Below, one piece after another: positions 1 to 64,000 of a stretch of DNA of 64,000 bases. The first letter of the stretch is position 1. Each line of letters begins with the position of its first letter. Origin of the DNA: Solwaraspora sp. WMMA2065 (GTDB lineage Bacteria; Actinomycetota; Actinomycetes; Mycobacteriales; Micromonosporaceae); the NCBI RefSeq assembly GCF_030345075.1, contig NZ_CP128361.1, positions 3,782,001 through 3,846,000 on the forward strand. The letters run 5' to 3'. The notes below the pieces were generated by a model. That model did no database searches, was not told where the DNA came from, and saw nothing but the letters and a program-made list of their open reading frames with translations. Made by a program: the position numbers and the translations under genes.

Positions 1-933
1 GGTCAGCACCGGGGTACCGCAGGCCATCGCCTCCAGGATCGGCAGGCCGAAGCCCTCCCCATAGGACGGGTAGGCGGCGACGAGGGCACCGCCGAGGAAA
101 CCGGGCAGGTCGGCGTAGCGCAGGTAGCCGGGACGCAGCAGCCGCAGGTGGGCCGGGACGTCGGAGACGGCACGGTCGATGTCGTCGTCGTGGCCCTGCC
201 CGCCGGCGACCACGAGCGCCGGCGGATCGGGCCGGTCCTGCACCGCGCGCACCCAGCCCCGGATCAGGTTGGGCACGTTCTTGCGCGGCTCCTTGGCACC
301 GAGGAACGCGATGTAGTCGGTGCCGGTCAGCCCGAGCCGGGCCCGTACCCGGGCCTTCTCTTCGTCGCTGGGCACGTGGAAGGCGCCGCAGTCGACGCCG
401 TGGTACGCCACGTCGATCCGGGCCTGGTCGGCGTTGAGCAGCCGGATCAGCTCGTCACGGCTGGCCTTGCTGGGCACGATCACCCGACTGGCCCGGCGCA
501 GCGAGGTCTTGATCGCGCTGCGGAAGAAGGTTCGCCGCGACTTGTCGTAGTGCTCCGGTTCCGTGAAGAACGTCGCATCGTGCACAGTTACCGTTACCGG
601 ACATCCCGCCCGCATCGGACAGGTGTAGTACGGCGAGTGCAGCACATCAGCACCGGCCTGCTGGGCGAGCAGCGGCAACCCGGTCTGCTCCCAGGCCAGC
701 CGGGCCGGGCGATGCGCGACGGCGGCCGGCGCGGCGATCACGTCGGCGGCCGGCAACATCCGGGTGTACCGCTCGACATCTGTACGCAGCGCTACGACGG
801 AGAGCTCGACGCCGCTGCCGATGAGCGCGCCGAGGGCCCCCAGCAGGCCGTCAACGTATCGACCGACACCACCGCGGTCGGTGGGCACGCTCGTTGCGTC
901 GATGAGTACGCGGGGCGGTCGACCGGCGGTCAC
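1..933 (-). CDS. Glycosyltransferase family 1 (GT4-like), 3' end beyond window
   Basis: The gene is read on the minus strand from a GTG preceded by GAGGAG seven bases upstream, and it runs off the window edge in frame (311 codons visible). The N-terminal part reads VLIDATSVPTDRGGVGRY, typical of the GT-B Rossmann start of GT4 enzymes. The last visible residues, GEGFGLPILEAMACGTPVLT, are the nucleotide-sugar-binding E-x7-E motif. It probably transfers a sugar from a nucleotide or GDP donor to a cell-wall or lipid acceptor in the cytoplasm; the specificity cannot be read. Only the C-terminal helix should be missing. Confidence 0.9.
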   Translation of the reverse strand, partial: MTAGRPPRVLIDATSVPTDRGGVGRYVDGLLGALGALIGSGVELSVVALRTDVERYTRMLPAADVIAAPAAVAHRPARLAWEQTGLPLLAQQAGADVLHSPYYTCPMRAGCPVTVTVHDATFFTEPEHYDKSRRTFFRSAIKTSLRRASRVIVPSKASRDELIRLLNADQARIDVAYHGVDCGAFHVPSDEEKARVRARLGLTGTDYIAFLGAKEPRKNVPNLIRGWVRAVQDRPDPPALVVAGGQGHDDDIDRAVSDVPAHLRLLRPGYLRYADLPGFLGGALVAAYPSYGEGFGLPILEAMACGTPVLT

Positions 934-1116
934 TGGGCAACTCCTCTAAGGGGGTGGTGGAGGGTTGTGAAGAACGACACGTGTGCCAAGACTACGCCGC
1001 CCGACGCCGTCCGCCGTGTCGACGACGCGACCGAAAACGCGTCGCGGCGAACCGCGCCGCCGACGATCAGCGGGGCGAGACCACCCGGTGACAGCGTGTA
1101 CGTACAGTGACGGCGC

Positions 1117-1122
1117 TACGCT
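1117..1122 (+). promoter_or_regulatory. Probable -10 (TACGCT) of a leaderless promoter
   Basis: TACGCT fits the actinobacterial -10 consensus TANNNT and sits seven bases before the ATG of the TIGR03089 gene, which has no Shine-Dalgarno sequence. Transcription would start at or next to the start codon. Confidence 0.5.
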
Positions 1123-1129
1123 CGGCCCG

Positions 1130-1876
1130 ATGACCAACAACCTGGCCGGGCTGCTCGCGGTCGCCGTCACTGCGGACCCGACGCGGCCCCTGCTCACCTG
1201 GTACGACGACGCGACCGGCGACCGGACCGAGCTGTCCGGTGCGACGCTGGCCAACTGGGTGGCCAAGACCGCCAACCTGGTGGTGGACGGGGCCGGCGCG
1301 GCCGCCGGTGACCACGCCGACGTCGCGTTGCCGGCCCACTGGCAGACCGCCGGCGTCCTGCTCGGTTGCTGGTCGGCCGCGCTGGTGGTGCGGACCGCCC
1401 CGGCCGCTGGGCCCGGCACCCCGGCCGGCCGGGACCCCCTGCCGGCGCTGCCCGACGACCCGGCTGCGGAAGTGCTCTTCGCCAGCCCACCGGCGGTGCC
1501 CGAGGTCGATCGGCGGCCCGCCGGTGAGCGCTACCTGCTCAGCCTCGCCCCGATGGCGGCACCCGCCCGGGAGCTGCCGTCCGGCTGGACCGACTACATC
1601 ACCGAGGTACGCGGCCACGGCGACCATTTCACTCCGTACCCGGCGGTCGACCGACAGGACGCGGAGCTGGCCGGCCGGGCCCGCCGGCGCGGCGCGGAGC
1701 TGGGCATCGGGGCCGGGGCCCGGGTCCTGGTCGACTGCGACCGGTACCCGGACCCGACCGACTGGCTGCTGGCGCCGCTGGCCGCCGAGGCGACCATGGT
1801 GCTCTGCCGCAACCTCGACCGGCAGCGCCTCGACGGGCGGGTGGACAGCGAAAAGGTCGATCTGGTCCTGGCCTGA
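1130..1876 (+). CDS. TIGR03089 family protein
   Basis: This 248-residue protein begins at an ATG that has a leaderless-type -10 just upstream; longer in-frame starts lie in the promoter and have no ribosome site. The N-terminal half (RPLLTWYDDATGDRTELS, then a stretch around ALPAHWQTAGVLLGCW) resembles the beginning of an AMP-binding acyl-CoA synthetase, as in the TIGR03089 family of actinobacteria. No adenylation signature or catalytic C-terminal domain is present, so it is probably not an enzyme of that class. Its function is unknown. It stands alone, divergent from the glycosyltransferase gene. Confidence 0.75.
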   Translation: MTNNLAGLLAVAVTADPTRPLLTWYDDATGDRTELSGATLANWVAKTANLVVDGAGAAAGDHADVALPAHWQTAGVLLGCWSAALVVRTAPAAGPGTPAGRDPLPALPDDPAAEVLFASPPAVPEVDRRPAGERYLLSLAPMAAPARELPSGWTDYITEVRGHGDHFTPYPAVDRQDAELAGRARRRGAELGIGAGARVLVDCDRYPDPTDWLLAPLAAEATMVLCRNLDRQRLDGRVDSEKVDLVLA

Positions 1877-1913
1877 GCGGTCGTCGTCGGCACCGCCTGC
1901 CGGTCGGAACCAG

Positions 1914-2270
1914 TCAGAGTTCGCGGGGCACCACTTCCCGCAGTTCGCCGTCCGGCGCGCAGACGTAGAACCCGGCCCGGTCGGCCAGCCACGGCTTGCC
2001 CGCCGCCTCACCGGCGCTGAGCAGCTTCTCCTGCACGCCGAGGATGATGTACCGGGACCCGTCCGGGTTGCCGTCGCGCCAGCCCGGGCCGTACAGCCGG
2101 TCGACCAGCAGCTCGCGACGCTGTCGCGGCACCGCGCCGTCCACCACCCAGTCGGTTGGCAGCCGGTACCAGAACGTCCGGGTGATCCCGGCCAGCGGGT
2201 TGAAGGCGTGCGCCCCCTCGACCCGGACGCCGAGCGTGTCGGTGATCTTCAAGCGGAAGTAGACACCCAC
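1914..2270 (-). CDS. Conserved hypothetical protein, 118 aa
   Basis: This short soluble protein has no signal peptide or membrane segment. It is rich in aromatic and basic residues (FRLKITDTLGVRVEG near the start, WYRLPTDWVVDG in the middle, FYVCAPDGELREV near the end). It lies 51 bp downstream of the acetoacetyl-CoA synthetase gene on the same strand and may be co-transcribed with it. I do not recognise the family. Codon use matches its neighbours, which supports a real gene. Confidence 0.6.
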   Translation of the reverse strand: MGVYFRLKITDTLGVRVEGAHAFNPLAGITRTFWYRLPTDWVVDGAVPRQRRELLVDRLYGPGWRDGNPDGSRYIILGVQEKLLSAGEAAGKPWLADRAGFYVCAPDGELREVVPREL

Positions 2271-2321
2271 GCCTGTGAGACGCGCTGCGCTGACGCTGCG
2301 TTGCCATCCCGGCAGAATCGG

Positions 2322-4331
2322 TCAACCCACCGGCGTCCCCCGGTCCTGGGCGAACCGGATGAACGGTGCCAACGCCGCCGGATCGGTCAACGCCCCGGCC
2401 GCCGCCGCCTGCCCGGCCGGCACCCCGGTGAGAATCTTCTTCACCGGCACCTCCAGCTTCTTGCCGGACAGCGTCCGAGGCACGGCCGCGACCTGGTGAA
2501 TTCCGTCCGGCACGTGCCGCGGTGACAGCGCCGACCGCAGCTCACGCACGATCCGGGTACGCAGCGCGTCGTCCAGCCCGACCCCGGCCCGCAACGCCAC
2601 GAACAGCAGCAGCTCCCCCGCCCCGCCCTGTGGATCCTCCAGGTGGATCACCAGCGAGTCGGCGACCTCCGGCAACGCCTCCACCACCGAGTAGAACTCG
2701 GCGGTGCCCAACCGCACCCCGCCCCGGTTCAGGGTGGCGTCCGAACGGCCGGTGATCGCGCAGCTGCCGTCCTCGGCGATGGTGATCCAGTCACCGTGGC
2801 ACCAGACCCCCGGATACCGGTCGAAGTACGCCTGCCGGTAACGGCTGCCGTCCGGGTCGTTCCAGAACCCGACCGGCATGCTCGGCATCGGCTCGGTGAT
2901 CACCAGCTCGCCCAGCTCACCGACGACCGTCCGGCCGTCGGCGGCCCGGGCCTCGACCCGCGCGCCCAGACACCGGCAGGCGATCTCCCCGGCCCGCACC
3001 GGCAGCAGTGGTACGCCGCCCACGAACCCGGTGCACACGTCGGTGCCGCCGGACAGCGACGTCAGCTGCAGGTCCTCGCCGACCGACTGGTACACCCAGG
3101 TGAAACCCTCAGCCGGCAGCGGCGCCCCGGTCGAGCCGACCCCGCGCAGCCGAGACAGATCGGCGATCTTCCGCGGCGCCAGCCCTTCCTTGCGGCAGGC
3201 CAGCAGGAACGGCGCCGAGGTACCGAAATAGGTGGCACCGGTGTCGGCGGCCAGCCGCCACAAGGTGCCCAGGTCCGGGCTGGCCGCGCCGCCCGGGGCC
3301 GCGCGCACCGCCGGATTGCCGTCGAACAGCACGATCGCCGCACCCACCGCCGGTCCGGAGGCGAGATAATTCCACATCATCCAGCCGGTGGTGGTGAACC
3401 AGAAGAAGCGGTCCCCCGGCCCCAGATCGTGATGCAACGCCAGCATCTTCAGATGCTCCAGCAGGATGCCGCCGTGCCGGTGCACGATCGGCTTCGGCAG
3501 CCCGGTGGTGCCCGACGAATAGAGCACGTACAGCGGCTGGTCGAACGGAACCGCGTCGAACGCCAACGCCTCGTCGGTCGGCGCGGTGAGCGCACTCCAG
3601 GTCGAGGTGGCCCATGGCAGCTCCGCCGGGTCCGCCGCCGACAGGTACGGAATCAGCACCCGGTGCCGCGCCGACGGCAACGCGTCCGCGATCGCCGCCA
3701 CCTCGGCCCGGCGGTCGACCGCCTTGTCGCCGTACCGGTAGCCGTCGACCGCGACCAGCACCGTCGGCTCGATCTGCTGCCAGCGGTCGGTGACGCTGCG
3801 GGTGCCGAACTCCGGTGCGCAGGACGAGAAGACCGCGCCCAGGCTGGCGGTGGCCAGCATCAACACGTACGTCTCGGGGATGTTCGGCGCGTACGCCGCG
3901 ACCCGGTCGCCCGATCGCACCCCGAGCCGGCGCAGCCCGGCCCGCACCCGGCGGACCTCGTCGCGCAGTTGCCCGACGGTGAGCGTGACCGGCGCTCGGG
4001 TCTGGCTGTGCGCGATCACCACCGGGGCGCCCTCGGCCAACCCGGGTGCGCGCAGCACGTGCTCGGCGTAGTTGAGCCGGGCACCGGGAAACCACCGCGC
4101 GCCGGGCATCCGCCGGTCGGCGAGCACCTGCTCCGCCGGCTGCTGGCCGGCCACCTCGAAGTAGTCCCAGACCGACCCCCAGAACCCGGCCAGGTCGTCG
4201 ACCGACCACTGCCACAGCTGCTGGTAGTCAGCGAACCGCAGCCCTCGGGTGCGCTCCAGCCACGCCAGGTACCCGCCGATCCGGGTCCGCTGCCGCACGT
4301 CCGCCGGTGGGCACCACAGCACCTCGCTCAC
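2322..4331 (-). CDS. aacS: Acetoacetyl-CoA synthetase (acetoacetate-CoA ligase)
   Basis: This is an ANL-superfamily adenylating enzyme of 669 residues, close to the usual ~650-660 for AacS. It activates acetoacetate with ATP and CoA in the cytoplasm, linking ketone bodies or polyester breakdown to acetyl-CoA and lipid synthesis. The AMP-binding loop reads YSSGTTGLPKPIVHRHGG, followed by GGTDVCTGF and the hinge GRSDATLNRGG. The C-terminal catalytic lysine lies in RTLSGKKLEVPVKK. The start is the GTG placed eight bases after GGGGAGGAG; the open frame extends 92 codons further but without family similarity. It is the first gene of a possible two-gene unit. Confidence 0.93.
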   Translation of the reverse strand: MSEVLWCPPADVRQRTRIGGYLAWLERTRGLRFADYQQLWQWSVDDLAGFWGSVWDYFEVAGQQPAEQVLADRRMPGARWFPGARLNYAEHVLRAPGLAEGAPVVIAHSQTRAPVTLTVGQLRDEVRRVRAGLRRLGVRSGDRVAAYAPNIPETYVLMLATASLGAVFSSCAPEFGTRSVTDRWQQIEPTVLVAVDGYRYGDKAVDRRAEVAAIADALPSARHRVLIPYLSAADPAELPWATSTWSALTAPTDEALAFDAVPFDQPLYVLYSSGTTGLPKPIVHRHGGILLEHLKMLALHHDLGPGDRFFWFTTTGWMMWNYLASGPAVGAAIVLFDGNPAVRAAPGGAASPDLGTLWRLAADTGATYFGTSAPFLLACRKEGLAPRKIADLSRLRGVGSTGAPLPAEGFTWVYQSVGEDLQLTSLSGGTDVCTGFVGGVPLLPVRAGEIACRCLGARVEARAADGRTVVGELGELVITEPMPSMPVGFWNDPDGSRYRQAYFDRYPGVWCHGDWITIAEDGSCAITGRSDATLNRGGVRLGTAEFYSVVEALPEVADSLVIHLEDPQGGAGELLLFVALRAGVGLDDALRTRIVRELRSALSPRHVPDGIHQVAAVPRTLSGKKLEVPVKKILTGVPAGQAAAAGALTDPAALAPFIRFAQDRGTPVG

Positions 4332-4593
4332 GACTGACACTCCTCCCCGGGTCGCGGCCGCGTCGCCGGACCGCGTGTGGCCGTCCACTTCCATCCTCGC
4401 GTACGTCGCGCGCCGCCGGCGGCGGTGCCGCTGATCGATTGTCCTGCCGACCGGGGCGCAACGGAGCGTGCCGGGAACACAAGCTGTCGTCAGCAGGTAG
4501 CGCAACGGGCACAGCCTGCGGCGTGTGCCAACGCGGACGGGAGAAAGTGCGCCGCCCCGTTGCGTCCCTGCCCGAGCCTCCCGCCCGAAACGG

Positions 4594-4599
4594 TACGGT
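4594..4599 (+). promoter_or_regulatory. Probable -10 (TACGGT) of a leaderless promoter
   Basis: TACGGT lies six bases before the ATG of the following membrane-protein gene, which lacks a ribosome-binding site. Confidence 0.5.
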
Positions 4600-4605
4600 T
4601 CGCCC

Positions 4606-5337
4606 ATGCGTCATCTCTGGAGCTTCCTCAGCGGCCTGGCTGCGGCACCGCTGTGCTGGGTGCTGATCGCGGTCGGCCAGACGACGTCGGCCCGCACCAT
4701 CGCCGGCTGGGTGACCGACGGCGGTTACCACACGGCGACCCTGCTGGCACCGGCCGCGTTCGTGTTCGCCGCCGGTCTGCTGCTCGGGCTGCTGGGCACG
4801 CTACGGTTCTCCCCGCTCGGTCCGCTCACCGCCGGGCTGGCTCTGGCGGCCCCGTACGTGGCGATGTTCGTCGACCCGTTCGGTGCCCGCGACCTGATCG
4901 GTACGCCGTGGCGGCTCTTCGGTGAACCGGTGGTGCTGCTGCAGCCGGTGGAGAACGGCACCCTCGCGTTGCTCGGGGTGCTGCTCAGCACCGCGGTGCT
5001 GAGCAGGCAGCGGTGGCGATCCCGGCCCGCGACGAACGGCACCGACGACGACGAGGCCGGTTCCGACGCGGCGGCGGCGGAGCCGTTGCCGGTCCGGCCA
5101 CGCGGCGAGTTCGACCCGTCGCTCTGGTCGCTGCCGGGCGGCAGCGCCACGACGTCGGACGACTCCGCCGACGCACCGACCGGCCCGGACCGAGCCGACG
5201 CCGACCGGCCGGCGTCGTTGCGGACGAAGACGAGAACGAAGACGACACTGGCCGCGCCGGCCGGAGACGTTCGACCCGACGGCGACGGGCTACGGCCGGC
5301 CCGGCCCATCCCCCGGTCCAGTCGGGTGATTCGCTGA
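4606..5337 (+). CDS. Membrane protein with charged C-terminal tail, paralog of the next gene
   Basis: This 243-residue protein has about four hydrophobic segments in its first ~150 residues, then a long hydrophilic, acidic and Pro/Ala-rich tail that is probably cytoplasmic. It starts MRHLWSFLSGLAAAPLCW, and the second hydrophobic block contains RFSPLGPLTAGLA. Both features recur in the next gene (MRHLGSLVLSLLLAPVIW and RLSPVGPVLAGAS), so the two appear to be tandem paralogs. The function is unknown. The start is set by the leaderless -10 six bases upstream. Confidence 0.75.
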   Translation: MRHLWSFLSGLAAAPLCWVLIAVGQTTSARTIAGWVTDGGYHTATLLAPAAFVFAAGLLLGLLGTLRFSPLGPLTAGLALAAPYVAMFVDPFGARDLIGTPWRLFGEPVVLLQPVENGTLALLGVLLSTAVLSRQRWRSRPATNGTDDDEAGSDAAAAEPLPVRPRGEFDPSLWSLPGGSATTSDDSADAPTGPDRADADRPASLRTKTRTKTTLAAPAGDVRPDGDGLRPARPIPRSSRVIR

Positions 5338-5418
5338 ACCGACCCACCGACTGTTGCCGGTGACGTTGCGCCTGGCGGGTACCGTGCCCGGAAGGCACCA
5401 TCCCCGCGAGGAGGTCAG

Positions 5419-6387
5419 ATGCGGCACCTGGGCTCGCTGGTCCTGTCCCTGCTCCTCGCACCGGTGATCTGGTTCCTCGCCGGGCTCGGCCTGAGCGAGT
5501 ACGCGCTGGCTCGACGGGACGCGTACAGCGAACCACCGCTCGACGTGTTCATCGGGTTGGCCGCGCTCGCGGTCTGCGGAGTGTCGTACGCGCTGTTGTT
5601 GCTGCCCCGGTTGTCCCCGGTCGGACCGGTTCTGGCCGGGGCGTCGTTCGTCGGAGTGTCGGCCTGGGCCACCGTCGACATCGTGGGGTTCTACGAGACG
5701 ATGCCGCGCCGGCTGCTCGGCACGGATTTCGTCCTCACGGCGCCGGCCGAAGGGCTCGCCGTGGTGCTGGCCGTCCCGTTGTTGGCCACCGCGTTCAGCT
5801 CACGTCGTTGGCGGGGTGAGCGGATGGTGGCGCTGTACGCCGGCGGGCCACCGCCGCAGGACGTGACGCGGACCGCCCCGCTGCCCGGCCCCGGCGGATA
5901 CGGCAACCCGAGCGGATACGGCAGCAACCCGGCCGGCGGATACGGCGGCAGCGCCGGACCGCCGGCGTGGTCGGCCCAGCCACCGACCGGCGATCCGGCT
6001 CGGACCATCGCTTTCCCGGCCGCCGCCAACCCGCCGCTGCGGCCAGCCCGATCGGCGACGGGTGCCGAACCCGACTCGGAGCACGACACGATGCGGCTGA
6101 CCCCGCCGGGGCACCGGCGGGACGATCCGACCGTCGTGCTGCCGCAGGCGTCGGCGTTCGCACCGCCCCGACCGGCGGTCACCGGCGGCGACCCGGACGA
6201 GACCACCCGGATCAACCAGCCGACCACCACCGACCCGGACGAGACCACCCGGATCAACCAGCCGACCACCACCGACCCCGACGAGACCACCCGGATCGTC
6301 CGGACGACGGACGGCGCGGACGGCGGCGACGAGACCACGACGGTGCTGCCGGCCCGTCCCGACGACGCGGGGAAGTCCCCGAGCTGA
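5419..6387 (+). CDS. Membrane protein with Pro/Gly-rich tail and DPDETTRI repeats
   Basis: This 322-residue protein has four predicted membrane segments in the first ~140 residues, followed by a disordered Gly/Tyr/Pro-rich tail (repeats such as GYGNPSGYGSNPAGGYGG). The C-terminus carries nearly identical Thr-rich units DPDETTRINQPTTT and ends DETTTVLPARPDDA. The many TTR/TTT clusters could be phosphoacceptor sites for Ser/Thr kinases and FHA readers, but that is speculation. The start ATG follows GAGGAGG by four bases. It is a paralog of the preceding gene over the membrane region; function unknown. Confidence 0.75.
   Translation: MRHLGSLVLSLLLAPVIWFLAGLGLSEYALARRDAYSEPPLDVFIGLAALAVCGVSYALLLLPRLSPVGPVLAGASFVGVSAWATVDIVGFYETMPRRLLGTDFVLTAPAEGLAVVLAVPLLATAFSSRRWRGERMVALYAGGPPPQDVTRTAPLPGPGGYGNPSGYGSNPAGGYGGSAGPPAWSAQPPTGDPARTIAFPAAANPPLRPARSATGAEPDSEHDTMRLTPPGHRRDDPTVVLPQASAFAPPRPAVTGGDPDETTRINQPTTTDPDETTRINQPTTTDPDETTRIVRTTDGADGGDETTTVLPARPDDAGKSPS
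6190..6300 (+). repeat. In-frame 42-bp tandem repeat
   Basis: Units begin at 6190, 6232 and 6274, spaced 42 bp. The first two are identical at the protein level (14 residues, DPDETTRINQPTTT) and the third is partial (DPDETTRIVRTT). The repeat preserves the reading frame, so copy number can vary without frameshift. Confidence 0.9.
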
Positions 6388-6414
6388 GGCCGGCTCCGGA
6401 AGCCTCAGGTCAGG

Positions 6415-7578
6415 TCAGGGGGTCAGCAACTGGCGCGCCATCACGATCCGCTGCACCTGGTTCGTGCCCTCGTAGATCTGAGTGATCTTGGCGTCCCGCA
6501 TCATCCGCTCGACCGGGTAGTCCCGGGTGTAGCCGTACCCGCCGAGCAGTTGCACCGCGTCGGTCGTGATCTCCATGGCCGCGTCTGAGGCGAAACACTT
6601 CGCCGCTGCCCCGAAGAAGGTCAGGTCTGCGTCGGCGCGCTCCGACCGGGCGGCGGCGACGTAGGTGATCTGCCGGGCCGCTTCCAGCTTCATGCCCATC
6701 TCCGCGATCATGAACTGGACGCCCTGGAAGTCGGCGATCGGCTTGCCGAACTGCTGGCGCTCCCGCACGTACCCGCGGGCGAAGTCGAGCGCACCCTGCG
6801 CGATGCCGACGGCCTGGGCGGCGATCGTCACCCGGGTATGGTCCAGGGTGCGCATCGCGGTGGCGAACCCGGTGCCCGGTTCGCCGATCATCCGGTCCGC
6901 CGGGATCCGGACGTTGTCCAGGTAGACCTCGCAGGTCGGTGACCCCTTGATACCGAGTTTCTTCTCCGGTGCGCCGAAGCTCACCCCGCGGTCGGACTTC
7001 TCCACAACGAAAGCGGAGATCCCCCGTGACCGGGCACCCGGCTCGGTGACCGCGAAGACGGTGTAGTACTCCGAGACACCGGCGTTGGTGATCCACCGCT
7101 TCACCCCGTTGAGCACCCAGTGGTCGCCGTCGCGGACCGCGCGGGTGGTCATCGACGCAGCGTCGCTGCCCGCCTCCGGCTCGGACAGGCAGTACGAGAA
7201 CATCGCCGCGCCCAACGCCACCGGTCGCAGGTAGCGCTCCTTCAACTGCTCCGAGCCGGCCAGCAGCAGCGGCATCGTGCCGAGCTTGTTGACCGCCGGG
7301 ATCAACGACGAGGACGCGCAGGCCCGCGCCACTTCCTCGATGACGATCGCGGTGGCGAGGGCGTCAGCGCCCGCCCCGCCGTACTGCTCCGGAACGTGCG
7401 GGGCATGGAAATCCGCTGCCCGCAGCGCGTCGTAGGAAGCGGTGGGAAACTGTGCGGTCTCGTCGGCTTCAGCGGCGTTGGGGGCGACCTTCGCGTCGCA
7501 CACCTCCCGGACCGCTTCCCGGATCGCTGTGTGCTCCTCTGGTAACTGATAGACATCGAACGCCGGCCCGGACGTCAT
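6415..7578 (-). CDS. Acyl-CoA dehydrogenase
   Basis: This FAD-dependent acyl-CoA dehydrogenase has 387 residues, a typical length. It oxidises acyl-CoA to the trans-2-enoyl form, passing electrons to ETF. The sequence shows the signature [15 protein letters not shown] (FAD/substrate loop) and, near the C-terminus, [17 protein letters not shown], which carries the catalytic glutamate of the short/medium-chain class. The start ATG is preceded by GGGAGG; the longer open frame upstream overlaps the divergent gene. Chain-length specificity cannot be told. It is transcribed divergently from the UDP-glucose dehydrogenase gene. Confidence 0.93.
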
Positions 7579-7843
7579 CACGCCCTCCCTCGCCTGGAGT
7601 GTTCCCTCGATATCCTGCTCGAGTGTGAGGATACCGGTGAGTAACGCCGATGCCGGTCGCCCCCGCCCAGCCGTACGGACTATCGTCTGCCGGGCAGCCG
7701 ACCGGAACCCCTCGGCCGAGTCGGCACCCACGAAGCGGTACGCCGCGAACGTCAAAACCACGATGATTGGTGTCGAGCCCCCGGCACCGGGCCACCGAGT
7801 GCGACGCGACCACAGCGCCGCCAGCGCGAGCGGAGAACAAGGC

Positions 7844-9271
7844 GTGACCATCCCGTACCCGAACATCCAGCCCGTTCCGGCCATCGCGGCGGTGGCCCCG
7901 CCGTCGGGTGCCCCCCGCCCGCGGCTGACCTTCCTCGGCACCGGTTACCTCGGCGCGACGTACGCCATCTGTTTCGCCGAGCTCGGCTACGAGGTGATCG
8001 GCTACGACGTCGACGCCGACAAGATCGCGAAGCTGTCCGCAGGTGAAGTGCCGTTCCACGAGCCGGGCCTGGACGAGCTGCTCAAGCGGAGCCTGGCCGC
8101 CGGACGGCTGCGGTTCACCACCGACATGGCGGCGACGGCCGAGTTCGGTGACGTGCACTTCATCTGTGTGGGTACCCCGCAGCGGGCCGACGCGATGGGC
8201 GCCGACCTGTCGTACGTCGAGGCGGCGGTGACCGGTCTGGCCCAGCACCTGTCCCGTAAGGCGTTGATCGTCGGCAAGTCGACGGTGCCGGTCGGCACCG
8301 CGGAGTGGATCGAGCAGCTGGTCGGCAAGCACGCCCAGGGCGACCTGGGCGTCGAGGTCGCGTGGAGTCCGGAGTTCCTGCAGGAGGGTTTCGCCGTCGA
8401 GGACGTGCTGCGGCCGAACCGGATCGTGGTCGGGGTACGCAGCGAGTGGGCCAACGGCATGCTGTACGCCGCGCACAAGGGGGTGTTCGACCTGGCTGCC
8501 ACCGAGGACCGGGAGGTGCCGTTGGTGGTGACCGACTTCGCGACCGCCGAGCTGGTGAAGGTCGCGGCGAACGCGTTCCTGGCCACGAAGATCTCGTTCA
8601 TCAACGCGATGGCCGAGGTGTGCGAGGTGGCCGGCGGCGACGTCACCCAGCTGGCCCGGGCGATCGGCTACGACCCGCGGATCGGCAACCGGTTCCTGCA
8701 GGCCGGGGTCGGGTTCGGCGGTGGCTGTCTACCCAAGGACATCCGGGCGTTCCAGGCCAGGGCGCAGGAGCTCGGCGCGGGTGAGGCGTTGCGGTTCCTG
8801 CACGAGGTGGATCTGATCAACCAGCGGCGGCGGTCCCGGGTGGTGCAGCTCGCGGCCGAGCTGCTGGACCGTCGGTCCGGGCCGGCCGGGCCGGATCTGT
8901 CCGGCACGACGGTGGCGGTGCTGGGGGCGACGTTCAAACCCAACTCCGACGACGTACGGGACGCGCCGTCGCTCGCGGTGGCGGCGATGCTCGCCAAGAC
9001 CGGCGCGCAGGTGCGGGTCTTTGACCCCGAGGGTACGGAGAACGCCCGCCGTGCGCAGCCGGACCTGGCCTACGTACCGTCGATGGTCGACGCGGTCCGC
9101 GACGCCGACCTGGTCTGCGTCCTGACCGAGTGGGCCGATTTCCGTAACGCCGACCCGGTGTCGTTGGGTGAGCTGGTCGCCGGACGGCGGGTGATCGACG
9201 GCCGGAACTGCCTCGACTCGACGTTGTGGACCGGCGCCGGCTGGCAGTACCGGGGCATGGGCCGCCCCTGA
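7844..9271 (+). CDS. ugd: UDP-glucose 6-dehydrogenase
   Basis: This 475-residue enzyme oxidises UDP-glucose to UDP-glucuronate with two NAD+ in the cytoplasm, supplying exopolysaccharide or glycan precursors. The N-terminal Rossmann fold is [20 protein letters not shown] with an acidic residue after strand 2 (GYDVD). The active-site cysteine lies in [16 protein letters not shown], and the C-terminal UDP-binding domain includes [17 protein letters not shown]. The GTG start at 7844 is chosen because GGAG lies eight bases upstream and the frame before it is low-complexity. A strong terminator follows the stop codon. Confidence 0.93.
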
Positions 9272-9297
9272 GCCCGGCACCGCCCGCGCCGAACCGG

Positions 9298-9335
9298 CCG
9301 GTCGTGGGTCCGTGACGGACCCACGACCGGTTTTT
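9298..9335 (+). terminator. Rho-independent terminator after ugd
   Basis: A perfect 15-bp stem (9298-9312 with 9316-9330), a TGA triloop and a run of five T. This is a textbook intrinsic terminator and one of the few in the window with a T tract. Confidence 0.93.
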
Positions 9336-9437
9336 CTCCGATCTCCACGCCGCCTAGGGCTGTTCAACAGTTGCTTGGTTTAGGCATGCTTCGTAGGAAG
9401 TGGTCCACAGTGTGGTCCGGGCGTGGAGGAGGGTGCC

Positions 9438-12400
9438 ATGAGTACGCCGTACCGCTGCGCCTCGTGCGGGCGGACCGTGCCGGCGGCGGCGACCTGCCCG
9501 CGGTGCGGTGCCGAGCAGCCGCAGTTCGCTGAGGACCTGGCCCGTATCGAGCGGTCCATCGCCGAAATGAAGGCCCGCGAGCTCTCGCTGGCCAAAGAGC
9601 AGAAGCAGACGGCCAGCGACCTGCAGGCGGCGATCTTCCAGCGGGACATCCTGTCCACCGGCGGTGCCGCCGGTCGGCGTGGCCCGGGGCCCCGGGTCTC
9701 GGTCCGCCGCCGGGCCGGGCGTCGACCGCCGACCGCCGACCAGGGCACCGCCCCGCCGAGGTTCCCCCGGCAGAGCCCCAACCTGGCCGCCGACGACGTG
9801 CCGCTGACCGGGCCGCCACCGGGCTCGGAACCGCCCGGCTCCGGCCCGGCCGGCTACCCGCCGGCCGCCGCCGGCGACGATCCGACCCAGGTCCTGTCGT
9901 CGGACGGCACCCGACCGGAGGCGTCCGCCCAGTCCATCCAGAACGTCCTGCTCGGCCTCGGCGCGCTGATGGCGGTGGTGGTGTTCGCCGCCGTCGCCAA
10001 CAGCGCGTTGCCCGATGTCACCCGGTTGAGCGTGCTGTTCGCCGGCACGCTGCTGCTGCTCGCGGCACCGCCCGCAGTCGCCGCCCGCGGGCTCACCTCC
10101 ACCGCGGAGACGATCGCCGCCGTGGCGCTGGTCCTCGTCCCGATCGACGGCTACGCGATCTGGGCGACCGACGCCGTCCGGGCCGGGCCGGTCAGCCCGT
10201 CGGCGTTCGCCGGCCTCACCTTCGCCGTCACCGCGCTGGTCGCCGCCGGTTACGCCGCCACCACCGGGCTACGCCTGCCCCGGTACGGCATGGTGCTCGC
10301 GATCCAGCCGGTGGTGCCGCTGCTCGGTCAGGACGTGATCCGGGGGCCTGCCGGGTGGGCGTCGGCCCTCGCCGTGGTCGCCGTGCTCGATCTGCTGCTG
10401 GTACGGCTACTGAGCGGCCCCGGGCAGCTCGGCGGCGGCTGGCGGTTCGGGTCGCCGACGGCGCCTCGACCCCGGCCGGACGCGCCGGCCGGGTCGGACA
10501 GCGGCAACCAGCCCGTCGACCGGTCCGGCGGGCCCGCCGGGTCAGCCGGGCTGGCACCGACCGGCACCGGCTCCGACCGGCCGGAGAACGCGCCGGAGGA
10601 GGCCGACGCCGTCGTCGAGGGTGAGCCTCCCGGTGGCGGCAACGGTGGTCGAGGGCCGGGCTGGCTGCCGCCGGCACCCACCGCGGCCGTCCTCTGGCTA
10701 CGCGACCTGATCTGGACCCTGCACGGGCTCGCCGTCACAGCCGCCCTGCTGTTCGCCGTGGTGGCGGTACTGCGCGCCGACACGGTGCCCGACGCGCTGG
10801 TCGCAGCGGCGGTGCTGCTGATCGCCGCCGGGATCGGGCTCGCCGGTGGATTCACCCTGGGCCACCCGCCACTGCCGGACCTGGCCGCCGGCGTGTTCGC
10901 CCTGGCGGTCATCGGCGCGGCCAGCCGGGTCGCGGCGGTCGCCCTGCCCGGTCCGGCGCTGCTGCTGATCGCCGCCGTGGTCGCCGTCGCCGGAATCGGC
11001 GTACGGGCCCTGCCGGAGCAGGTCCGCCGTGGCCCGCAGCTCGCGGCGGCGGCCGCGTTGACCGTGCTCGGCGTACTGGTCGCCGGTGGCGCGCTGCGAG
11101 CGGCGCTGGCACCGGTCCGCGCCGCGTTGCCCGCATGGCAGGCCGACCTGGCCGGCTACCAGCAGAGCCTGGTCGACTACGCCGGGCCCGCCGACTGGCA
11201 GCTCGCCCTGGCCGCGCTGTTGATCACCATCGCGGCGGCGGTCGCCATGCCGGTCGAATGGCGCCGCGAGGCGACCGTCGTCGGCGTGACGTTGACCGCG
11301 CTGGCCGTACCGGCGTCCTTCGCACTGCCCTGGTACGCCGCACCGTGGCTGCCGGTGCTCACCGCCGTCGCGGTGGCCGGCACAGGTTTCCTCACCGACA
11401 CCACCCGGGCCGCCCGGGTGCACGTGATCTGCGCGGCGGTGCTCGGCACCGCCGGTGCGGGCGCGGCGCTGGCCCGCCCCGGCTCCACCGCCGCCGCTCT
11501 GCTGGTGCTGGCCGCCGCCGGCGTACTGATCGCGGTGGCCGGGACCCTGCCGGAGGTACGTCGCCGGCCCGCCGGGGACGCGGTCGGCGGTTGGGCAGCC
11601 GGCGGTGCAGCATTCGCCCTGCCCGGTGGGGTGGCGGCGTTCGTCGCCGCTCTGGTACCGCCGCCGGGGCCGACCGCGCTGACCGTCCAGGAGACGACCG
11701 CCCCGATCCTGGCCGCCGGTTTCCTCGCGGTCTGCGGCACACTCGGCTACTCGGCGCTGGCGCAGGTGGCCGAACGGCAGATCCCCCGGCCGTTGACCAT
11801 CGGCACCGGGCTCGGGGCGCTCGCGGTCACCGCTGCGACGTTCGGCTCCCCCGGCGCGACCGTCGCCGACGTGTGGGTCGCCGTCGGGCTGCTGGTCGCC
11901 GCAGGGCTGCTGCTCATGGCACCGTCGATCGACGCCGGGCGGCGGGCGGACCGGCTGCTCGACGGCCCCGACTACGCCGCAGCGGCCGCCACCGCCGCGC
12001 TGGTCGGCACCCTGGCCAGGGTCAGCGCGATCGTGGTACCCGGCACCGAACTGGTGGCCAGCGCGGCGCTGACCCTGCTGGTGGCGGTCGCCGTACGCGC
12101 CCTGCCCGAGCACTGGCGGCGCGGACCGGTCCTGGGCACCGCAGTCAGCGGTGGAGTCATCGCCGTCCTCGCCGGCTACACCGCGGTCGCCGGCGGCGTC
12201 CAGGCACTGGCCACCCCGGGCCAACTCTGGCAGGCGGACCTGACCGCCTGGTCCACCGAGGTCGCCGCCAACTCGTGGCAGGTGCCGCTGGCCCTGGTAC
12301 TGCTCGCGCTGGCCGCCGCCGTCGCGCTGCCCCGACCCTGGTCGTTCCACGCCGCCGGCGTGCTGGTCGCGCTCGCCACCGTCGGCACCCCGGCGGCGCT

Positions 12401-14567
12401 CGGCCTGCCCTGGTGGTCGCCGATCGTGGTCGGATGCCTGGTCGCGATCGGGTACGGGATCGTCTCGGTGGCCGCCGACGATCCACAGGCAGCCACCGCC
12501 CGGGCCGGCGTCGCCGTGGCGGTCGCCCTGTACGCCATCGGCGCCAGCCTGGTCCGTCCGTGGACCACCGCCGCCGCGCTCGGTGTCGTGGTGCTGACCT
12601 GCGTGGTGGTGGCGGTACTCGCCCGAGTCGTCGCCACCGTGACGCTGGCCGACCAGTCCGCTCCGGCCGACCAGGCTGGTCAAACTGACCAGGATGATCA
12701 GGCAGGTACCGGGCAGCTCGTCCCCGACCGGGAGTCGATGCCGGCGCACCTGGCGAAGATCGGTGGCGCAGCGACCGGGGCCGCGCTGCTGGCGATGCCC
12801 GGGGCGGTCGCCGCGCTGGCCGCCGCGCTCGGCTGGACCACGGAGATCGTGCTGACCGGGGCGTTGGCCGCCTCGGCGCTCGGCGTCGCCGTGCTGGCCA
12901 TGGTCCGCCGCCAGGTGCCGCACTACCTGCCGTACGCCACCGTCGGGTTGGCCGGCGGCGCGACGGTCACCGCCCTCGCGTCGCTCCCGACCGACCTGCC
13001 GACCGGCATGTACGCCGCCGGGGCCGCACTGCTCGGCGTACTCGCCGAACTGCTGCGGGCCGCCACCCCACCGCCGGTGGACCTGTCCCGGCCGAGTCGC
13101 CGATGGTCCGGGCTCGGCGGCCGGTGGAGCCAGCCGGGGCCGCTGGAGATCGGCCGGGAGTGGGCGATCAGCCCGGTCAAGGGTGCGCTGGCAGCCGCCG
13201 CGCTGCCCACCGCGTTGGCCGTCGCGGCGGTGGCACCGACGCTGACCGCCGCGCTGGTCGAGCCGTACCGCACGCTGACCGCGATCTGGCAGGGACCACC
13301 GGCCGGGCTGCTCGATCCGCCGGCCGCCGCCGTGGACCCGACCAACGTGCTCGCCGCGCTGCTGCTCACCGTCGCGGCGGCGCTGGCCGCGACCGGGTTC
13401 AACACCGGCGGGCCGGGCCAGGCGGTTCCGGTGGTGCTGCCCGGCGTGGCGATCACCCTGCTGATCACCCCGATGTCGTTCGGCGTCGGCTGGCCGGCGG
13501 GCACCATGGCGGCGCTGCTGGTCTTCGCGGTCGCCATGGTCGGACTGGCGCTGACCGAACCGCCGCCGGACACCGAACGGCACCGGCCGCTGCGCATCGC
13601 CCGCCGGCTGCTGTTCCTGATCGGCCTCGCCGCCGGTGGCGCCGGGCTTGCCGGCGCGCTGGCCAACGATCAACTGACCGTCTTCACGCTGGGCAGCTCG
13701 GTGTGCGTCGGAGCGGTGGCCGCGTACGCCGGACGCAGCCAGCCGGCTCGGATCCTCGGCTGGCTGTTCGCCTCGGTGATGGCGCAGATGTTCGTACTGA
13801 CCGTGGGCCTTGTCGCCGGCCTCCCGCCGAGCTGGTCGGCGTTCGGCGTACTCGCCGTCGGTGCCGGCCTGCTGCTGTCCGCGACCCGGCTGCCCCGGCT
13901 CAGCCACCCCGAGGCGGTACGCGAGGCGGCGGTGGTCGAGTGGAGCAGCTACGCGGCCGCACTGCTCGCGCTGGCCCTGGCGTACGACTCGGCCGCGCAT
14001 CTGGCCGGGCTGCTGGCCGCCTGGGGCGCGGTGCTCGGTGTGACGGCCACCCGGCCGGGCCGACGCGCGATGGAGCGTCGGGTCCTGTTCTGGCTGGCGG
14101 TCGGCTGTGAGATCACCGCCTGGTGGATGCTGATGCGGATCACCGACGTGGCGCTCACCGAGGCGTACACCTTGCCGTTCGCCGTCCTCGCCCTGCTGGT
14201 CGGGGTCCTGGAACTGCGGCACCGGCCGGACCTGAGCAGTTGGACGGCGTACGGGCCGGCACTGGCCGCGGCGTTCCTGCCCACCCTGGTGCTGGTGATC
14301 AGCTCCGGGGAGAACAGTTTCCGGCAGGTCCTGTTGCTGCTCGGTGCGGTCGGCACCCTGCTGGTCGGGGCGATGAGTCAGCAGCAGGCTCCGGTGGTGG
14401 TCGGTACGGTGGTCAGCGCGGTGACCGCGTTGCACGCGTTGACCTTCTTCGGGCCGTGGCTGGTGCTGATCCCGGTCGGTCTGGTGCTGCTGGCGCTCGG
14501 GGCCAGCAGCGAGTGGCGCCGGCAGACCCAGGAACGGGTGCGGGGCGCGCTGCGCGGCATGCGCTGA
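9438..14567 (+). CDS. Giant SCO7613-type polytopic membrane protein with N-terminal zinc ribbon
   Basis: This 1709-residue protein starts at ATG 9438, preceded by GGAGGAGGG. Residues ~5-30 hold a zinc ribbon, CASCGRTVPAAATCPRCG (two CxxC knuckles), followed by a short charged helix (RIERSIAEMKARELSLAKEQK) that could form a coiled coil. A Pro/Gly-rich linker leads into a long chain of alternating hydrophobic segments, probably more than 40 membrane helices, interrupted by two acidic linkers near residues ~350-410 and ~1075-1105. The architecture matches actinobacterial proteins described as SCO7613 C-terminal domain-containing membrane proteins. The function is unknown. It stands alone between ugd and purE. 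Confidence 0.85.
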   Translation: MSTPYRCASCGRTVPAAATCPRCGAEQPQFAEDLARIERSIAEMKARELSLAKEQKQTASDLQAAIFQRDILSTGGAAGRRGPGPRVSVRRRAGRRPPTADQGTAPPRFPRQSPNLAADDVPLTGPPPGSEPPGSGPAGYPPAAAGDDPTQVLSSDGTRPEASAQSIQNVLLGLGALMAVVVFAAVANSALPDVTRLSVLFAGTLLLLAAPPAVAARGLTSTAETIAAVALVLVPIDGYAIWATDAVRAGPVSPSAFAGLTFAVTALVAAGYAATTGLRLPRYGMVLAIQPVVPLLGQDVIRGPAGWASALAVVAVLDLLLVRLLSGPGQLGGGWRFGSPTAPRPRPDAPAGSDSGNQPVDRSGGPAGSAGLAPTGTGSDRPENAPEEADAVVEGEPPGGGNGGRGPGWLPPAPTAAVLWLRDLIWTLHGLAVTAALLFAVVAVLRADTVPDALVAAAVLLIAAGIGLAGGFTLGHPPLPDLAAGVFALAVIGAASRVAAVALPGPALLLIAAVVAVAGIGVRALPEQVRRGPQLAAAAALTVLGVLVAGGALRAALAPVRAALPAWQADLAGYQQSLVDYAGPADWQLALAALLITIAAAVAMPVEWRREATVVGVTLTALAVPASFALPWYAAPWLPVLTAVAVAGTGFLTDTTRAARVHVICAAVLGTAGAGAALARPGSTAAALLVLAAAGVLIAVAGTLPEVRRRPAGDAVGGWAAGGAAFALPGGVAAFVAALVPPPGPTALTVQETTAPILAAGFLAVCGTLGYSALAQVAERQIPRPLTIGTGLGALAVTAATFGSPGATVADVWVAVGLLVAAGLLLMAPSIDAGRRADRLLDGPDYAAAAATAALVGTLARVSAIVVPGTELVASAALTLLVAVAVRALPEHWRRGPVLGTAVSGGVIAVLAGYTAVAGGVQALATPGQLWQADLTAWSTEVAANSWQVPLALVLLALAAAVALPRPWSFHAAGVLVALATVGTPAALGLPWWSPIVVGCLVAIGYGIVSVAADDPQAATARAGVAVAVALYAIGASLVRPWTTAAALGVVVLTCVVVAVLARVVATVTLADQSAPADQAGQTDQDDQAGTGQLVPDRESMPAHLAKIGGAATGAALLAMPGAVAALAAALGWTTEIVLTGALAASALGVAVLAMVRRQVPHYLPYATVGLAGGATVTALASLPTDLPTGMYAAGAALLGVLAELLRAATPPPVDLSRPSRRWSGLGGRWSQPGPLEIGREWAISPVKGALAAAALPTALAVAAVAPTLTAALVEPYRTLTAIWQGPPAGLLDPPAAAVDPTNVLAALLLTVAAALAATGFNTGGPGQAVPVVLPGVAITLLITPMSFGVGWPAGTMAALLVFAVAMVGLALTEPPPDTERHRPLRIARRLLFLIGLAAGGAGLAGALANDQLTVFTLGSSVCVGAVAAYAGRSQPARILGWLFASVMAQMFVLTVGLVAGLPPSWSAFGVLAVGAGLLLSATRLPRLSHPEAVREAAVVEWSSYAAALLALALAYDSAAHLAGLLAAWGAVLGVTATRPGRRAMERRVLFWLAVGCEITAWWMLMRITDVALTEAYTLPFAVLALLVGVLELRHRPDLSSWTAYGPALAAAFLPTLVLVISSGENSFRQVLLLLGAVGTLLVGAMSQQQAPVVVGTVVSAVTALHALTFFGPWLVLIPVGLVLLALGASSEWRRQTQERVRGALRGMR

Positions 14568-14597
14568 GGCCGCTCGGGGAGACCCGGCTGGACGGCT

Positions 14598-14614
14598 CCG
14601 GCCGCTGCGGCCGG
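14598..14614. terminator. Possible terminator hairpin between convergent genes
   Basis: A palindrome of the form CCGGCC-GCTGC-GGCCGG lies between the ends of the giant membrane-protein gene and purE. It has no T tract, so the assignment is weak. Confidence 0.3.
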
Positions 14615-14634
14615 CCGGGCAGATTCGGCCGGGG

Positions 14635-15129
14635 TTAGGCGGTACCGCCGTGTGACGCCTGCAGCGCGGCGTCCTTCGTGGCGACCAGCTCGACCAGCTC
14701 CTGCTGGTAGGCGAGCATCCGGGCGCGCAGCCCTGGGTCGGTGGCGGCGAGGATCCGCACCGCCAGCAGGCCGGCGTTGCGGGCACCACCGATCGACACC
14801 GTGGCCACCGGCACGCCCGCCGGCATCTGCACGATCGACAGCAGCGAGTCCATCCCGTCCAGATGTTTCAACGGCACCGGCACCCCGATCACCGGCAGCG
14901 GGGTCGCCGAGGCGACCATGCCCGGCAGGTGGGCCGCGCCGCCTGCCCCGGCGATGATCACCTGGATGCCCCGGTCGGCGGCGTTGCCGGCGTAGTCGAG
15001 CATGCCGTGCGGGGTGCGGTGCGCCGAGATCACCCGTACCTCGTGCTCGACGTCGAACTCGGCGAGGGACTCGGCGGCGGCCCGCATCGTCGGCCAGTCC
15101 GAGTCGCTGCCCATGATGACGCCGATCAT
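14635..15129 (-). CDS. purE: N5-carboxyaminoimidazole ribonucleotide mutase
   Basis: This class I PurE of 164 residues interconverts N5-CAIR and CAIR in de novo purine synthesis. Visible motifs are GSDSDWPTM at the N-terminus (phosphate binding), SAHRTP (with the catalytic histidine) and [12 protein letters not shown]. It overlaps the end of purK by four bases (ATGA), so the pair is translationally coupled and PurK product passes directly to PurE. Confidence 0.96.
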
Positions 15130-16301
15130 CGCCCCTCCTGCAGCCAGCGGGCGGCCCGGGCGGCCCGGTTTCGGACGTCGGTCAGATCCTCGCCGAGCAC
15201 CGTCACGTGGCCGATCTTGCGGCCCGGCCGGACCTGTTTGCCGTACAGGTGGACCTTCGCGCCAGGGTCGGTCGCGAACAGGTGGTGCAGCCGTTCGTCG
15301 ATGCCCATCCCGCCGTCCGCGCCGCCCAGCACGTTCGCCATCACCACCGCCGGGGCGGTCAGCCCGGTGTCACCCATCGGATAGTCCAGTACCGCCCGCA
15401 GATGCTGCTCGAACTGGGAGGTACGCGCGCCCTCGATCGTCCAGTGCCCGGAATTGTGCGGCCGCATCGCCAGCTCGTTGACCACCAGGCCACCGCCACC
15501 GGTCACCTCGAACAGCTCCACCGCCAGCAGCCCGACCACGTCGAGCGCGCTGGCCAGGTCGATAGCCAGCTGCTGGGCCGCCAGGGCGAGCGGCTGCGGC
15601 AGGGCCGGTGCGGGCGCCAGCACCTCGACGCAGATGCCGTCCCGTTGCACGGTCTCCACCACCGGGTAGACCGCCAGCTGACCGAACGGGGAGCGGGCCA
15701 CCTGCACCGCCAGCTCGCGGACCAGCTTCACCCGCTCCTCGGCGATCAGCTCCACCGCCGGGTCGGCTGACGGGTCGGCCGGGTCGAGACCGGCGGTGAC
15801 CAGCTCGTCCGGCGTGTCCAGCAGCCACACCCCGCGGCCGTCGTAGCCGCCGCGCGCGGTCTTGACCACCACCGGCCAGCCGGCCTCGGCACCGAACGCG
15901 GCCAGCTCGTCTACCGAGCCGATCCGTCGCCAACGGGGCACCGGGGCACCCAGCTCGGTCAGCCGCCGCCGCATCACCGCCTTGTCCTGGGCGCAGCGCA
16001 GCGCGTCGGCCCCCGGGTGCAGGCGCACGCCATCGGCGGCCAGCGCCCGGATGTGCTCGCCCGGCACGTGCTCGTGGTCGAAGGTGACGACGTCACAGCC
16101 CTTGGCGAAGGTACGCAGCGCGGCGAGGTCGGTGTGCTCGCCGTACTGCACGTCGGCGGCGACCAGGGCGGCGCCGTCCTCCGGTGTGCGGGCCAGCACG
16201 CGCAGCGACTGGCCGAGCGCGATCGCGGCCTGGTGGGTCATCCGGGCGAGCTGCCCACCACCCACCATGCCGACGACGGGCAGTCCGGTACGGGTATCCA
16301 T
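15126..16301 (-). CDS. purK: 5-(carboxyamino)imidazole ribonucleotide synthase
   Basis: This ATP-grasp enzyme of 391 residues makes N5-CAIR from AIR, bicarbonate and ATP. The N-terminus [13 protein letters not shown] is the PurK signature; [17 protein letters not shown] is the ATP-grasp lysine/glycine loop; and [17 protein letters not shown] is the metal-binding end. A TAGGCT -10 lies nine bases before the ATG and overlaps the stop codon of the upstream gene, suggesting a leaderless message. It is co-translated with purE. Confidence 0.96.
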
Positions 16302-16313
16302 TGCGGCGACAGC

Positions 16314-18362
<2,049 letters not shown>

Positions 18363-18442
18363 GCTGGTCGCTCCTCGGGGTCGTGGCACGACCCCGACGG
18401 TGTGGGGTCGCACGTTCCGACCATAGCCAGTCGGTGGGCGGC

Positions 18443-19045
18443 TCACCGCCGGGTCGAAACCGGAACGTCCGGGTATCGCAGCGCGGTGAGGCCCGCCTCG
18501 GCGGCGGCCTGCACGTTCTCCGGCCGATCATCGACGAAGGTGACCCGGTCGGCAGGCGCGCCGAGCCGGTGCAGCAGCGCCGCGAAGATCGCCGGATCGG
18601 GTTTGGTCAACGCCAGCCGGCAGCTGAACAGCCGGTGGTGGAACACCGCCGCCCAGTCGGCCGAGTCGATCGCCGTGGCGATGGACTCGGGGGCGTTGGA
18701 CAGCAGCGCCAAGCCGTGTCCGTCGGCGGCAAGGCCGGTGACGAGTTCGACGGTACGCGGATTCAGCTGCGACCAGCTGGCGATGTCGGCCCGGTCCAGT
18801 TCGGCCACCAGCGGATCGTCGGCGGACAGCGGCCGACCGACCACGTGGCTCCAGTAGCGCTCGGCCGGCCAGCCGGCGTCGTAGGCGTCCCGGTGCCGCC
18901 AGTACCCCTCGTCGAAGGTGGCCTGCGGCAGCCCGGCCAGCTCGGCCATGGCGGCTACCGCGCCCGGCGGCTGCGGCAGCGAGATGACCTGGCCGTAGTC
19001 GAAAACCAACCAGTCCCGGACGGCACCGCTGGGCCCGCCGGTCAC
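18443..19045 (-). CDS. HAD-superfamily protein lacking the second motif I aspartate
   Basis: This 200-residue HAD-IA-like protein starts at a GTG that overlaps the stop of the GGDEF-EAL gene (GTGA), so the two are translationally coupled. Motif I reads VFDYGQVI: the nucleophile position D16 is present, but the usual second Asp is a glycine. Motif II serine is in [10 protein letters not shown], motif III lysine in LTKPDP, and motif IV is [10 protein letters not shown]. Loss of the second Asp is seen in HAD proteins that are not classical phosphatases. The substrate is unknown; the coupling to a c-di-GMP protein may be coincidental. Confidence 0.8.
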
Positions 19046-21645
19046 GACGCACCGTCCGCGCGCAGCGGGTAGATCTGGGCCTGCGCGGAGTCCGCCAGGG
19101 ACCGGAGCACCGCGAGCACCTTGTCGGCGGGCATCGGCTTGAAGAAGTGGTAGCCCTGCGCGGCGGCGCAGCCGAGGGCGGCCAGGGTGGCCCGCTGGTC
19201 GGCAGTCTCCACGCCCTCGGCGACCACCCGCAGGCCCATCTCCCGGCCCAGCCGGACGGTGTGCCGCACGATGGCGGCATCGCGTGGCGAGTCGGCCATC
19301 CGGACCACGAAGGACCGGTCGACCTTCAGCTCGTCGACGGTGACCCGGGTCAGGAAGGCCAGCGAGGAGAACCCGGTGCCGAAGTCGTCGACGGCGAGCT
19401 GGACGCCCATCTCCCGGAGGCTGGCCAGCACCTCGTCGATGATCTCCAGCTCGCTCATCACCACCGTCTCGGTGATCTCCAGCACCAACCGGTGGGCCGG
19501 GACCTGGTGGCGGCGCAGCAGCTCGCCGATCTCGGCTGGCAGCTGCGGGTCGAGCAGGCTCCGGGCCGAGATGTTGACCGAGATCGGTACGTCGATGCCG
19601 TGTGCCGCCCACTCGGCGGCGGCCGACAACGCCCGGTCGACGACGTACCGGGTGAACGGGGCGAGCAGTTCACTGCCCTCGACCGCTCTGACGAAGTGGA
19701 CCGGGGTGAGCCGGCCGCGCCGCGGATGCCGCCACCGGATCAGCGCCTCCACCCCGGTCGGCCCGCCGGTGGCGAGGTCGACCGCCGGTTGCAGGGCCAG
19801 TTCGAGCTGGTCGTCGACGTCCAGCGCGGCGCGCAGTTCGGCCAGCAGCGCAAGCTGATCAGTGTTGGCGGCGTCCTTCGCGCTGTCGTAGCCGGCGACG
19901 CTGCCGCCGATCGCCTTCGCATGGCTCATCGCGATGTTCGCCCGACGAAGCAGTTCATTCATGTCGGCGGTGCCGGCACCGGCGACCACTACGCCGAGTG
20001 CGCCTTCGACCGACATCCGCACACCGGCGACCTCGGTCGGCTCGGCCAGCATCGCGGTGATCTCGCGGGCCCGGCGCATCGCCACCGCGGTCGGCGAGGT
20101 CCGCTCGACGCAGCCGGCGGCAGCCGGGCTCAGCGACGTCAGGAGCAGGGCGAACTCGTCGTTGCCGAGCCGGCCGAGCAGCTCGCCGGGGCGGAGCCGG
20201 TCACTGAGCCGCCGGGCGGCGGACTGCAGCAGTTCGTCACCGGCGGCGTTACCCAGGGTGTCGTTGACCTCTTTGAAGCCCTTGATGTCGAGCAGCAGCA
20301 GAGCGACCGGATGGTCGTGCTCCAGCCGGTGCAGGGCGACGTCGCCCTTGGTGAGCAGCGCCGCCCGGTTGAGCAGCTCGGTCACCGGGTCGTGCATCGA
20401 CCGGTGCATGGTCCGGTCGGTGAGGTGGCGCAGTGCCCGGTCGGTGGCAGCGTCGTGCAGGGCCGCGGCGAGCGCGTCACCGAAGGCCGAGAGCGCGTTG
20501 CGGTCCCGGGACCTCGGCATGGTGCTGGCCGGCAGGTGGATCCGCAGCTCACCGACGCCGGTCCGGCCGACCGTGAGCGGGTGGACGAGCATCTGGTCGG
20601 CTGCGTCGTCCGCAGCATCATCGTCCGCGAGGTCCTCAGCCGCCGCCACGGGGTCGACGGGGTCGGCCGGCGGCTCCGACCGGCGCAACCCGCCGTCGGC
20701 GTCGCCGACGTAGCGCCACAGCCTGCCGTCGACCTGCCGCACGTCGATCTCGACGCGTTCGGCGCCGAACAGGGTGAGCCCGCCAGCGACCCCCGCACCG
20801 ACGACCGCCGGCTCGTCGAGCTGGTTGAGCGCCCGGGTCGCCCGGGCGAACTCCTGCCAGGCCCGACGTTCGTCCTCGACCCGCAGCCGGTGTCCGTAGG
20901 TCTGCTGCAGCAGCCACAGCACCGGGGGCAGCAGCAGCAGCCAACGCGGATCGTGGCCGAGCATCCCGACCGTGGCCAGCCCGACCAGGACGTTGCCGAC
21001 GAACATCAGCAGCTTGTTGCGCAGCGCGTGCAGCAGGGTGGCGACGAACGGCCGGCCGTGCCGCAGCGACAGGGCGACCGTGGCCAGGGCGGCGGTGATC
21101 AGCAGATAGACCAGCCCGCCGAGGAGCATGGCGGCGGCGAGCAGCGGGGTGAGCTGCTGGGCGTACGGGTCGGCAACCGCCCGGGCGGCGACGCCGGCCG
21201 CCGCGACGGCGACGGTCAGCGACGCGGTGACCCGGAGAATCTCCGGCACCGTACGGGGCTCGGAGAAGATCGACAGTAGGGTCCAGGCGATGCCCACGCC
21301 GACGGCGGCGGCGGCGGGCAGCCAGCCGACCGGCAGGATGTAGAGGCCGACGATGAGGGCGGCCTCGCCCCAGGTGAAGCTGACCGTGCCGGTGCCGATG
21401 CGGAACCGCAGTCGGGCGAGTTGCGCGACGCCGAGCAGTGCCGCGACGATCGCGAAACCGGCCGGGGCCGGGAGAGCCGACGCCTGCCGAGCCGGCCCGG
21501 TGAGCAGCCCGATGGCGATGGTGGCGACGGCGGCCACCAGGACGGCGACGGTGAAGACGGGCAGCCGCCACTGGCCCCCGCCGTCAGGGGCTCCGGTCGC
21601 CGCTTCGTGCGCGGTCGCAGCCGGTTCCGGCCGCGCCGACGTCAC
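19042..21645 (-). CDS. Membrane-bound GGDEF-EAL protein, probable c-di-GMP phosphodiesterase
   Basis: This 867-residue protein has eight or so membrane helices (residues ~28-250), a GAF-like linker (~265-400), a GGDEF domain (~415-590) and an EAL domain (~600-850). The diguanylate cyclase signature is GRLGNDEF (G494, N495), so the second glycine of GGDEF is replaced and no RxxD inhibitory site is seen. The EAL domain keeps E633-A-L, N691, E723, D753-D754, K774 and E810. I infer that it hydrolyses c-di-GMP while the GGDEF domain is impaired or binds GTP as a regulator. The start is a GTG overlapping the stop of a 39-codon upstream ORF. Confidence 0.92.
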   Translation of the reverse strand: MTSARPEPAATAHEAATGAPDGGGQWRLPVFTVAVLVAAVATIAIGLLTGPARQASALPAPAGFAIVAALLGVAQLARLRFRIGTGTVSFTWGEAALIVGLYILPVGWLPAAAAVGVGIAWTLLSIFSEPRTVPEILRVTASLTVAVAAAGVAARAVADPYAQQLTPLLAAAMLLGGLVYLLITAALATVALSLRHGRPFVATLLHALRNKLLMFVGNVLVGLATVGMLGHDPRWLLLLPPVLWLLQQTYGHRLRVEDERRAWQEFARATRALNQLDEPAVVGAGVAGGLTLFGAERVEIDVRQVDGRLWRYVGDADGGLRRSEPPADPVDPVAAAEDLADDDAADDAADQMLVHPLTVGRTGVGELRIHLPASTMPRSRDRNALSAFGDALAAALHDAATDRALRHLTDRTMHRSMHDPVTELLNRAALLTKGDVALHRLEHDHPVALLLLDIKGFKEVNDTLGNAAGDELLQSAARRLSDRLRPGELLGRLGNDEFALLLTSLSPAAAGCVERTSPTAVAMRRAREITAMLAEPTEVAGVRMSVEGALGVVVAGAGTADMNELLRRANIAMSHAKAIGGSVAGYDSAKDAANTDQLALLAELRAALDVDDQLELALQPAVDLATGGPTGVEALIRWRHPRRGRLTPVHFVRAVEGSELLAPFTRYVVDRALSAAAEWAAHGIDVPISVNISARSLLDPQLPAEIGELLRRHQVPAHRLVLEITETVVMSELEIIDEVLASLREMGVQLAVDDFGTGFSSLAFLTRVTVDELKVDRSFVVRMADSPRDAAIVRHTVRLGREMGLRVVAEGVETADQRATLAALGCAAAQGYHFFKPMPADKVLAVLRSLADSAQAQIYPLRADGAS

Positions 21646-21761
21646 GGGTCACTCCCGGTGACCGCCGAGCCGTGGACCGGTGCCCGGCGGGGGCGGCCGA
21701 CCATGGTGAGTATCCCTCGCGTCCGTTCCGTACGACCAGGGACGACAGCTGTGCGATCCAT
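21642..21761 (-). CDS. Possible 39-aa upstream ORF coupled to the GGDEF-EAL gene
   Basis: This ORF starts at an ATG with AAAGGGG seven bases upstream and ends in a TGA that overlaps the GTG start of the GGDEF-EAL gene (GTGA). It encodes MDRTAVVPGRTERTRG and a further ~23 basic residues with no recognisable domain. Because the downstream gene has no obvious ribosome site of its own, this ORF may act only to deliver ribosomes. An alternative is that it is chance and the true start of the large gene lies elsewhere. Confidence 0.35.
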   Translation of the reverse strand: MDRTAVVPGRTERTRGILTMVGRPRRAPVHGSAVTGSDP

Positions 21762-21906
21762 GGTCGCCCCTTTCCGCGCGCGGTCGGAGGAACTGAAGGT
21801 CCCCGGCGGAAGGCTAAGCCAAAGCCGATTCCGGCAACAGGGGCCACTGGGCCGGTTTACCGGCGGGAGCCCACTGGAGGGGAGAAAAGTCCCTGGTGAG
21901 AGCGCA

Positions 21907-21920
21907 TGTAAGCGGTTACA
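21907..21920. promoter_or_regulatory. LacI-family-like operator TGTAAGCGGTTACA
   Basis: A 14-bp near-palindrome, with arms TGTAA and TTACA around GCGG, matches the general operator form of LacI/CcpA-type regulators. It overlaps the stop codon of the small membrane protein gene and lies ~262 bp upstream of the GGDEF-EAL start. No LacI-type regulator is encoded in the window, so the assignment rests on the motif alone. Confidence 0.35.
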
Positions 21921-22173
21921 AAGGGGATCCTGGACGCGAGTCGCCTTCTGTCGGATCAAGGACATTGCGTTCGCCCGGCGCCGCCCCGCCGCCCGGCGCC
22001 GCGTCGTCGAACCGCTCGGGCAGCCGACGCAGCCGGGCGTTCATGTTCCGGATCAGCAACACCGTCGCGGCGGCGAGCAGCAGGAGCAGGAACAGCCCCA
22101 TCGGCCCGGCCAGACCACCGCTGCGGGTGTCCCCGAAGTTGTTCACCGCCAGGACATGGACAGCACTCAGCAC
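21916..22173 (-). CDS. Small single-pass membrane protein, 85 aa
   Basis: One membrane helix lies near residues 25-42 (MGLFLLLLLAAATVLLIRNM), flanked by a short N-terminus and a basic then disordered C-terminal tail (RLRRLPERFDD). It sits 51 bp downstream of mca on the same strand. From memory, a small membrane protein in this position is common next to actinobacterial mca genes, but the function is unknown. The stop codon overlaps a LacI-like palindrome. Confidence 0.65.
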   Translation of the reverse strand: MLSAVHVLAVNNFGDTRSGGLAGPMGLFLLLLLAAATVLLIRNMNARLRRLPERFDDAAPGGGAAPGERNVLDPTEGDSRPGSPL

Positions 22174-22224
22174 GATCGGACCCCTCTGCGTCGCCGACGT
22201 CGACTACACGGTACGCCCGGCGCA

Positions 22225-23109
22225 TCAGGATCGGCCGAGCCCCTCACGAATCCCGGCAAAAAGGTCGGATTCCGGCTTCGGACTCTCGACGAACGACCGG
22301 ACCAACTCGAAATCCTCGGTCGGCCAGGCCTGCCGCTGCACCTCCATCGGCACCTGGAACCAGAAGCCGTCCGGATCGACCTGAGTGGCGTGCGCGCGCA
22401 GCGCGTCGTCGCGGACCGGGAAGTAGTCGGCGCAGTCGACCCGGGTGGTGATCCGGTCGCCCTTGTCCGGACGATCCTCCCACCGGTCCATCCACTCCTG
22501 GTACGGCGACTCCCGACCGATCGCGAGCATCCCCTCGTGCAGCGCGAGAATCCGCGCCCTGGTGAAGCTCATGCAGTAGTACAGCTTCGACGGCTGCCAC
22601 GGCTCACCACCGACACCCGGGTAGCGGGCCGGGTCACCGGCCGCTTCGAACGCGGCGACGCTCACCCGGTTGCACATGATGTGGTCCGGGTGCGGATAGC
22701 CGCCGTCCTCGTCATAGGTCGTCACCACGTGCGGACGAAACTCCCGCATCAACCGCACCAACGGCCCGGCCGCCTCCTCCAGCGGCTCCAGGGCGAAACA
22801 CCCATCCGGCAGCGGCGGCAGCGGGTCACCCTCGGGCAGACCCGAGTCGACGAAGCCCAGCCAGGCCTGCTCGACGCCGAGGATCGCCCGGGCGGCGTCC
22901 ATCTCGGCCCGGCGGATCTCGGCAATGTTCTCCCACACGTCCGGCCGGTCGAGTTTCGGGTTCAGCACACTGCCCCGCTCCCCGCCGGTGCAGGTCACCA
23001 CCAGCACCTGGGCACCTTCCGCGACGTACCGGGCCATCGTCGCGGCACCCTTGCTGGACTCGTCGTCAGGATGGGCGTGCACCGCCATCAGACGCAGTTG
23101 CTCAGCCAA
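22225..23109 (-). CDS. mca: Mycothiol S-conjugate amidase
   Basis: This zinc amidase of 294 residues cleaves mycothiol S-conjugates to release mercapturic acids and GlcN-Ins, part of actinobacterial xenobiotic detoxification. The metal and catalytic motif is [14 protein letters not shown] (H13, D15, D16), with the third zinc ligand in [10 protein letters not shown]. Length matches the Mca family. The start is TTG, chosen because GAGGGAG lies eight bases upstream and the next residues [15 protein letters not shown] match the family N-terminus. Confidence 0.94.
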
Positions 23110-23236
23110 CGAAAACGCTCCCTCATCCCGTGCCTGACATCCCCTGCCGGCGGCGTCCGGGCCCGGCTGCGACAATGGGCCCGTCGACCATTCTCGCCGA
23201 CCCCACCGACACGTCCGCCAAGGAGTTCCGTCCCGG

Positions 23237-23671
23237 GTGACCGACACGTCCGCCACAACCGCACCGACCGCCGCCATGTTCCCACCCGGGCGGTACGGAC
23301 GACGACGCGCGCCCCGAACGCGCCGGCCGTGGCTCGTCGCGCTGCTCACGGCGGTAGCGGTGCTGGTCGGGACGGCGATCGCCGGCCGGCTCTACACGCT
23401 CTACGGCGACCCGCTGCACCAGCCCGAGGTGATCACCTACACCGAGGCCACCGAGGACGGGATCACCATCGACTTCGCCGTCACGGTGCCCCCCGGCGGT
23501 GCGACGACCTGCCTGGTCAGGGCCCGGTCGCGGGACGGGGCGGAGGTGGGCCGGTCCGAGGTGACCATCCGGGCCGAACCGGGCGAACGACACGTCCGCA
23601 CCACGTACCGGCTGGCCACCGAACGAGTCGCGTTCCTGGGCGAGGTGCCACGCTGCCGACCCGCCGGCTGA
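23237..23671 (+). CDS. DUF4307 single-pass membrane protein
   Basis: This 144-residue protein has a basic cytoplasmic N-terminus ([14 protein letters not shown]), one membrane helix (~residues 31-50) and an extracytoplasmic beta-rich domain ([18 protein letters not shown], ending EVPRCRPAG). The layout and position between mca and greA match the DUF4307 family. Two cysteines outside the membrane could form a disulfide. The GTG start follows AGGAG by 11 bases. Its function is not established. Confidence 0.8.
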
Positions 23672-23823
23672 CCAGCCGAGCGTGACCCTCGCCACACCCG
23701 CCGAGGCGGGTGGCGACCCGGCGGTCGGCACCCGGGCCGTTGCAACCCCGGCACCTCGGTGCGGATCGCTGGTACGTTGGTAGTTCGACCTCGACCGCCC
23801 GCAAGCCCACAAGGAGATCGTCT

Positions 23824-24324
23824 GTGTCCACGACCGACCGCGAGGCGCCCACCACCTGGCTGTCCCAGGACGCTTACGACCGGCTCCAGGCCGAGCTCAA
23901 CGAGCTGATCGCCGGACGGACGGCGATGGCCGCCGAGATCAATGCCCGTCGGGAGGAAGGCGACCTGCGGGAGAACGGCGGGTACCATGCTGCCCGCGAG
24001 GAGCAGGGCAAGCAGGAGGCCAGGATCCGCTACCTGCAGGAGCTGCTGCGTACCGCCAAGGTCGGCGAGGCACCAGACGCGGACAGCGTCGCGCCCGGCA
24101 CGGTCGTCACGATCCACTTTGATGACGATCCCGCCGACACCGAGACCTTCCTGCTCGGCTCCCGGGAGATCTCCTCGACGACCGAGCTGACCGTCTACAG
24201 CCCGGAGTCCGCGCTCGGTCAGGCCATTCTGGGCAGCCGGCAGGGTCAGACGGTGACCTACACCGCGCCGAGCGGCGCGGACATCAAGGTCACTGTCGAC
24301 AAGTTCGAGCCCTTCGCCGGCTGA
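23824..24324 (+). CDS. greA: Transcription elongation factor GreA
   Basis: This 166-residue protein has the N-terminal coiled coil whose tip motif REEGDLRENGGYHAA carries the acidic residues that stimulate RNA polymerase transcript cleavage. The C-terminal FKBP-like domain contains SPESALGQAILGSRQGQ. It rescues backtracked RNA polymerase. The GTG start lies seven bases after AAGGAG. Confidence 0.95.
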   Translation: MSTTDREAPTTWLSQDAYDRLQAELNELIAGRTAMAAEINARREEGDLRENGGYHAAREEQGKQEARIRYLQELLRTAKVGEAPDADSVAPGTVVTIHFDDDPADTETFLLGSREISSTTELTVYSPESALGQAILGSRQGQTVTYTAPSGADIKVTVDKFEPFAG

Positions 24325-24368
24325 GTTGCGGCCGCCGCAGCGGCAGCGGGTCAGTAACCGAGGATGGG

Positions 24369-25589
24369 TCAGTCAGCGGCGGCGAACGCCACCTGGTAGC
24401 CGCGATCACGGAGCACCTCGACCAGCTCGGTCGAGTGCTCTGGGCCGCGGGTCTCCACCGACAGGCCGACCTGGACCTCACCCAACCGCAGGTGCGGGTT
24501 GCGCCGCTGATGATCGACGTCGACCACGTTCGCCCGCTGCTCGGCGATCAGTGCCAGCAGCGCGGCCAGCTCGCCAGGCCGGTCGCCGCACCGTACGGTG
24601 AATCGCAGATACCGGCCGGCGGCGGCCAGGCCGTACTCGATCACCCGCAACAGCAGCAACGGGTCGATGTTGCCGCCGGAGAGCACCGCGACCGTCGGGG
24701 TGGCCGGCCGCACCGCGCCGGACAACAGCGCTGCCACCGCGGCCGAGCCGGCCGGTTCGACCACCTGCTTGCCCCGCTCCAGCAACATCAGCAGCGCCCG
24801 CGACAGGTCCTCCTCGGAGACCGTCACGATCTCGTCGACCAACTTGCTGACGTGCGCGAACGTCAGGTCACCGGGGCGTCCCACGGCGATACCGTCGGCG
24901 ATCGTACGGTAGTCGGCCAACCGCACCGGGGCACCGGCGGCCAGCGACGGTGGGTACGCGGCCGCGCTGTCCGCCTGCACGCCGATCACCCGTACGTCCG
25001 GGCGCAGTGCCTTGACCGCTACCGCGATCCCGGAGATCAACCCGCCGCCACCCACCGAAGTGACGATGGTGGTGACCTCCGGGCACTGCTCCAGGATCTC
25101 CAGCGCCACGGTGCCCTGACCGGCGATGACGTCCGGATGGTCGAACGGGTGGATGAGCACCGCACCGGTCCGGTCGGCGAACTCCCGGGCTGCGTCCAGC
25201 GCCTCGTCCACGGTGGTGCCGGCGAACTCGACCTCGGCACCGTACCCTCTGGTCGCGGCGACCTTCGGCAGCGGCGCGCCGGTCGGCATGAACACCGTCG
25301 CGCCGATGTCCAGCAGTCCGGCGGCGAGTGCCACGCCCTGGGCGTGGTTGCCGGCGCTGGCCGCGACCACCCCGCGCCGCCGCTGCCGCTCAGTCAGCCG
25401 GGAGATTCGCAGGTACGCGCCCCGCACCTTGTAGGAGCCGGCCCGCTGCAGGTTCTCGCACTTCAACCAGACCGGCCCGCCGAGCAGGGCGGTCAACGGG
25501 CGGGACGGCTCCAGCGGAGTCACCCGTACCACGTCCGCCAGGACGTCCCGGGCGGCGAGGACGTCCGGCAGTCCGACCAGTTCCGTCAT
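24369..25589 (-). CDS. ilvA: Threonine ammonia-lyase with C-terminal ACT-like domain
   Basis: This PLP enzyme of 406 residues deaminates threonine to 2-oxobutyrate. The PLP lysine is in AGSYKVRGAYLRI, and the phosphate-binding glycine loop is TSVGGGGLISG. The last ~80 residues form an ACT-like domain (LRFTVRCGDRPGELAALLAL), the layout of the shorter IlvA/TdcB-like enzymes. The ATG overlaps the stop of the upstream amidase gene (ATGA). It could serve isoleucine synthesis or threonine catabolism; no other ilv gene is nearby. Confidence 0.92.
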   Translation of the reverse strand: MTELVGLPDVLAARDVLADVVRVTPLEPSRPLTALLGGPVWLKCENLQRAGSYKVRGAYLRISRLTERQRRRGVVAASAGNHAQGVALAAGLLDIGATVFMPTGAPLPKVAATRGYGAEVEFAGTTVDEALDAAREFADRTGAVLIHPFDHPDVIAGQGTVALEILEQCPEVTTIVTSVGGGGLISGIAVAVKALRPDVRVIGVQADSAAAYPPSLAAGAPVRLADYRTIADGIAVGRPGDLTFAHVSKLVDEIVTVSEEDLSRALLMLLERGKQVVEPAGSAAVAALLSGAVRPATPTVAVLSGGNIDPLLLLRVIEYGLAAAGRYLRFTVRCGDRPGELAALLALIAEQRANVVDVDHQRRNPHLRLGEVQVGLSVETRGPEHSTELVEVLRDRGYQVAFAAAD

Positions 25590-26977
25590 ATCGGGCTGTC
25601 CACTCTCGGCCACGACGGGGCGTGGCGGGGCCACGATGCCATAATCTCCAGCTGGCCGGCCACGGCGAGCAGCAACAGCTCCGAGCCGGGCGGCCCGACC
25701 AGCTGGATCCCGACCGGCAGGCCGTCCGGGCGCAGCCCGGCCGGCGCCACCAACGCGGGCAGTCCGGCCATGTTCCACGGCGCGGCGTACGGGGCGTACC
25801 GAACACAGCTCCACATGTTCGCCGCCCACGACCGGCGCGCCCAGCCGGTCGCGGCCGGCGGGGTGCCGGCCAGTGCCGGCGTCAGCAGCACGTCGGCTCG
25901 CTGGTCGGTGAAGAACCCGGTCATCCGGTCCCGCCAGGCGGTCCGGTCGGCCTCCCGCACGTACCCGCGCCGTTGTGCCCACCGGCCGAGCGCGACGTGC
26001 CGACGGGTCCGTGGCTGCAGGTCCCGGCCACCGGCCCGGCCGGCGGCGGCGTCCTCGGCCGCGGCGGCGAACCAGGTGGACAGTCCCCGCAGTCCCAGCG
26101 AGGCCGGATAGTGCAGCTCGGTGCCGCTCACATCGTGGCCGGCCTCGGTGAGCCGCCGCGACGTCGCCGCCACCGCGTCCCGGTTGGCCGCGTCGGCCCG
26201 CAGCCCCGCCACCGGCGAGGTGAGCGAGACCGCCACCCGCAGCCGGCCCGGCTGGACCAGCTTCTCCGGTCGCCGGCCGGCGAGCACCGCGAAGCCGGTG
26301 GCGGCGTCCGCCACGCAGGTCGTCAGGATGCCGTGCTCGGTGAGGCCGAACCAGTCCTCAGTGCCGAGCTGTCGCGGAACCACGTCGCGGCCGGGTTTGA
26401 GCCCGAGCAGGCCGCAGCAGGCGGCCGGGATCCGGATCGAGCCGAATCCGTCGTTGCCGTGCGCGATCGGCACCATGCCGCTGGCCACCGCCGCCGCCGC
26501 GCCGCCCGACGAACCGCCCGGGGTGCGTGACAGCTGCCAGGGGTTGCGGCTGGTCGCTGTGGCGTCGTCGGTGGTCGCCCAGAGCCCGAGCTCCGGCATC
26601 CGGGTCACCCCGACGACGACCGCGCCGGCACCGCGCATCCGGCGGACGATCTCGTGGTCGTGTTCGGCGACCGGGGTCCGCGCGGCGGCCGATCCGCGCC
26701 AGGTCGGCAGCCCGGCGACCGGGGTGTTCTCCTTGATCGCCACCGGCACCCCGGCCAGCGGCAGGTTCGCCAGGTCCTCCTGCTCGTCGACCTTCTCCGC
26801 TTCGACGATGGCCTCGCCGCCACGGACCGCGCGGAAGGCGGACAGCTCCGGGTCGGCCCGGGCGATGTGGTCGAGATGATCGGCAACGACCCGGGTCGCC
26901 GAGGTGTCACCCCGGCGTACGGCCCGGGCGATCTGCCGGGCGGTGGTCCCGACCCAGGTCGGTACGATGTCGTGCAC
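25586..26977 (-). CDS. Amidase-signature hydrolase
   Basis: This 463-residue amidase-signature enzyme has the Ser-cisSer-Lys triad: Lys in LAGVPVAIKENTPVAG, the cis-Ser in SRTPGGSSGGAAAAVASG and the nucleophilic Ser in GNDGFGSIRIPAAC. It hydrolyses a carboxylic amide to acid and ammonia; the substrate is not readable. The GTG start is preceded by GGAGG. It is coupled by a 4-bp overlap to the threonine deaminase gene, so both nitrogen-releasing enzymes are made together. It is not GatA: no gatB or gatC neighbours. Confidence 0.9.
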   Translation of the reverse strand: MHDIVPTWVGTTARQIARAVRRGDTSATRVVADHLDHIARADPELSAFRAVRGGEAIVEAEKVDEQEDLANLPLAGVPVAIKENTPVAGLPTWRGSAAARTPVAEHDHEIVRRMRGAGAVVVGVTRMPELGLWATTDDATATSRNPWQLSRTPGGSSGGAAAAVASGMVPIAHGNDGFGSIRIPAACCGLLGLKPGRDVVPRQLGTEDWFGLTEHGILTTCVADAATGFAVLAGRRPEKLVQPGRLRVAVSLTSPVAGLRADAANRDAVAATSRRLTEAGHDVSGTELHYPASLGLRGLSTWFAAAAEDAAAGRAGGRDLQPRTRRHVALGRWAQRRGYVREADRTAWRDRMTGFFTDQRADVLLTPALAGTPPAATGWARRSWAANMWSCVRYAPYAAPWNMAGLPALVAPAGLRPDGLPVGIQLVGPPGSELLLLAVAGQLEIMASWPRHAPSWPRVDSPI

Positions 26978-27094
26978 GGCACCTCCAGGCAGCCGGTACG
27001 CGGTTCGCGTCGCTGTGCGGACCCGTCGCCGGACCCGCCCGGGTGTCGGGCCGGCCCGCAGTGGGCCCGCCCGTCGGATCTCGCCGACGGATCC

Positions 27095-28237
27095 TCAGCC
27101 GAGCGCCTGATCCAGGTCGGCCAGCAGGTCGTCCACGGTTTCGATTCCGACAGACAGTCGCACGAGATCGCCGGGGACTTCAAGAGGCGAGCCGGCGGCG
27201 CTCGCGTGGGTCATCCGTCCAGGATGTTCGATCAACGATTCGACCCCGCCGAGCGATTCGGCGAGGACGAACAGTCGGGCCCGGTTGCAGATCCGCACCG
27301 CTTCCGCCGCCCCACCGGCCACCCGGAACGAGACCATCCCACCGAACCGGCGCATCTGCTTGGCCGCCGTCTCGTGGCCGGGGTGGTCGCGGTGTCCGGG
27401 GTAGAGCACCTGGCGTACCGCCGGGTGCTGGTCGAGGAATTCGACGACCCGTTCGGCGTTGTCGCAGTGCCGCTCCATCCGTACGCCCAGGGTCTTGATT
27501 CCGCGCAGGGTGAGCCAGGCGTCGAAGGGTCCGTTGACCGCGCCCATGGCATTCTGGTGGAAGGCCAGCTCGGCGGCGAGTTCCGGATCGTCGGCGACCA
27601 GCGCGCCACCGACCACGTCGGAGTGTCCACCGAGATATTTGGTGGTGGAGTGGACCACCACGTCGGCGCCGAGCGCCAGCGGCTGCTGCAGGTACGGCGA
27701 GGCGAAGGTGTTGTCCACCACGAGCCGCGCCGCGACGTCGCGGGCCAGGGCGGCCAGCCCGGCGATGTCGGCGATGCCGAGCAGCGGGTTCGTCGGGGTT
27801 TCCGCCCAGATCATCCGGGTACGGCCGGGTTGTACCGCAGCCCGGACCGCGTCGACGTCGGAGATCCGCGCGGCGGTCCAGGCCAGTCCCCAGCGTTCGG
27901 CGACCTTGGCGAACAGACGGAACGTGCCGCCGTACGCGTCGTCCGGGATGATCACGTGGTCGCCGGGCCGGCAGACGGTACGCAGCAGCGTGTCCTCAGC
28001 CGCCAGACCGCTGGCGAAGGCGAGCCCGGTCCGGCCCCCCTCGATCGCGGCCAGGCATTCCTGCAGCGCGTCCCGGGTCGGGTTGGCCGACCGGCTGTAC
28101 TCGTAGCCCGACCGGGGCACACCCACCTCGTCCTGAGCGTACGTGCTGGTCTGGTAGATCGGCGGCACGACCGCCCCGGTCCGGGCCTCCGGCTCCTGCC
28201 CGGCGTGGATGGCGACCGTGTCGAACCCGTATGTCAT
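27095..28237 (-). CDS. metB: Cystathionine gamma-synthase/lyase
   Basis: This PLP enzyme of the Cys/Met metabolism family has 380 residues. The PLP lysine is in VVVHSTTKYLGGHSDVVGG, with YSRSANPTRDALQ near the N-terminus and the C-terminal SLGGVESLIEHP. It most likely makes cystathionine from O-succinyl- or O-acetylhomoserine and cysteine, but a gamma-lyase role in reverse transsulfuration is possible given the nearby cystathionine beta-synthase gene. A TAGCCT -10 six bases before the ATG suggests a leaderless message. No SAM riboswitch is apparent. Confidence 0.9.
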   Translation of the reverse strand: MTYGFDTVAIHAGQEPEARTGAVVPPIYQTSTYAQDEVGVPRSGYEYSRSANPTRDALQECLAAIEGGRTGLAFASGLAAEDTLLRTVCRPGDHVIIPDDAYGGTFRLFAKVAERWGLAWTAARISDVDAVRAAVQPGRTRMIWAETPTNPLLGIADIAGLAALARDVAARLVVDNTFASPYLQQPLALGADVVVHSTTKYLGGHSDVVGGALVADDPELAAELAFHQNAMGAVNGPFDAWLTLRGIKTLGVRMERHCDNAERVVEFLDQHPAVRQVLYPGHRDHPGHETAAKQMRRFGGMVSFRVAGGAAEAVRICNRARLFVLAESLGGVESLIEHPGRMTHASAAGSPLEVPGDLVRLSVGIETVDDLLADLDQALG

Positions 28238-28243
28238 GGCACG

Positions 28244-28249
28244 AGGCTA
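28244..28249 (-). promoter_or_regulatory. Probable -10 (TAGCCT) of metB leaderless promoter
   Basis: TAGCCT on the minus strand is six bases upstream of the metB ATG, with no Shine-Dalgarno sequence between. Confidence 0.5.
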
Positions 28250-28373
28250 GGCCATCGCTCCGAGCGCCACCGCCGGTGGGACGGATGCCCACCCGACCTG
28301 CGGGTACCCCGGCGGGAACGAGCCGGCCCCCGCCGGTGTTGTCCGAGAGGCCACGAACGAGAGGAGTCGCACG

Positions 28374-29030
28374 GTGTTCCTGCGACCGATGAAAGCGAAT
28401 CTGCCCGAACCTGGGCAGGCCCTGCCCGGCCGGGACCGGCCGATACCGGTGGCGGACCGGCACGCGGTGCTCGGTACGCCGCTGACCGGCCCGTGGCCGG
28501 CCGGTACCCGGGTGGCGGTCTTCGGGATGGGCTGCTTCTGGGGAGCCGAACGGCTGTTCTGGCGACTGCCCGGGGTCGTGTCGACCTCGGTCGGGTACGC
28601 CGGCGGCGAGACGCCGAACCCCACGTACGAGGAGGTGTGCTCCGGCGGGACGGGGCACGCCGAGGTCGTCCAGGTGGTTTACGACCCGGCCCGGATCGGC
28701 TACGCCGACCTGCTGAAGGTGTTCTGGGAGAACCACGACCCGACGCAGGGCATGCGTCAGGGCAACGACGTCGGTACGCAGTACCGGTCGACGATCTACA
28801 CCACCGACGCCGAGCAGGCGACCGAGGCCGCCGATTCCCGGGCCGCATTCGCTCCGGTGGTGGCCGCGGCCGGCCGGGACGGGATCACCACGGAGATCCG
28901 GCCGCTCGGCGAGTACTACTACGCCGAGAATTACCACCAGCAGTACCTGCACAAGAACCCGGGTGGTTACTGCAACCACGGGCCGAACGGGATGACCTGC
29001 CCGGTGGGCGTCGCCCGCAGCGCCGACTGA
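28374..29030 (+). CDS. msrA: Peptide methionine sulfoxide reductase MsrA
   Basis: This 218-residue enzyme reduces methionine-S-sulfoxide. The catalytic motif is [14 protein letters not shown], with the nucleophilic cysteine, followed by [20 protein letters not shown] and GTGHAEVV. The C-terminal resolving cysteines are in [16 protein letters not shown]. The N-terminal ~45-residue extension is normal in actinobacterial MsrA. The GTG start follows GAGAGGAG. It is divergent from metB and convergent with the XRE regulator gene. Confidence 0.95.
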
Positions 29031-29057
29031 GCCGCCGCCGACACTGACCCGCAGCCG

Positions 29058-29080
29058 GCCGCCGCCGATCAGGCGGCGGC
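29058..29080. terminator. Possible bidirectional terminator hairpin
   Basis: A 9-bp stem GCCGCCGCC/GGCGGCGGC with loop GATCA lies between the convergent msrA and XRE genes and overlaps the latter's stop codon. It lacks a T tract. Confidence 0.35.
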
Positions 29081-30136
29081 CCGCTCCACCTCCCGCAGCA
29101 TCAACCGCAGCGACTGACTGTGCTTGGCCGGTGGCAGACTCGCCAGCGCCGACCGGGCGTGCCGCAGCCCTTCGACGCGGTCACCCGACTTGACCAGCAT
29201 CAGCCCACGGTGCAGCTCGATGTGGGTGGCGAACCGGGCCAGGCTGGCCGGCCGGGTCCGGACCGCCCACTCCTGGGCGTCGACCGCGGCCGGGTCGCCG
29301 AGGCGGGCGAGCAGCATGCTGGTGAAGATCGCCATCCGCCACTCGGGCACGGCGAAGTCGGAGATCTGCTCGGCGGAGCCGGTCTGGTCGAAGACCCGGC
29401 GGGCCTCGTCCAGGTGTGTCAATGCGCTGATCCGGTCGCCACGGACGCCGGCGACGTGCGCCTTGGCCATCAACGCGTTGAGCCGCCCGAGCGATGGTCG
29501 GTCAGTCAGCGCGAGGGCCTGATCGGCCAGGTCCTGCGCGACCGTGAGGGCAGCACCCTCGTAGCCGAGGGCCAGCGCGGCGCGGCCGCGGACCCAGACT
29601 TGCACGGTCCGGTCGCCGCTGCGATCCGCGCTGACCGCGGCAAGTCGGTACCACCGGACGGCTTCCTGCGCCATCCCGGTGGTCTTGCCGTAGACGCTGA
29701 GGAAACGGGCGGCCAGCCCCCACATCACCGGAGTGCCGAGCTGCTGTTGCAGCACGACGAGGTCACTGGCAATCCGGTCCTGCAGCTCACCGGCGCCGAC
29801 CGACATGTAGTCCCGGCCGAGATTGGCGGCGCGATCCTGCCACTGTTCCTCGGCCGCCGGGTCGCCGAGCGCCGCGGTGAAGCCGCGATGGATCAACTCG
29901 GAGACGGCGGCCGGTGCCACCACCGCGGCGGCGAGCCCGGTGATCAGGCCCCGACGTTGCATATGGTCCCCCAAGACCTGCTCGTAGGCGGTCACCACGT
30001 CGGCCGTCGCTGTCCGCCGCCCCGCCTCGACGTTCGACAGGTGGCCCTTGCTGAAGTGGCTCAGCGCGGCCATTTTCGCCAAGCTGACACCAGCGGATTC
30101 CCGGGCCTTCCTCAGGGTCTCACCCGTATCGCTCAT
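29069..30136 (-). CDS. XRE-family transcriptional regulator with TPR-like region
   Basis: This 355-residue protein has an N-terminal helix-turn-helix (LRKARESAGVSLAKMAALSH, then FSKGHLSNVEAGRR) and a long alpha-helical region with TPR-like alternation (e.g. MAQEAVRWYRLAAVSADRSG). A hydrophobic link (RRGLITGLAAAVVAPAAV) follows the DNA-binding domain, as in many Streptomyces-type regulators of this class. Ligand and targets are unknown; it may control its own region or the downstream leader RNA. The ATG was chosen where the HTH begins; the ribosome site (GGCGGA) is close and weak. Confidence 0.85.
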   Translation of the reverse strand: MSDTGETLRKARESAGVSLAKMAALSHFSKGHLSNVEAGRRTATADVVTAYEQVLGDHMQRRGLITGLAAAVVAPAAVSELIHRGFTAALGDPAAEEQWQDRAANLGRDYMSVGAGELQDRIASDLVVLQQQLGTPVMWGLAARFLSVYGKTTGMAQEAVRWYRLAAVSADRSGDRTVQVWVRGRAALALGYEGAALTVAQDLADQALALTDRPSLGRLNALMAKAHVAGVRGDRISALTHLDEARRVFDQTGSAEQISDFAVPEWRMAIFTSMLLARLGDPAAVDAQEWAVRTRPASLARFATHIELHRGLMLVKSGDRVEGLRHARSALASLPPAKHSQSLRLMLREVERAAA

Positions 30137-30607
30137 ATTCCGCCTGCCCACCTGTATTGAAGACCTTCTGAAAACCCAGCCGCGCTTTTCCTGACCTTCG
30201 ACTGCCCCTGACTCTATTGGCCAGAGGCCGCGGGGATGGCGCGTGGACGCGTTGGACCGAACCTCCACCGACTCGGCGTAACGGCCCGCCGACCTCGCGG
30301 CCCATCGACCAGCATGCCAGTGACAGGCCACCATGTGCACCAACGATCTGGGATCCGGTACACCATACGGCAAAGACGATGGCAGATGTCGACCGCGCTG
30401 GACAAGTCCGGGCCGACTTCATCCGATCTCCAGTGAGGTGATACCCGAGACTAAGACCTTAATCAATTATTGTCATTAACCACTCAAAGTAAGTGCAGAG
30501 TAACTATTCGTCACCGTCGGTGATGGCCGGCCCAGCCCGGCCGAGGTCCACGCCGTCGCCTCGGCCGAGCTGGTCCGCGCCGTCGCCTCGGCCGGCGGCA
30601 AAAATCG
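30137..30607. other. Intergenic region with AT-rich island
   Basis: I find no convincing gene here; small ORFs on both strands are mutual shadows. From about 30451 to 30510 the sequence drops to roughly one third GC, in sharp contrast to the surroundings, and contains several TTGACA/TATAAT-like hexamers on both strands, so promoters of the XRE gene or a DNA-bending or binding site are possible. Downstream, a short direct repeat (CGCCGTCGCCTCGGCC) occurs twice near 30551 and 30579. Confidence 0.5.
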
Positions 30608-30637
30608 TTGCCGGCCGCCGCGCCAGCCGGCTAGCGT
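30608..30637 (+). promoter_or_regulatory. Predicted promoter of the leader RNA (TTGCCG-18-TAGCGT)
   Basis: A -35-like TTGCCG at 30608-30613 and a -10-like TAGCGT at 30632-30637 are separated by 18 bp. The start site would fall near 30644, just ahead of the perfect Shine-Dalgarno sequence of the leader ORF. Confidence 0.55.
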
Positions 30638-30840
30638 GGCCGTACACGGGAAAGGAGGTGGTCCAGCGTTGTATAGCTATAGGACTCGTGAGGTGGCTGC
30701 CCGCTAGCCGCTGTCCTTGACAGCTCCGATCGTCGAGACCGTGTGGCAGCGGTGCGGCGAATCCACGACAGCCACCCGACCCCCGGGGTGCCGGCCCAGT
30801 CCAGCCGGCCCGCGTCGAAGACGCGGAAGCCCCGGGGGTC
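30638..30840 (+). ncRNA. Candidate structured leader RNA (possible attenuator)
   Basis: Downstream of the leader ORF the RNA can fold into a three-way junction: a closing stem of 11 perfect base pairs (30778-30788 with 30830-30840) encloses a GCCGGC/GCCGGC hairpin (30790-30795, 30804-30809) and a 7-bp hairpin with a GAA loop (30810-30826). Upstream, GGTGGCTG inside the leader ORF (30692-30699) can pair with CAGCCACC (30769-30776), which competes with a GTGGC/GCCAC stem (30743-30747, 30771-30775). This mutually exclusive pairing near a translated leader resembles attenuation. I cannot name an RNA family. No T tract follows the last stem. Confidence 0.55.
30669..30707 (+). CDS. 12-codon leader ORF with perfect Shine-Dalgarno
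   Basis: AAAGGAGGTG (30651-30660), fully complementary to the 16S 3' end, lies eight bases before a TTG that opens a 12-residue peptide, MYSYRTREVAAR, ending in TAG. Three of the twelve codons are arginine (AGG, CGT, CGC) and two are tyrosine. Its last codons overlap sequence that can pair with a downstream segment. The strength of the ribosome site compared with the triviality of the product suggests a sensing or regulatory role. A frame starting inside the Shine-Dalgarno is an alternative reading. Confidence 0.55.
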   Translation: MYSYRTREVAAR

Positions 30841-30852
30841 GTTTCATGCCGG

Positions 30853-30858
30853 TAGGCT
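30853..30858 (+). promoter_or_regulatory. Probable -10 (TAGGCT) of a GNAT leaderless promoter
   Basis: TAGGCT lies seven bases before the GNAT ATG. If used, the GNAT gene has its own promoter and need not depend on the upstream leader RNA. Confidence 0.4.
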
Positions 30859-30865
30859 CGGCCGG

Positions 30866-31420
30866 ATGGCGGTCACCCTGCGCTCGGCCATCCTCGACGA
30901 CATCGCCCCGGTCGGTCACCTGCACCACCGGTCCCGGCTCAGCGCGTACCAGGGCATCGTGCCGGATGCCGCGCTGGAGACCTACGGCGCCGACGTCACG
31001 GCGCGGTGGTGGGTCGAGCGGTGGAGCCACGAACGCGACACGCACCGGCTCACGGTCGCCGAACATCAGGGGCGGCTGATCGGGTTCACCTACGTCGGGC
31101 CGCACGAGGACGGCGAGCCGGCCACCGCTGAGCTGTACGCGATCCACGTCGACCCCGAGCACCAGGGCTGCGGTGTCGGCCGGGCGCTGATCCGCGACGC
31201 GCTGGGCACGATGCGCGAGCGCCGGTGCCAGCGCGCGGTGCTCTGGGTGTACGCGGCCAACCACCGGGCCCGAAACTTCTACGAAGCGGGCGGCTGGCAC
31301 CCGGACGGGGTCCGCCGGGACGGCTGGCTCGGGCCGGTGTCGACTCCGCAGTTGCGTTACGCGCGTGACCTCACGGTCGCCGCAGCTGAGCCGGTGACAC
31401 CGACCGCCGCAGCGGGCTGA
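30866..31420 (+). CDS. GNAT-family N-acetyltransferase
   Basis: This 184-residue protein begins with the GNAT strand MAVTLRSAILDDIAPVGHLH and contains the acetyl-CoA pyrophosphate loop motif in VDPEHQGCGVGRALIRDAL. A later stretch, LWVYAANHRARNFYEAGGW, is the usual beta5-alpha4 end. The substrate is unknown; it could be a small molecule, antibiotic or protein amine. The ATG has no ribosome site but a leaderless-type -10. The gene begins just after a branched RNA structure, so read-through control is possible. Confidence 0.88.
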   Translation: MAVTLRSAILDDIAPVGHLHHRSRLSAYQGIVPDAALETYGADVTARWWVERWSHERDTHRLTVAEHQGRLIGFTYVGPHEDGEPATAELYAIHVDPEHQGCGVGRALIRDALGTMRERRCQRAVLWVYAANHRARNFYEAGGWHPDGVRRDGWLGPVSTPQLRYARDLTVAAAEPVTPTAAAG

Positions 31421-31749
31421 CCGGCCGCGCCGCCGCAGCGGGCTGAAGCCGGGCGAGAGTACGGGACCGCTGCTGCGGGGGTTCCGTCCAGCCCCGCACT
31501 CTCGCCCGGCACTGCCCGCCCTAACCGGGGGAAAACGCCTGGCCGAAGGCGCTCAACCGGCGGAGGCGTGCCGGTTGATCGGTGTGGGCGGGCAACAGTG
31601 CGGGACCCCGGGATGCTGGCGGGCGCCCAGGGTCACCGCAGTGGTGAAGCACCATGGTCGGCTGCCCCGGTGGCGGACCGTGCCGGGGCAGCGCTTCCAT
31701 GGCTCTAGTCAACCCCAGTCGCCAGCGATCAACCGGACACATTGTGCGA
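31421..31749. other. Intergenic region with a long hairpin
   Basis: Apart from the hairpin at 31448-31510 I see no supported element in these 329 bp. The one sizeable minus-strand ORF (31521-31742) has no ribosome site, no recognisable domain and proline/arginine-biased composition, and I regard it as chance. Confidence 0.5.
31448..31510. terminator. Long hairpin, probable terminator between convergent genes
   Basis: A perfect 13-bp outer stem (31448-31460 with 31498-31510) encloses an inner 6-bp GCGGGG/CCCCGC stem. It lies 28 bp after the GNAT stop and faces the end of the cystathionine beta-synthase gene. There is no T tract, so it would be an I-shaped actinobacterial-type terminator. Confidence 0.55.
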
Positions 31750-33126
31750 CTATCGGCCGGACTTTCCCAGGTTTGCCAGCAGGTCCTGGCGGGTGATCAC
31801 CCCACGTGGTTTGCCGTCAACCAACACCAGGGCCGCGTCGGTGCCGGCCAGCAGCGCCACCGCGTCGCGTACCGGCTGGCCACCGCCCACCATGGGCAGC
31901 GGCTGCGCCATGTGCCGCTCGATCGTGTCGTGCAGCTGCGCCTTGCCGCTGAACAGCGCGTCCAGCAGATCCCGCTCGGCGATCGACCCGGCCACCTCGC
32001 CGGTCACCACCGGCGGCTCCGCCTTGAGCACCGGCAGCTGCGAGATGCCGTACTCGCGCATGTAGTCGATCGCGTCCCGGATCGTCTCGGTCGGGTGCAC
32101 GTGCACCAGCTCCGGCAGGCCGCCCGGCTTCGCCGCCAGCACGTCGCCGACCGTTGGCTCGGCCGCCTCTACCCCCAGGAACCCGTACCGGGCCATCCAC
32201 TCGTCGTTGAAGATCTTCGACAGGTAGCCGCGTCCGCCGTCCGGCAGCAGCACCACAACCACGTCGTCCGGACCGGCCCGGCGGGCCACCCGCAACGCCG
32301 CCGCGACCGCCATCCCGCACGAGCCACCGACCAGCAGCCCTTCCTCCCGGGCCAGCCGCCGGGTCAACTCGAAGGACTCCTGGTCGGAGACCTCCACGAT
32401 CTCGTCACAGACCGACCGGTCGTAGGTCTGCGGCCAGAAGTCCTCCCCCACCCCTTCAACCAGGTACGGCCGCCCTGACCCGCCGGAGTAGACCGAGCCC
32501 TCCGGGTCGGCGCCGACCACCCGTACCGCACCGCCGGACGCCTCCTTCAGGTAGCGGCCCACCCCGGAGATGGTCCCTCCGGTGCCCACCCCGGCGACGA
32601 AATGGGTGATTCGCCCCTCGGTCTGTGTCCACAACTCCGGCCCGGTGCCTTCGTAGTGCGACTGCGGATTCGCCGGGTTCGCGTACTGGTCCGGTTTCCA
32701 CGCGCCGGGAATCTCCGCCGCCAGTCGGTCGGACACCTGGTAGTACGAGCGGGGATCCTCCGGCGCGACCGCCGTCGGACAGACGACCACCTCGGCACCG
32801 TACGCCCGGAGCACGTTCTGCTTGTCCTCGCTGACCTTGTCGGGACAGACGAAGACGCACGAATAGCCGCGCAGCTGCGCGACGAGCGCCAGGCCGACGC
32901 CGGTGTTCCCGCTGGTCGGCTCGACGATCGTGCCGCCGGGCCGGAGCAGCCCGGCCTGTTCGGCGGCCTCGACCATCCGCAGCGCGATCCGGTCCTTCAC
33001 CGAGCCGCCCGGGTTGAAGTACTCGACCTTGGCCAGCACCGTCGCGGAGATCCCCGCGGTGACGTTGCGCAGCCGCACCAGCGGGGTGTCGCCGATGAGA
33101 TCGACAACGCTGTCGTGGTAACGCAC
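31750..33126 (-). CDS. cbs: Cystathionine beta-synthase
   Basis: This 458-residue protein has an N-terminal PLP domain and a C-terminal pair of CBS motifs. The PLP lysine is in VEYFNPGGSVKDRIALRM, the substrate loop in EPTSGNTGVGLALVA and the glycine loop in GVGTGGTISGVGRYL. The CBS pair (from about residue 335, VGDVLAAK and later GVITRQDLLA) may bind SAM or adenosyl ligands, as in other enzymes of this layout. It makes cystathionine from serine and homocysteine. The GTG start has a modest GAAGGG upstream. Confidence 0.92.
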   Translation of the reverse strand: MRYHDSVVDLIGDTPLVRLRNVTAGISATVLAKVEYFNPGGSVKDRIALRMVEAAEQAGLLRPGGTIVEPTSGNTGVGLALVAQLRGYSCVFVCPDKVSEDKQNVLRAYGAEVVVCPTAVAPEDPRSYYQVSDRLAAEIPGAWKPDQYANPANPQSHYEGTGPELWTQTEGRITHFVAGVGTGGTISGVGRYLKEASGGAVRVVGADPEGSVYSGGSGRPYLVEGVGEDFWPQTYDRSVCDEIVEVSDQESFELTRRLAREEGLLVGGSCGMAVAAALRVARRAGPDDVVVVLLPDGGRGYLSKIFNDEWMARYGFLGVEAAEPTVGDVLAAKPGGLPELVHVHPTETIRDAIDYMREYGISQLPVLKAEPPVVTGEVAGSIAERDLLDALFSGKAQLHDTIERHMAQPLPMVGGGQPVRDAVALLAGTDAALVLVDGKPRGVITRQDLLANLGKSGR

Positions 33127-33247
33127 CTCGTTGTGCCCTTCTGCTGACGCCGGCGAGGCGCCATCGTCGGTTTGAGGTCGTCAGCCGACAACAGCCCGCT
33201 GCCGGCGGTGGAGTATGTCGCGGTCAGCCTACTGGTGCCCGGGCACC

Positions 33248-33604
33248 TCAGCCGACCACCTGACCGGGCACCACCGAATCGCGCCGGGCCTCCCAGTCCA
33301 GAAAGCGTTCGGTTTCGGCGAGCACGGTGCCAGCGAGCCAGGTCACCACGAGCGCGTCGTCGACGATGCCGAGCATCAGCAGCATCGCCTCCGGCACCAG
33401 GTCGAACGGGGACGCGACGTAGGCCACGGCCGCGGTCATCAACGCCAGCCGCAGGCCGCCGTCGTAGTCGCCGCGCATCGTTGCCCGGATCATCCGGGGC
33501 AGCGCCGCCAGCCGCCGCCCGAGTGAGGGACCACCGCGGGTGCCCGCGGTCAGTGCCCGCCCCAGCGCCGCGAACGCCGCCGCCCGCTTGAGTGTCCTGG
33601 CCAT
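33248..33604 (-). CDS. DUF1232 (YkvA-like) membrane protein
   Basis: This 118-residue protein contains the DUF1232 hallmark YVASPFDLVPEAMLLMLGIVDD, a hydrophobic segment with the SPxDLVPE core followed by GxxDD. It is probably membrane-associated. Function unknown. The ATG is preceded by GAGGAGG. It is the first gene on the minus strand before a run of plus-strand hydrolases. Confidence 0.85.
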   Translation of the reverse strand: MARTLKRAAAFAALGRALTAGTRGGPSLGRRLAALPRMIRATMRGDYDGGLRLALMTAAVAYVASPFDLVPEAMLLMLGIVDDALVVTWLAGTVLAETERFLDWEARRDSVVPGQVVG

Positions 33605-33849
33605 CGCGGCCACCTCCTCGTCACCGGGCCTGCCGGATGTATGTGTGTCCACCGGCCGCCGGCCGTGCCCCGGTCGTCGACCCGTGGTGTCCTGCCCTCC
33701 ATGATGCCCGGGATCGGCAAATGTCGCCGGACACGCGTCCCCAGGCCGGTGGACCCCGGCCAGAATCGGGCTGAGCCGGACACCGCGTGCCGAGATAATC
33801 TCGAAGGACCTAGCACGACGGCAGCAGCGGATCGCAGCGGGGGGGCGCG

Positions 33850-34971
33850 ATGGGCACGGGTGGTACGGGGACGCGTCCGACCGACCGGACCGTGGCGACA
33901 CTGGCCGTCCGGCTGGTGGCGTTCGGAGCCGGCGCCGCCGCAGCGGCCGCAGTGGCCACCGCCGGCACCCTCTACGGGCAGGCCAAGCAGGCCCGGCGGA
34001 TCATCCCGCTGGCCGAGGCACCGCCGCCACGCGGCGACGGGGTGTACGGTTCCCGGCTGCCCGGACCGCCGCTGACCCTGGTGGTGCTCGGCGACTCGTC
34101 GGCCGCCGGCTACGGCGTGCACCGCCCCCGGGAGACCCCCGGCGCGCTGCTGGCCACCGGCATCTCGCGCCGGCAGCGGCGACCGGTCCGGCTGCACCGG
34201 CTGGCGGTGGTGGGTGCCCGGTCGGTCGGCCTGGTCCCGCAGGTGGAGGCGGCGCTGGAGCTGCGACCGGACCTCGCGGTCATCCTGATCGGCGGCAACG
34301 ACGTCACCCACCGCACCCCGCCGGAGGTCGCGGTCGGGCACCTCGTCGACGCGGTACGGCAACTGCGCGCAGCCGGGGCCGAGGTGGTCGTCGGTACCTG
34401 CCCGGACCTGGGCGCGATCAAACCGATCAAACCGCCGCTGCGCTGGCTGGCCCGTCGGTGGAGCCGACAACTCGCCGCGGCCCAGACCGTCGCGGTGGTC
34501 GAAGCCGGCGGCTGGACGGTCTCCCTCGGCGACCTGCTCGGTCCACGGTTCGCCGCCGAACCGGGTCGGCTCTACTCCTGGGACCGGTTCCACCCCTCGG
34601 CTGAGGGGTATGCCATGGCCGCCGCCGTCCTGCTGCCGGCGGCGCTCGGCGCGCTCGGCGCCAGCACCGCGGCGCGTGCTGGCGTCGCCGGCCGGGAGAA
34701 GGTGCGGACGCTGCCCCAGGCCGCGCACGAGGCCGTCCGCCACGCCGGCACCGAGGTCCGCGGCACCCGGGTGGCCGGCCGGGAACGGGGTCCAGCCGGC
34801 CGCTGGGCCCGGCTGCGCCGTCGGCCGAGGTTCGCCGGCCGATCCTGGCAGACCGCCGCGCTCAACTGGTTGTTCGGTCCGCCGGGCGGCGATCGGGACG
34901 GCGACCACCGCAAGTCGGCCGTATCCTCCGATCAGCGGGTAGGCCTGTCCGCCGCCGGACAGCAGGACTGA
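33850..34971 (+). CDS. SGNH/GDSL-type hydrolase (373 aa)
   Basis: The N-terminal ~40 residues contain one hydrophobic segment (VRLVAFGAGAAAAAAVATAG) that could be a signal anchor, followed by an SGNH domain. The catalytic serine is S83 in VVLGDSSAAGYG, the oxyanion asparagine N150 in LIGGNDV, and D245/H248 are in WDRFHPSAEGY. It probably hydrolyses an ester, perhaps on a cell-envelope glycan or lipid. The C-terminal ~110 residues are basic and of unclear function. It is followed by a second SGNH gene 41 bp downstream, which suggests a tandem pair. Confidence 0.88.
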   Translation: MGTGGTGTRPTDRTVATLAVRLVAFGAGAAAAAAVATAGTLYGQAKQARRIIPLAEAPPPRGDGVYGSRLPGPPLTLVVLGDSSAAGYGVHRPRETPGALLATGISRRQRRPVRLHRLAVVGARSVGLVPQVEAALELRPDLAVILIGGNDVTHRTPPEVAVGHLVDAVRQLRAAGAEVVVGTCPDLGAIKPIKPPLRWLARRWSRQLAAAQTVAVVEAGGWTVSLGDLLGPRFAAEPGRLYSWDRFHPSAEGYAMAAAVLLPAALGALGASTAARAGVAGREKVRTLPQAAHEAVRHAGTEVRGTRVAGRERGPAGRWARLRRRPRFAGRSWQTAALNWLFGPPGGDRDGDHRKSAVSSDQRVGLSAAGQQD

Positions 34972-35012
34972 GCCGTGCGCGACCGCAACCGTACCGACGG
35001 AAGGTGACCGCC

Positions 35013-35819
35013 GTGACGTCGAGAAACATCGCTGTACGGATAGGCCGGGTCACCGCCGCCGCGGTCACCGCCGGTGCGGTGGGCAGCGCCGCGCTGCTGG
35101 CCGGAGAGGCGCTGCTGGCCCGCCACCGCCGGTACGCCCAGCCGGAGTTGGAGCTGGCCGTACGGGTGGCGCTCGGTCCGGCCAGCGGCGCGCCACTGCG
35201 GCTGGTGCTGCTCGGCGACTCGGTGACCCTCGGAGTGGGGGTGGACCGGGTGGCCGACACGGTCGGCGGCCAGCTGGCCCGGCTGCTCGCCGAGCACGAA
35301 GGCGGTTCGGCGGTCGCCGGGCGCCGGGTCCTGCTGTCGAGCGTCGGCGTGGCCGGCTCCCGTTCACGGGACCTGGCCACCCAGGTCGCCCGAGCGCTGC
35401 TGGGCGAACGACCGGACGTGGCGGTCGTCCTGATCGGCACCAACGACGCGGCCGCGCTGCGCCGGCCCGGTGAGTCGGCGGTTCATCTCGCTGCGGCGGT
35501 ACGCCGGCTCCGTAGTGCCGGGACGGAAGTGGTGGTCGGCACCTGCCCGGACCTCGGCGCCGCCCGGGCGATCGCGCCGCCGCTGCGTCAGCTCGCCGGG
35601 CTGCTCGGCCGGCGGACCGCCCGGGCCCAGGCCCGCGCCGGCCGGGACGCCGGCGCCCGGGTGGTCGACCTGGCCGGTGAGACCGGCGCGGTGTTCCGCG
35701 CCGACCCCAACACCTACTGCCATGACGGCTACCACCCCTCGGCCGACGGATACCGGATCTGGGCGCACGCGCTGCTTCCGGCGGTACTCGCGGCGGCGAA
35801 CACCGCCCCGCACCGCTGA
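35013..35819 (+). CDS. SGNH/GDSL-type hydrolase (268 aa)
   Basis: This paralog of the preceding gene has an N-terminal hydrophobic anchor (VTAAAVTAGAVGSAALLAG), serine S70 in LVLLGDSVTLG, N144 in IGTNDAA, and the catalytic Asp/His in HDGYHPSADGYR. The GTG at 35013 is preferred over one nine bases upstream because GGAAGG then sits at proper distance. The two genes are likely co-transcribed. The substrate is unknown; an extracytoplasmic ester is likely from the anchor. Confidence 0.87.
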   Translation: MTSRNIAVRIGRVTAAAVTAGAVGSAALLAGEALLARHRRYAQPELELAVRVALGPASGAPLRLVLLGDSVTLGVGVDRVADTVGGQLARLLAEHEGGSAVAGRRVLLSSVGVAGSRSRDLATQVARALLGERPDVAVVLIGTNDAAALRRPGESAVHLAAAVRRLRSAGTEVVVGTCPDLGAARAIAPPLRQLAGLLGRRTARAQARAGRDAGARVVDLAGETGAVFRADPNTYCHDGYHPSADGYRIWAHALLPAVLAAANTAPHR

Positions 35820-35896
35820 CCCACCGCGTACCACTGGCCGCAACGGTCCGGGCAGGGTGCCGGTCGGCTGGGTGTTTCCGGTGCTCCGGCGACGGG

Positions 35897-36214
35897 TCAG
35901 GGCGTTTCGAGCCGGCCGCGCAGCCGCCGCACCGCAGCCGCCGCCGATTCCAGCACCGCAGGGTCGGGTGCCGCCCGGATCAGGTCGGCGGCGACCACCC
36001 GCAACTGGTCGGGCAGCGCGGTGTCCCGGCTCAGCCGGGGTACCTGCCGGCCGGGCCGCCCTTCGGCGGCCGCGCCCACATCGGCAAGGTACTGCACCAG
36101 ATCGTGGAAATCGTCCGCACGGTGGCCGTCACCCACCGCCCATCGGGGCTGTTCCCAGTGGGCCACCTGCCGGACCAGGAGGTCGACCAGGCGGGTCAGG
36201 TGCGCTGCGGCCAC
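35897..36214 (-). CDS. Conserved hypothetical protein, 105 aa
   Basis: This is a mostly helical soluble protein (AHLTRLVDLLVRQVAHWEQP at the start, ESAAAAVRRLRGRLETP at the end). I do not recognise a domain. A TAGACT -10 six bases before the GTG start supports a real, leaderless gene. It is convergent with the second SGNH gene and stands downstream of the Bax-inhibitor-like gene. Confidence 0.6.
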   Translation of the reverse strand: MAAAHLTRLVDLLVRQVAHWEQPRWAVGDGHRADDFHDLVQYLADVGAAAEGRPGRQVPRLSRDTALPDQLRVVAADLIRAAPDPAVLESAAAAVRRLRGRLETP

Positions 36215-36220
36215 CGCCGC

Positions 36221-36226
36221 AGTCTA
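36221..36226 (-). promoter_or_regulatory. Probable -10 (TAGACT) of a leaderless promoter
   Basis: TAGACT on the minus strand is six bases before the GTG of the 105-aa gene, immediately after the terminator-like hairpin of the upstream gene. Confidence 0.45.
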
Positions 36227-36240
36227 GTGCCGGCGACGAC

Positions 36241-36278
36241 GCGCCGCGCCGCGCCGACAGTACGGCGCGGCGCGGCGC
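36241..36278 (-). terminator. 16-bp stem hairpin after the Bax-inhibitor-like gene
   Basis: A perfect 16-bp stem of alternating GCGCCGC type (36241-36256 with 36263-36278) with loop ACAGTA begins 10 bp after the stop of the Bax-inhibitor-like gene on the minus strand. It has no T tract. Confidence 0.6.
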
Positions 36279-36288
36279 TGATGGACGG

Positions 36289-37110
36289 TCAGTCGTCGCC
36301 CTGCAAGAAGCTGAGCAGGCGCAGGATCTCGATGTAGAGCCAGATCAGGCTGACCAGGATGCCGAACGCAGCGGTCCAGGAGTAGCGCTGCGGCAGGCCG
36401 AGCCGGACGCCCTCCTCGACCTCGTGGAAGCTCAACACGAAGCTCAGCGAGGCGACCACGATGCAGATGAGGCTGAAGATGATGGCGACCGGACCGCCGC
36501 TACGCAGCCCGGTGTCGACGCCGAAGAGCGACAACACCAGGTTGATCATCATGACCGCGAAGACGCCGACCATCGCGGCGATCAGGCCACGGGTGAACTT
36601 CGGGGTGGCCCGGATGACCTTCATCTTGTAGAGGGCGGCCATCAGGAAGAAGACACCGAAGGTCGCTACCACCGCCTGCAGGACGATGCCCTGGTAGCCG
36701 GCGATCACCTCGAAGAACTTGCTGACCAGACCGACGAAGACACCTTCGACGACGGCGTAGGTGACCACCAGCGCCGGGTTCGCGACCCGGGAGAACGAGA
36801 TGACCAGCCCCAGCACCAGACCGACGATCGCGGCGCCGATCCAGGCGCCGAACAGCAGCGAGTCGGGGACCAGGATCCAGGCCGCCGCCGCCGACAGCCC
36901 GGTGATGCCGAGCAGGGTGACTGTCTTGACGACGACGTCGTCGACCGTCATCGGCGCGACGGTGGGTGGCGCGGCCGGGTGACCGGCCTGCGTCGGATAT
37001 GGCTGCCCGGTGCCGGGCTGCCCGTAGGGACCGGCGGGGGCGTACCCGGTGGCCCGCTCCCGCTCGGCCGCCTGGCCGAGCCGGGCCAGGACCGGGTTGG
37101 ATGTCTTCAC
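36289..37110 (-). CDS. Bax inhibitor-1/YccA family membrane protein
   Basis: This 273-residue protein has a cytoplasmic Pro/Gly-rich N-terminus (TGYAPAGPYGQPGTGQPYP) and seven hydrophobic segments from about residue 58 on. The final part contains SLSFVLSFHEVEEGVRLGLP and SLIWLYIEILRLLSFLQGDD, the typical end of actinobacterial BI-1-like proteins. It may be a calcium-leak or stress-related membrane protein; the role in bacteria is not defined. The GTG start follows GAGGGAGG by seven bases. A 16-bp palindrome lies 24 bp upstream of the start. Confidence 0.88.
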   Translation of the reverse strand: MKTSNPVLARLGQAAERERATGYAPAGPYGQPGTGQPYPTQAGHPAAPPTVAPMTVDDVVVKTVTLLGITGLSAAAAWILVPDSLLFGAWIGAAIVGLVLGLVISFSRVANPALVVTYAVVEGVFVGLVSKFFEVIAGYQGIVLQAVVATFGVFFLMAALYKMKVIRATPKFTRGLIAAMVGVFAVMMINLVLSLFGVDTGLRSGGPVAIIFSLICIVVASLSFVLSFHEVEEGVRLGLPQRYSWTAAFGILVSLIWLYIEILRLLSFLQGDD

Positions 37111-37134
37111 TGTCCAGCCTCCCTCAGGGGGTTG

Positions 37135-37150
37135 TCACACGATGGTGTGA
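37135..37150. promoter_or_regulatory. Operator-like palindrome TCACAC-GATG-GTGTGA
   Basis: Perfect 6-bp arms flank GATG between a -10-like TACCCT (minus strand, ~37157-37162) and the GTG of the Bax-inhibitor-like gene, in the expected +1 to +20 zone where a repressor would act. The regulator is unknown. Confidence 0.35.
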
Positions 37151-37274
37151 GGTCAAGGGTAGACGGCTCGATCGACACCGTGCAGTACCGCCGGCCGAAG
37201 GCGGGCTCTGACCGGTGGAACCGGGCGGGCTCCGACCAACGGGCCGGGCTCGGACGGCACCAGGTGACGCCGAG

Positions 37275-37355
37275 TACCCGGGGCGGGAATCGAACCCGCA
37301 CGCTTTTCAGCAGCCGCTTTTAAGGCAGCCGTGTCTGCCATTCCACCACCCGGGC
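37275..37355 (-). tRNA. bldA: tRNA-Leu(UAA), bldA-type
   Basis: The 81-nt minus-strand sequence folds into a class II tRNA: acceptor stem GCCCGGG with 3' CCCGGGT (terminal G-U pair), discriminator A, anticodon stem GCTGC/GCGGC with loop CTTAAAA giving anticodon UAA, a short variable arm (GCT-GAAA-AGC) and T arm GCGGG-TTCGATT-CCCGC. CCA is not encoded. It decodes UUA, the rarest leucine codon in such genomes; in Streptomyces the matching tRNA is BldA, which gates development and secondary metabolism. Confidence 0.95.
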
Positions 37356-37481
37356 CGGCGGGTCGGCCGGGGTGCGCCCGGTCGGACCCGATCGCCGACA
37401 CGCCGCGCGCTGGTACGCGACGGCAGATGTCACGGTAGCGGGTCGCGCCCAGCCGGACGCAGCCCGGCCGGTCGACGGCAC

Positions 37482-37487
37482 TAGGGT
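37482..37487 (+). promoter_or_regulatory. Probable -10 (TAGGGT) of a leaderless promoter
   Basis: TAGGGT lies seven bases before the GTG start of the following GT-C-like gene; there is no ribosome-binding site. Confidence 0.5.
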
Positions 37488-37494
37488 GCGAACC

Positions 37495-39357
37495 GTGAGC
37501 CGCTCAGCAACCGCAGCGCAGGACACCGGCCCCGTCCCGCCCCGGCCCGGCGGACCCTCGGCGGCCGACTCCCGGTGGTCCCGAATCGCCGCAGCGGCCC
37601 GTGGACACCGGGTGGACGCCATGATCTGCCTGCTCTTCGTCCTGTTCGCCGGCCTGCTGACCCACCGGCTCTGGCCCGCACCCGGTGCCCACCTGCTGGC
37701 GTTCAACCCGGAGGACCAGACCCTGTACGAGTGGTTCCTGGCCAGCGACGCGCGGCTGCTGTTCGGCGACTTCGGCCTGCTCAGCGACCGGCTGAACGCC
37801 CCCGACGGGGTGAACCTGATGGCCAACACGACGGTCATCGCGCTCGGCTTCCTGATGGCCCCGGTCACGGTGCTCTTCGGTGCCCCGGTGAGCTTCGCGC
37901 TGCTGGTCGCCGGCAACCTGGCCGCCAGCGCGATCGCGTTCTACTTTTTGTTCGCCCGGCCCCTCGGCGCGCACCGGCTGGCCGCGGCGACCGGCGGAGC
38001 GTTCTGCGGGTTCGCCCCCGGTATGGTCTCGCAGAGCAACAGCCACCTGCACATGACCGCGCTGTGGCTGATCCCGGTCATGGTGTGGCTGCTGATCCGG
38101 ATCATGCGGGCCGCCGATCCGACCGGCTCGACACCCGACGGGCGGATCCTCGGGCCGGCCGGCCGACCCGACCGCCGCCGGGTCGTCGCCTCCGGCGGTT
38201 GGCTCGGAGTGGTCGTCGCGGTCCAGGTGTTCGTCGGCGAGGAAGTACTCTTCCTCACCGCCGTCACGCTGATCATCATGGCGGCGGCGTTCGCCGCGAC
38301 CAGACCCCGGTACGTGTGGCGGATCCTGCCGAACTTCGTCGCCGGGATGCTGGTCGCCGTGGCCGTCGGCGTGGTGCTGCTCGGCTATCCGCTGTGGTTC
38401 CAGTTCGCCGGACCGCAGGGCGTCTCCGACGGCGTCTTCGACCCGGCGTACTTCTCGGCCGACCTGGCCAGCTGGCCGGCGGTGTCCGAGCTGTCGGTGG
38501 CCGGTTCGGCGGCCGCCGCCGAGCTGACCACCGGACCGGCCGAGTACAACACCTTCCTCGGCTGGCCGCTGGTGCTGGTCACGGTCGCCGCCACCGCCTG
38601 GTTGATCCGGCGACCGGTGGTCATCGCCTGCGCCGCCGGGACGCTGCTGATGGCGGGGCTCTCGCTCGGCCCGCGGATCGTCGTGGAGGGAACCAGGACT
38701 GACGTCCCGGGGCCGTACGCCCTGCTGGACGGGATGCCGGTGGTGGACGGCGCGCTGCCGATGCGGTTCGCTCTCGCGGTGATCCCGTTGATCGCCGTCA
38801 TCCTGACCCTCGCCGTCGACCGGGCGTTGCGGCTCGCCTGGCGACCGGCCCGGCTGGCTGGCCCGGCCGTCGTCGCGGTGGCGCTGCTCCCGGTCGCGCC
38901 GGCCCCGCTGCCGGCGATGGACCGCGACCCGCTGCCGGAGTTCATCGTCGGCGGCCACTGGCGCACCTGCGTACCGTCCGGCGGCGTGCTGGTGCCGGTG
39001 CCGCCCGCCACCCCGCCGCAGCCGTGGCCGATGGCCTGGGCCACCGCGACCACGGTCGCCTTCGGCATGCCGGAAGGGTTCTTCATCGGCCCGTACGCCC
39101 CGGGTGGCGACGCCTCAATGGGCACGTTCAAACTGCCGACGTCGAAGATCCTCGCCGAGGTGGCCCGGACCGGCGAGGTGCCGGAAATCACCGACGAGGA
39201 ACGCGCCCGGGCCCGTCGTGACCTGACCCGCTGGGGCGCCGACTGCGTGGTGCTGATGGACGGCACCACGCACGCCGCCGAGCTGCGGCAGACCACCGAG
39301 GACCTGCTCGGGCCGGGCCAGCGGGTAGCCGACGCCTGGACCTGGCCGGTCAGCTGA
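37495..39357 (+). CDS. GT-C-like multi-pass membrane protein, probable glycosyltransferase
   Basis: This 620-residue protein has roughly 10-12 membrane helices between about residues 40 and 470, then a hydrophilic C-terminal region (~150 residues, including TFKLPTSKILAEVARTGEVP). An acidic loop after the first helix (AFNPEDQTLYEWFL) and the helix count resemble polyprenyl-phosphate-dependent GT-C glycosyltransferases. The donor and acceptor cannot be read. The GTG start was chosen from the leaderless -10; the longer frame upstream crosses the tRNA promoter region. Its end overlaps that of the NDH-like gene by 8 bp (convergent). Confidence 0.7.
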   Translation: MSRSATAAQDTGPVPPRPGGPSAADSRWSRIAAAARGHRVDAMICLLFVLFAGLLTHRLWPAPGAHLLAFNPEDQTLYEWFLASDARLLFGDFGLLSDRLNAPDGVNLMANTTVIALGFLMAPVTVLFGAPVSFALLVAGNLAASAIAFYFLFARPLGAHRLAAATGGAFCGFAPGMVSQSNSHLHMTALWLIPVMVWLLIRIMRAADPTGSTPDGRILGPAGRPDRRRVVASGGWLGVVVAVQVFVGEEVLFLTAVTLIIMAAAFAATRPRYVWRILPNFVAGMLVAVAVGVVLLGYPLWFQFAGPQGVSDGVFDPAYFSADLASWPAVSELSVAGSAAAAELTTGPAEYNTFLGWPLVLVTVAATAWLIRRPVVIACAAGTLLMAGLSLGPRIVVEGTRTDVPGPYALLDGMPVVDGALPMRFALAVIPLIAVILTLAVDRALRLAWRPARLAGPAVVAVALLPVAPAPLPAMDRDPLPEFIVGGHWRTCVPSGGVLVPVPPATPPQPWPMAWATATTVAFGMPEGFFIGPYAPGGDASMGTFKLPTSKILAEVARTGEVPEITDEERARARRDLTRWGADCVVLMDGTTHAAELRQTTEDLLGPGQRVADAWTWPVS

Positions 39358-40708
39358 CCCGGGCTGGCGCGGCACCCGGCTGGTCGAGTTGCGGGGTCGC
39401 CCCGAGGAACTCCTCACGCGGGTCGTGCAGTTGCCCGAGCGCCACCACCTCACGCTTGAGCACCAGCGCGAGTGTCCAGTCGACGATCACCCGCACCTTA
39501 CGGTTCAGCGACGGGATCCGGCTCATGTGGTACGTACGGTGCATGAACCAGGCCGGCAGCCCGGTCATCTTGATCCCGTACACCTGGGCGACGCCCTTGT
39601 GCAGGCCGAGGCTGGCCACGCTGCCGGCGTGCTTGTGCCGGTACTCGACCGGCTGCTGACCGCGGACCACCGCCAGGATGTTGTCGGCCATCGTCCGGGC
39701 CTGGCGCACCGCGTGCTGGGCGCTCGGCGAGCAGTACGCCCCGGGCGGGCCGGTCAGGTCCGGCACCGCGGCACAGTCACCGGCGCTCCACGCTCCGTCG
39801 ACCGTCCGGTCGCCGTCGACGACCTGCAGCGTCGGCCGGCAACTGATCCGCCGCCGCTCGTCGCGGGGCAGATCGGTGGCATCGAGCATCGGCGACGGCT
39901 TCACCCCGGCCGTCCAGACGATCGTGTCGGCCGGGAAGCTGTCGCCGTCGGAGAGCCGCACCAGCCCGTCGACGCAGGACTCCAGCCGGGTGTCCAACCG
40001 GATGTCCATCCCCCGCTTGACCAGCTGCTGCACCGTGTAGGCGCCCATGTCCCGGTCGACCTCGGGCAGCACCCGCTGGGTCGCCTCGACCAGCACCCAG
40101 CGCATGTCCGTCGGCTTCAGCTCGGGGTAGTAGCGCAGCGCGTCCCGGGCCATGTCCTCCATCTCGGCCAGCGCCTCGATGCCGGCGTAGCCGCCGCCGA
40201 CGAAGACGAACGTCAACGCGGTCCGGCGAACCTGTTCGTCGGCGGTCGCCGCCGCCACGTCGAGCCGCTCCAGGACGTGGTTACGCAGGTAGATCGCCTC
40301 ACCGATGGTCTTGAACCCGATGCCGTGCTCCCGCAGGCCGGGAATCGGCAGGGTGCGGGACACCGAACCGGGGGCGACGATCACATGGTCGTAGCCGATC
40401 TCCCGGGGCGGCCCGACGATGGGTTGCACCTCGGCGACCTTGCGGGCGTGTTCGATCCTGGTCACCGCTCCGGCGATCACATGGCAGCGGCGCAGTTCCC
40501 GGCGCAACGGCACGACGGAGTGCCGGGGTGAGATGTTGCCGGCCGCCGCCTCCGGCAGGAACGGCTGGTAGGTCATGTGCGGCTGCGGGTCGACCACGAT
40601 CACCTCGACCTCGCCCCGGCGCATCTTGCGGGACAGGCGCAGGGCAGCGTAGAGACCGACATGCCCGGCACCGACGACAAGGATCCGTTGCCTGTTCACG
40701 TACCCCAT
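39350..40708 (-). CDS. NDH-2-type NAD(P)/FAD-dependent oxidoreductase
   Basis: This 452-residue flavoprotein has two Rossmann motifs: VVGAGHVGLYAALRL for FAD at the N-terminus and VFVGGGYAGIEALAEM for NADH near residue 170. The region TIVWTAGVKPSP and later GDCAAVPD are typical of non-proton-pumping NADH:quinone dehydrogenases (Ndh). A C-terminal amphipathic region would hold it to the cytoplasmic face of the membrane. It probably oxidises NADH and reduces menaquinone. The start ATG has GGGAGGAAG upstream. Confidence 0.87.
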   Translation of the reverse strand: MGYVNRQRILVVGAGHVGLYAALRLSRKMRRGEVEVIVVDPQPHMTYQPFLPEAAAGNISPRHSVVPLRRELRRCHVIAGAVTRIEHARKVAEVQPIVGPPREIGYDHVIVAPGSVSRTLPIPGLREHGIGFKTIGEAIYLRNHVLERLDVAAATADEQVRRTALTFVFVGGGYAGIEALAEMEDMARDALRYYPELKPTDMRWVLVEATQRVLPEVDRDMGAYTVQQLVKRGMDIRLDTRLESCVDGLVRLSDGDSFPADTIVWTAGVKPSPMLDATDLPRDERRRISCRPTLQVVDGDRTVDGAWSAGDCAAVPDLTGPPGAYCSPSAQHAVRQARTMADNILAVVRGQQPVEYRHKHAGSVASLGLHKGVAQVYGIKMTGLPAWFMHRTYHMSRIPSLNRKVRVIVDWTLALVLKREVVALGQLHDPREEFLGATPQLDQPGAAPARVS

Positions 40709-40793
40709 CTTCCTCCCGGTTGCCTCTTGACGCCGCCTCGAAGGCCAGATATGTGACCGAGCACGCCCGTGTGAGCCGCCGCACGCCGGCAGG

Positions 40794-41357
40794 TCAGCGG
40801 CGTCGGCCCAGGGTGGCGAGCAGGGCGACGGCGCCGACCGCCACCACCAGCCCGGCCAGCACCGCGAGCAGGAACGGCTGACCGGCGGTCCGGCCGGCGG
40901 CGGTGATCAGCAGCACCACCAGCACCGCCGAGGCGAGCAGCACCGCCGCCACCCGGGTCGACCAGCGCACCGCGACCTCGGGGGCCAGCACCACGTCATA
41001 CGGCACGGCGGCGGCCAGCGCGGCGAGACTGTGGGTCAGATACAGCAGCGCGCCGACCGCCAGCAGCCGCCACAGCTGCACCGGGATCCCGTACCCGGTG
41101 GTGGCGAGCACCCAGCCGCCGACCCCGACCAGGATCGTCACCGTCGGCGCGTGCCCGCGCGGCGCCAACGCCGGCAGCAGCGCGACGGCGAGCAGCACCG
41201 GGCCGGCCCGGCCGAGGAAGACCTCGGCCGGGTACGCGAGCCCGAAGGCGAGCAGCGCGGTGACCGCTACCAGGCCCCGTAGCAGCACCGGCGCGAGGGT
41301 GACCCGGGTGAAACCGGTGCGCACCGCCACCACCCGGTCCCGGATCGCGGTGATCAT
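40794..41357 (-). CDS. Multi-pass membrane protein, last gene of DUF58 operon
   Basis: This 187-residue protein has five to six hydrophobic segments and ends in LLATLGRRR. It starts at an ATG that overlaps the stop of the DUF58 gene (ATGA), so it is translationally coupled. The extended frame upstream is a shadow of the DUF58 gene. No family is recognised. From its context it may assist or be a target of the MoxR/DUF58 system. Confidence 0.75.
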   Translation of the reverse strand: MITAIRDRVVAVRTGFTRVTLAPVLLRGLVAVTALLAFGLAYPAEVFLGRAGPVLLAVALLPALAPRGHAPTVTILVGVGGWVLATTGYGIPVQLWRLLAVGALLYLTHSLAALAAAVPYDVVLAPEVAVRWSTRVAAVLLASAVLVVLLITAAGRTAGQPFLLAVLAGLVVAVGAVALLATLGRRR

Positions 41358-42769
41358 CGCAGCACCGCCTTGGGCGCCGACGCCAGCCGGGCCACGTCCC
41401 GCAGCACCTGGTCGAGACTGCCGGCCCCGGCCCAGGTCACCACCGGTACGCCGTGTTCGCGCAGCTGCCCGACGGTGTTCTCCCGGTCCAGCCGCCACAG
41501 CCGGTACGCCACCTCGGTCCACTGACCCTGCCGGGGCGGCGGCGCCACCGTGGTGGGCAGGGTGTCGACGGCGACGACGATCCGCCCCGACCGGGCCATC
41601 CGGGCCAGCATCTCCGCCGACCGCGGGTCCACCAGGGGGGTCAGCACCACGACCAGCGCGTCCGAGGAGAGCAGCTGCGGGCCGAAGACCTGGTCGTACG
41701 GTTCGTACGGGGTGGGCCGCACCTCGACCTCGAGCAGCCACTCCAGGACCGTCAGGTACTGCCGACGGCCGGTGGCCGGACGCAGCCGGCGAGCCGTCGG
41801 CCCGTACTCCAGCATCGACACCCGGTCACCGCGGTGCAGGTAGTGTTCGGCGATCGCGGCCGCCGCCCGGACCGTGGTGTCCAGCACCGACGCACCGCCG
41901 GACACCCCGCCGGACCGGCCGACCTCGGTGAGGACGTCGAGCAGCAGCACCACCTCGGCGTCGCGGTCGGACAGGGTCGCGGCGACGTGCAGCTGCCGGG
42001 CCCGCAGCGACACCCGCCAGTCGATCCGGCGCAGCCGGTCGCCGGGGCCGAAGATGCGCACCCCGGCCAGTTCGCCGCCTTCCCCCGGCCGGCGGGACCG
42101 GTGCCCACCGACCAGCCCGGCGGCGCGGGGCATCGCCTCGTCGGCGTTGAACGGGTCGATCACCGGGTAGACCGGCACCCGGACCGGTTCGGCGACCACC
42201 GGCCGGCAGGACAGCAGCCCGTCGCAGGCGATCGCCCGCGCGGCGACCGGCCCGACCGGCTGGCGGCCCCAGCGCAGCGCCACCCCGGTCAGCTCGAAGC
42301 CGGCCGCCGAGCCGGTCGGCACCGCCAGACCGAACGGACGGTCCGGCACCCCACCACTGGGGCGGGGTCGGGCCGCCGCCGCCAACCGTTCGAGTACCAG
42401 CAGCTGGCCGCCGCCGGGTGACGGGTCGATCGAGATCGGCGCCAGCACCCCGACCTCGTCGATGCGCAGCCACGGCGACACCAACGCGCGTACCACCACC
42501 AGGTCGTAGTCGGCGTCGGCCGGGTTGGCCGCGGCGGCCCGGGCACCGATCTGGCCGCCCTCGACGAGGTTGGCGTCAACCGCCCCGAGGTCCAGCACCG
42601 GCGCGGCGGCCGGTCGGCGGCGCAGCGCGTACGCGGTGCCCAGCGCGAACGGGGTGGCCAGCGCGACCAGGTCGACCCGGCCGAGGATCACTCCGGTGAT
42701 CAGCAGCAGCCCGGTGATCAACACCGCCCGGCCCAGCGCCCGGGTCGGCTGCCATTGCGTGGCGGTCAT
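41354..42769 (-). CDS. DUF58 domain-containing protein
   Basis: This 471-residue protein has two short hydrophobic segments near the N-terminus (VLITGLLLITGVILG, then VALATPFALGTAYALRR), a beta-rich middle and the DUF58 core ending in the vWA-like region. The conserved DUF58 stretch is RIFGPGDRLRRIDWRVSLRA, followed by LLLDVLTEV as the MIDAS-like strand and later VVVLTPLVDP. DUF58 proteins work with MoxR AAA ATPases in metal-dependent complex assembly. The gene lies 16 bp after moxR and is coupled to the downstream membrane gene. Confidence 0.9.
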   Translation of the reverse strand: MTATQWQPTRALGRAVLITGLLLITGVILGRVDLVALATPFALGTAYALRRRPAAAPVLDLGAVDANLVEGGQIGARAAAANPADADYDLVVVRALVSPWLRIDEVGVLAPISIDPSPGGGQLLVLERLAAAARPRPSGGVPDRPFGLAVPTGSAAGFELTGVALRWGRQPVGPVAARAIACDGLLSCRPVVAEPVRVPVYPVIDPFNADEAMPRAAGLVGGHRSRRPGEGGELAGVRIFGPGDRLRRIDWRVSLRARQLHVAATLSDRDAEVVLLLDVLTEVGRSGGVSGGASVLDTTVRAAAAIAEHYLHRGDRVSMLEYGPTARRLRPATGRRQYLTVLEWLLEVEVRPTPYEPYDQVFGPQLLSSDALVVVLTPLVDPRSAEMLARMARSGRIVVAVDTLPTTVAPPPRQGQWTEVAYRLWRLDRENTVGQLREHGVPVVTWAGAGSLDQVLRDVARLASAPKAVLR

Positions 42770-42785
42770 GACACGCCGCCGCCGG

Positions 42786-43823
42786 TCACGGCGCCGCGCG
42801 GCGGCCGGCCGCCGCGTTGCCCGGTGGACCGTACCCGCCGCCGTAACTGGGCAGAGCGCCGCTGGCCGGGGCCGGGGTCTGCGCCAGTACCTCGCCGACC
42901 ACGAACGACGGATCCACCCGACGCAGCCACATCTCCGGCCGCAGGGTGATCCGGTGTGCCAGTACGGGGGCGGCCACCTCCTTGACGTCCTCCGGCACGA
43001 CGAAGTCCCGGCCGGCCAGCACCGCCTTGGCCCGGGCCAGCAGCAGCAGCGCCAGCGAACCCCGGGGCGACGCTCCGACCAGGACCGACGGGTGTTCCCG
43101 GGTGGCCGCGGTGAGGGCCACGATGTACCGGCCGATGGAGTCCTCGACCACCACGTTCTCCAGCGCCGCCTGCATGGCGCGCAGCCCGGCGGCGTCGACC
43201 ACGGCGGCCAGCTCGGTCTCCTCCTGGCGGCGGGAGATGCGCCGACGCAGTACCTCCCACTCCTCCTCGTGGCTGGGGTAGCCGAACGACACCCGCAGCA
43301 GGAACCGGTCCAGCTGCGCCTCGGGAAGCGGGTAGGTCCCCTCGTACTCGATCGGGTTGGCGGTGGCCAGCACGTGGAACGGCGCCTCCAGCCGGTAGGT
43401 GACCCCCTCGACCGACACCTGCTTCTCCTGCATCGCCTCCAGCAGCGCCGACTGGGTCTTCGGCGGTGTCCGGTTGATCTCGTCGGCGAGCAGCAGATTG
43501 GTGAACAGAGGACCGGCCCGGAAGGTGAAGTCAGCGCTGCGCTGGTCGTAGAGGAACGAACCGGTGACGTCGGCCGGCAGCAGGTCGGGGGTGAACTGCA
43601 GCCGACGGAAGTCCAGCCCCAACGCCTGGGCGAACGACCGGGCGGTCAACGTCTTACCCAGCCCGGGGAGGTCCTCCAGCAGCACGTGCCCACCGGCGAG
43701 GATGCCGGCGAGGACCAGCTCCAGCGCGTCCCGCTTGCCGACCAGCACGGTGCCGACCGAGTCCAGTACGGCGTGCGCGAGCCGGCTGACCTCGGTGGTC
43801 GGGGCTGCCACCACGTCGTTCAT
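42786..43823 (-). CDS. MoxR-family AAA+ ATPase
   Basis: This 345-residue ATPase contains Walker A GHVLLEDLPGLGKTLTARSF, Walker B LLLADEINRTPPKTQSALLE, sensor 1 FHVLATANPIEYEGTYPLPE and the MoxR sensor 2 region. The C-terminal lid holds ASPRGSLALLLLARAKA. It probably acts as a chaperone with the DUF58 protein. A Gly/Pro-rich tail follows. The start overlaps the preceding gene's stop (ATGA). Confidence 0.92.
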   Translation of the reverse strand: MNDVVAAPTTEVSRLAHAVLDSVGTVLVGKRDALELVLAGILAGGHVLLEDLPGLGKTLTARSFAQALGLDFRRLQFTPDLLPADVTGSFLYDQRSADFTFRAGPLFTNLLLADEINRTPPKTQSALLEAMQEKQVSVEGVTYRLEAPFHVLATANPIEYEGTYPLPEAQLDRFLLRVSFGYPSHEEEWEVLRRRISRRQEETELAAVVDAAGLRAMQAALENVVVEDSIGRYIVALTAATREHPSVLVGASPRGSLALLLLARAKAVLAGRDFVVPEDVKEVAAPVLAHRITLRPEMWLRRVDPSFVVGEVLAQTPAPASGALPSYGGGYGPPGNAAAGRRAAP

Positions 43824-44404
43824 ATTTTCTCCAATTGGCTGACGAACACCGCGCAGTCCTTTGCCGACGGCTTACGCCGGGCCGGGGTGTTCAGGAAGTT
43901 CCACAGTTCGTCCCCGCAGATCTCCCGGGCCCGTTGTGGGTCGGTGGCCCGGGTCAGCCCGTACCGGTGCCGTAGCCGCTCGTCGACCAGCTCACCGAGC
44001 ACCGGCAGGGTCACCTCGGCGAACCGGCCCGCGTCGCCCTGACCGGCCCGCAGCCGGCGTTCCCACCGGCCGACCGCCTCCCGCAGGCCGTCCTCGCTGC
44101 CGAAAACGTAGTTGCCGTCCTCCGGGTCGGAGCCGACCCGGCGCAGCTTGACCGGGGGCGGGGCGGCGACCGACCGTACGGTGCGGCGCAGCACCACCAA
44201 CGCGAGGCAGCCGGCGAAGACCGCCTCGACCGGCACCGTCAGGCCGAACAGCCGCAGCCCGAGCAGCACGGCCGCAGTGCCGGCGGCGGCCAGCAGCAGT
44301 GCGGTCAGCCAGGACCGGACCCGGCCGGGTGCGCGACGCTCGCGGGGCGGTGCCTCCTCGTCGTGGTAGAGCAGGTCGTCGATGCTGGTCTGCGGGTCAC
44401 TCAC
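43820..44404 (-). CDS. Membrane protein of the MoxR operon, 194 aa
   Basis: This protein has an acidic N-terminus (SIDDLLYHDEEAPPRERR), two membrane segments at about residues 31-52 and 55-72, and a soluble C-terminal half with a conserved-looking run (ELVDERLRHRYGLTRATDP). It overlaps the DUF4129 gene by 8 bp and moxR by 4 bp. I do not recognise a named domain. It is likely part of the MoxR/DUF58 complex. Confidence 0.7.
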   Translation of the reverse strand: MSDPQTSIDDLLYHDEEAPPRERRAPGRVRSWLTALLLAAAGTAAVLLGLRLFGLTVPVEAVFAGCLALVVLRRTVRSVAAPPPVKLRRVGSDPEDGNYVFGSEDGLREAVGRWERRLRAGQGDAGRFAEVTLPVLGELVDERLRHRYGLTRATDPQRAREICGDELWNFLNTPARRKPSAKDCAVFVSQLEKI

Positions 44405-45140
44405 CAGCCGGCCCGCCTTCGCCGGGGCCGACCGCGGCGGTCAGCTCGGTACGCAGCTGGCGCAGCGCCCACCGCGCCTGCTCCCGGGTCCGTTCGTCGA
44501 CGTCGTGCCGGGCGTAGCGGGCCTCCCGGTAGACGCCCGCGAACGCCGACAGCACCTCGGCGCTGATCTCGTGCCCGGCGAGCAGCCGGGTGACCAGATC
44601 GGTCGGGGTGTCACCAATCTGGCGCGGCGTGCCGGCCGCGGCGGCGGCCTGCTCCAGGCGTACCCAGCAGGCGATCACCGCCCGGCGCGGGTCGGCGTCG
44701 GCAGCGGAGAGCTCGACCAGACCGGCGTCGACGGCGGCGACCACTTCGGCCGTGCTGGCCGGGCCGGGCGGTGACGTGCTCCGCCGCCGGATACCGACCG
44801 GGGTCGACCGGGGTCGGCGGCGCACCACGTCGCGCAGCAGGGTCCACAGCAGCAGACCGGCGACGACCAGCACGGCGAGGCCGCACAGCGCCCCGGCGAG
44901 CAGCGGGATCCAGGATGGAAGCTGCTGCTGGTCGGCGGCGGCGAAGTCGTCCGGCGGCGGCTGGTACGTCGGTGCCGTCTGCGGCTGCTGGTAGTCCGGC
45001 AGCGCGGGTAGGTCCCGTTCCACGGCGGCGTCGGTGCGACCGACCGGCAGGGTGGAGTTCGCCGCCGCGACCGCGGTCAGCGCGAGCAGTACGGCGACGG
45101 CGGCGAGTGGCCACAGCCTGCGGATAGCCGCGGAATCCAT
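44397..45140 (-). CDS. DUF4129 domain-containing protein, first gene of the MoxR operon
   Basis: This 247-residue protein has a signal-like first helix (WPLAAVAVLLALTAVAAANS), a Pro-rich extracytoplasmic stretch, a second membrane helix (~residues 70-93) and a C-terminal cytoplasmic DUF4129 region (RRAVIACWVRLEQAAAAAG, later GVYREARYARHDVDE). The ATG start matches the beginning of the first helix; an upstream extension is rich in Gly and Arg and unlikely. The gene heads a five-gene unit with moxR and DUF58. Confidence 0.82.
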   Translation of the reverse strand: MDSAAIRRLWPLAAVAVLLALTAVAAANSTLPVGRTDAAVERDLPALPDYQQPQTAPTYQPPPDDFAAADQQQLPSWIPLLAGALCGLAVLVVAGLLLWTLLRDVVRRRPRSTPVGIRRRSTSPPGPASTAEVVAAVDAGLVELSAADADPRRAVIACWVRLEQAAAAAGTPRQIGDTPTDLVTRLLAGHEISAEVLSAFAGVYREARYARHDVDERTREQARWALRQLRTELTAAVGPGEGGPAGE

Positions 45141-45187
45141 TGCCGGCGGGTGCCCCCTCGGGTCCTCCAGTGGTCGTCTCGGCCCGG

Positions 45188-45970
45188 TCAATTCCGCCCC
45201 GCCAGGCGATTCACCTCGGTGAACACCTCGTCGAGCATGGCGGGCGTGAGCCGTCCGGTGAACGTGTTCTGCTGGCTGACGTGGTAGCAGCCCAGCACGT
45301 CGGGCACCGCCCCGCCGCCCGACCAGTGTGCCCCATGGCCGAACGCCGGCCGGGGTGTGGGCGGTCGTCGCCCGTACACCCCGGTCATCGCCGGCCACCA
45401 GGCCGCCCAGGCGAACGCGCCGAGCGCGACCACCACCCGCAGCGTCGGTTTCAGCAGGGCGATCTCCCGGTGCAGCCAGGGCGCGCAGGTGTCCCGTTCG
45501 GCCGGGGTGGGGCGGTTCGCCGGCGGGGCGCAGCGGACAGCGGCCACCACCCGGGTGTCCGACAGCCGCAGACCGTCATCGACGGCGACGCTGGTCGGCT
45601 GGTTGGCCAGCCCGGCGCGGTGCAGTGCGGCGAACAGCACGTCGCCGGAGCGGTCGCCGGTGAAGACCCGGCCGGTGCGGTTGCCGCCGTGCGCCGCCGG
45701 TGCCAGCCCGAGGATCGCGATCCGGGCGTCCGGCGGCCCGAATCCGGGTACCGGACGGCCCCAGTAGGTCTGGTCCCGAAACGCCGCGCGCTTCGTCGCG
45801 GCGACCTCTTCCCGCCAGGCGACCAGGTTCGGGCAGGCCCGGCAGCCGGCAATCGCGTGGTCCAGCGTCGGCAGGTCCGGCACCCGCGCCGCCGCGCTGG
45901 TCACGTCGGCCGCGCTGGCGCTGATCACCTCGGCTGCGCTGGTCACGTCGGCTGCGGTACCGGTCACCAC
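45188..45970 (-). CDS. Family 5 uracil-DNA glycosylase (UdgB)
   Basis: This 260-residue enzyme removes uracil and some deaminated purines from DNA. Visible motifs are [16 protein letters not shown] (family 5 motif A) and [14 protein letters not shown] (DNA intercalation/motif B); cysteines at CRACPN and CAPP together with others could bind a 4Fe-4S cluster. The N-terminus carries a degenerate repeat (ADVTSAA twice) of no known meaning. The GTG start follows GGAAGGAG. The gene is downstream of the dienelactone hydrolase gene on the same strand. Confidence 0.9.
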
Positions 45971-46036
45971 GGCTCCTTCCGACGTCGGTCGCCAGCGGAC
46001 GACGTACCGCGAGACCGCGACCGGCCGGCCGCGGCG

Positions 46037-46744
46037 TCAGCCGAGTCGGGTCCGGAACATCTCCAGGGTCCGCGCCCAGGCACGCGTCGACGCGTCGTCG
46101 TCGTACGACTCCGGCCGGTCGTCGTTGAAGAACGCGTGCCGAGTGCCAGGGTAGTCGTAGACCACGCAGCCGCCGCCGGCCGCCTCGATGTAGCCCTTGG
46201 CCTGCTGGATCCCGTCGGCGGCGGAGGTGCCGTCCTGCTCCGAGCAGTGGATCATCGCCGACTTGCCGGCGTAGCCCGCCCAGTCGGGACGCATCCGCTC
46301 CCACGGCAACGCCGGGTAGAACCCGGCGGTGGCGACGATCCGCCCGGCCAGCGTGGCCGACCAGAGCGCCAGGCTGCCGCCGGCGCAGAAGCCGACTGTA
46401 CCTACGGTGTCGCCCGCCGACTCGGCCCGGCCGGCGAGGTACTCGGCGGCGCCCGCGATGTCCTTGGCCGCCTGGTCCATCGCCAGGCCCATCAGCAGCC
46501 GGCGGGCGTCATCCGGCTCGGTCGCCTGTACGCCGTGGTAGAGGTCAGGGGCGAGGGCCACGAACCCCGCCTCGGCGAGCCGGTCGGCGACCGTGGTGAT
46601 GTGCGGCACCAGCCCCCACCATTCCTGGATCACAATGACCGCAGGTGCGGCGCCCGCCGCGCCGCCACCCCCGGATGCCGGCGGCAGGGCCAGGTATCCC
46701 TCGCTGGTCCCGCCGTTGCTGCGGTAGCTCACCATCTCGCCCAT
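46037..46744 (-). CDS. Dienelactone hydrolase family protein
   Basis: This alpha/beta hydrolase of 235 residues has the DLH nucleophile elbow GTVGFCAGGSLALW (cysteine rather than serine), an N-terminal strand PAVIVIQEWWGLVPH typical of the family and the catalytic His in GTRHAFFNDDRPE. It hydrolyses a lactone or ester; the true substrate is unknown. The ATG is preceded by GGAGGACCCCC. Length matches family members. Confidence 0.9.
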   Translation of the reverse strand: MGEMVSYRSNGGTSEGYLALPPASGGGGAAGAAPAVIVIQEWWGLVPHITTVADRLAEAGFVALAPDLYHGVQATEPDDARRLLMGLAMDQAAKDIAGAAEYLAGRAESAGDTVGTVGFCAGGSLALWSATLAGRIVATAGFYPALPWERMRPDWAGYAGKSAMIHCSEQDGTSAADGIQQAKGYIEAAGGGCVVYDYPGTRHAFFNDDRPESYDDDASTRAWARTLEMFRTRLG

Positions 46745-46885
46745 GGGGGTCCTCCTGTCGGTCAGTCATCGTTGGCTGGCGCGCAGTGGGGCACGTGTCC
46801 GGGTAGCCTGACACGAGCCGTGGGGCCGGGGAAGGCGCGCGGAGGGTGGCGTACGCCTCTTGGTGAGCTACGGTACGTCTGCTGG

Positions 46886-47884
46886 TCACCGCAAACTCAG
46901 ACAGATCCCGTCCAGGATGTCGTGCTCACTGGCCACCACCGACGACACGTCGGCGCGTTCCATCACGATCCGCAGCACCAGGGCACCGGCGGCGATCACG
47001 TCGGCCCGGCCCGGGTGCATCACCGGGATCCGCAGCCGCTGCCCGACCGGCATGGCCAGCAGGTCGGCGGTCACCTCGGCCACCTGGTCGTAGCTGATCC
47101 GGGCGTGGTGCAGCCTGTCCGCCCGGTAGCTGTCCAGCCGCAGCGCGATCCCGGCCACCGTGGTCACCGACCCGGCGAGCCCGACCAGCGTCGGCGGCGG
47201 GCCGGACCGGTCCGGCCCCAGCACCACCGACAACGCCTGGTCAACCGCCGCCGCGATGTCGCGTTCGGCGGCGGCGATCTGGGCGGCGGTCGGCGGATCG
47301 GCGCGCAGGTGCCGCTCGGTCATCCGTACGCAGCCGACGTCCACCGACACCGCCCGGTGCACCGTGTCAGCGCCGACGACGAACTCGCTGGACCCGCCGC
47401 CGATGTCCACCACCAGATACGGTGCCGGCGCGGTGGCCGCCAGCCCACCGACCGCCCCGGCAAAGGTGAGCCGGGCCTCCTCGTCGCCGGTCACCACCTC
47501 CGGGGTCACTCCGAGGGTGGCCTGCACCATTGCCACGAACTCGTCGGCGTTGTCGGCGTCGCGGCTGGCCGAGGTGGCGCACATCCGAACCCGCTCGACA
47601 CCGTGCTCGGCCAGCTCGGCGGCGTACCCGGTGAGAGCCTGCCGGGTCCGTTCGATGGCCGCCGGGGCGAGCCGGCGGGTCCGGTCGACGCCTTCCCCGA
47701 GCCGGACAATCTCCATCCGGCGGACCACGTCGGTCAGCGGCGCGGCGACCGACCCAGCCGGCGAGCCGGCTTCCGGGGCCGAGCCGGTCCCGGATTCTGC
47801 TGGCTGCCGCAGGTCCGGCAGGTCCGCGATCAGCAACCGGACCGCGTTGGTGCCACAGTCGATGCCCGCCACCCGTGTCGCCAC
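46886..47884 (-). CDS. ppx: Exopolyphosphatase, Ppx/GppA family
   Basis: This 332-residue protein has the ASKHA fold signature AGIDCGTNAVRLLIAD at the N-terminus, LVVDIGGGSSEFVVG in the middle and VGLAGSVTTVAGIAL later. It acts on polyphosphate or pppGpp; the short length fits the actinobacterial form without C-terminal extension. The start was set at the GTG seven bases after a TACGGT -10; the very long open frame upstream is a GC-driven shadow of other genes. It follows the eno-FtsB-like-DUF501-GNAT block. Confidence 0.9.
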   Translation of the reverse strand: MATRVAGIDCGTNAVRLLIADLPDLRQPAESGTGSAPEAGSPAGSVAAPLTDVVRRMEIVRLGEGVDRTRRLAPAAIERTRQALTGYAAELAEHGVERVRMCATSASRDADNADEFVAMVQATLGVTPEVVTGDEEARLTFAGAVGGLAATAPAPYLVVDIGGGSSEFVVGADTVHRAVSVDVGCVRMTERHLRADPPTAAQIAAAERDIAAAVDQALSVVLGPDRSGPPPTLVGLAGSVTTVAGIALRLDSYRADRLHHARISYDQVAEVTADLLAMPVGQRLRIPVMHPGRADVIAAGALVLRIVMERADVSSVVASEHDILDGICLSLR

Positions 47885-47891
47885 ACCGGAC

Positions 47892-47897
47892 ACCGTA
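47892..47897 (-). promoter_or_regulatory. Probable -10 (TACGGT) of a leaderless promoter for ppx
   Basis: TACGGT on the minus strand is seven bases before the ppx GTG start. Confidence 0.5.
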
Positions 47898-47958
47898 CCG
47901 GGTGCGCAGCCGCTGCCGGGCCGGCGGCCGACACCGTCGGGCCCGGGTACGTCGCACG

Positions 47959-48495
47959 TCACCGCAGGTGCAGCAGCATCCGGGAGTTGCCGAGCGTATT
48001 CGGTTTGACCCGCTCCAACCCGAGGAACTCGGCGACGCCTTCGTCGTACGAACGCAGCAGTTGCTCGTAGACCTGGGCCGGCACCGGAGCCCCGTCGATC
48101 TCGACGAAGCCGAAGCTGGCGAAGAACCTGGTCTCGAAGGTGAGCACGAACACCCGCGCCACCCCCAGCTGACGGGCGACGGCGAGCAGCTCCGTCACGA
48201 TCCGGTGCCCGATCCGCCGGCCCCGGCACTGCGGGTCGACCGCGACGGTACGGATCTCCGCCAAGTCCTCCCACATCACGTGCAGCGCGCCGCAGCCGAC
48301 GATCGCCCCGTCCGCTGGCCGTTCGGCGACCCAGAACTCCTGCACGTCCTCGAACAGCGTGACCGTGGCTTTGCTGAGCAGTCGACGGTCCGGGCTGTAC
48401 AGGTCGATCAGCCGGCGGATACCCCGTACGTCGCGGGTCCGGGCCCGGCGGACGACCAGCCCGGCATCGAATCCGGGATCCGTCACGCCGGTCAC
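47959..48495 (-). CDS. argA: GNAT-family amino-acid N-acetyltransferase (ArgA-like)
   Basis: This 178-residue GNAT protein resembles the short mycobacterial glutamate N-acetyltransferase (Rv2747 type). Motifs include VVRRARTRDVRGIRRLI at the start, LAEIRTVAVDPQCRGRRIG at the acetyl-CoA site and TFETRFFASFGFVEI. If so, it makes N-acetylglutamate for arginine synthesis. It starts directly after the stop of the DUF501 gene, so it is co-translated. Assignment to ArgA rather than a general GNAT rests on similarity from memory. Confidence 0.7.
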   Translation of the reverse strand: MTGVTDPGFDAGLVVRRARTRDVRGIRRLIDLYSPDRRLLSKATVTLFEDVQEFWVAERPADGAIVGCGALHVMWEDLAEIRTVAVDPQCRGRRIGHRIVTELLAVARQLGVARVFVLTFETRFFASFGFVEIDGAPVPAQVYEQLLRSYDEGVAEFLGLERVKPNTLGNSRMLLHLR

Positions 48496-49050
48496 CTAGT
48501 CCGACTCCGGCGGCGGTACGCAGGGGCCGCCGGCCCACCAGGGGCCGATCAGCTCCCGCACCCGGTCGCCGATCGGGTTGACGCCGGGGCCGACTGCGAG
48601 CGCGTGACCCAGGTGGACGTGCAGGCACTTGACCCGGCCCGGCATGCCGCCGGCCGACACTCCGGCGATCTCCGGGACGTGGCCGATCGCCTCCCGCCGG
48701 GTCAGGTAGTCCTCGTGCGCCGCCCGGTAGTCGGCGGCGAACTGCGGATCCTCGGCCAGTTCGGCGGCGTACTCGCGCATCAGTCCGGCCGATTCGAGCC
48801 GGCTGCAGGCCGCGGTCGCCCGGGGGCAGGTGAGGTAGAACAGGGTCGGGAACGGCGTGCCGTCGGCGAGCCGGGGCACCGTCTCGACCACGTCGGGCAG
48901 CTGGCACGGGCAACGGTGGGCGACCGCCCTGGTGCCGCGGGGCGGCCGGCCGAGCTGCGCGGCGACCGCCGCGAGATCGTGTTCGTCGGCTGCTTCGCGG
49001 GTGGCCCGGTCGGGCACGGTGCCGTCGCCTCCATTCGCTGCTTCGCTCAC
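48496..49050 (-). CDS. DUF501 domain-containing protein
   Basis: This 184-residue protein contains the family core VAHRCPCQLPDVVETVPRLA and DGTPFPTLFYLTCP, with paired cysteines that may bind metal. It overlaps the FtsB-like gene by four bases (GTGA) and is directly followed by the ArgA-like gene. DUF501 proteins lie next to eno and divIC in many actinobacteria; the function is unknown. Confidence 0.88.
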   Translation of the reverse strand: MSEAANGGDGTVPDRATREAADEHDLAAVAAQLGRPPRGTRAVAHRCPCQLPDVVETVPRLADGTPFPTLFYLTCPRATAACSRLESAGLMREYAAELAEDPQFAADYRAAHEDYLTRREAIGHVPEIAGVSAGGMPGRVKCLHVHLGHALAVGPGVNPIGDRVRELIGPWWAGGPCVPPPESD

Positions 49051-49757
49051 CGGGAGATGCCCTCCGCGTCGGCGGCCTGCACGCTCGACCAGAGCGTGTC
49101 GTACCACGGGCCGGCCGGGCCGTCGCGCCCGCCGGCCGGCTCGACCGGCTCGCCCGAGTCGCGGGCGGCACCGTCCGGATCGTGCAGCACCAGCAGCGGG
49201 ACCTCGCCCGGATAGACCATGTAGAACCGGCGCTTCGCTTCGATCCGGATGAAGTCCGGGTCCTGCCAGCGCTCGGCCTGCGCGTTGAGCTCGGCGATCC
49301 GCTCGCGCTGAGCCTGCTGGGCCTGCTCGATGCGGGCGATGTCGGACTGCTGGGCCAGGTAGACCCGCACCGGATAGGTGTACGCCAGCGCCAGGGCGAC
49401 CAGCACCACCAGCAGCACAGTGGCCCGGCCGGTGAACCGGTTGGGCTGCGGCGCGGTGGTCCGCTTGACCGGGCCGCCGGACACCCGGCGACCAGCGGCC
49501 GGGCGGCTGGCCGGGCGACCCGGGTCACCGGTGCGGCCCGCAGCGGACCGGGGCACGCCGGATCGGGGTGCGGCGGACCGGTCGGCACCGGCCGACCGGG
49601 TCGCCCGGTTACGCTGGTCGGCCCGGGACCCGCTGTCGGAACCGGTGTCCCGGCCGGCGAGTCGCAGTGGCCCGCGCGAGCCGGACCGGCCGGGCTGTCC
49701 CGGCCGGCGGGCCGGGCCCTGACCACTCGGTGTGCGCCGTTGCGGCACCGTCGTCAC
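49047..49757 (-). CDS. FtsB/DivIC-like septum formation initiator protein
   Basis: This 236-residue protein has a long disordered basic N-terminus rich in Gly, Arg and Pro, one membrane helix at about residues 110-130 (ATVLLVVLVALALAYTYPV) and a coiled coil (IARIEQAQQAQRERIAELNA), followed by EAKRRFYMVYPGEVPL, the usual FtsB/DivIC ending. It probably takes part in the divisome FtsQLB subcomplex. It lies downstream of eno with a large hairpin between. Confidence 0.87.
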   Translation of the reverse strand: MTTVPQRRTPSGQGPARRPGQPGRSGSRGPLRLAGRDTGSDSGSRADQRNRATRSAGADRSAAPRSGVPRSAAGRTGDPGRPASRPAAGRRVSGGPVKRTTAPQPNRFTGRATVLLVVLVALALAYTYPVRVYLAQQSDIARIEQAQQAQRERIAELNAQAERWQDPDFIRIEAKRRFYMVYPGEVPLLVLHDPDGAARDSGEPVEPAGGRDGPAGPWYDTLWSSVQAADAEGISR

Positions 49758-49785
49758 ACCCCTCCCCGGGCGGTTGGCTGTACGG

Positions 49786-49840
49786 GACCGGTTCCGGTGC
49801 GCCGGCGGCTGGTCGAACCGCCGGCGCGCCGGAACCGGTC
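49786..49840. terminator. 23-bp hairpin between eno and the FtsB-like gene
   Basis: Positions 49786-49808 pair with 49818-49840 over 23 bp with a single G-T pair; the loop is CTGGTCGAA. Two further GACCGGGCC-type palindromes follow near 49840-49875. No T tract is present. It may terminate or attenuate transcription from eno into the cell-division gene. Confidence 0.55.
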
Positions 49841-49887
49841 GGACCGGGCCCGGTCACCAGGACCGGGCCGGTCGAACCGGCGGGACG

Positions 49888-51381
<1,494 letters not shown>

Positions 51382-51386
51382 TCACC

Positions 51387-52097
51387 ATGCGTGCAACGGA
51401 GAACCGGTTCCGCCGCGCCGCAGCGGCCACCACCGCCGGCACGCTGCTGCTGGTCGCCGGCTGTCAGACCATCGCCGACGCCGGCCAGACCATCCAGCCG
51501 GCCGACCTGGTCAACGAGCTGGCCGCCCGACTCGACGGAGCCAGGGCGTTGACCTACTCGGCCGAGTACCAGCTGGTCGGCGGGGCCAGTGCCAGCATCG
51601 TGCAGGCGCAGACCCCGCAACGTACCGCGTACGTCTACCCGGGCGGCAAGCTGATCGTCACCGACGAGACCACCACCGAGTGTGACACCGACGACTCCCC
51701 GCCGGTCTGCACCCTGACCAGCGGGCCGCCCCCTTCCGCCCAACCGGATCCGGAGCTGTTCACCGACGCCAACGCCGGCGGCCTGGTGACCCCACCGGTG
51801 GTGATCACGCTGCTCAACGCCACCGCGTTGGATCCGGCGGCCGTGGTGAGCCAGAACGACACCACGATCGCCGGCAGACACGCCACCTGTGTGCAGGTCA
51901 GCCAGGTGCAGGGGGCGGCGGTGTCCCGGTTCGACGTGTGTGTCACCACCGAAGGCGCGCTGGGCAGCTTCACCGGGGTGGTCGATGGACAGACCGTTGA
52001 ATTCGCGATAAGCCGGTACAGTGACACTGCCGACGAGACCGCCTTCACGCTCCCCCACGGAGCCCGGTCCGTCGACCGTCGACCCAGCCCGGCGTAG
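51387..52097 (+). CDS. Lipoprotein, LppX/LprG-like
   Basis: This 236-residue protein has a basic then hydrophobic signal peptide ending in the lipobox LLLVAGC (residues ~20-26), so it should be lipidated and face the outside. The mature part (RALTYSAEYQLVGGAS, later GRHATCVQVSQVQG) resembles the LolA/LppX_LprAFG-type lipid-binding fold, but similarity is weak. Possible role: lipid transport or signalling at the envelope. It ends 10 bp before the nudC start. Confidence 0.75.
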   Translation: MRATENRFRRAAAATTAGTLLLVAGCQTIADAGQTIQPADLVNELAARLDGARALTYSAEYQLVGGASASIVQAQTPQRTAYVYPGGKLIVTDETTTECDTDDSPPVCTLTSGPPPSAQPDPELFTDANAGGLVTPPVVITLLNATALDPAAVVSQNDTTIAGRHATCVQVSQVQGAAVSRFDVCVTTEGALGSFTGVVDGQTVEFAISRYSDTADETAFTLPHGARSVDRRPSPA

Positions 52098-52107
52098 CGG
52101 GCCGTCC

Positions 52108-52953
52108 GTGGCCGACCCGGCCCCGCCCAGCCGATTCGTACCCGATGCCCGGGTGGGCCAGGGCGCCGACCCGGCCGATCCGTGTCTGGTGGTGGCCGGC
52201 CGCCGGCTGCTGGTCGGAGCCGACGGCGGACTACCGTCGGTGGCCGATCTACCGGCCGGCACCGAGTGGGTGCCGCTGGGCAGTCTGGACGGCACCCGGG
52301 TGTGGGCAGCCGGCCTGCCCGCCGTCGACGACCAGCTCGGCGGTTGGCGGAGCTGGCCGGCGATGGCCGGCGAGCTGGGTGAGCCACTCGCCGCGCTCGC
52401 CGGACGTGCCCTGCAGGTGATCACCTGGCGGCGTACCCACCGGTTCTGCGGAGCCTGCGCCACAGAACTGGTCGAGGTGCCCGGCGAGCATGCCCGCCGC
52501 TGCCCCGGCTGCGACCTGTACGTACCGATGCAGCTCTCCCCTGCCGTGCTGGCCTCGGTCACCCGCAGTCCCGGCCCCGACGGTGACGAGTTGCTGCTGG
52601 TCCGGCACACCTACGGGCCAACCGCCGTCTGGGCCCTGGTCGCCGGCTTCGTCGAGGCCGGCGAGACGCTGGAGGAGGCGGTGCACCGCGAGGTCGCCGA
52701 GGAGGTCGGCCTCGACGTGCACAAGGTGGACTACTTCGGCAGCCAGCCGTGGGCGATGTCCGGACCCGGCGTGGTGCTCGCCGGTTTCACCGCCCGCGCC
52801 GCGCCGGACGCCGAACCGGTCGTCGACGGCCGGGAAATCGCCGAGGCCCGCTGGTTCGCCCTGGACGATCTGCCGACCGAACTGCCGGCGGCGTACTCGA
52901 TCTCCCGCTGGCTGATCGAACACCAGCGCGCCGGCAGGTCAGACCGGCAGTAG
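52108..52953 (+). CDS. nudC: NADH pyrophosphatase NudC
   Basis: This 281-residue Nudix hydrolase has a zinc-binding pair of knuckles (CGACATELVE and CPGCDLYVP), then the Nudix box GFVEAGETLEEAVHREVAEE with VGL after it, and SQPWAMSGPG, the NudC-specific motif. It hydrolyses NADH and may remove NAD caps from RNA. The GTG start lies 10 bp after the lipoprotein stop; an earlier frame start overlaps that gene. The end overlaps the DUF885 gene by 15 bp on the other strand. Confidence 0.92.
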   Translation: MADPAPPSRFVPDARVGQGADPADPCLVVAGRRLLVGADGGLPSVADLPAGTEWVPLGSLDGTRVWAAGLPAVDDQLGGWRSWPAMAGELGEPLAALAGRALQVITWRRTHRFCGACATELVEVPGEHARRCPGCDLYVPMQLSPAVLASVTRSPGPDGDELLLVRHTYGPTAVWALVAGFVEAGETLEEAVHREVAEEVGLDVHKVDYFGSQPWAMSGPGVVLAGFTARAAPDAEPVVDGREIAEARWFALDDLPTELPAAYSISRWLIEHQRAGRSDRQ

Positions 52954-54555
52954 CGCCGGCAGGTGCCGCGGCGGCGGCGAGCCGTGCGCCAGCATCGCGT
53001 CGTGCCACTGCCGCGCCGGTACGCCGGCCGGCCGCGCCGTCGCCACCTGCGCCACCTCGGCGTAGCCCACGAAGTACGTGGACAGCTGGGTGGAGGTCAG
53101 CAGCGCCCGCCGCCACTTGCCGGCCGCCTCGCCCTCCTCCTGGAAGCCGCGGCCGGTCATCAACGCCATCGCCTCGGCCTGCGGCAGCTCCGCGCAGTGC
53201 GTCAACTGGTCCAGGATCGCGTTGATGGTCATCCGCAGCTGCATCTTCAACTGCTGCAACCGTACCGGCAGGCCGCCGAAACCGGCGTCGACCATCATCT
53301 CCTCGGCGTACACCGCCCAGCCTTCGACGAACGGCCCGGACCGGCCGACCGCCCGCACCCGGGTGGTGCCGAGGAACCGGCGGGCGTGCGCCAACTGCAG
53401 GAAGTGCCCCGGCATCGCCTCGTGCACGGTCAGGTTGCGCACCATGTGGTCGTTGTACTCACGGTAGAACGACTCGACCCGCCCGGCCGGCCAGCCCGCC
53501 GGCGTCGGTGCGATGCAGTAGAACGTCGGTACATCGGCCCGCTCCAGCACCCCCGGCGGGTCGCAGTAGGCCACCGCGACGCCCCGGGCGAACTCCGGCA
53601 TCTCCTGAATGACGCACCGGTCGTCCACCATCGACACCAGATCGTGAGCGGCGACGAACTCGGTTGTCTCCCGCATCGCGGTCTGCGCCAGCGACACGAT
53701 GGACGAGTCGTCCGGATGCTCGGCGGCCAACCGGGCCAGCGCGGTGCGTACCGTCTCGTCGGTGGCCGGCCCACCGGTCAGCTCGGCCGCCGCCACCCGG
53801 ATCTCACCGGTCACCCGCTCCAGGTTCGCCCAGGCCCGGTCCAGTACGTCGGCGGCAGTCAGCTCGGTGTCCAGGGTGTGCCACAGCTGGGCCTCCCACA
53901 GCCGCCGGCCCAGCCGCGGATCCCGCCGGTCGACGTCGCGGTCCAGGCTGTCGCGAAGCCAGCCGGCGAACTCGTCCAACGCGAACGCCGCCTCGGCCGC
54001 CAGCGGCTCGACCTTGTCCCGCAGCCCCGGCTCCTCGGCCAGCAGCCCCGGCACCTGGTCGCGAACCAGCGCGGCGGTACCGGCGAACTGGCCGGCGGCG
54101 GTCTCGGCGTGGATAGCCGGCACGCCGCGCAGCGTCTCGCGGGCGGTGGCCAGCACGTCCGGTACGGCGCCGAGCCGCCCGGCCAGGCTGGTCAGCCGCT
54201 GCGCGGCCGGCGCGAACGGGCGGGCGATCAGCCCGTGCAGTAGCGCCCCCGGGTTGTAGACCAGCGGATTCCACTCCCGGGAGCGCACCTCGGTCAGCTC
54301 GAACAGCCGCCGGTCGACCATGGCCGACAGGATGGTGTGGTCCACCCGCTCCTGGGTGGACAGCATGTCCGCGTCCACCTCGGCGAGCGCGTTGGTGGCA
54401 TCCAGCAGCATCGTCGCGGTCGCGGCGACCCCGTCGACCGACAGGTCCGGCAGCCGGTCGTCGTGGCGGTGGTCGCCGGCCGACGACGCCAGAGCGGGGT
54501 CGCTGGCGAGCAGCGCGTCGATGATGCGTTCAGCCAGAGGTACGAACGACGCCAT
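52939..54555 (-). CDS. DUF885 family protein (putative metallopeptidase-like)
   Basis: This 538-residue soluble helical protein carries the DUF885 hallmark HEAMPGHFLQLAHARR, a HExxxGH zinc-type motif, with FVEGWAVYAEEMMVDAGF downstream. The family is thought to include peptidase- or hydrolase-like enzymes. A TAGGGT -10 seven bases before the ATG supports the start and a leaderless message. The promoter lies next to a decayed MocR fragment. Confidence 0.9.
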   Translation of the reverse strand: MASFVPLAERIIDALLASDPALASSAGDHRHDDRLPDLSVDGVAATATMLLDATNALAEVDADMLSTQERVDHTILSAMVDRRLFELTEVRSREWNPLVYNPGALLHGLIARPFAPAAQRLTSLAGRLGAVPDVLATARETLRGVPAIHAETAAGQFAGTAALVRDQVPGLLAEEPGLRDKVEPLAAEAAFALDEFAGWLRDSLDRDVDRRDPRLGRRLWEAQLWHTLDTELTAADVLDRAWANLERVTGEIRVAAAELTGGPATDETVRTALARLAAEHPDDSSIVSLAQTAMRETTEFVAAHDLVSMVDDRCVIQEMPEFARGVAVAYCDPPGVLERADVPTFYCIAPTPAGWPAGRVESFYREYNDHMVRNLTVHEAMPGHFLQLAHARRFLGTTRVRAVGRSGPFVEGWAVYAEEMMVDAGFGGLPVRLQQLKMQLRMTINAILDQLTHCAELPQAEAMALMTGRGFQEEGEAAGKWRRALLTSTQLSTYFVGYAEVAQVATARPAGVPARQWHDAMLAHGSPPPRHLPALLPV

Positions 54556-54562
54556 GCCACCG

Positions 54563-54568
54563 ACCCTA
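54563..54568 (-). promoter_or_regulatory. Probable -10 (TAGGGT) of a leaderless promoter
   Basis: TAGGGT on the minus strand is seven bases before the DUF885 ATG. Confidence 0.5.
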
Positions 54569-54581
54569 GGCCATCCCACCG

Positions 54582-54705
54582 ACGCTGTGCGTCGAGCAAC
54601 CCGGCGAGTGTCCGGACCGCCGACTCCAGTTCGTCCGGTCAATACGCGGCATAGCCGAGCACCAGTCCGGGCCGAGCCGCCGGTGGTGGCGGCCCGAGCC
54701 GGGCT
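54582..54705 (-). pseudogene. C-terminal fragment of a MocR/GntR-type PLP regulator
   Basis: Minus-strand translation gives ARPGLVLGYAAY, then an in-frame TGA, then PDELESAVRTLAGLLDAQ. This is the typical end of MocR-family regulators (aminotransferase-like C-terminus with LGYA). The rest of the gene is absent and the piece abuts the EamA fragment. The stop and the lack of any upstream part mark it as a relic. Confidence 0.6.
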
Positions 54706-55130
54706 GCGGACAGCGAAACCGGGCGCTCGCCGGCGAGGTGGCGTTCTCACTGCTCGCCGCCGCCCTGCTGGACCGGCTCGGGGCGGTACGGGTCTCCGCG
54801 TACAGCTGCGGGTTGGCGGTGCCGATCTTCGCGCTGGCCGCGCTCGTCGCCGGGGAGGCGACCCGCTGGCGGCTACCGACGGCGGCCGAGGCGGCGGCGC
54901 TCGGCTACCTGGCGGTGATTCTGACCGTGGTGGGGTTCCTGGCCTGGTTCACCGGGCTGCGCCGGCTCGGGTGGAACGCGCCGGCATGTTCATCGGTGTG
55001 CTGCCGGTCGCCACCCTCGTCTCGGCCGCTCTGCTCGACCGGGAACCGCCGTCGGCCGGGCAGAGCGTCGGCGTACTGATCGTCGCGACCGGCCTCGCCA
55101 TCGGGTTGGGTCGAGATTCGCCGGACCGAC
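54706..55130 (+). pseudogene. C-terminal fragment of an EamA/DMT-family transporter, frameshifted
   Basis: The region encodes the second EamA repeat: ALAGEVAFSLLAAALLDRLG, then TVVGFLAWFTGLRRLG in one frame, then, after a one-base deletion near 54970, ERAGMFIGVLPVATLVSAAL in another, ending GVLIVATGLAIGLG. The first half is missing. It lies head-to-tail with the MocR stump, as expected when a deletion removes the 5' halves of a divergent pair. A sequencing slip could mimic the frameshift, but not the truncation. Confidence 0.7.
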
Positions 55131-56086
55131 CCCCCTCCCGCCGGGTAGTCGACGCCGCGCCGGTCGAGCCAGAACACCAGCAGGGCGTGCGGCGCGGTTA
55201 ACCCGGCCAACACCGCGAAACCAGTGGACAGCCCTACTTCCGGCGTGGCCGAGACGGCGAACGGCACCAGGACAACCAGTACGGCCCCGGTAGGGATCGC
55301 CGCCTGGGCAGCGAACCGCCACATTGCCGGACCGAGCCGACCGGCGGCCAGGGTGGCAGCGTTGCCGGGGTCGGCCACCAGCAGCCGGGCCACATGCCGC
55401 ACCGAGTGACCCGCCGCGAAGTAGGTGCCGAACGCCCACGCGGGCGGCACCAGCACGAACACGGCGATCAGCAGCCCGAGGTATCCGGCGTCACCGCGCC
55501 GGCCAGCCCGCAGGTCGTCGACCATGGTGGCGACCACCGCCGCGCCAGCGAGCGCTACGGCAGTCACCCGGGCCTCGGTGCTCAGGAGGTACGCCGAACC
55601 GGCGCCGATGCTCTCCAGCAGCGGATCAACCTGGTCCGGCCAGAGCGTCAGCGGCAGCAGCACCGGCGGCGCTCCGTAGGCGAGCACGGCGTACGGCCGA
55701 GTCGGTGTTCGTCGCGCGTCCCGTTGCCGGTGGAACGCCTCGTCACCGGCGCCGAAATGGACCATCGCGAGGATGAGGAAGGCGACGAACGCCGGACCGG
55801 GGGCGCGGTAGCAGATCCACCAGACGAGGACTGCGAGGCAGACGTACCCGACGAGTAGACCTGCCCGTGCTCGCCATTCGTCGGCGGCGGGTTTCAGCCA
55901 GGCCGGCACCAGATGGTCAACGGCACCGTGGGGTAGGCCGAGTAACAGCCCCACCAGCAACGGCAGCGTGGAATCGGCCGTTGATGTCGGGTGGCTCAGC
56001 ACCGGCAGTTGGATCAGCAGCACCGCGCCGAACGCCGGGACGACGACCCGCCCGGCACGGCGCAGCAGCCAGCGGCCGGCACTCAA
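54905..56086 (-). CDS. blh: Brp/Blh-family beta-carotene 15,15'-dioxygenase-like protein
   Basis: This 393-residue membrane protein has the four conserved histidine motifs of Brp/Blh: GLPHGAVDHL (H53, H58), VHFGAGDE (H110), GHSVRHVARL (H227, H231) and APHALLVFWLD (H300). Such enzymes cleave beta-carotene to retinal at the membrane. Start: a TTG overlapping the rhodopsin stop (TTGA); no ribosome site is seen, so coupling is likely. After residue ~310 the frame continues for ~80 residues antisense to the EamA fragment, which suggests that the original stop codon was lost. Confidence 0.85.
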   Translation of the reverse strand: MSAGRWLLRRAGRVVVPAFGAVLLIQLPVLSHPTSTADSTLPLLVGLLLGLPHGAVDHLVPAWLKPAADEWRARAGLLVGYVCLAVLVWWICYRAPGPAFVAFLILAMVHFGAGDEAFHRQRDARRTPTRPYAVLAYGAPPVLLPLTLWPDQVDPLLESIGAGSAYLLSTEARVTAVALAGAAVVATMVDDLRAGRRGDAGYLGLLIAVFVLVPPAWAFGTYFAAGHSVRHVARLLVADPGNAATLAAGRLGPAMWRFAAQAAIPTGAVLVVLVPFAVSATPEVGLSTGFAVLAGLTAPHALLVFWLDRRGVDYPAGGGSVRRISTQPDGEAGRDDQYADALPGRRRFPVEQSGRDEGGDRQHTDEHAGAFHPSRRSPVNQARNPTTVRITAR

Positions 56087-56784
56087 TGCACGACGTGCAG
56101 CGCATCCCGGTTGGCGAACAACCGCAGCCGCCCCAGGTCGAACGCGCTCCACACGATCTTCATCAGCACCGTCAGGACCACGAACACCGCCGTCGTGGTG
56201 GGCTCATCGAACACGCCGAGACCGGCTGGCCCCACCAGCCAGACCAGGGTGAAGCCGAGCCACAGGGCGCTGAGCAGCGCCGCCAACTGGTTGAAGTGAG
56301 TCCGCATGTGGTCCGGCTGCTGGGCCGCCGCTCTGCGCAGCGGCCCCCAGATCACGGCATAGTTGGCGCCGAGCGCGAGCACGCCTACGCCGTAGGCGAG
56401 GTACCGCGTGGTCGGTTCGAGCGCCAGGTCCCCGACCAGTCCGCAGAAGATCATGGGAACGCTGGTCACTACCACGAGGGCCACCAGGTCGGTCCTCCTG
56501 CCGGCCGACGCATGCGTTCCGACCAGCACCAGCGCGTAGCCGAGCAACGGGGCGGTGACGATCCAGTCGGCGTAGTACCCCCAGTGCACGGCATGGTCGC
56601 CGACCGTGGTCAGGGCGCCGCCGAGCGCCATCACCGAGTGCCAGATGGCAGACCAGATCAGGATGACGATCGCGAGCAGGTACACGGCGACCGGGACGCC
56701 CTTGGGCTCGCGCATCCAGCGGACGAAGTACAGCACGGCACCGAGCGCGACCACCACGAAGGACCACAACCACAACTGCGACAC
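56083..56784 (-). CDS. Microbial rhodopsin with non-canonical key residues
   Basis: This 233-residue seven-helix protein carries the retinal Schiff-base lysine K209 in VVLTVLMKIVWSAFD (position of BR K216) and the helix C segment HWGYYADWIVTAPLLGYALV. Ungapped comparison with bacteriorhodopsin gives D73 (=D85), W74 (=W86) and T77 (=T89) kept, but Y70 for R82, A84 for D96, T179 for P186, F178 for Y185 and T205 for D212. The residues expected for E194 and E204 are Ala and Thr. The proton-donor and second counterion are therefore gone, so a classical outward proton pump is unlikely. Start: the second GTG after GGAGG; one codon earlier is possible. Confidence 0.85.
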   Translation of the reverse strand: MSQLWLWSFVVVALGAVLYFVRWMREPKGVPVAVYLLAIVILIWSAIWHSVMALGGALTTVGDHAVHWGYYADWIVTAPLLGYALVLVGTHASAGRRTDLVALVVVTSVPMIFCGLVGDLALEPTTRYLAYGVGVLALGANYAVIWGPLRRAAAQQPDHMRTHFNQLAALLSALWLGFTLVWLVGPAGLGVFDEPTTTAVFVVLTVLMKIVWSAFDLGRLRLFANRDALHVVH

Positions 56785-57027
56785 CACGAACCCTCCGCAG
56801 TCGGGAAGCCCGCCGGAACATCCTCCCAACGGTATCCCCTTTGCCACGCTCTTGGTGGCCATTCGCAACATCAGCCGACCTGCCAGGTGCACCGTCCACC
56901 TAGGCTTGAGTCGTGCAGGCGGAGCCAGTGGCGTGCTCCGACCTGCCGGGCCGGGTGCGGGCGTGGGTCCGGAGAGCCTGTCGACGCGGCTGTGCACTTC
57001 CGGGCAGCGGTGGGAGAATCACCGATC

Positions 57028-57624
57028 ATGAACGAGCAGGCCGGCACCGACGAGAGCATCCACGAACCGACCGACGGCGGTACGGCAGCACGCGCGCCCC
57101 GGCGGCAACGGTGGACCCGCCGCGCCCCATGGCTCGCCTTCGTCATCGCCGCCACGGTGCTCGTCGTCGACCAGCTGACGAAGATGTGGGCGGAGGCGAC
57201 GCTGACCCGGGGCGAGCGGACCCCGCTGATCGGCGACGCCCTCGGCATTCAACTGATCTACAACCCGGGTGCCGCGTTCTCCTTTGGCGAGAACACCACG
57301 TGGATCTTCACCATCGCCGCCGCGATAGGCGTCGGCGTGACCGCCTGGTTCGCGTGGCGGGCCCGCTCCCGGGCCTGGGCAACGGCGCTCGGCCTGGTGC
57401 TGGGTGGGGCGTTCACCCATCTGCTCGACCGGCTGTTCCGGAAGCCGTCGTTCGGGCAGGGCCACGTCGTCGACTTCATCGCGTACTTCGACTGGTTCAT
57501 CGGCAACGTCGCCGACATCGCGCTCTTCTTCGGCGTCGTCACGTTCCTCACCCTGGAACTGATCGGCATCCGGCTCCGCCCGGAGGTATCCGAGCCGACG
57601 ACCGGTGACGGTGCCGACCGGTGA
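57028..57624 (+). CDS. lspA: Lipoprotein signal peptidase (prolipoprotein signal peptidase II)
   Basis: This 198-residue four-helix aspartyl protease of the membrane cleaves lipoprotein signal peptides. Motifs: VLVVDQLTK with the first conserved Asp, NPGAAFSFG, GGAFTHLLDR (D134) and FIGNVADIAL (D163), the catalytic pair. The GN normally found in GNxxDR is TH here. A long charged N-terminus (about 30 residues) precedes the first helix. The ATG start follows GGGAGAA; a much longer open frame upstream is a shadow of the rhodopsin genes. Confidence 0.9.
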   Translation: MNEQAGTDESIHEPTDGGTAARAPRRQRWTRRAPWLAFVIAATVLVVDQLTKMWAEATLTRGERTPLIGDALGIQLIYNPGAAFSFGENTTWIFTIAAAIGVGVTAWFAWRARSRAWATALGLVLGGAFTHLLDRLFRKPSFGQGHVVDFIAYFDWFIGNVADIALFFGVVTFLTLELIGIRLRPEVSEPTTGDGADR

Positions 57625-57659
57625 CGCCACGCCACACCGCCGTCACCCGGTCACTGTCG

Positions 57660-58688
57660 TCACCCGGCCGCGGCGCGGACGGCGGCGGCGTACGCGAGGG
57701 CTGCCCGGCGTAACGCGCCTTCGGCGTCCAGGCCGTCGGCTCGGGCCTGCGCGACCAGCGCAAGCAACTGCGCGCCGAGCCGCGTCGACGGATCCGCCGC
57801 ACCGTCCGGCTTCAGGTCGGCCGCGTCCGGCTGCGGCAGCGGTACGTCGACCCCAGCGCGTCCAGCCCGCCGCAGCACCTTGTCGGCCAGTGACAACGCC
57901 GGCTGGGCGAGCACGATCCCGTCCATCGGTGAGGCAGTGCCGCCCGCCTCGGAAGCGACACCCGACGCGGCCCGCTCGGCGGCCTTGATCCGCTCCCAGT
58001 TGTCGATGATCTCATCGACGTCGGCCACCGCGACACCGGCGAAGACGTGCGGGTTGCGGCGAATCATCTTCGCCACCAGGCCACCGGCCACGTCGTCGAC
58101 GTCCCAGCGTTCACCGTCCGGCAGCTCCTGGGCGAGTCTGGCGTGCAGCACCACCTGCAGCAGCACGTCACCCAGCTCGTCGCGCAGCGCCGTCAGGTCA
58201 CCGGCGGAGATCGCGTCGTACGCCTCGTAGCTCTCCTCCAGCAGATACCGCGCCAGCGAGTCGTGGGTCTGCTGCCGCTTCCACGGATCGCCGCCCGGTG
58301 AGACGAGCCGGTCGATCACCTCGACCGCGTCGAGCAGCCGGGCGCCGGGCGGATCCCAGGAGCCGTACATCAGCTCCAGCTCGGCCAGTGCGGGCTCGCG
58401 GGCCAGCCGCAGACCCAGCTGGCGGGCCAGGTCCTCGTCACCGGCCGGACCGGCCAGCCACACCGCCGTACCGTGCTCGGCGGCGGCCGCCAGCAGCGTC
58501 TCCTCAACCGACTCCGACTTCGGTGCCGGCACAGTGACAGCGCCACCGGCGACGCTGACCGCCGCGGCCAGCTCACTGTCCGCGGCGGCGAACACCGGAA
58601 ACCGGCGTACGACGTCCCAGGCCTGCGCGGTGAGCAGCCCGGCCGGCAGCCGGGGCGAGGTGACCAGCAGGATGATCCGGGGGTTCAC
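57660..58688 (-). CDS. mazG: Nucleoside triphosphate pyrophosphohydrolase MazG
   Basis: This 342-residue protein has a variable N-terminal half and a MazG core: PWKRQQTHDSLARYLLEESY (ExxE metal-binding) and DELGDVLLQVVLHARLA (ExxD). It hydrolyses NTPs to NMP and PPi, cleaning damaged nucleotides. The GTG start overlaps the stop of the SurA-like lipoprotein gene (GTGA). The N-terminal ~110 residues resemble tetrapyrrole methylase-like actinobacterial MazG extensions, though degenerate. Confidence 0.9.
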   Translation of the reverse strand: MNPRIILLVTSPRLPAGLLTAQAWDVVRRFPVFAAADSELAAAVSVAGGAVTVPAPKSESVEETLLAAAAEHGTAVWLAGPAGDEDLARQLGLRLAREPALAELELMYGSWDPPGARLLDAVEVIDRLVSPGGDPWKRQQTHDSLARYLLEESYEAYDAISAGDLTALRDELGDVLLQVVLHARLAQELPDGERWDVDDVAGGLVAKMIRRNPHVFAGVAVADVDEIIDNWERIKAAERAASGVASEAGGTASPMDGIVLAQPALSLADKVLRRAGRAGVDVPLPQPDAADLKPDGAADPSTRLGAQLLALVAQARADGLDAEGALRRAALAYAAAVRAAAG

Positions 58689-59368
58689 TGCCGTTCGGAG
58701 ACCGTGCCCGAGTCGCCGTCGCCCAGCGGGATGCCGACCGCGATCACGTTGCCCTGAGGCGCCTGGAAGCTGAGCACCGGAAACTCCAGCGGACGGTACC
58801 GCGGGTTGACCGTCACGTCCTGCTCGGCGACCGCGTCGGCGAGCGCATCGCGGGCGGCCAGCGAGGAGCGCAACTGCTCACCGTCGAGCTGGCCGGCGGC
58901 CTCCTCGTCGGTGACCTCGTCCGGGATCACCCCAGCGGCCCGGCCCTTCTCGACCAGGTCGAACAGCTCTTCCCGGGTCGGCTGCACCTGGCCGCCGGCC
59001 TGCAGACCGACGATACAGGTCCAGGCCTGCGAAGCCGTCTGCCCGTACTCCGATGCGGGCGGCAGACCCAACTGCTCCGGGGAGACCGGCTGCGCGCCGC
59101 TCGGCGCATCGAGCTGGGCGCAGACGTCGGCGAGCACCAGAGCGCTGACCACCTGCTGCCGAGTCGGCAGCGGCGGGGCACCCTGCTGGTCGGCCTGCTC
59201 GCCGAGCTGGTCGGCCATGTCGTCGATGAGGCTGGTCACCTGCTCCTCGGTGTACTGCTCGTCGCCGACGTAGGCGGCGACCCCGGGCTGCGACCGACAG
59301 GCGGACAGTGCGGCGACCCCGACCAGGGCAATGACGGTGATCGACGCCAGACGACGGACACGCTGCAT
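58685..59368 (-). CDS. SurA-like lipoprotein
   Basis: This 227-residue protein has a signal peptide with lipobox ALSAC (residues ~20-24) and an N-terminal SurA-like helical chaperone region (AAYVGDEQYTEEQVTSLIDD, later PTRQQVVSALVLADVCAQL). There is no clear PPIase domain. It is probably tethered outside the membrane to help fold secreted proteins. The gene is coupled to mazG, and it begins 13 bp after the end of mfd on the same strand. Confidence 0.82.
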   Translation of the reverse strand: MQRVRRLASITVIALVGVAALSACRSQPGVAAYVGDEQYTEEQVTSLIDDMADQLGEQADQQGAPPLPTRQQVVSALVLADVCAQLDAPSGAQPVSPEQLGLPPASEYGQTASQAWTCIVGLQAGGQVQPTREELFDLVEKGRAAGVIPDEVTDEEAAGQLDGEQLRSSLAARDALADAVAEQDVTVNPRYRPLEFPVLSFQAPQGNVIAVGIPLGDGDSGTVSERQ

Positions 59369-59381
59369 GGACGACACTCTC

Positions 59382-63086
<3,705 letters not shown>

Positions 63087-63224
63087 GATCACAACCTTCG
63101 CGGTGGGATACGCCTTGCTGTGGTGCGCGCTTCGGCGGCGCGCACGCGACGACAACCCCACGCCCGGTCCGGGCGGGGGGTCAGGCCTACCAGCCTATCC
63201 GCCCACCGATCCGCCCTCACCCAC

Positions 63225-63230
63225 TAACCT
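63225..63230 (+). promoter_or_regulatory. Probable -10 (TAACCT) of a leaderless promoter
   Basis: TAACCT lies eight bases before the ATG of the cyclase-family gene. Confidence 0.45.
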
Positions 63231-63238
63231 CGCCGGAC

Positions 63239-63982
63239 ATGGGCACACCGACCAAGAAACGGTTCGTCGAACTCAGCCACGTCGTCCGGGACGGCATGGT
63301 CACCTATCCGGGACTACCCGCCCCGGCGATCACCGAGTGGCTCAGCCGGGAGGCCTCGGCCGAGCGGTACGCGGCCGGCACCACGTTCCGGATCAACCAG
63401 ATCACGATGATCGGCAACACCGGCACGTACCTGGACGCCCCGTCGCACCGCTGGTCCGACGGGGCGGACCTGGCCGGGCTGCCGCTGGAAAAGCTGGCTG
63501 ATCTCCCCGGCGTGGTGGTCCGGGTGCCGCCCTCGACGCGAGCGGTGGACGCCGCGCTGCTGCGCCCGCACCTGGCCGGGGCTGCCGTCGTCGGCGACAC
63601 GGCCGCCGGCGACGGTACGGCCGCCGGCGGCGCGGTGGCGGGGCGGGCGGTGCTGCTGGACACCGGCTGGTCGGCACACTTCGGCACCGAGCGGTACGCC
63701 GACCCGGACCACCCGTACCTGACGGCAGACGGGGCGGAGCTGCTGGCCTCGGCCGGGGTTGCCCTGGTCGGCATCGACTCGATCAACATCGACGACACCG
63801 CACCCTCGGCCAACGGTGCCCGGCCGGCGCACAGCATCCTGCTGGCCGCCGGGATCCCGATCGTCGAGCACCTACGTGGGCTCGGCGAGCTACCGGCGTA
63901 CGGGTTCCGGTTCAGCGCCGTACCGCCGATGTTCGCCGGGCTGGACACCGCGCCGGTCCACGCGTACGCCATCGTCGACTGA
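63239..63982 (+). CDS. Cyclase-family (kynurenine formamidase-like) protein
   Basis: This 247-residue protein has the fold of bacterial cyclase/kynurenine formamidase (FVELSHVVRDGMVTYPGLP at the start, VALVGIDSINIDD in the middle). The family metal motif HxGTHxDxPxH reads NTGTYLDAPSH here (N60, Y64, H70): two of three ligand histidines are replaced. Either the metal site is changed or this belongs to a subfamily with other ligands. The substrate is unknown. The start is set by a leaderless-type -10. Confidence 0.85.
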   Translation: MGTPTKKRFVELSHVVRDGMVTYPGLPAPAITEWLSREASAERYAAGTTFRINQITMIGNTGTYLDAPSHRWSDGADLAGLPLEKLADLPGVVVRVPPSTRAVDAALLRPHLAGAAVVGDTAAGDGTAAGGAVAGRAVLLDTGWSAHFGTERYADPDHPYLTADGAELLASAGVALVGIDSINIDDTAPSANGARPAHSILLAAGIPIVEHLRGLGELPAYGFRFSAVPPMFAGLDTAPVHAYAIVD

Positions 63983-63994
63983 CCGTACTGAACC

Positions 63995-64000
63995 TACGGT
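63995..64000 (+). promoter_or_regulatory. Possible -10 (TACGGT) at the window end
   Basis: TACGGT ends exactly at the last base. By analogy with the other leaderless promoters in the window it could drive a plus-strand gene starting just outside. Confidence 0.25.

Follow-up and report, generated by a model that had tools for sequence, protein, structure and literature searches.

Arg82 and Asp212 of BR are among the residues most often invoked in accounts of vectorial proton transfer; does a rhodopsin that has lost the equivalents of both belong to a new class or to a known lineage? The question is raised by a gene located in a stretch of 64,000 nucleotides of Solwaraspora sp. WMMA2065, hereafter termed the window. 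This gene (56083–56784, minus strand, stop codon at 56083–56085) encodes a protein of 233 residues that matches PF01036 with an E-value of 9.5e-34 and 117 bits (cut-off 24.6) and carries the retinal lysine, Lys209, in its seventh helix, which identifies it as a type 1 rhodopsin. It is the only PF01036 match in the whole 6.74 Mb single-contig genome. Its reading frame is also open upstream of the GTG codon at 56784, which is the likely start because five relatives start at the same place.

Active-site residues of the window rhodopsin

All codons given here lie on the minus strand. Lys209 (56158–56160, AAG), the predicted retinal attachment site, falls on BR K216, and Asp73 (56566–56568, GAC), the sole acidic residue left at the Schiff base, falls on BR Asp85. 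Arg82 of BR is replaced by Tyr70 (56575–56577, TAC) and Asp212 by Thr205 (56170–56172, ACG); the five other members of the clade described below carry His and Ser at these two positions, and ASR and BcXeR have Pro at the latter. By alignment, Thr179 (56248–56250) corresponds to BR Pro186, with Thr also in one clade member (L027) and Pro in the other four, A84 to D96 and T197 to E204. His49 (56638–56640, CAC) occupies the position of BR Tyr57, which is His in all six clade members and Tyr in their 20 sister sequences. Both Asp73 and Asp216 (56137–56139), the equivalent of ASR Asp217, are Asp in 26 of the 26 xenorhodopsin-type Micromonosporaceae sequences. Over 249 residues, the BR reference sequence matched PDB chain 1o0a_A without a difference, and a second alignment of 50 rows returned the same calls at BR positions 82, 85, 212 and 216. 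Codons and alignment thus agree with an earlier note on this DNA, which had reported K209 and D73 as intact and Tyr, Ala, Thr, Thr and Thr at BR 82, 96, 186, 204 and 212. With Tyr, Ala and Thr at Arg82, Asp96 and Asp212, the sequence also bears out its proposal that this is not a classic proton pump, and the retention of D73 with T205 at Asp212 is in line with the single counterion that it had suggested.

Mis-alignment as the cause of the missing Arg82 and Asp212 could be ruled out: Tyr70 stands three residues ahead of the helix C Asp-Trp and Thr205 four residues ahead of the helix G Lys, gap-free between. Arg does not occur between residues 26 and 95 of the protein, nor does Asp or Glu between residues 195 and 215, so no re-alignment restores either residue. 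The shift of helix C or G that the earlier note had considered, which would return the canonical Arg and Asp, was checked and did not occur, the register being fixed and candidate residues being absent nearby. A sequencing or gene-call artefact was likewise ruled out, since the Arg82-less clade is found in five other genomes with intact frames. In BR, Y57, R82, Y185 and D212 are part of a cage of hydrogen bonds that flanks the Schiff base toward the outside. All four cage positions differ from BR in the window protein and D85 alone remains; Y57H and Y185F, two changes linked to the loss of Arg82 and Asp212, had been absent from the earlier note.

Family placement and distribution

In the best 60 of 110 PDB matches, the nearest sequences were BcXeR (5.7e-39) and then ASR, and a profile search gave the same result. 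A weak AlphaFold2 model built from four sequences (mean pLDDT 67.5, pTM 0.58), from which no pocket geometry was drawn, displayed seven long helices and a short C-terminal one; when submitted to Foldseek, it retrieved BcXeR chains at ranks 1–10 and ASR at ranks 11–14, with TM of about 0.5–0.6 and rmsd of 6 or more. Within the family of the window, 33 of 354 genomes matched PF01036 at an E-value of 0.001 or better, 29 of them above the cut-off. We used the 27 strong genomes (E < 1e-25) and left out as partial two genomes above the cut-off (G036 and G334) and four below it. A sequence that BLAST could align with the window protein is present in 26 of the 27, window included, and the remaining genome (G279) holds only an NDQ-motif rhodopsin.

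An IQ-TREE phylogeny of 50 rows grouped the window protein with sequences from five further genomes in an Arg82-less clade with 100/100 support: L027, of the same genus and 69% identical, L023–L025, of genus g24, and L026, of Plantactinospora. This clade is nested inside the 26 Micromonosporaceae xenorhodopsin-type rows (99/97), and these rows together with ASR and BcXeR stand apart from the outgroup, which we chose ourselves, with 100/99 support whether the tree had 50 or 44 rows. The clade retained 100/99 support in the 44-row tree, from which six long-branched or distant rows and 11 trait columns had been removed. ASR and BcXeR are the two characterized proteins by which the trees represent xenorhodopsins; their join is weak (82/27 and 85/40), and meeting long branches were flagged for ASR with BcXeR, for BR with L093 and for two plasmid rows with the xenorhodopsin side. 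On the second tree the loss of Arg82 requires two changes: that of the clade itself and a further one in L021 (genome G272), a xenorhodopsin-type protein outside the clade in which Arg82 independently became Gln.

At 19 positions of the window protein, the clade (n = 6) and its sisters (n = 20) have no residue in common. Residues L42 (BR P50), H49 (Y57), I75, P110, H163, F178 (Y185) and M208 (A215) are found in 6/6 clade members and 0/20 sisters, the Met just before the retinal Lys standing where the sisters have Ser or Thr. At BR 82, the clade has five His and one Tyr against 19 Arg and one Gln in the sisters, and at BR 212 five Ser and one Thr against 16 Ser and four Pro. The separate clade expected in the earlier note is therefore real, but not with the conserved Tyr and Thr foreseen there: His (5/6) and Ser (5/6) are the commonest residues, and the Tyr82/Thr212 pair is private to the window sequence. 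Ser213 is kept in 6/6 clade members. The equivalents of PoXeR E35 and D108, which were mapped via ASR E36 and Q109, the PoXeR sequence itself being outside the alignment, are Val34 and Ser108 in the window protein; the former is also lost in L026 and L027 and kept in L023–L025, and the latter is Ser or Thr throughout the clade. Judged from these alignments, the clade retains one active-site carboxylate (D73) and the cytoplasmic Asp (D216).

Sampling beyond these genomes yielded few relatives. The clade profile matched 26 of 396 genomes of a phylum sample, one being the window's own; 17 of the other 25 matches were aligned (L036–L051 and L053), and both Arg82 and Asp212 are present in every one of the 17, as in ordinary pumps. 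Matches in an order sample (11/397 genomes) all came from genera g1 and g24 of the window's family, and a named collection provided three relatives, Micromonospora sp. CB01531, Micromonospora sp. MP36 and Plantactinospora mayteni. Scans with the single protein found no relative among 17 stretches from a genome-contig collection or nine stretches from viral contigs, and a class sample returned only the window's own genome (1/394). Six rhodopsins at 29.5–33.3% identity were recovered from plasmids, with Arg82 and Asp212 kept in all four inspected. In the window's genus, two of seven genomes carry the rhodopsin and five lack the gene.

A second rhodopsin, with Asn, Asp and Gln at BR 85, 89 and 96 (NDQ) and Asp at 212, was encountered in 15 of the 26 loci L002–L027 (L003–L006, L009, L012, L013 and L015–L022; 54 loci scanned), and is located elsewhere in G208 and G221. 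NDQ is the motif of sodium-pumping rhodopsins, and in 14 of the 15 loci this gene is divergent from the xenorhodopsin-type gene. Sodium-pumping rhodopsins have been surveyed (PMC5531490), and since one from Micromonospora is already described (PMC10743670), the NDQ rhodopsin is not new in kind.

As sequence, tree and fold search all point to xenorhodopsins as nearest, the window protein is best classified as of xenorhodopsin lineage, a minor offshoot of an established type of protein and not the wholly new class that the earlier note had listed among the possibilities; the clade by itself opens no new class. Loss of D212 is a xenorhodopsin mark, and Pro at this position has been proposed as their diagnostic (PMC3198991). 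The window protein combines the loss of Asp212 (T205) with one counterion (D73) and an Asp at the position of the cytoplasmic acceptor (D216). Pro is absent at the D212 position, with Thr in the window and Ser in 5/5 of its clade kin, and we therefore file the protein as xenorhodopsin-derived and not as a canonical member. Rhodopsins without Arg82 have been published as "Alt-rhodopsins", a set of 399 sequences for which PMC9601134 gives 214 of His type and at least 10 each with Tyr and with His; among those newly described there, nine are assigned with confidence to actinobacteria. With its retinal Lys (K209), a non-Arg residue at 82 (Y70) and seven helices in the weak model, the window protein answers to that description. 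The earlier remark that its combination of residues could not be matched to a named family is thus not supported, the loss of D212 marking xenorhodopsins and Tyr or His at Arg82 having been published among Alt-rhodopsins (PMC9601134). Replacement of Arg82 and loss of D212 are each already known; their joint change in one Micromonosporaceae clade (Y57H, R82H/Y, Y185F, Met215 and S/T212) is new as far as the literature was searched. That search covered mainly freely accessible papers, with the supplementary tables of PMC9601134 outside its scope, and returned no Micromonosporaceae rhodopsin of this type.

The rhodopsin-blh pair and its chromosomal site

The end of the rhodopsin gene is overlapped by the frame of a Brp/Blh beta-carotene 15,15'-dioxygenase gene (blh; 54905–56152, minus strand), which scores 164.6 bits with TIGR03753 (cut-off 95) and 150 bits with PF15461. 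The family models span residues 65–330 of this ORF, and its last 85 residues form a tail outside the models. Antisense to this tail lies a short, remnant-like EamA-transporter-like ORF (54738–55079, plus strand; 27.2 bits, just below the Pfam cut-off). Elsewhere in the genome we found two adjacent lycopene cyclase domains (TIGR03462), and a search with PF05834 lycopene cyclase gave three partial matches, one over the cut-off. Retinal synthesis is therefore plausible, given blh beside the rhodopsin and lycopene cyclase domains in the genome. The pairing with blh holds in 6/6 clade members, and blh lies within a flank of about 1.5 kb of the xenorhodopsin-type gene in 23 of 25 relatives, the exceptions being L002 and L011.

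In the window and in genome G304, the pair sits between lspA (signal peptidase II; 57091–57624, plus strand), upstream of it, and a DUF885 gene (52939–54750, minus strand), downstream. G306 and G307 have the lspA and DUF885 neighbors without the pair; in G305–G309 it was absent from the 9 kb compared, and PF01036 had no match genome-wide. At an E-value of 1e-8, the pair alone is shared between the window region and L071–L074 (12.5–15 kb each). When the window was compared with G304, NG86 synonymous divergence reached 0.51–0.52 for the pair and 0.14–0.24 for five flanking genes, and YN00 was less clear (0.78–0.98 for the pair, 1.28 for lspA and 0.26–0.49 for the other four flanks). The raised synonymous divergence of the pair argues for an older or replaced cassette and not for relaxed selection only, and suggests an earlier split of the cassettes than of the chromosomes, or the replacement of one cassette. 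In this comparison of the window (54905–56784) with G304 (L070), rhodopsin and blh thus display 2–4 times the NG86 synonymous divergence of the five flanking genes, as would an exchange of the two-gene cassette in place. Away from this locus, the window also contains an open frame of 1727 codons (9384–14564, plus strand) whose GC3 is high and which matches no Pfam family at 1e-5.

Candidate functions and known systems

We infer retinal binding, proton direction, transport and the role of His49 and Tyr70 from the sequence, and on that basis give about an even chance to a xenorhodopsin-derived protein that works as a weak inward pump, its proton moving in the direction of the cytoplasm. Retinal would be attached to Lys209, with Asp73 as sole counterion. 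With neither Asp212 nor Arg82 present, the hold on the Schiff base from the outer side would be weak, and after light-driven isomerization the Schiff-base proton would pass toward the cytoplasm via waters and Ser213 to Asp216. Refilling of the Schiff base from the outer side would fall to Asp73, next to which an arginine has given way to His49 and Tyr70 (the latter His in relatives), residues able to titrate or to form hydrogen bonds, and the net result would be slow inward proton transport. In BR, the R82Q mutation lifts the pKa of D85 to about 7.5 (PMC10743670); without Arg82, that of Asp73 would be expected to be higher as well, with a red shift near neutral pH. Xenorhodopsins are described as carrying one negative charge near the Schiff base, their D212 position being Pro, and the published explanation for inward proton transfer to a cytoplasmic Asp is the single counterion that D212 loss leaves (PMC5118547). 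The acceptor is D216 in PoXeR (PMC5118547) and D220 in NsXeR, where D76 is the counterion and the likely donor (PMC8518763). In the L state of BcXeR, three waters form a chain that ends at Ser211 (PMC13093656); counted along the alignment, this residue falls on Ser213 of the window protein. Inward pumping has been described for xenorhodopsins that carry Trp or Phe in place of Arg82 (PMC9601134), which makes Arg82 dispensable; since the window protein keeps the counterion, the Ser and the acceptor and lacks Arg82 as the Trp and Phe types do, inward-directed proton transfer is favored. The pairing with blh in 6/6 clade members, the lycopene cyclase domains and the NG86 dN/dS of 0.37 for the rhodopsin against G304 also speak for this reading. 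Net pumping is opposed by the loss of the E35 and D108 equivalents, mutation of either of which significantly cut pumping in PoXeR (PMC5118547), by the change from Ser/Thr to Met before the Lys in 6/6 clade members and by the lack of Pro212. The inward-pump reading is also opposed by BcXeR and ASR, which both keep Arg82.

The same losses lend some credit to a photochromic sensor like ASR, in which a proton would be moved or retinal isomers switched without net transport and the state read by some partner, a possibility that we take seriously while thinking it the less probable outcome. ASR belongs to one of the two closest characterized groups, and wild-type ASR, with Gln at the D108 position, transports no ions (PMC5118547); the window protein too has no acid there and has lost E35 as well. 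The genome holds a homologue of ASRT (PF07100, 138 bits), but more than 400 kb from the rhodopsin and unlinked to it. ASRT occurs in 7/7 genomes of the genus, though only two carry the rhodopsin, and in 3/6 of the Arg82-less clade. Its frequency is 13/27 in rhodopsin carriers versus 59/327 in others of the family (Fisher p 0.0007), and 10/24 versus 44 of about 135 within genus g24 (p 0.48, for an assumed genus size of 159). Around the clade, blh is the sole shared gene. ASRT was rejected as a linked transducer, the homologue being distant and showing no association within genus g24. This homologue lies outside the window (G000:C1:3408457-3408798; L095), and ASRT was detected in 72 of 354 family genomes, 59 of these 72 being without a strong rhodopsin match. 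We regard as doubtful a related proposal, that the clade represents a functional type of its own, its outer cage (Y57, R82, Y185 and D212) having been swapped for a histidine/serine set, so that a lone Asp would be partnered by a titratable His (Tyr in the window) where an arginine is usual, giving a pH-gated retinal switch or sensor and not a pump.

Decay of a xenorhodopsin, its lost residues reflecting relaxed selection, would fit the 70–72% amino acid identity of rhodopsin and blh between the window and G304, as against 89–96% for five flanking genes, the NG86 dN/dS of 0.37–0.41 for the pair (0.37 for the rhodopsin) versus 0.13–0.28 in the flanks, the absence of the rhodopsin from five of the seven genomes of the genus and the long blh tail outside the family models. 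We nevertheless judge it improbable: the frames are intact in 6/6 members, Lys, Asp73, Trp74 and Asp216 are invariant, the clade's His57, Phe185, Met215 and Leu50 have been kept in 6/6 since the ancestor, and the synonymous divergence of the pair is raised too. Least probable, and in our view very unlikely, is another mode of transport, be it a conductance for anions or cations or the pumping of protons outward via a rewired His/Tyr network. Some channelrhodopsins and kalium rhodopsins do have another residue in place of Arg82 (PMC9601134), but the window protein has no donor at BR 96 and no D212 and keeps the carboxylate at 85. In the best 60 of 110 PDB matches, no entry is named as a channel, and the chloride-pump entries 8xx8, 6wp8 and 7zou score 2e-15 to 1.5e-11 against 5.7e-39 for BcXeR.

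The clade changed Arg82 and Asp212 with their partners Tyr57 and Tyr185 yet kept Asp85, and Arg82-bearing sisters from the same family provide a comparison set that makes the role of Arg82 in inward-directed rhodopsins testable. With outward pumps such as BR and proteorhodopsin, the window protein shares the retinal Lys and the Asp85 equivalent, but it lacks R82, D96, D212 and E204. It differs from heliorhodopsin in its Asp73 counterion, which is Glu there (E107 in 48C12), and in its best matches, BcXeR and ASR. A likeness of the clade's Ser at 212 to S237 of 48C12 (PMC6951262) was considered and is not claimed, and neither is an equivalence of His80 in 48C12 with BR Tyr57, for which a search gave no source. 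ASR falls on the same side of the tree, has the equivalent Asp75 and Asp217 and likewise no acid at the PoXeR D108 position; unlike the window protein, it keeps Arg72, Tyr51, Tyr179, Glu36 and Pro206, and no ASRT gene adjoins the window gene. Tyr or His at Arg82 is shared with Alt-rhodopsins, but these form an umbrella and not a lineage, compared here by description, and may or may not include this clade; the H-type group that PMC9601134 details keeps DxxxK in helix G and is of giant-virus origin. The xenorhodopsins BcXeR, PoXeR and NsXeR resemble the window protein in having one counterion, no D96, and the cytoplasmic Asp (216 here) and Ser213 kept, and some published members are also without Arg82 (Trp or Phe; PMC9601134). 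They differ from it in that the window protein has His57, Tyr82 (His in its kin), Phe185, Met215 and, instead of Pro at 212, Thr (Ser in its kin); BcXeR keeps Arg82, and the E35 and D108 of PoXeR have become V34 and S108. The sister Micromonosporaceae xenorhodopsin-type proteins (L002–L021) are 43–47% identical to the window protein, have Ser or Pro at 212 and are adjoined by blh in 18/20 cases, but they keep Arg82 in 19/20 (Gln in L021) and both Tyr57 and Tyr185 in 20/20, and 14/20 of their loci also hold the divergent NDQ-motif rhodopsin.
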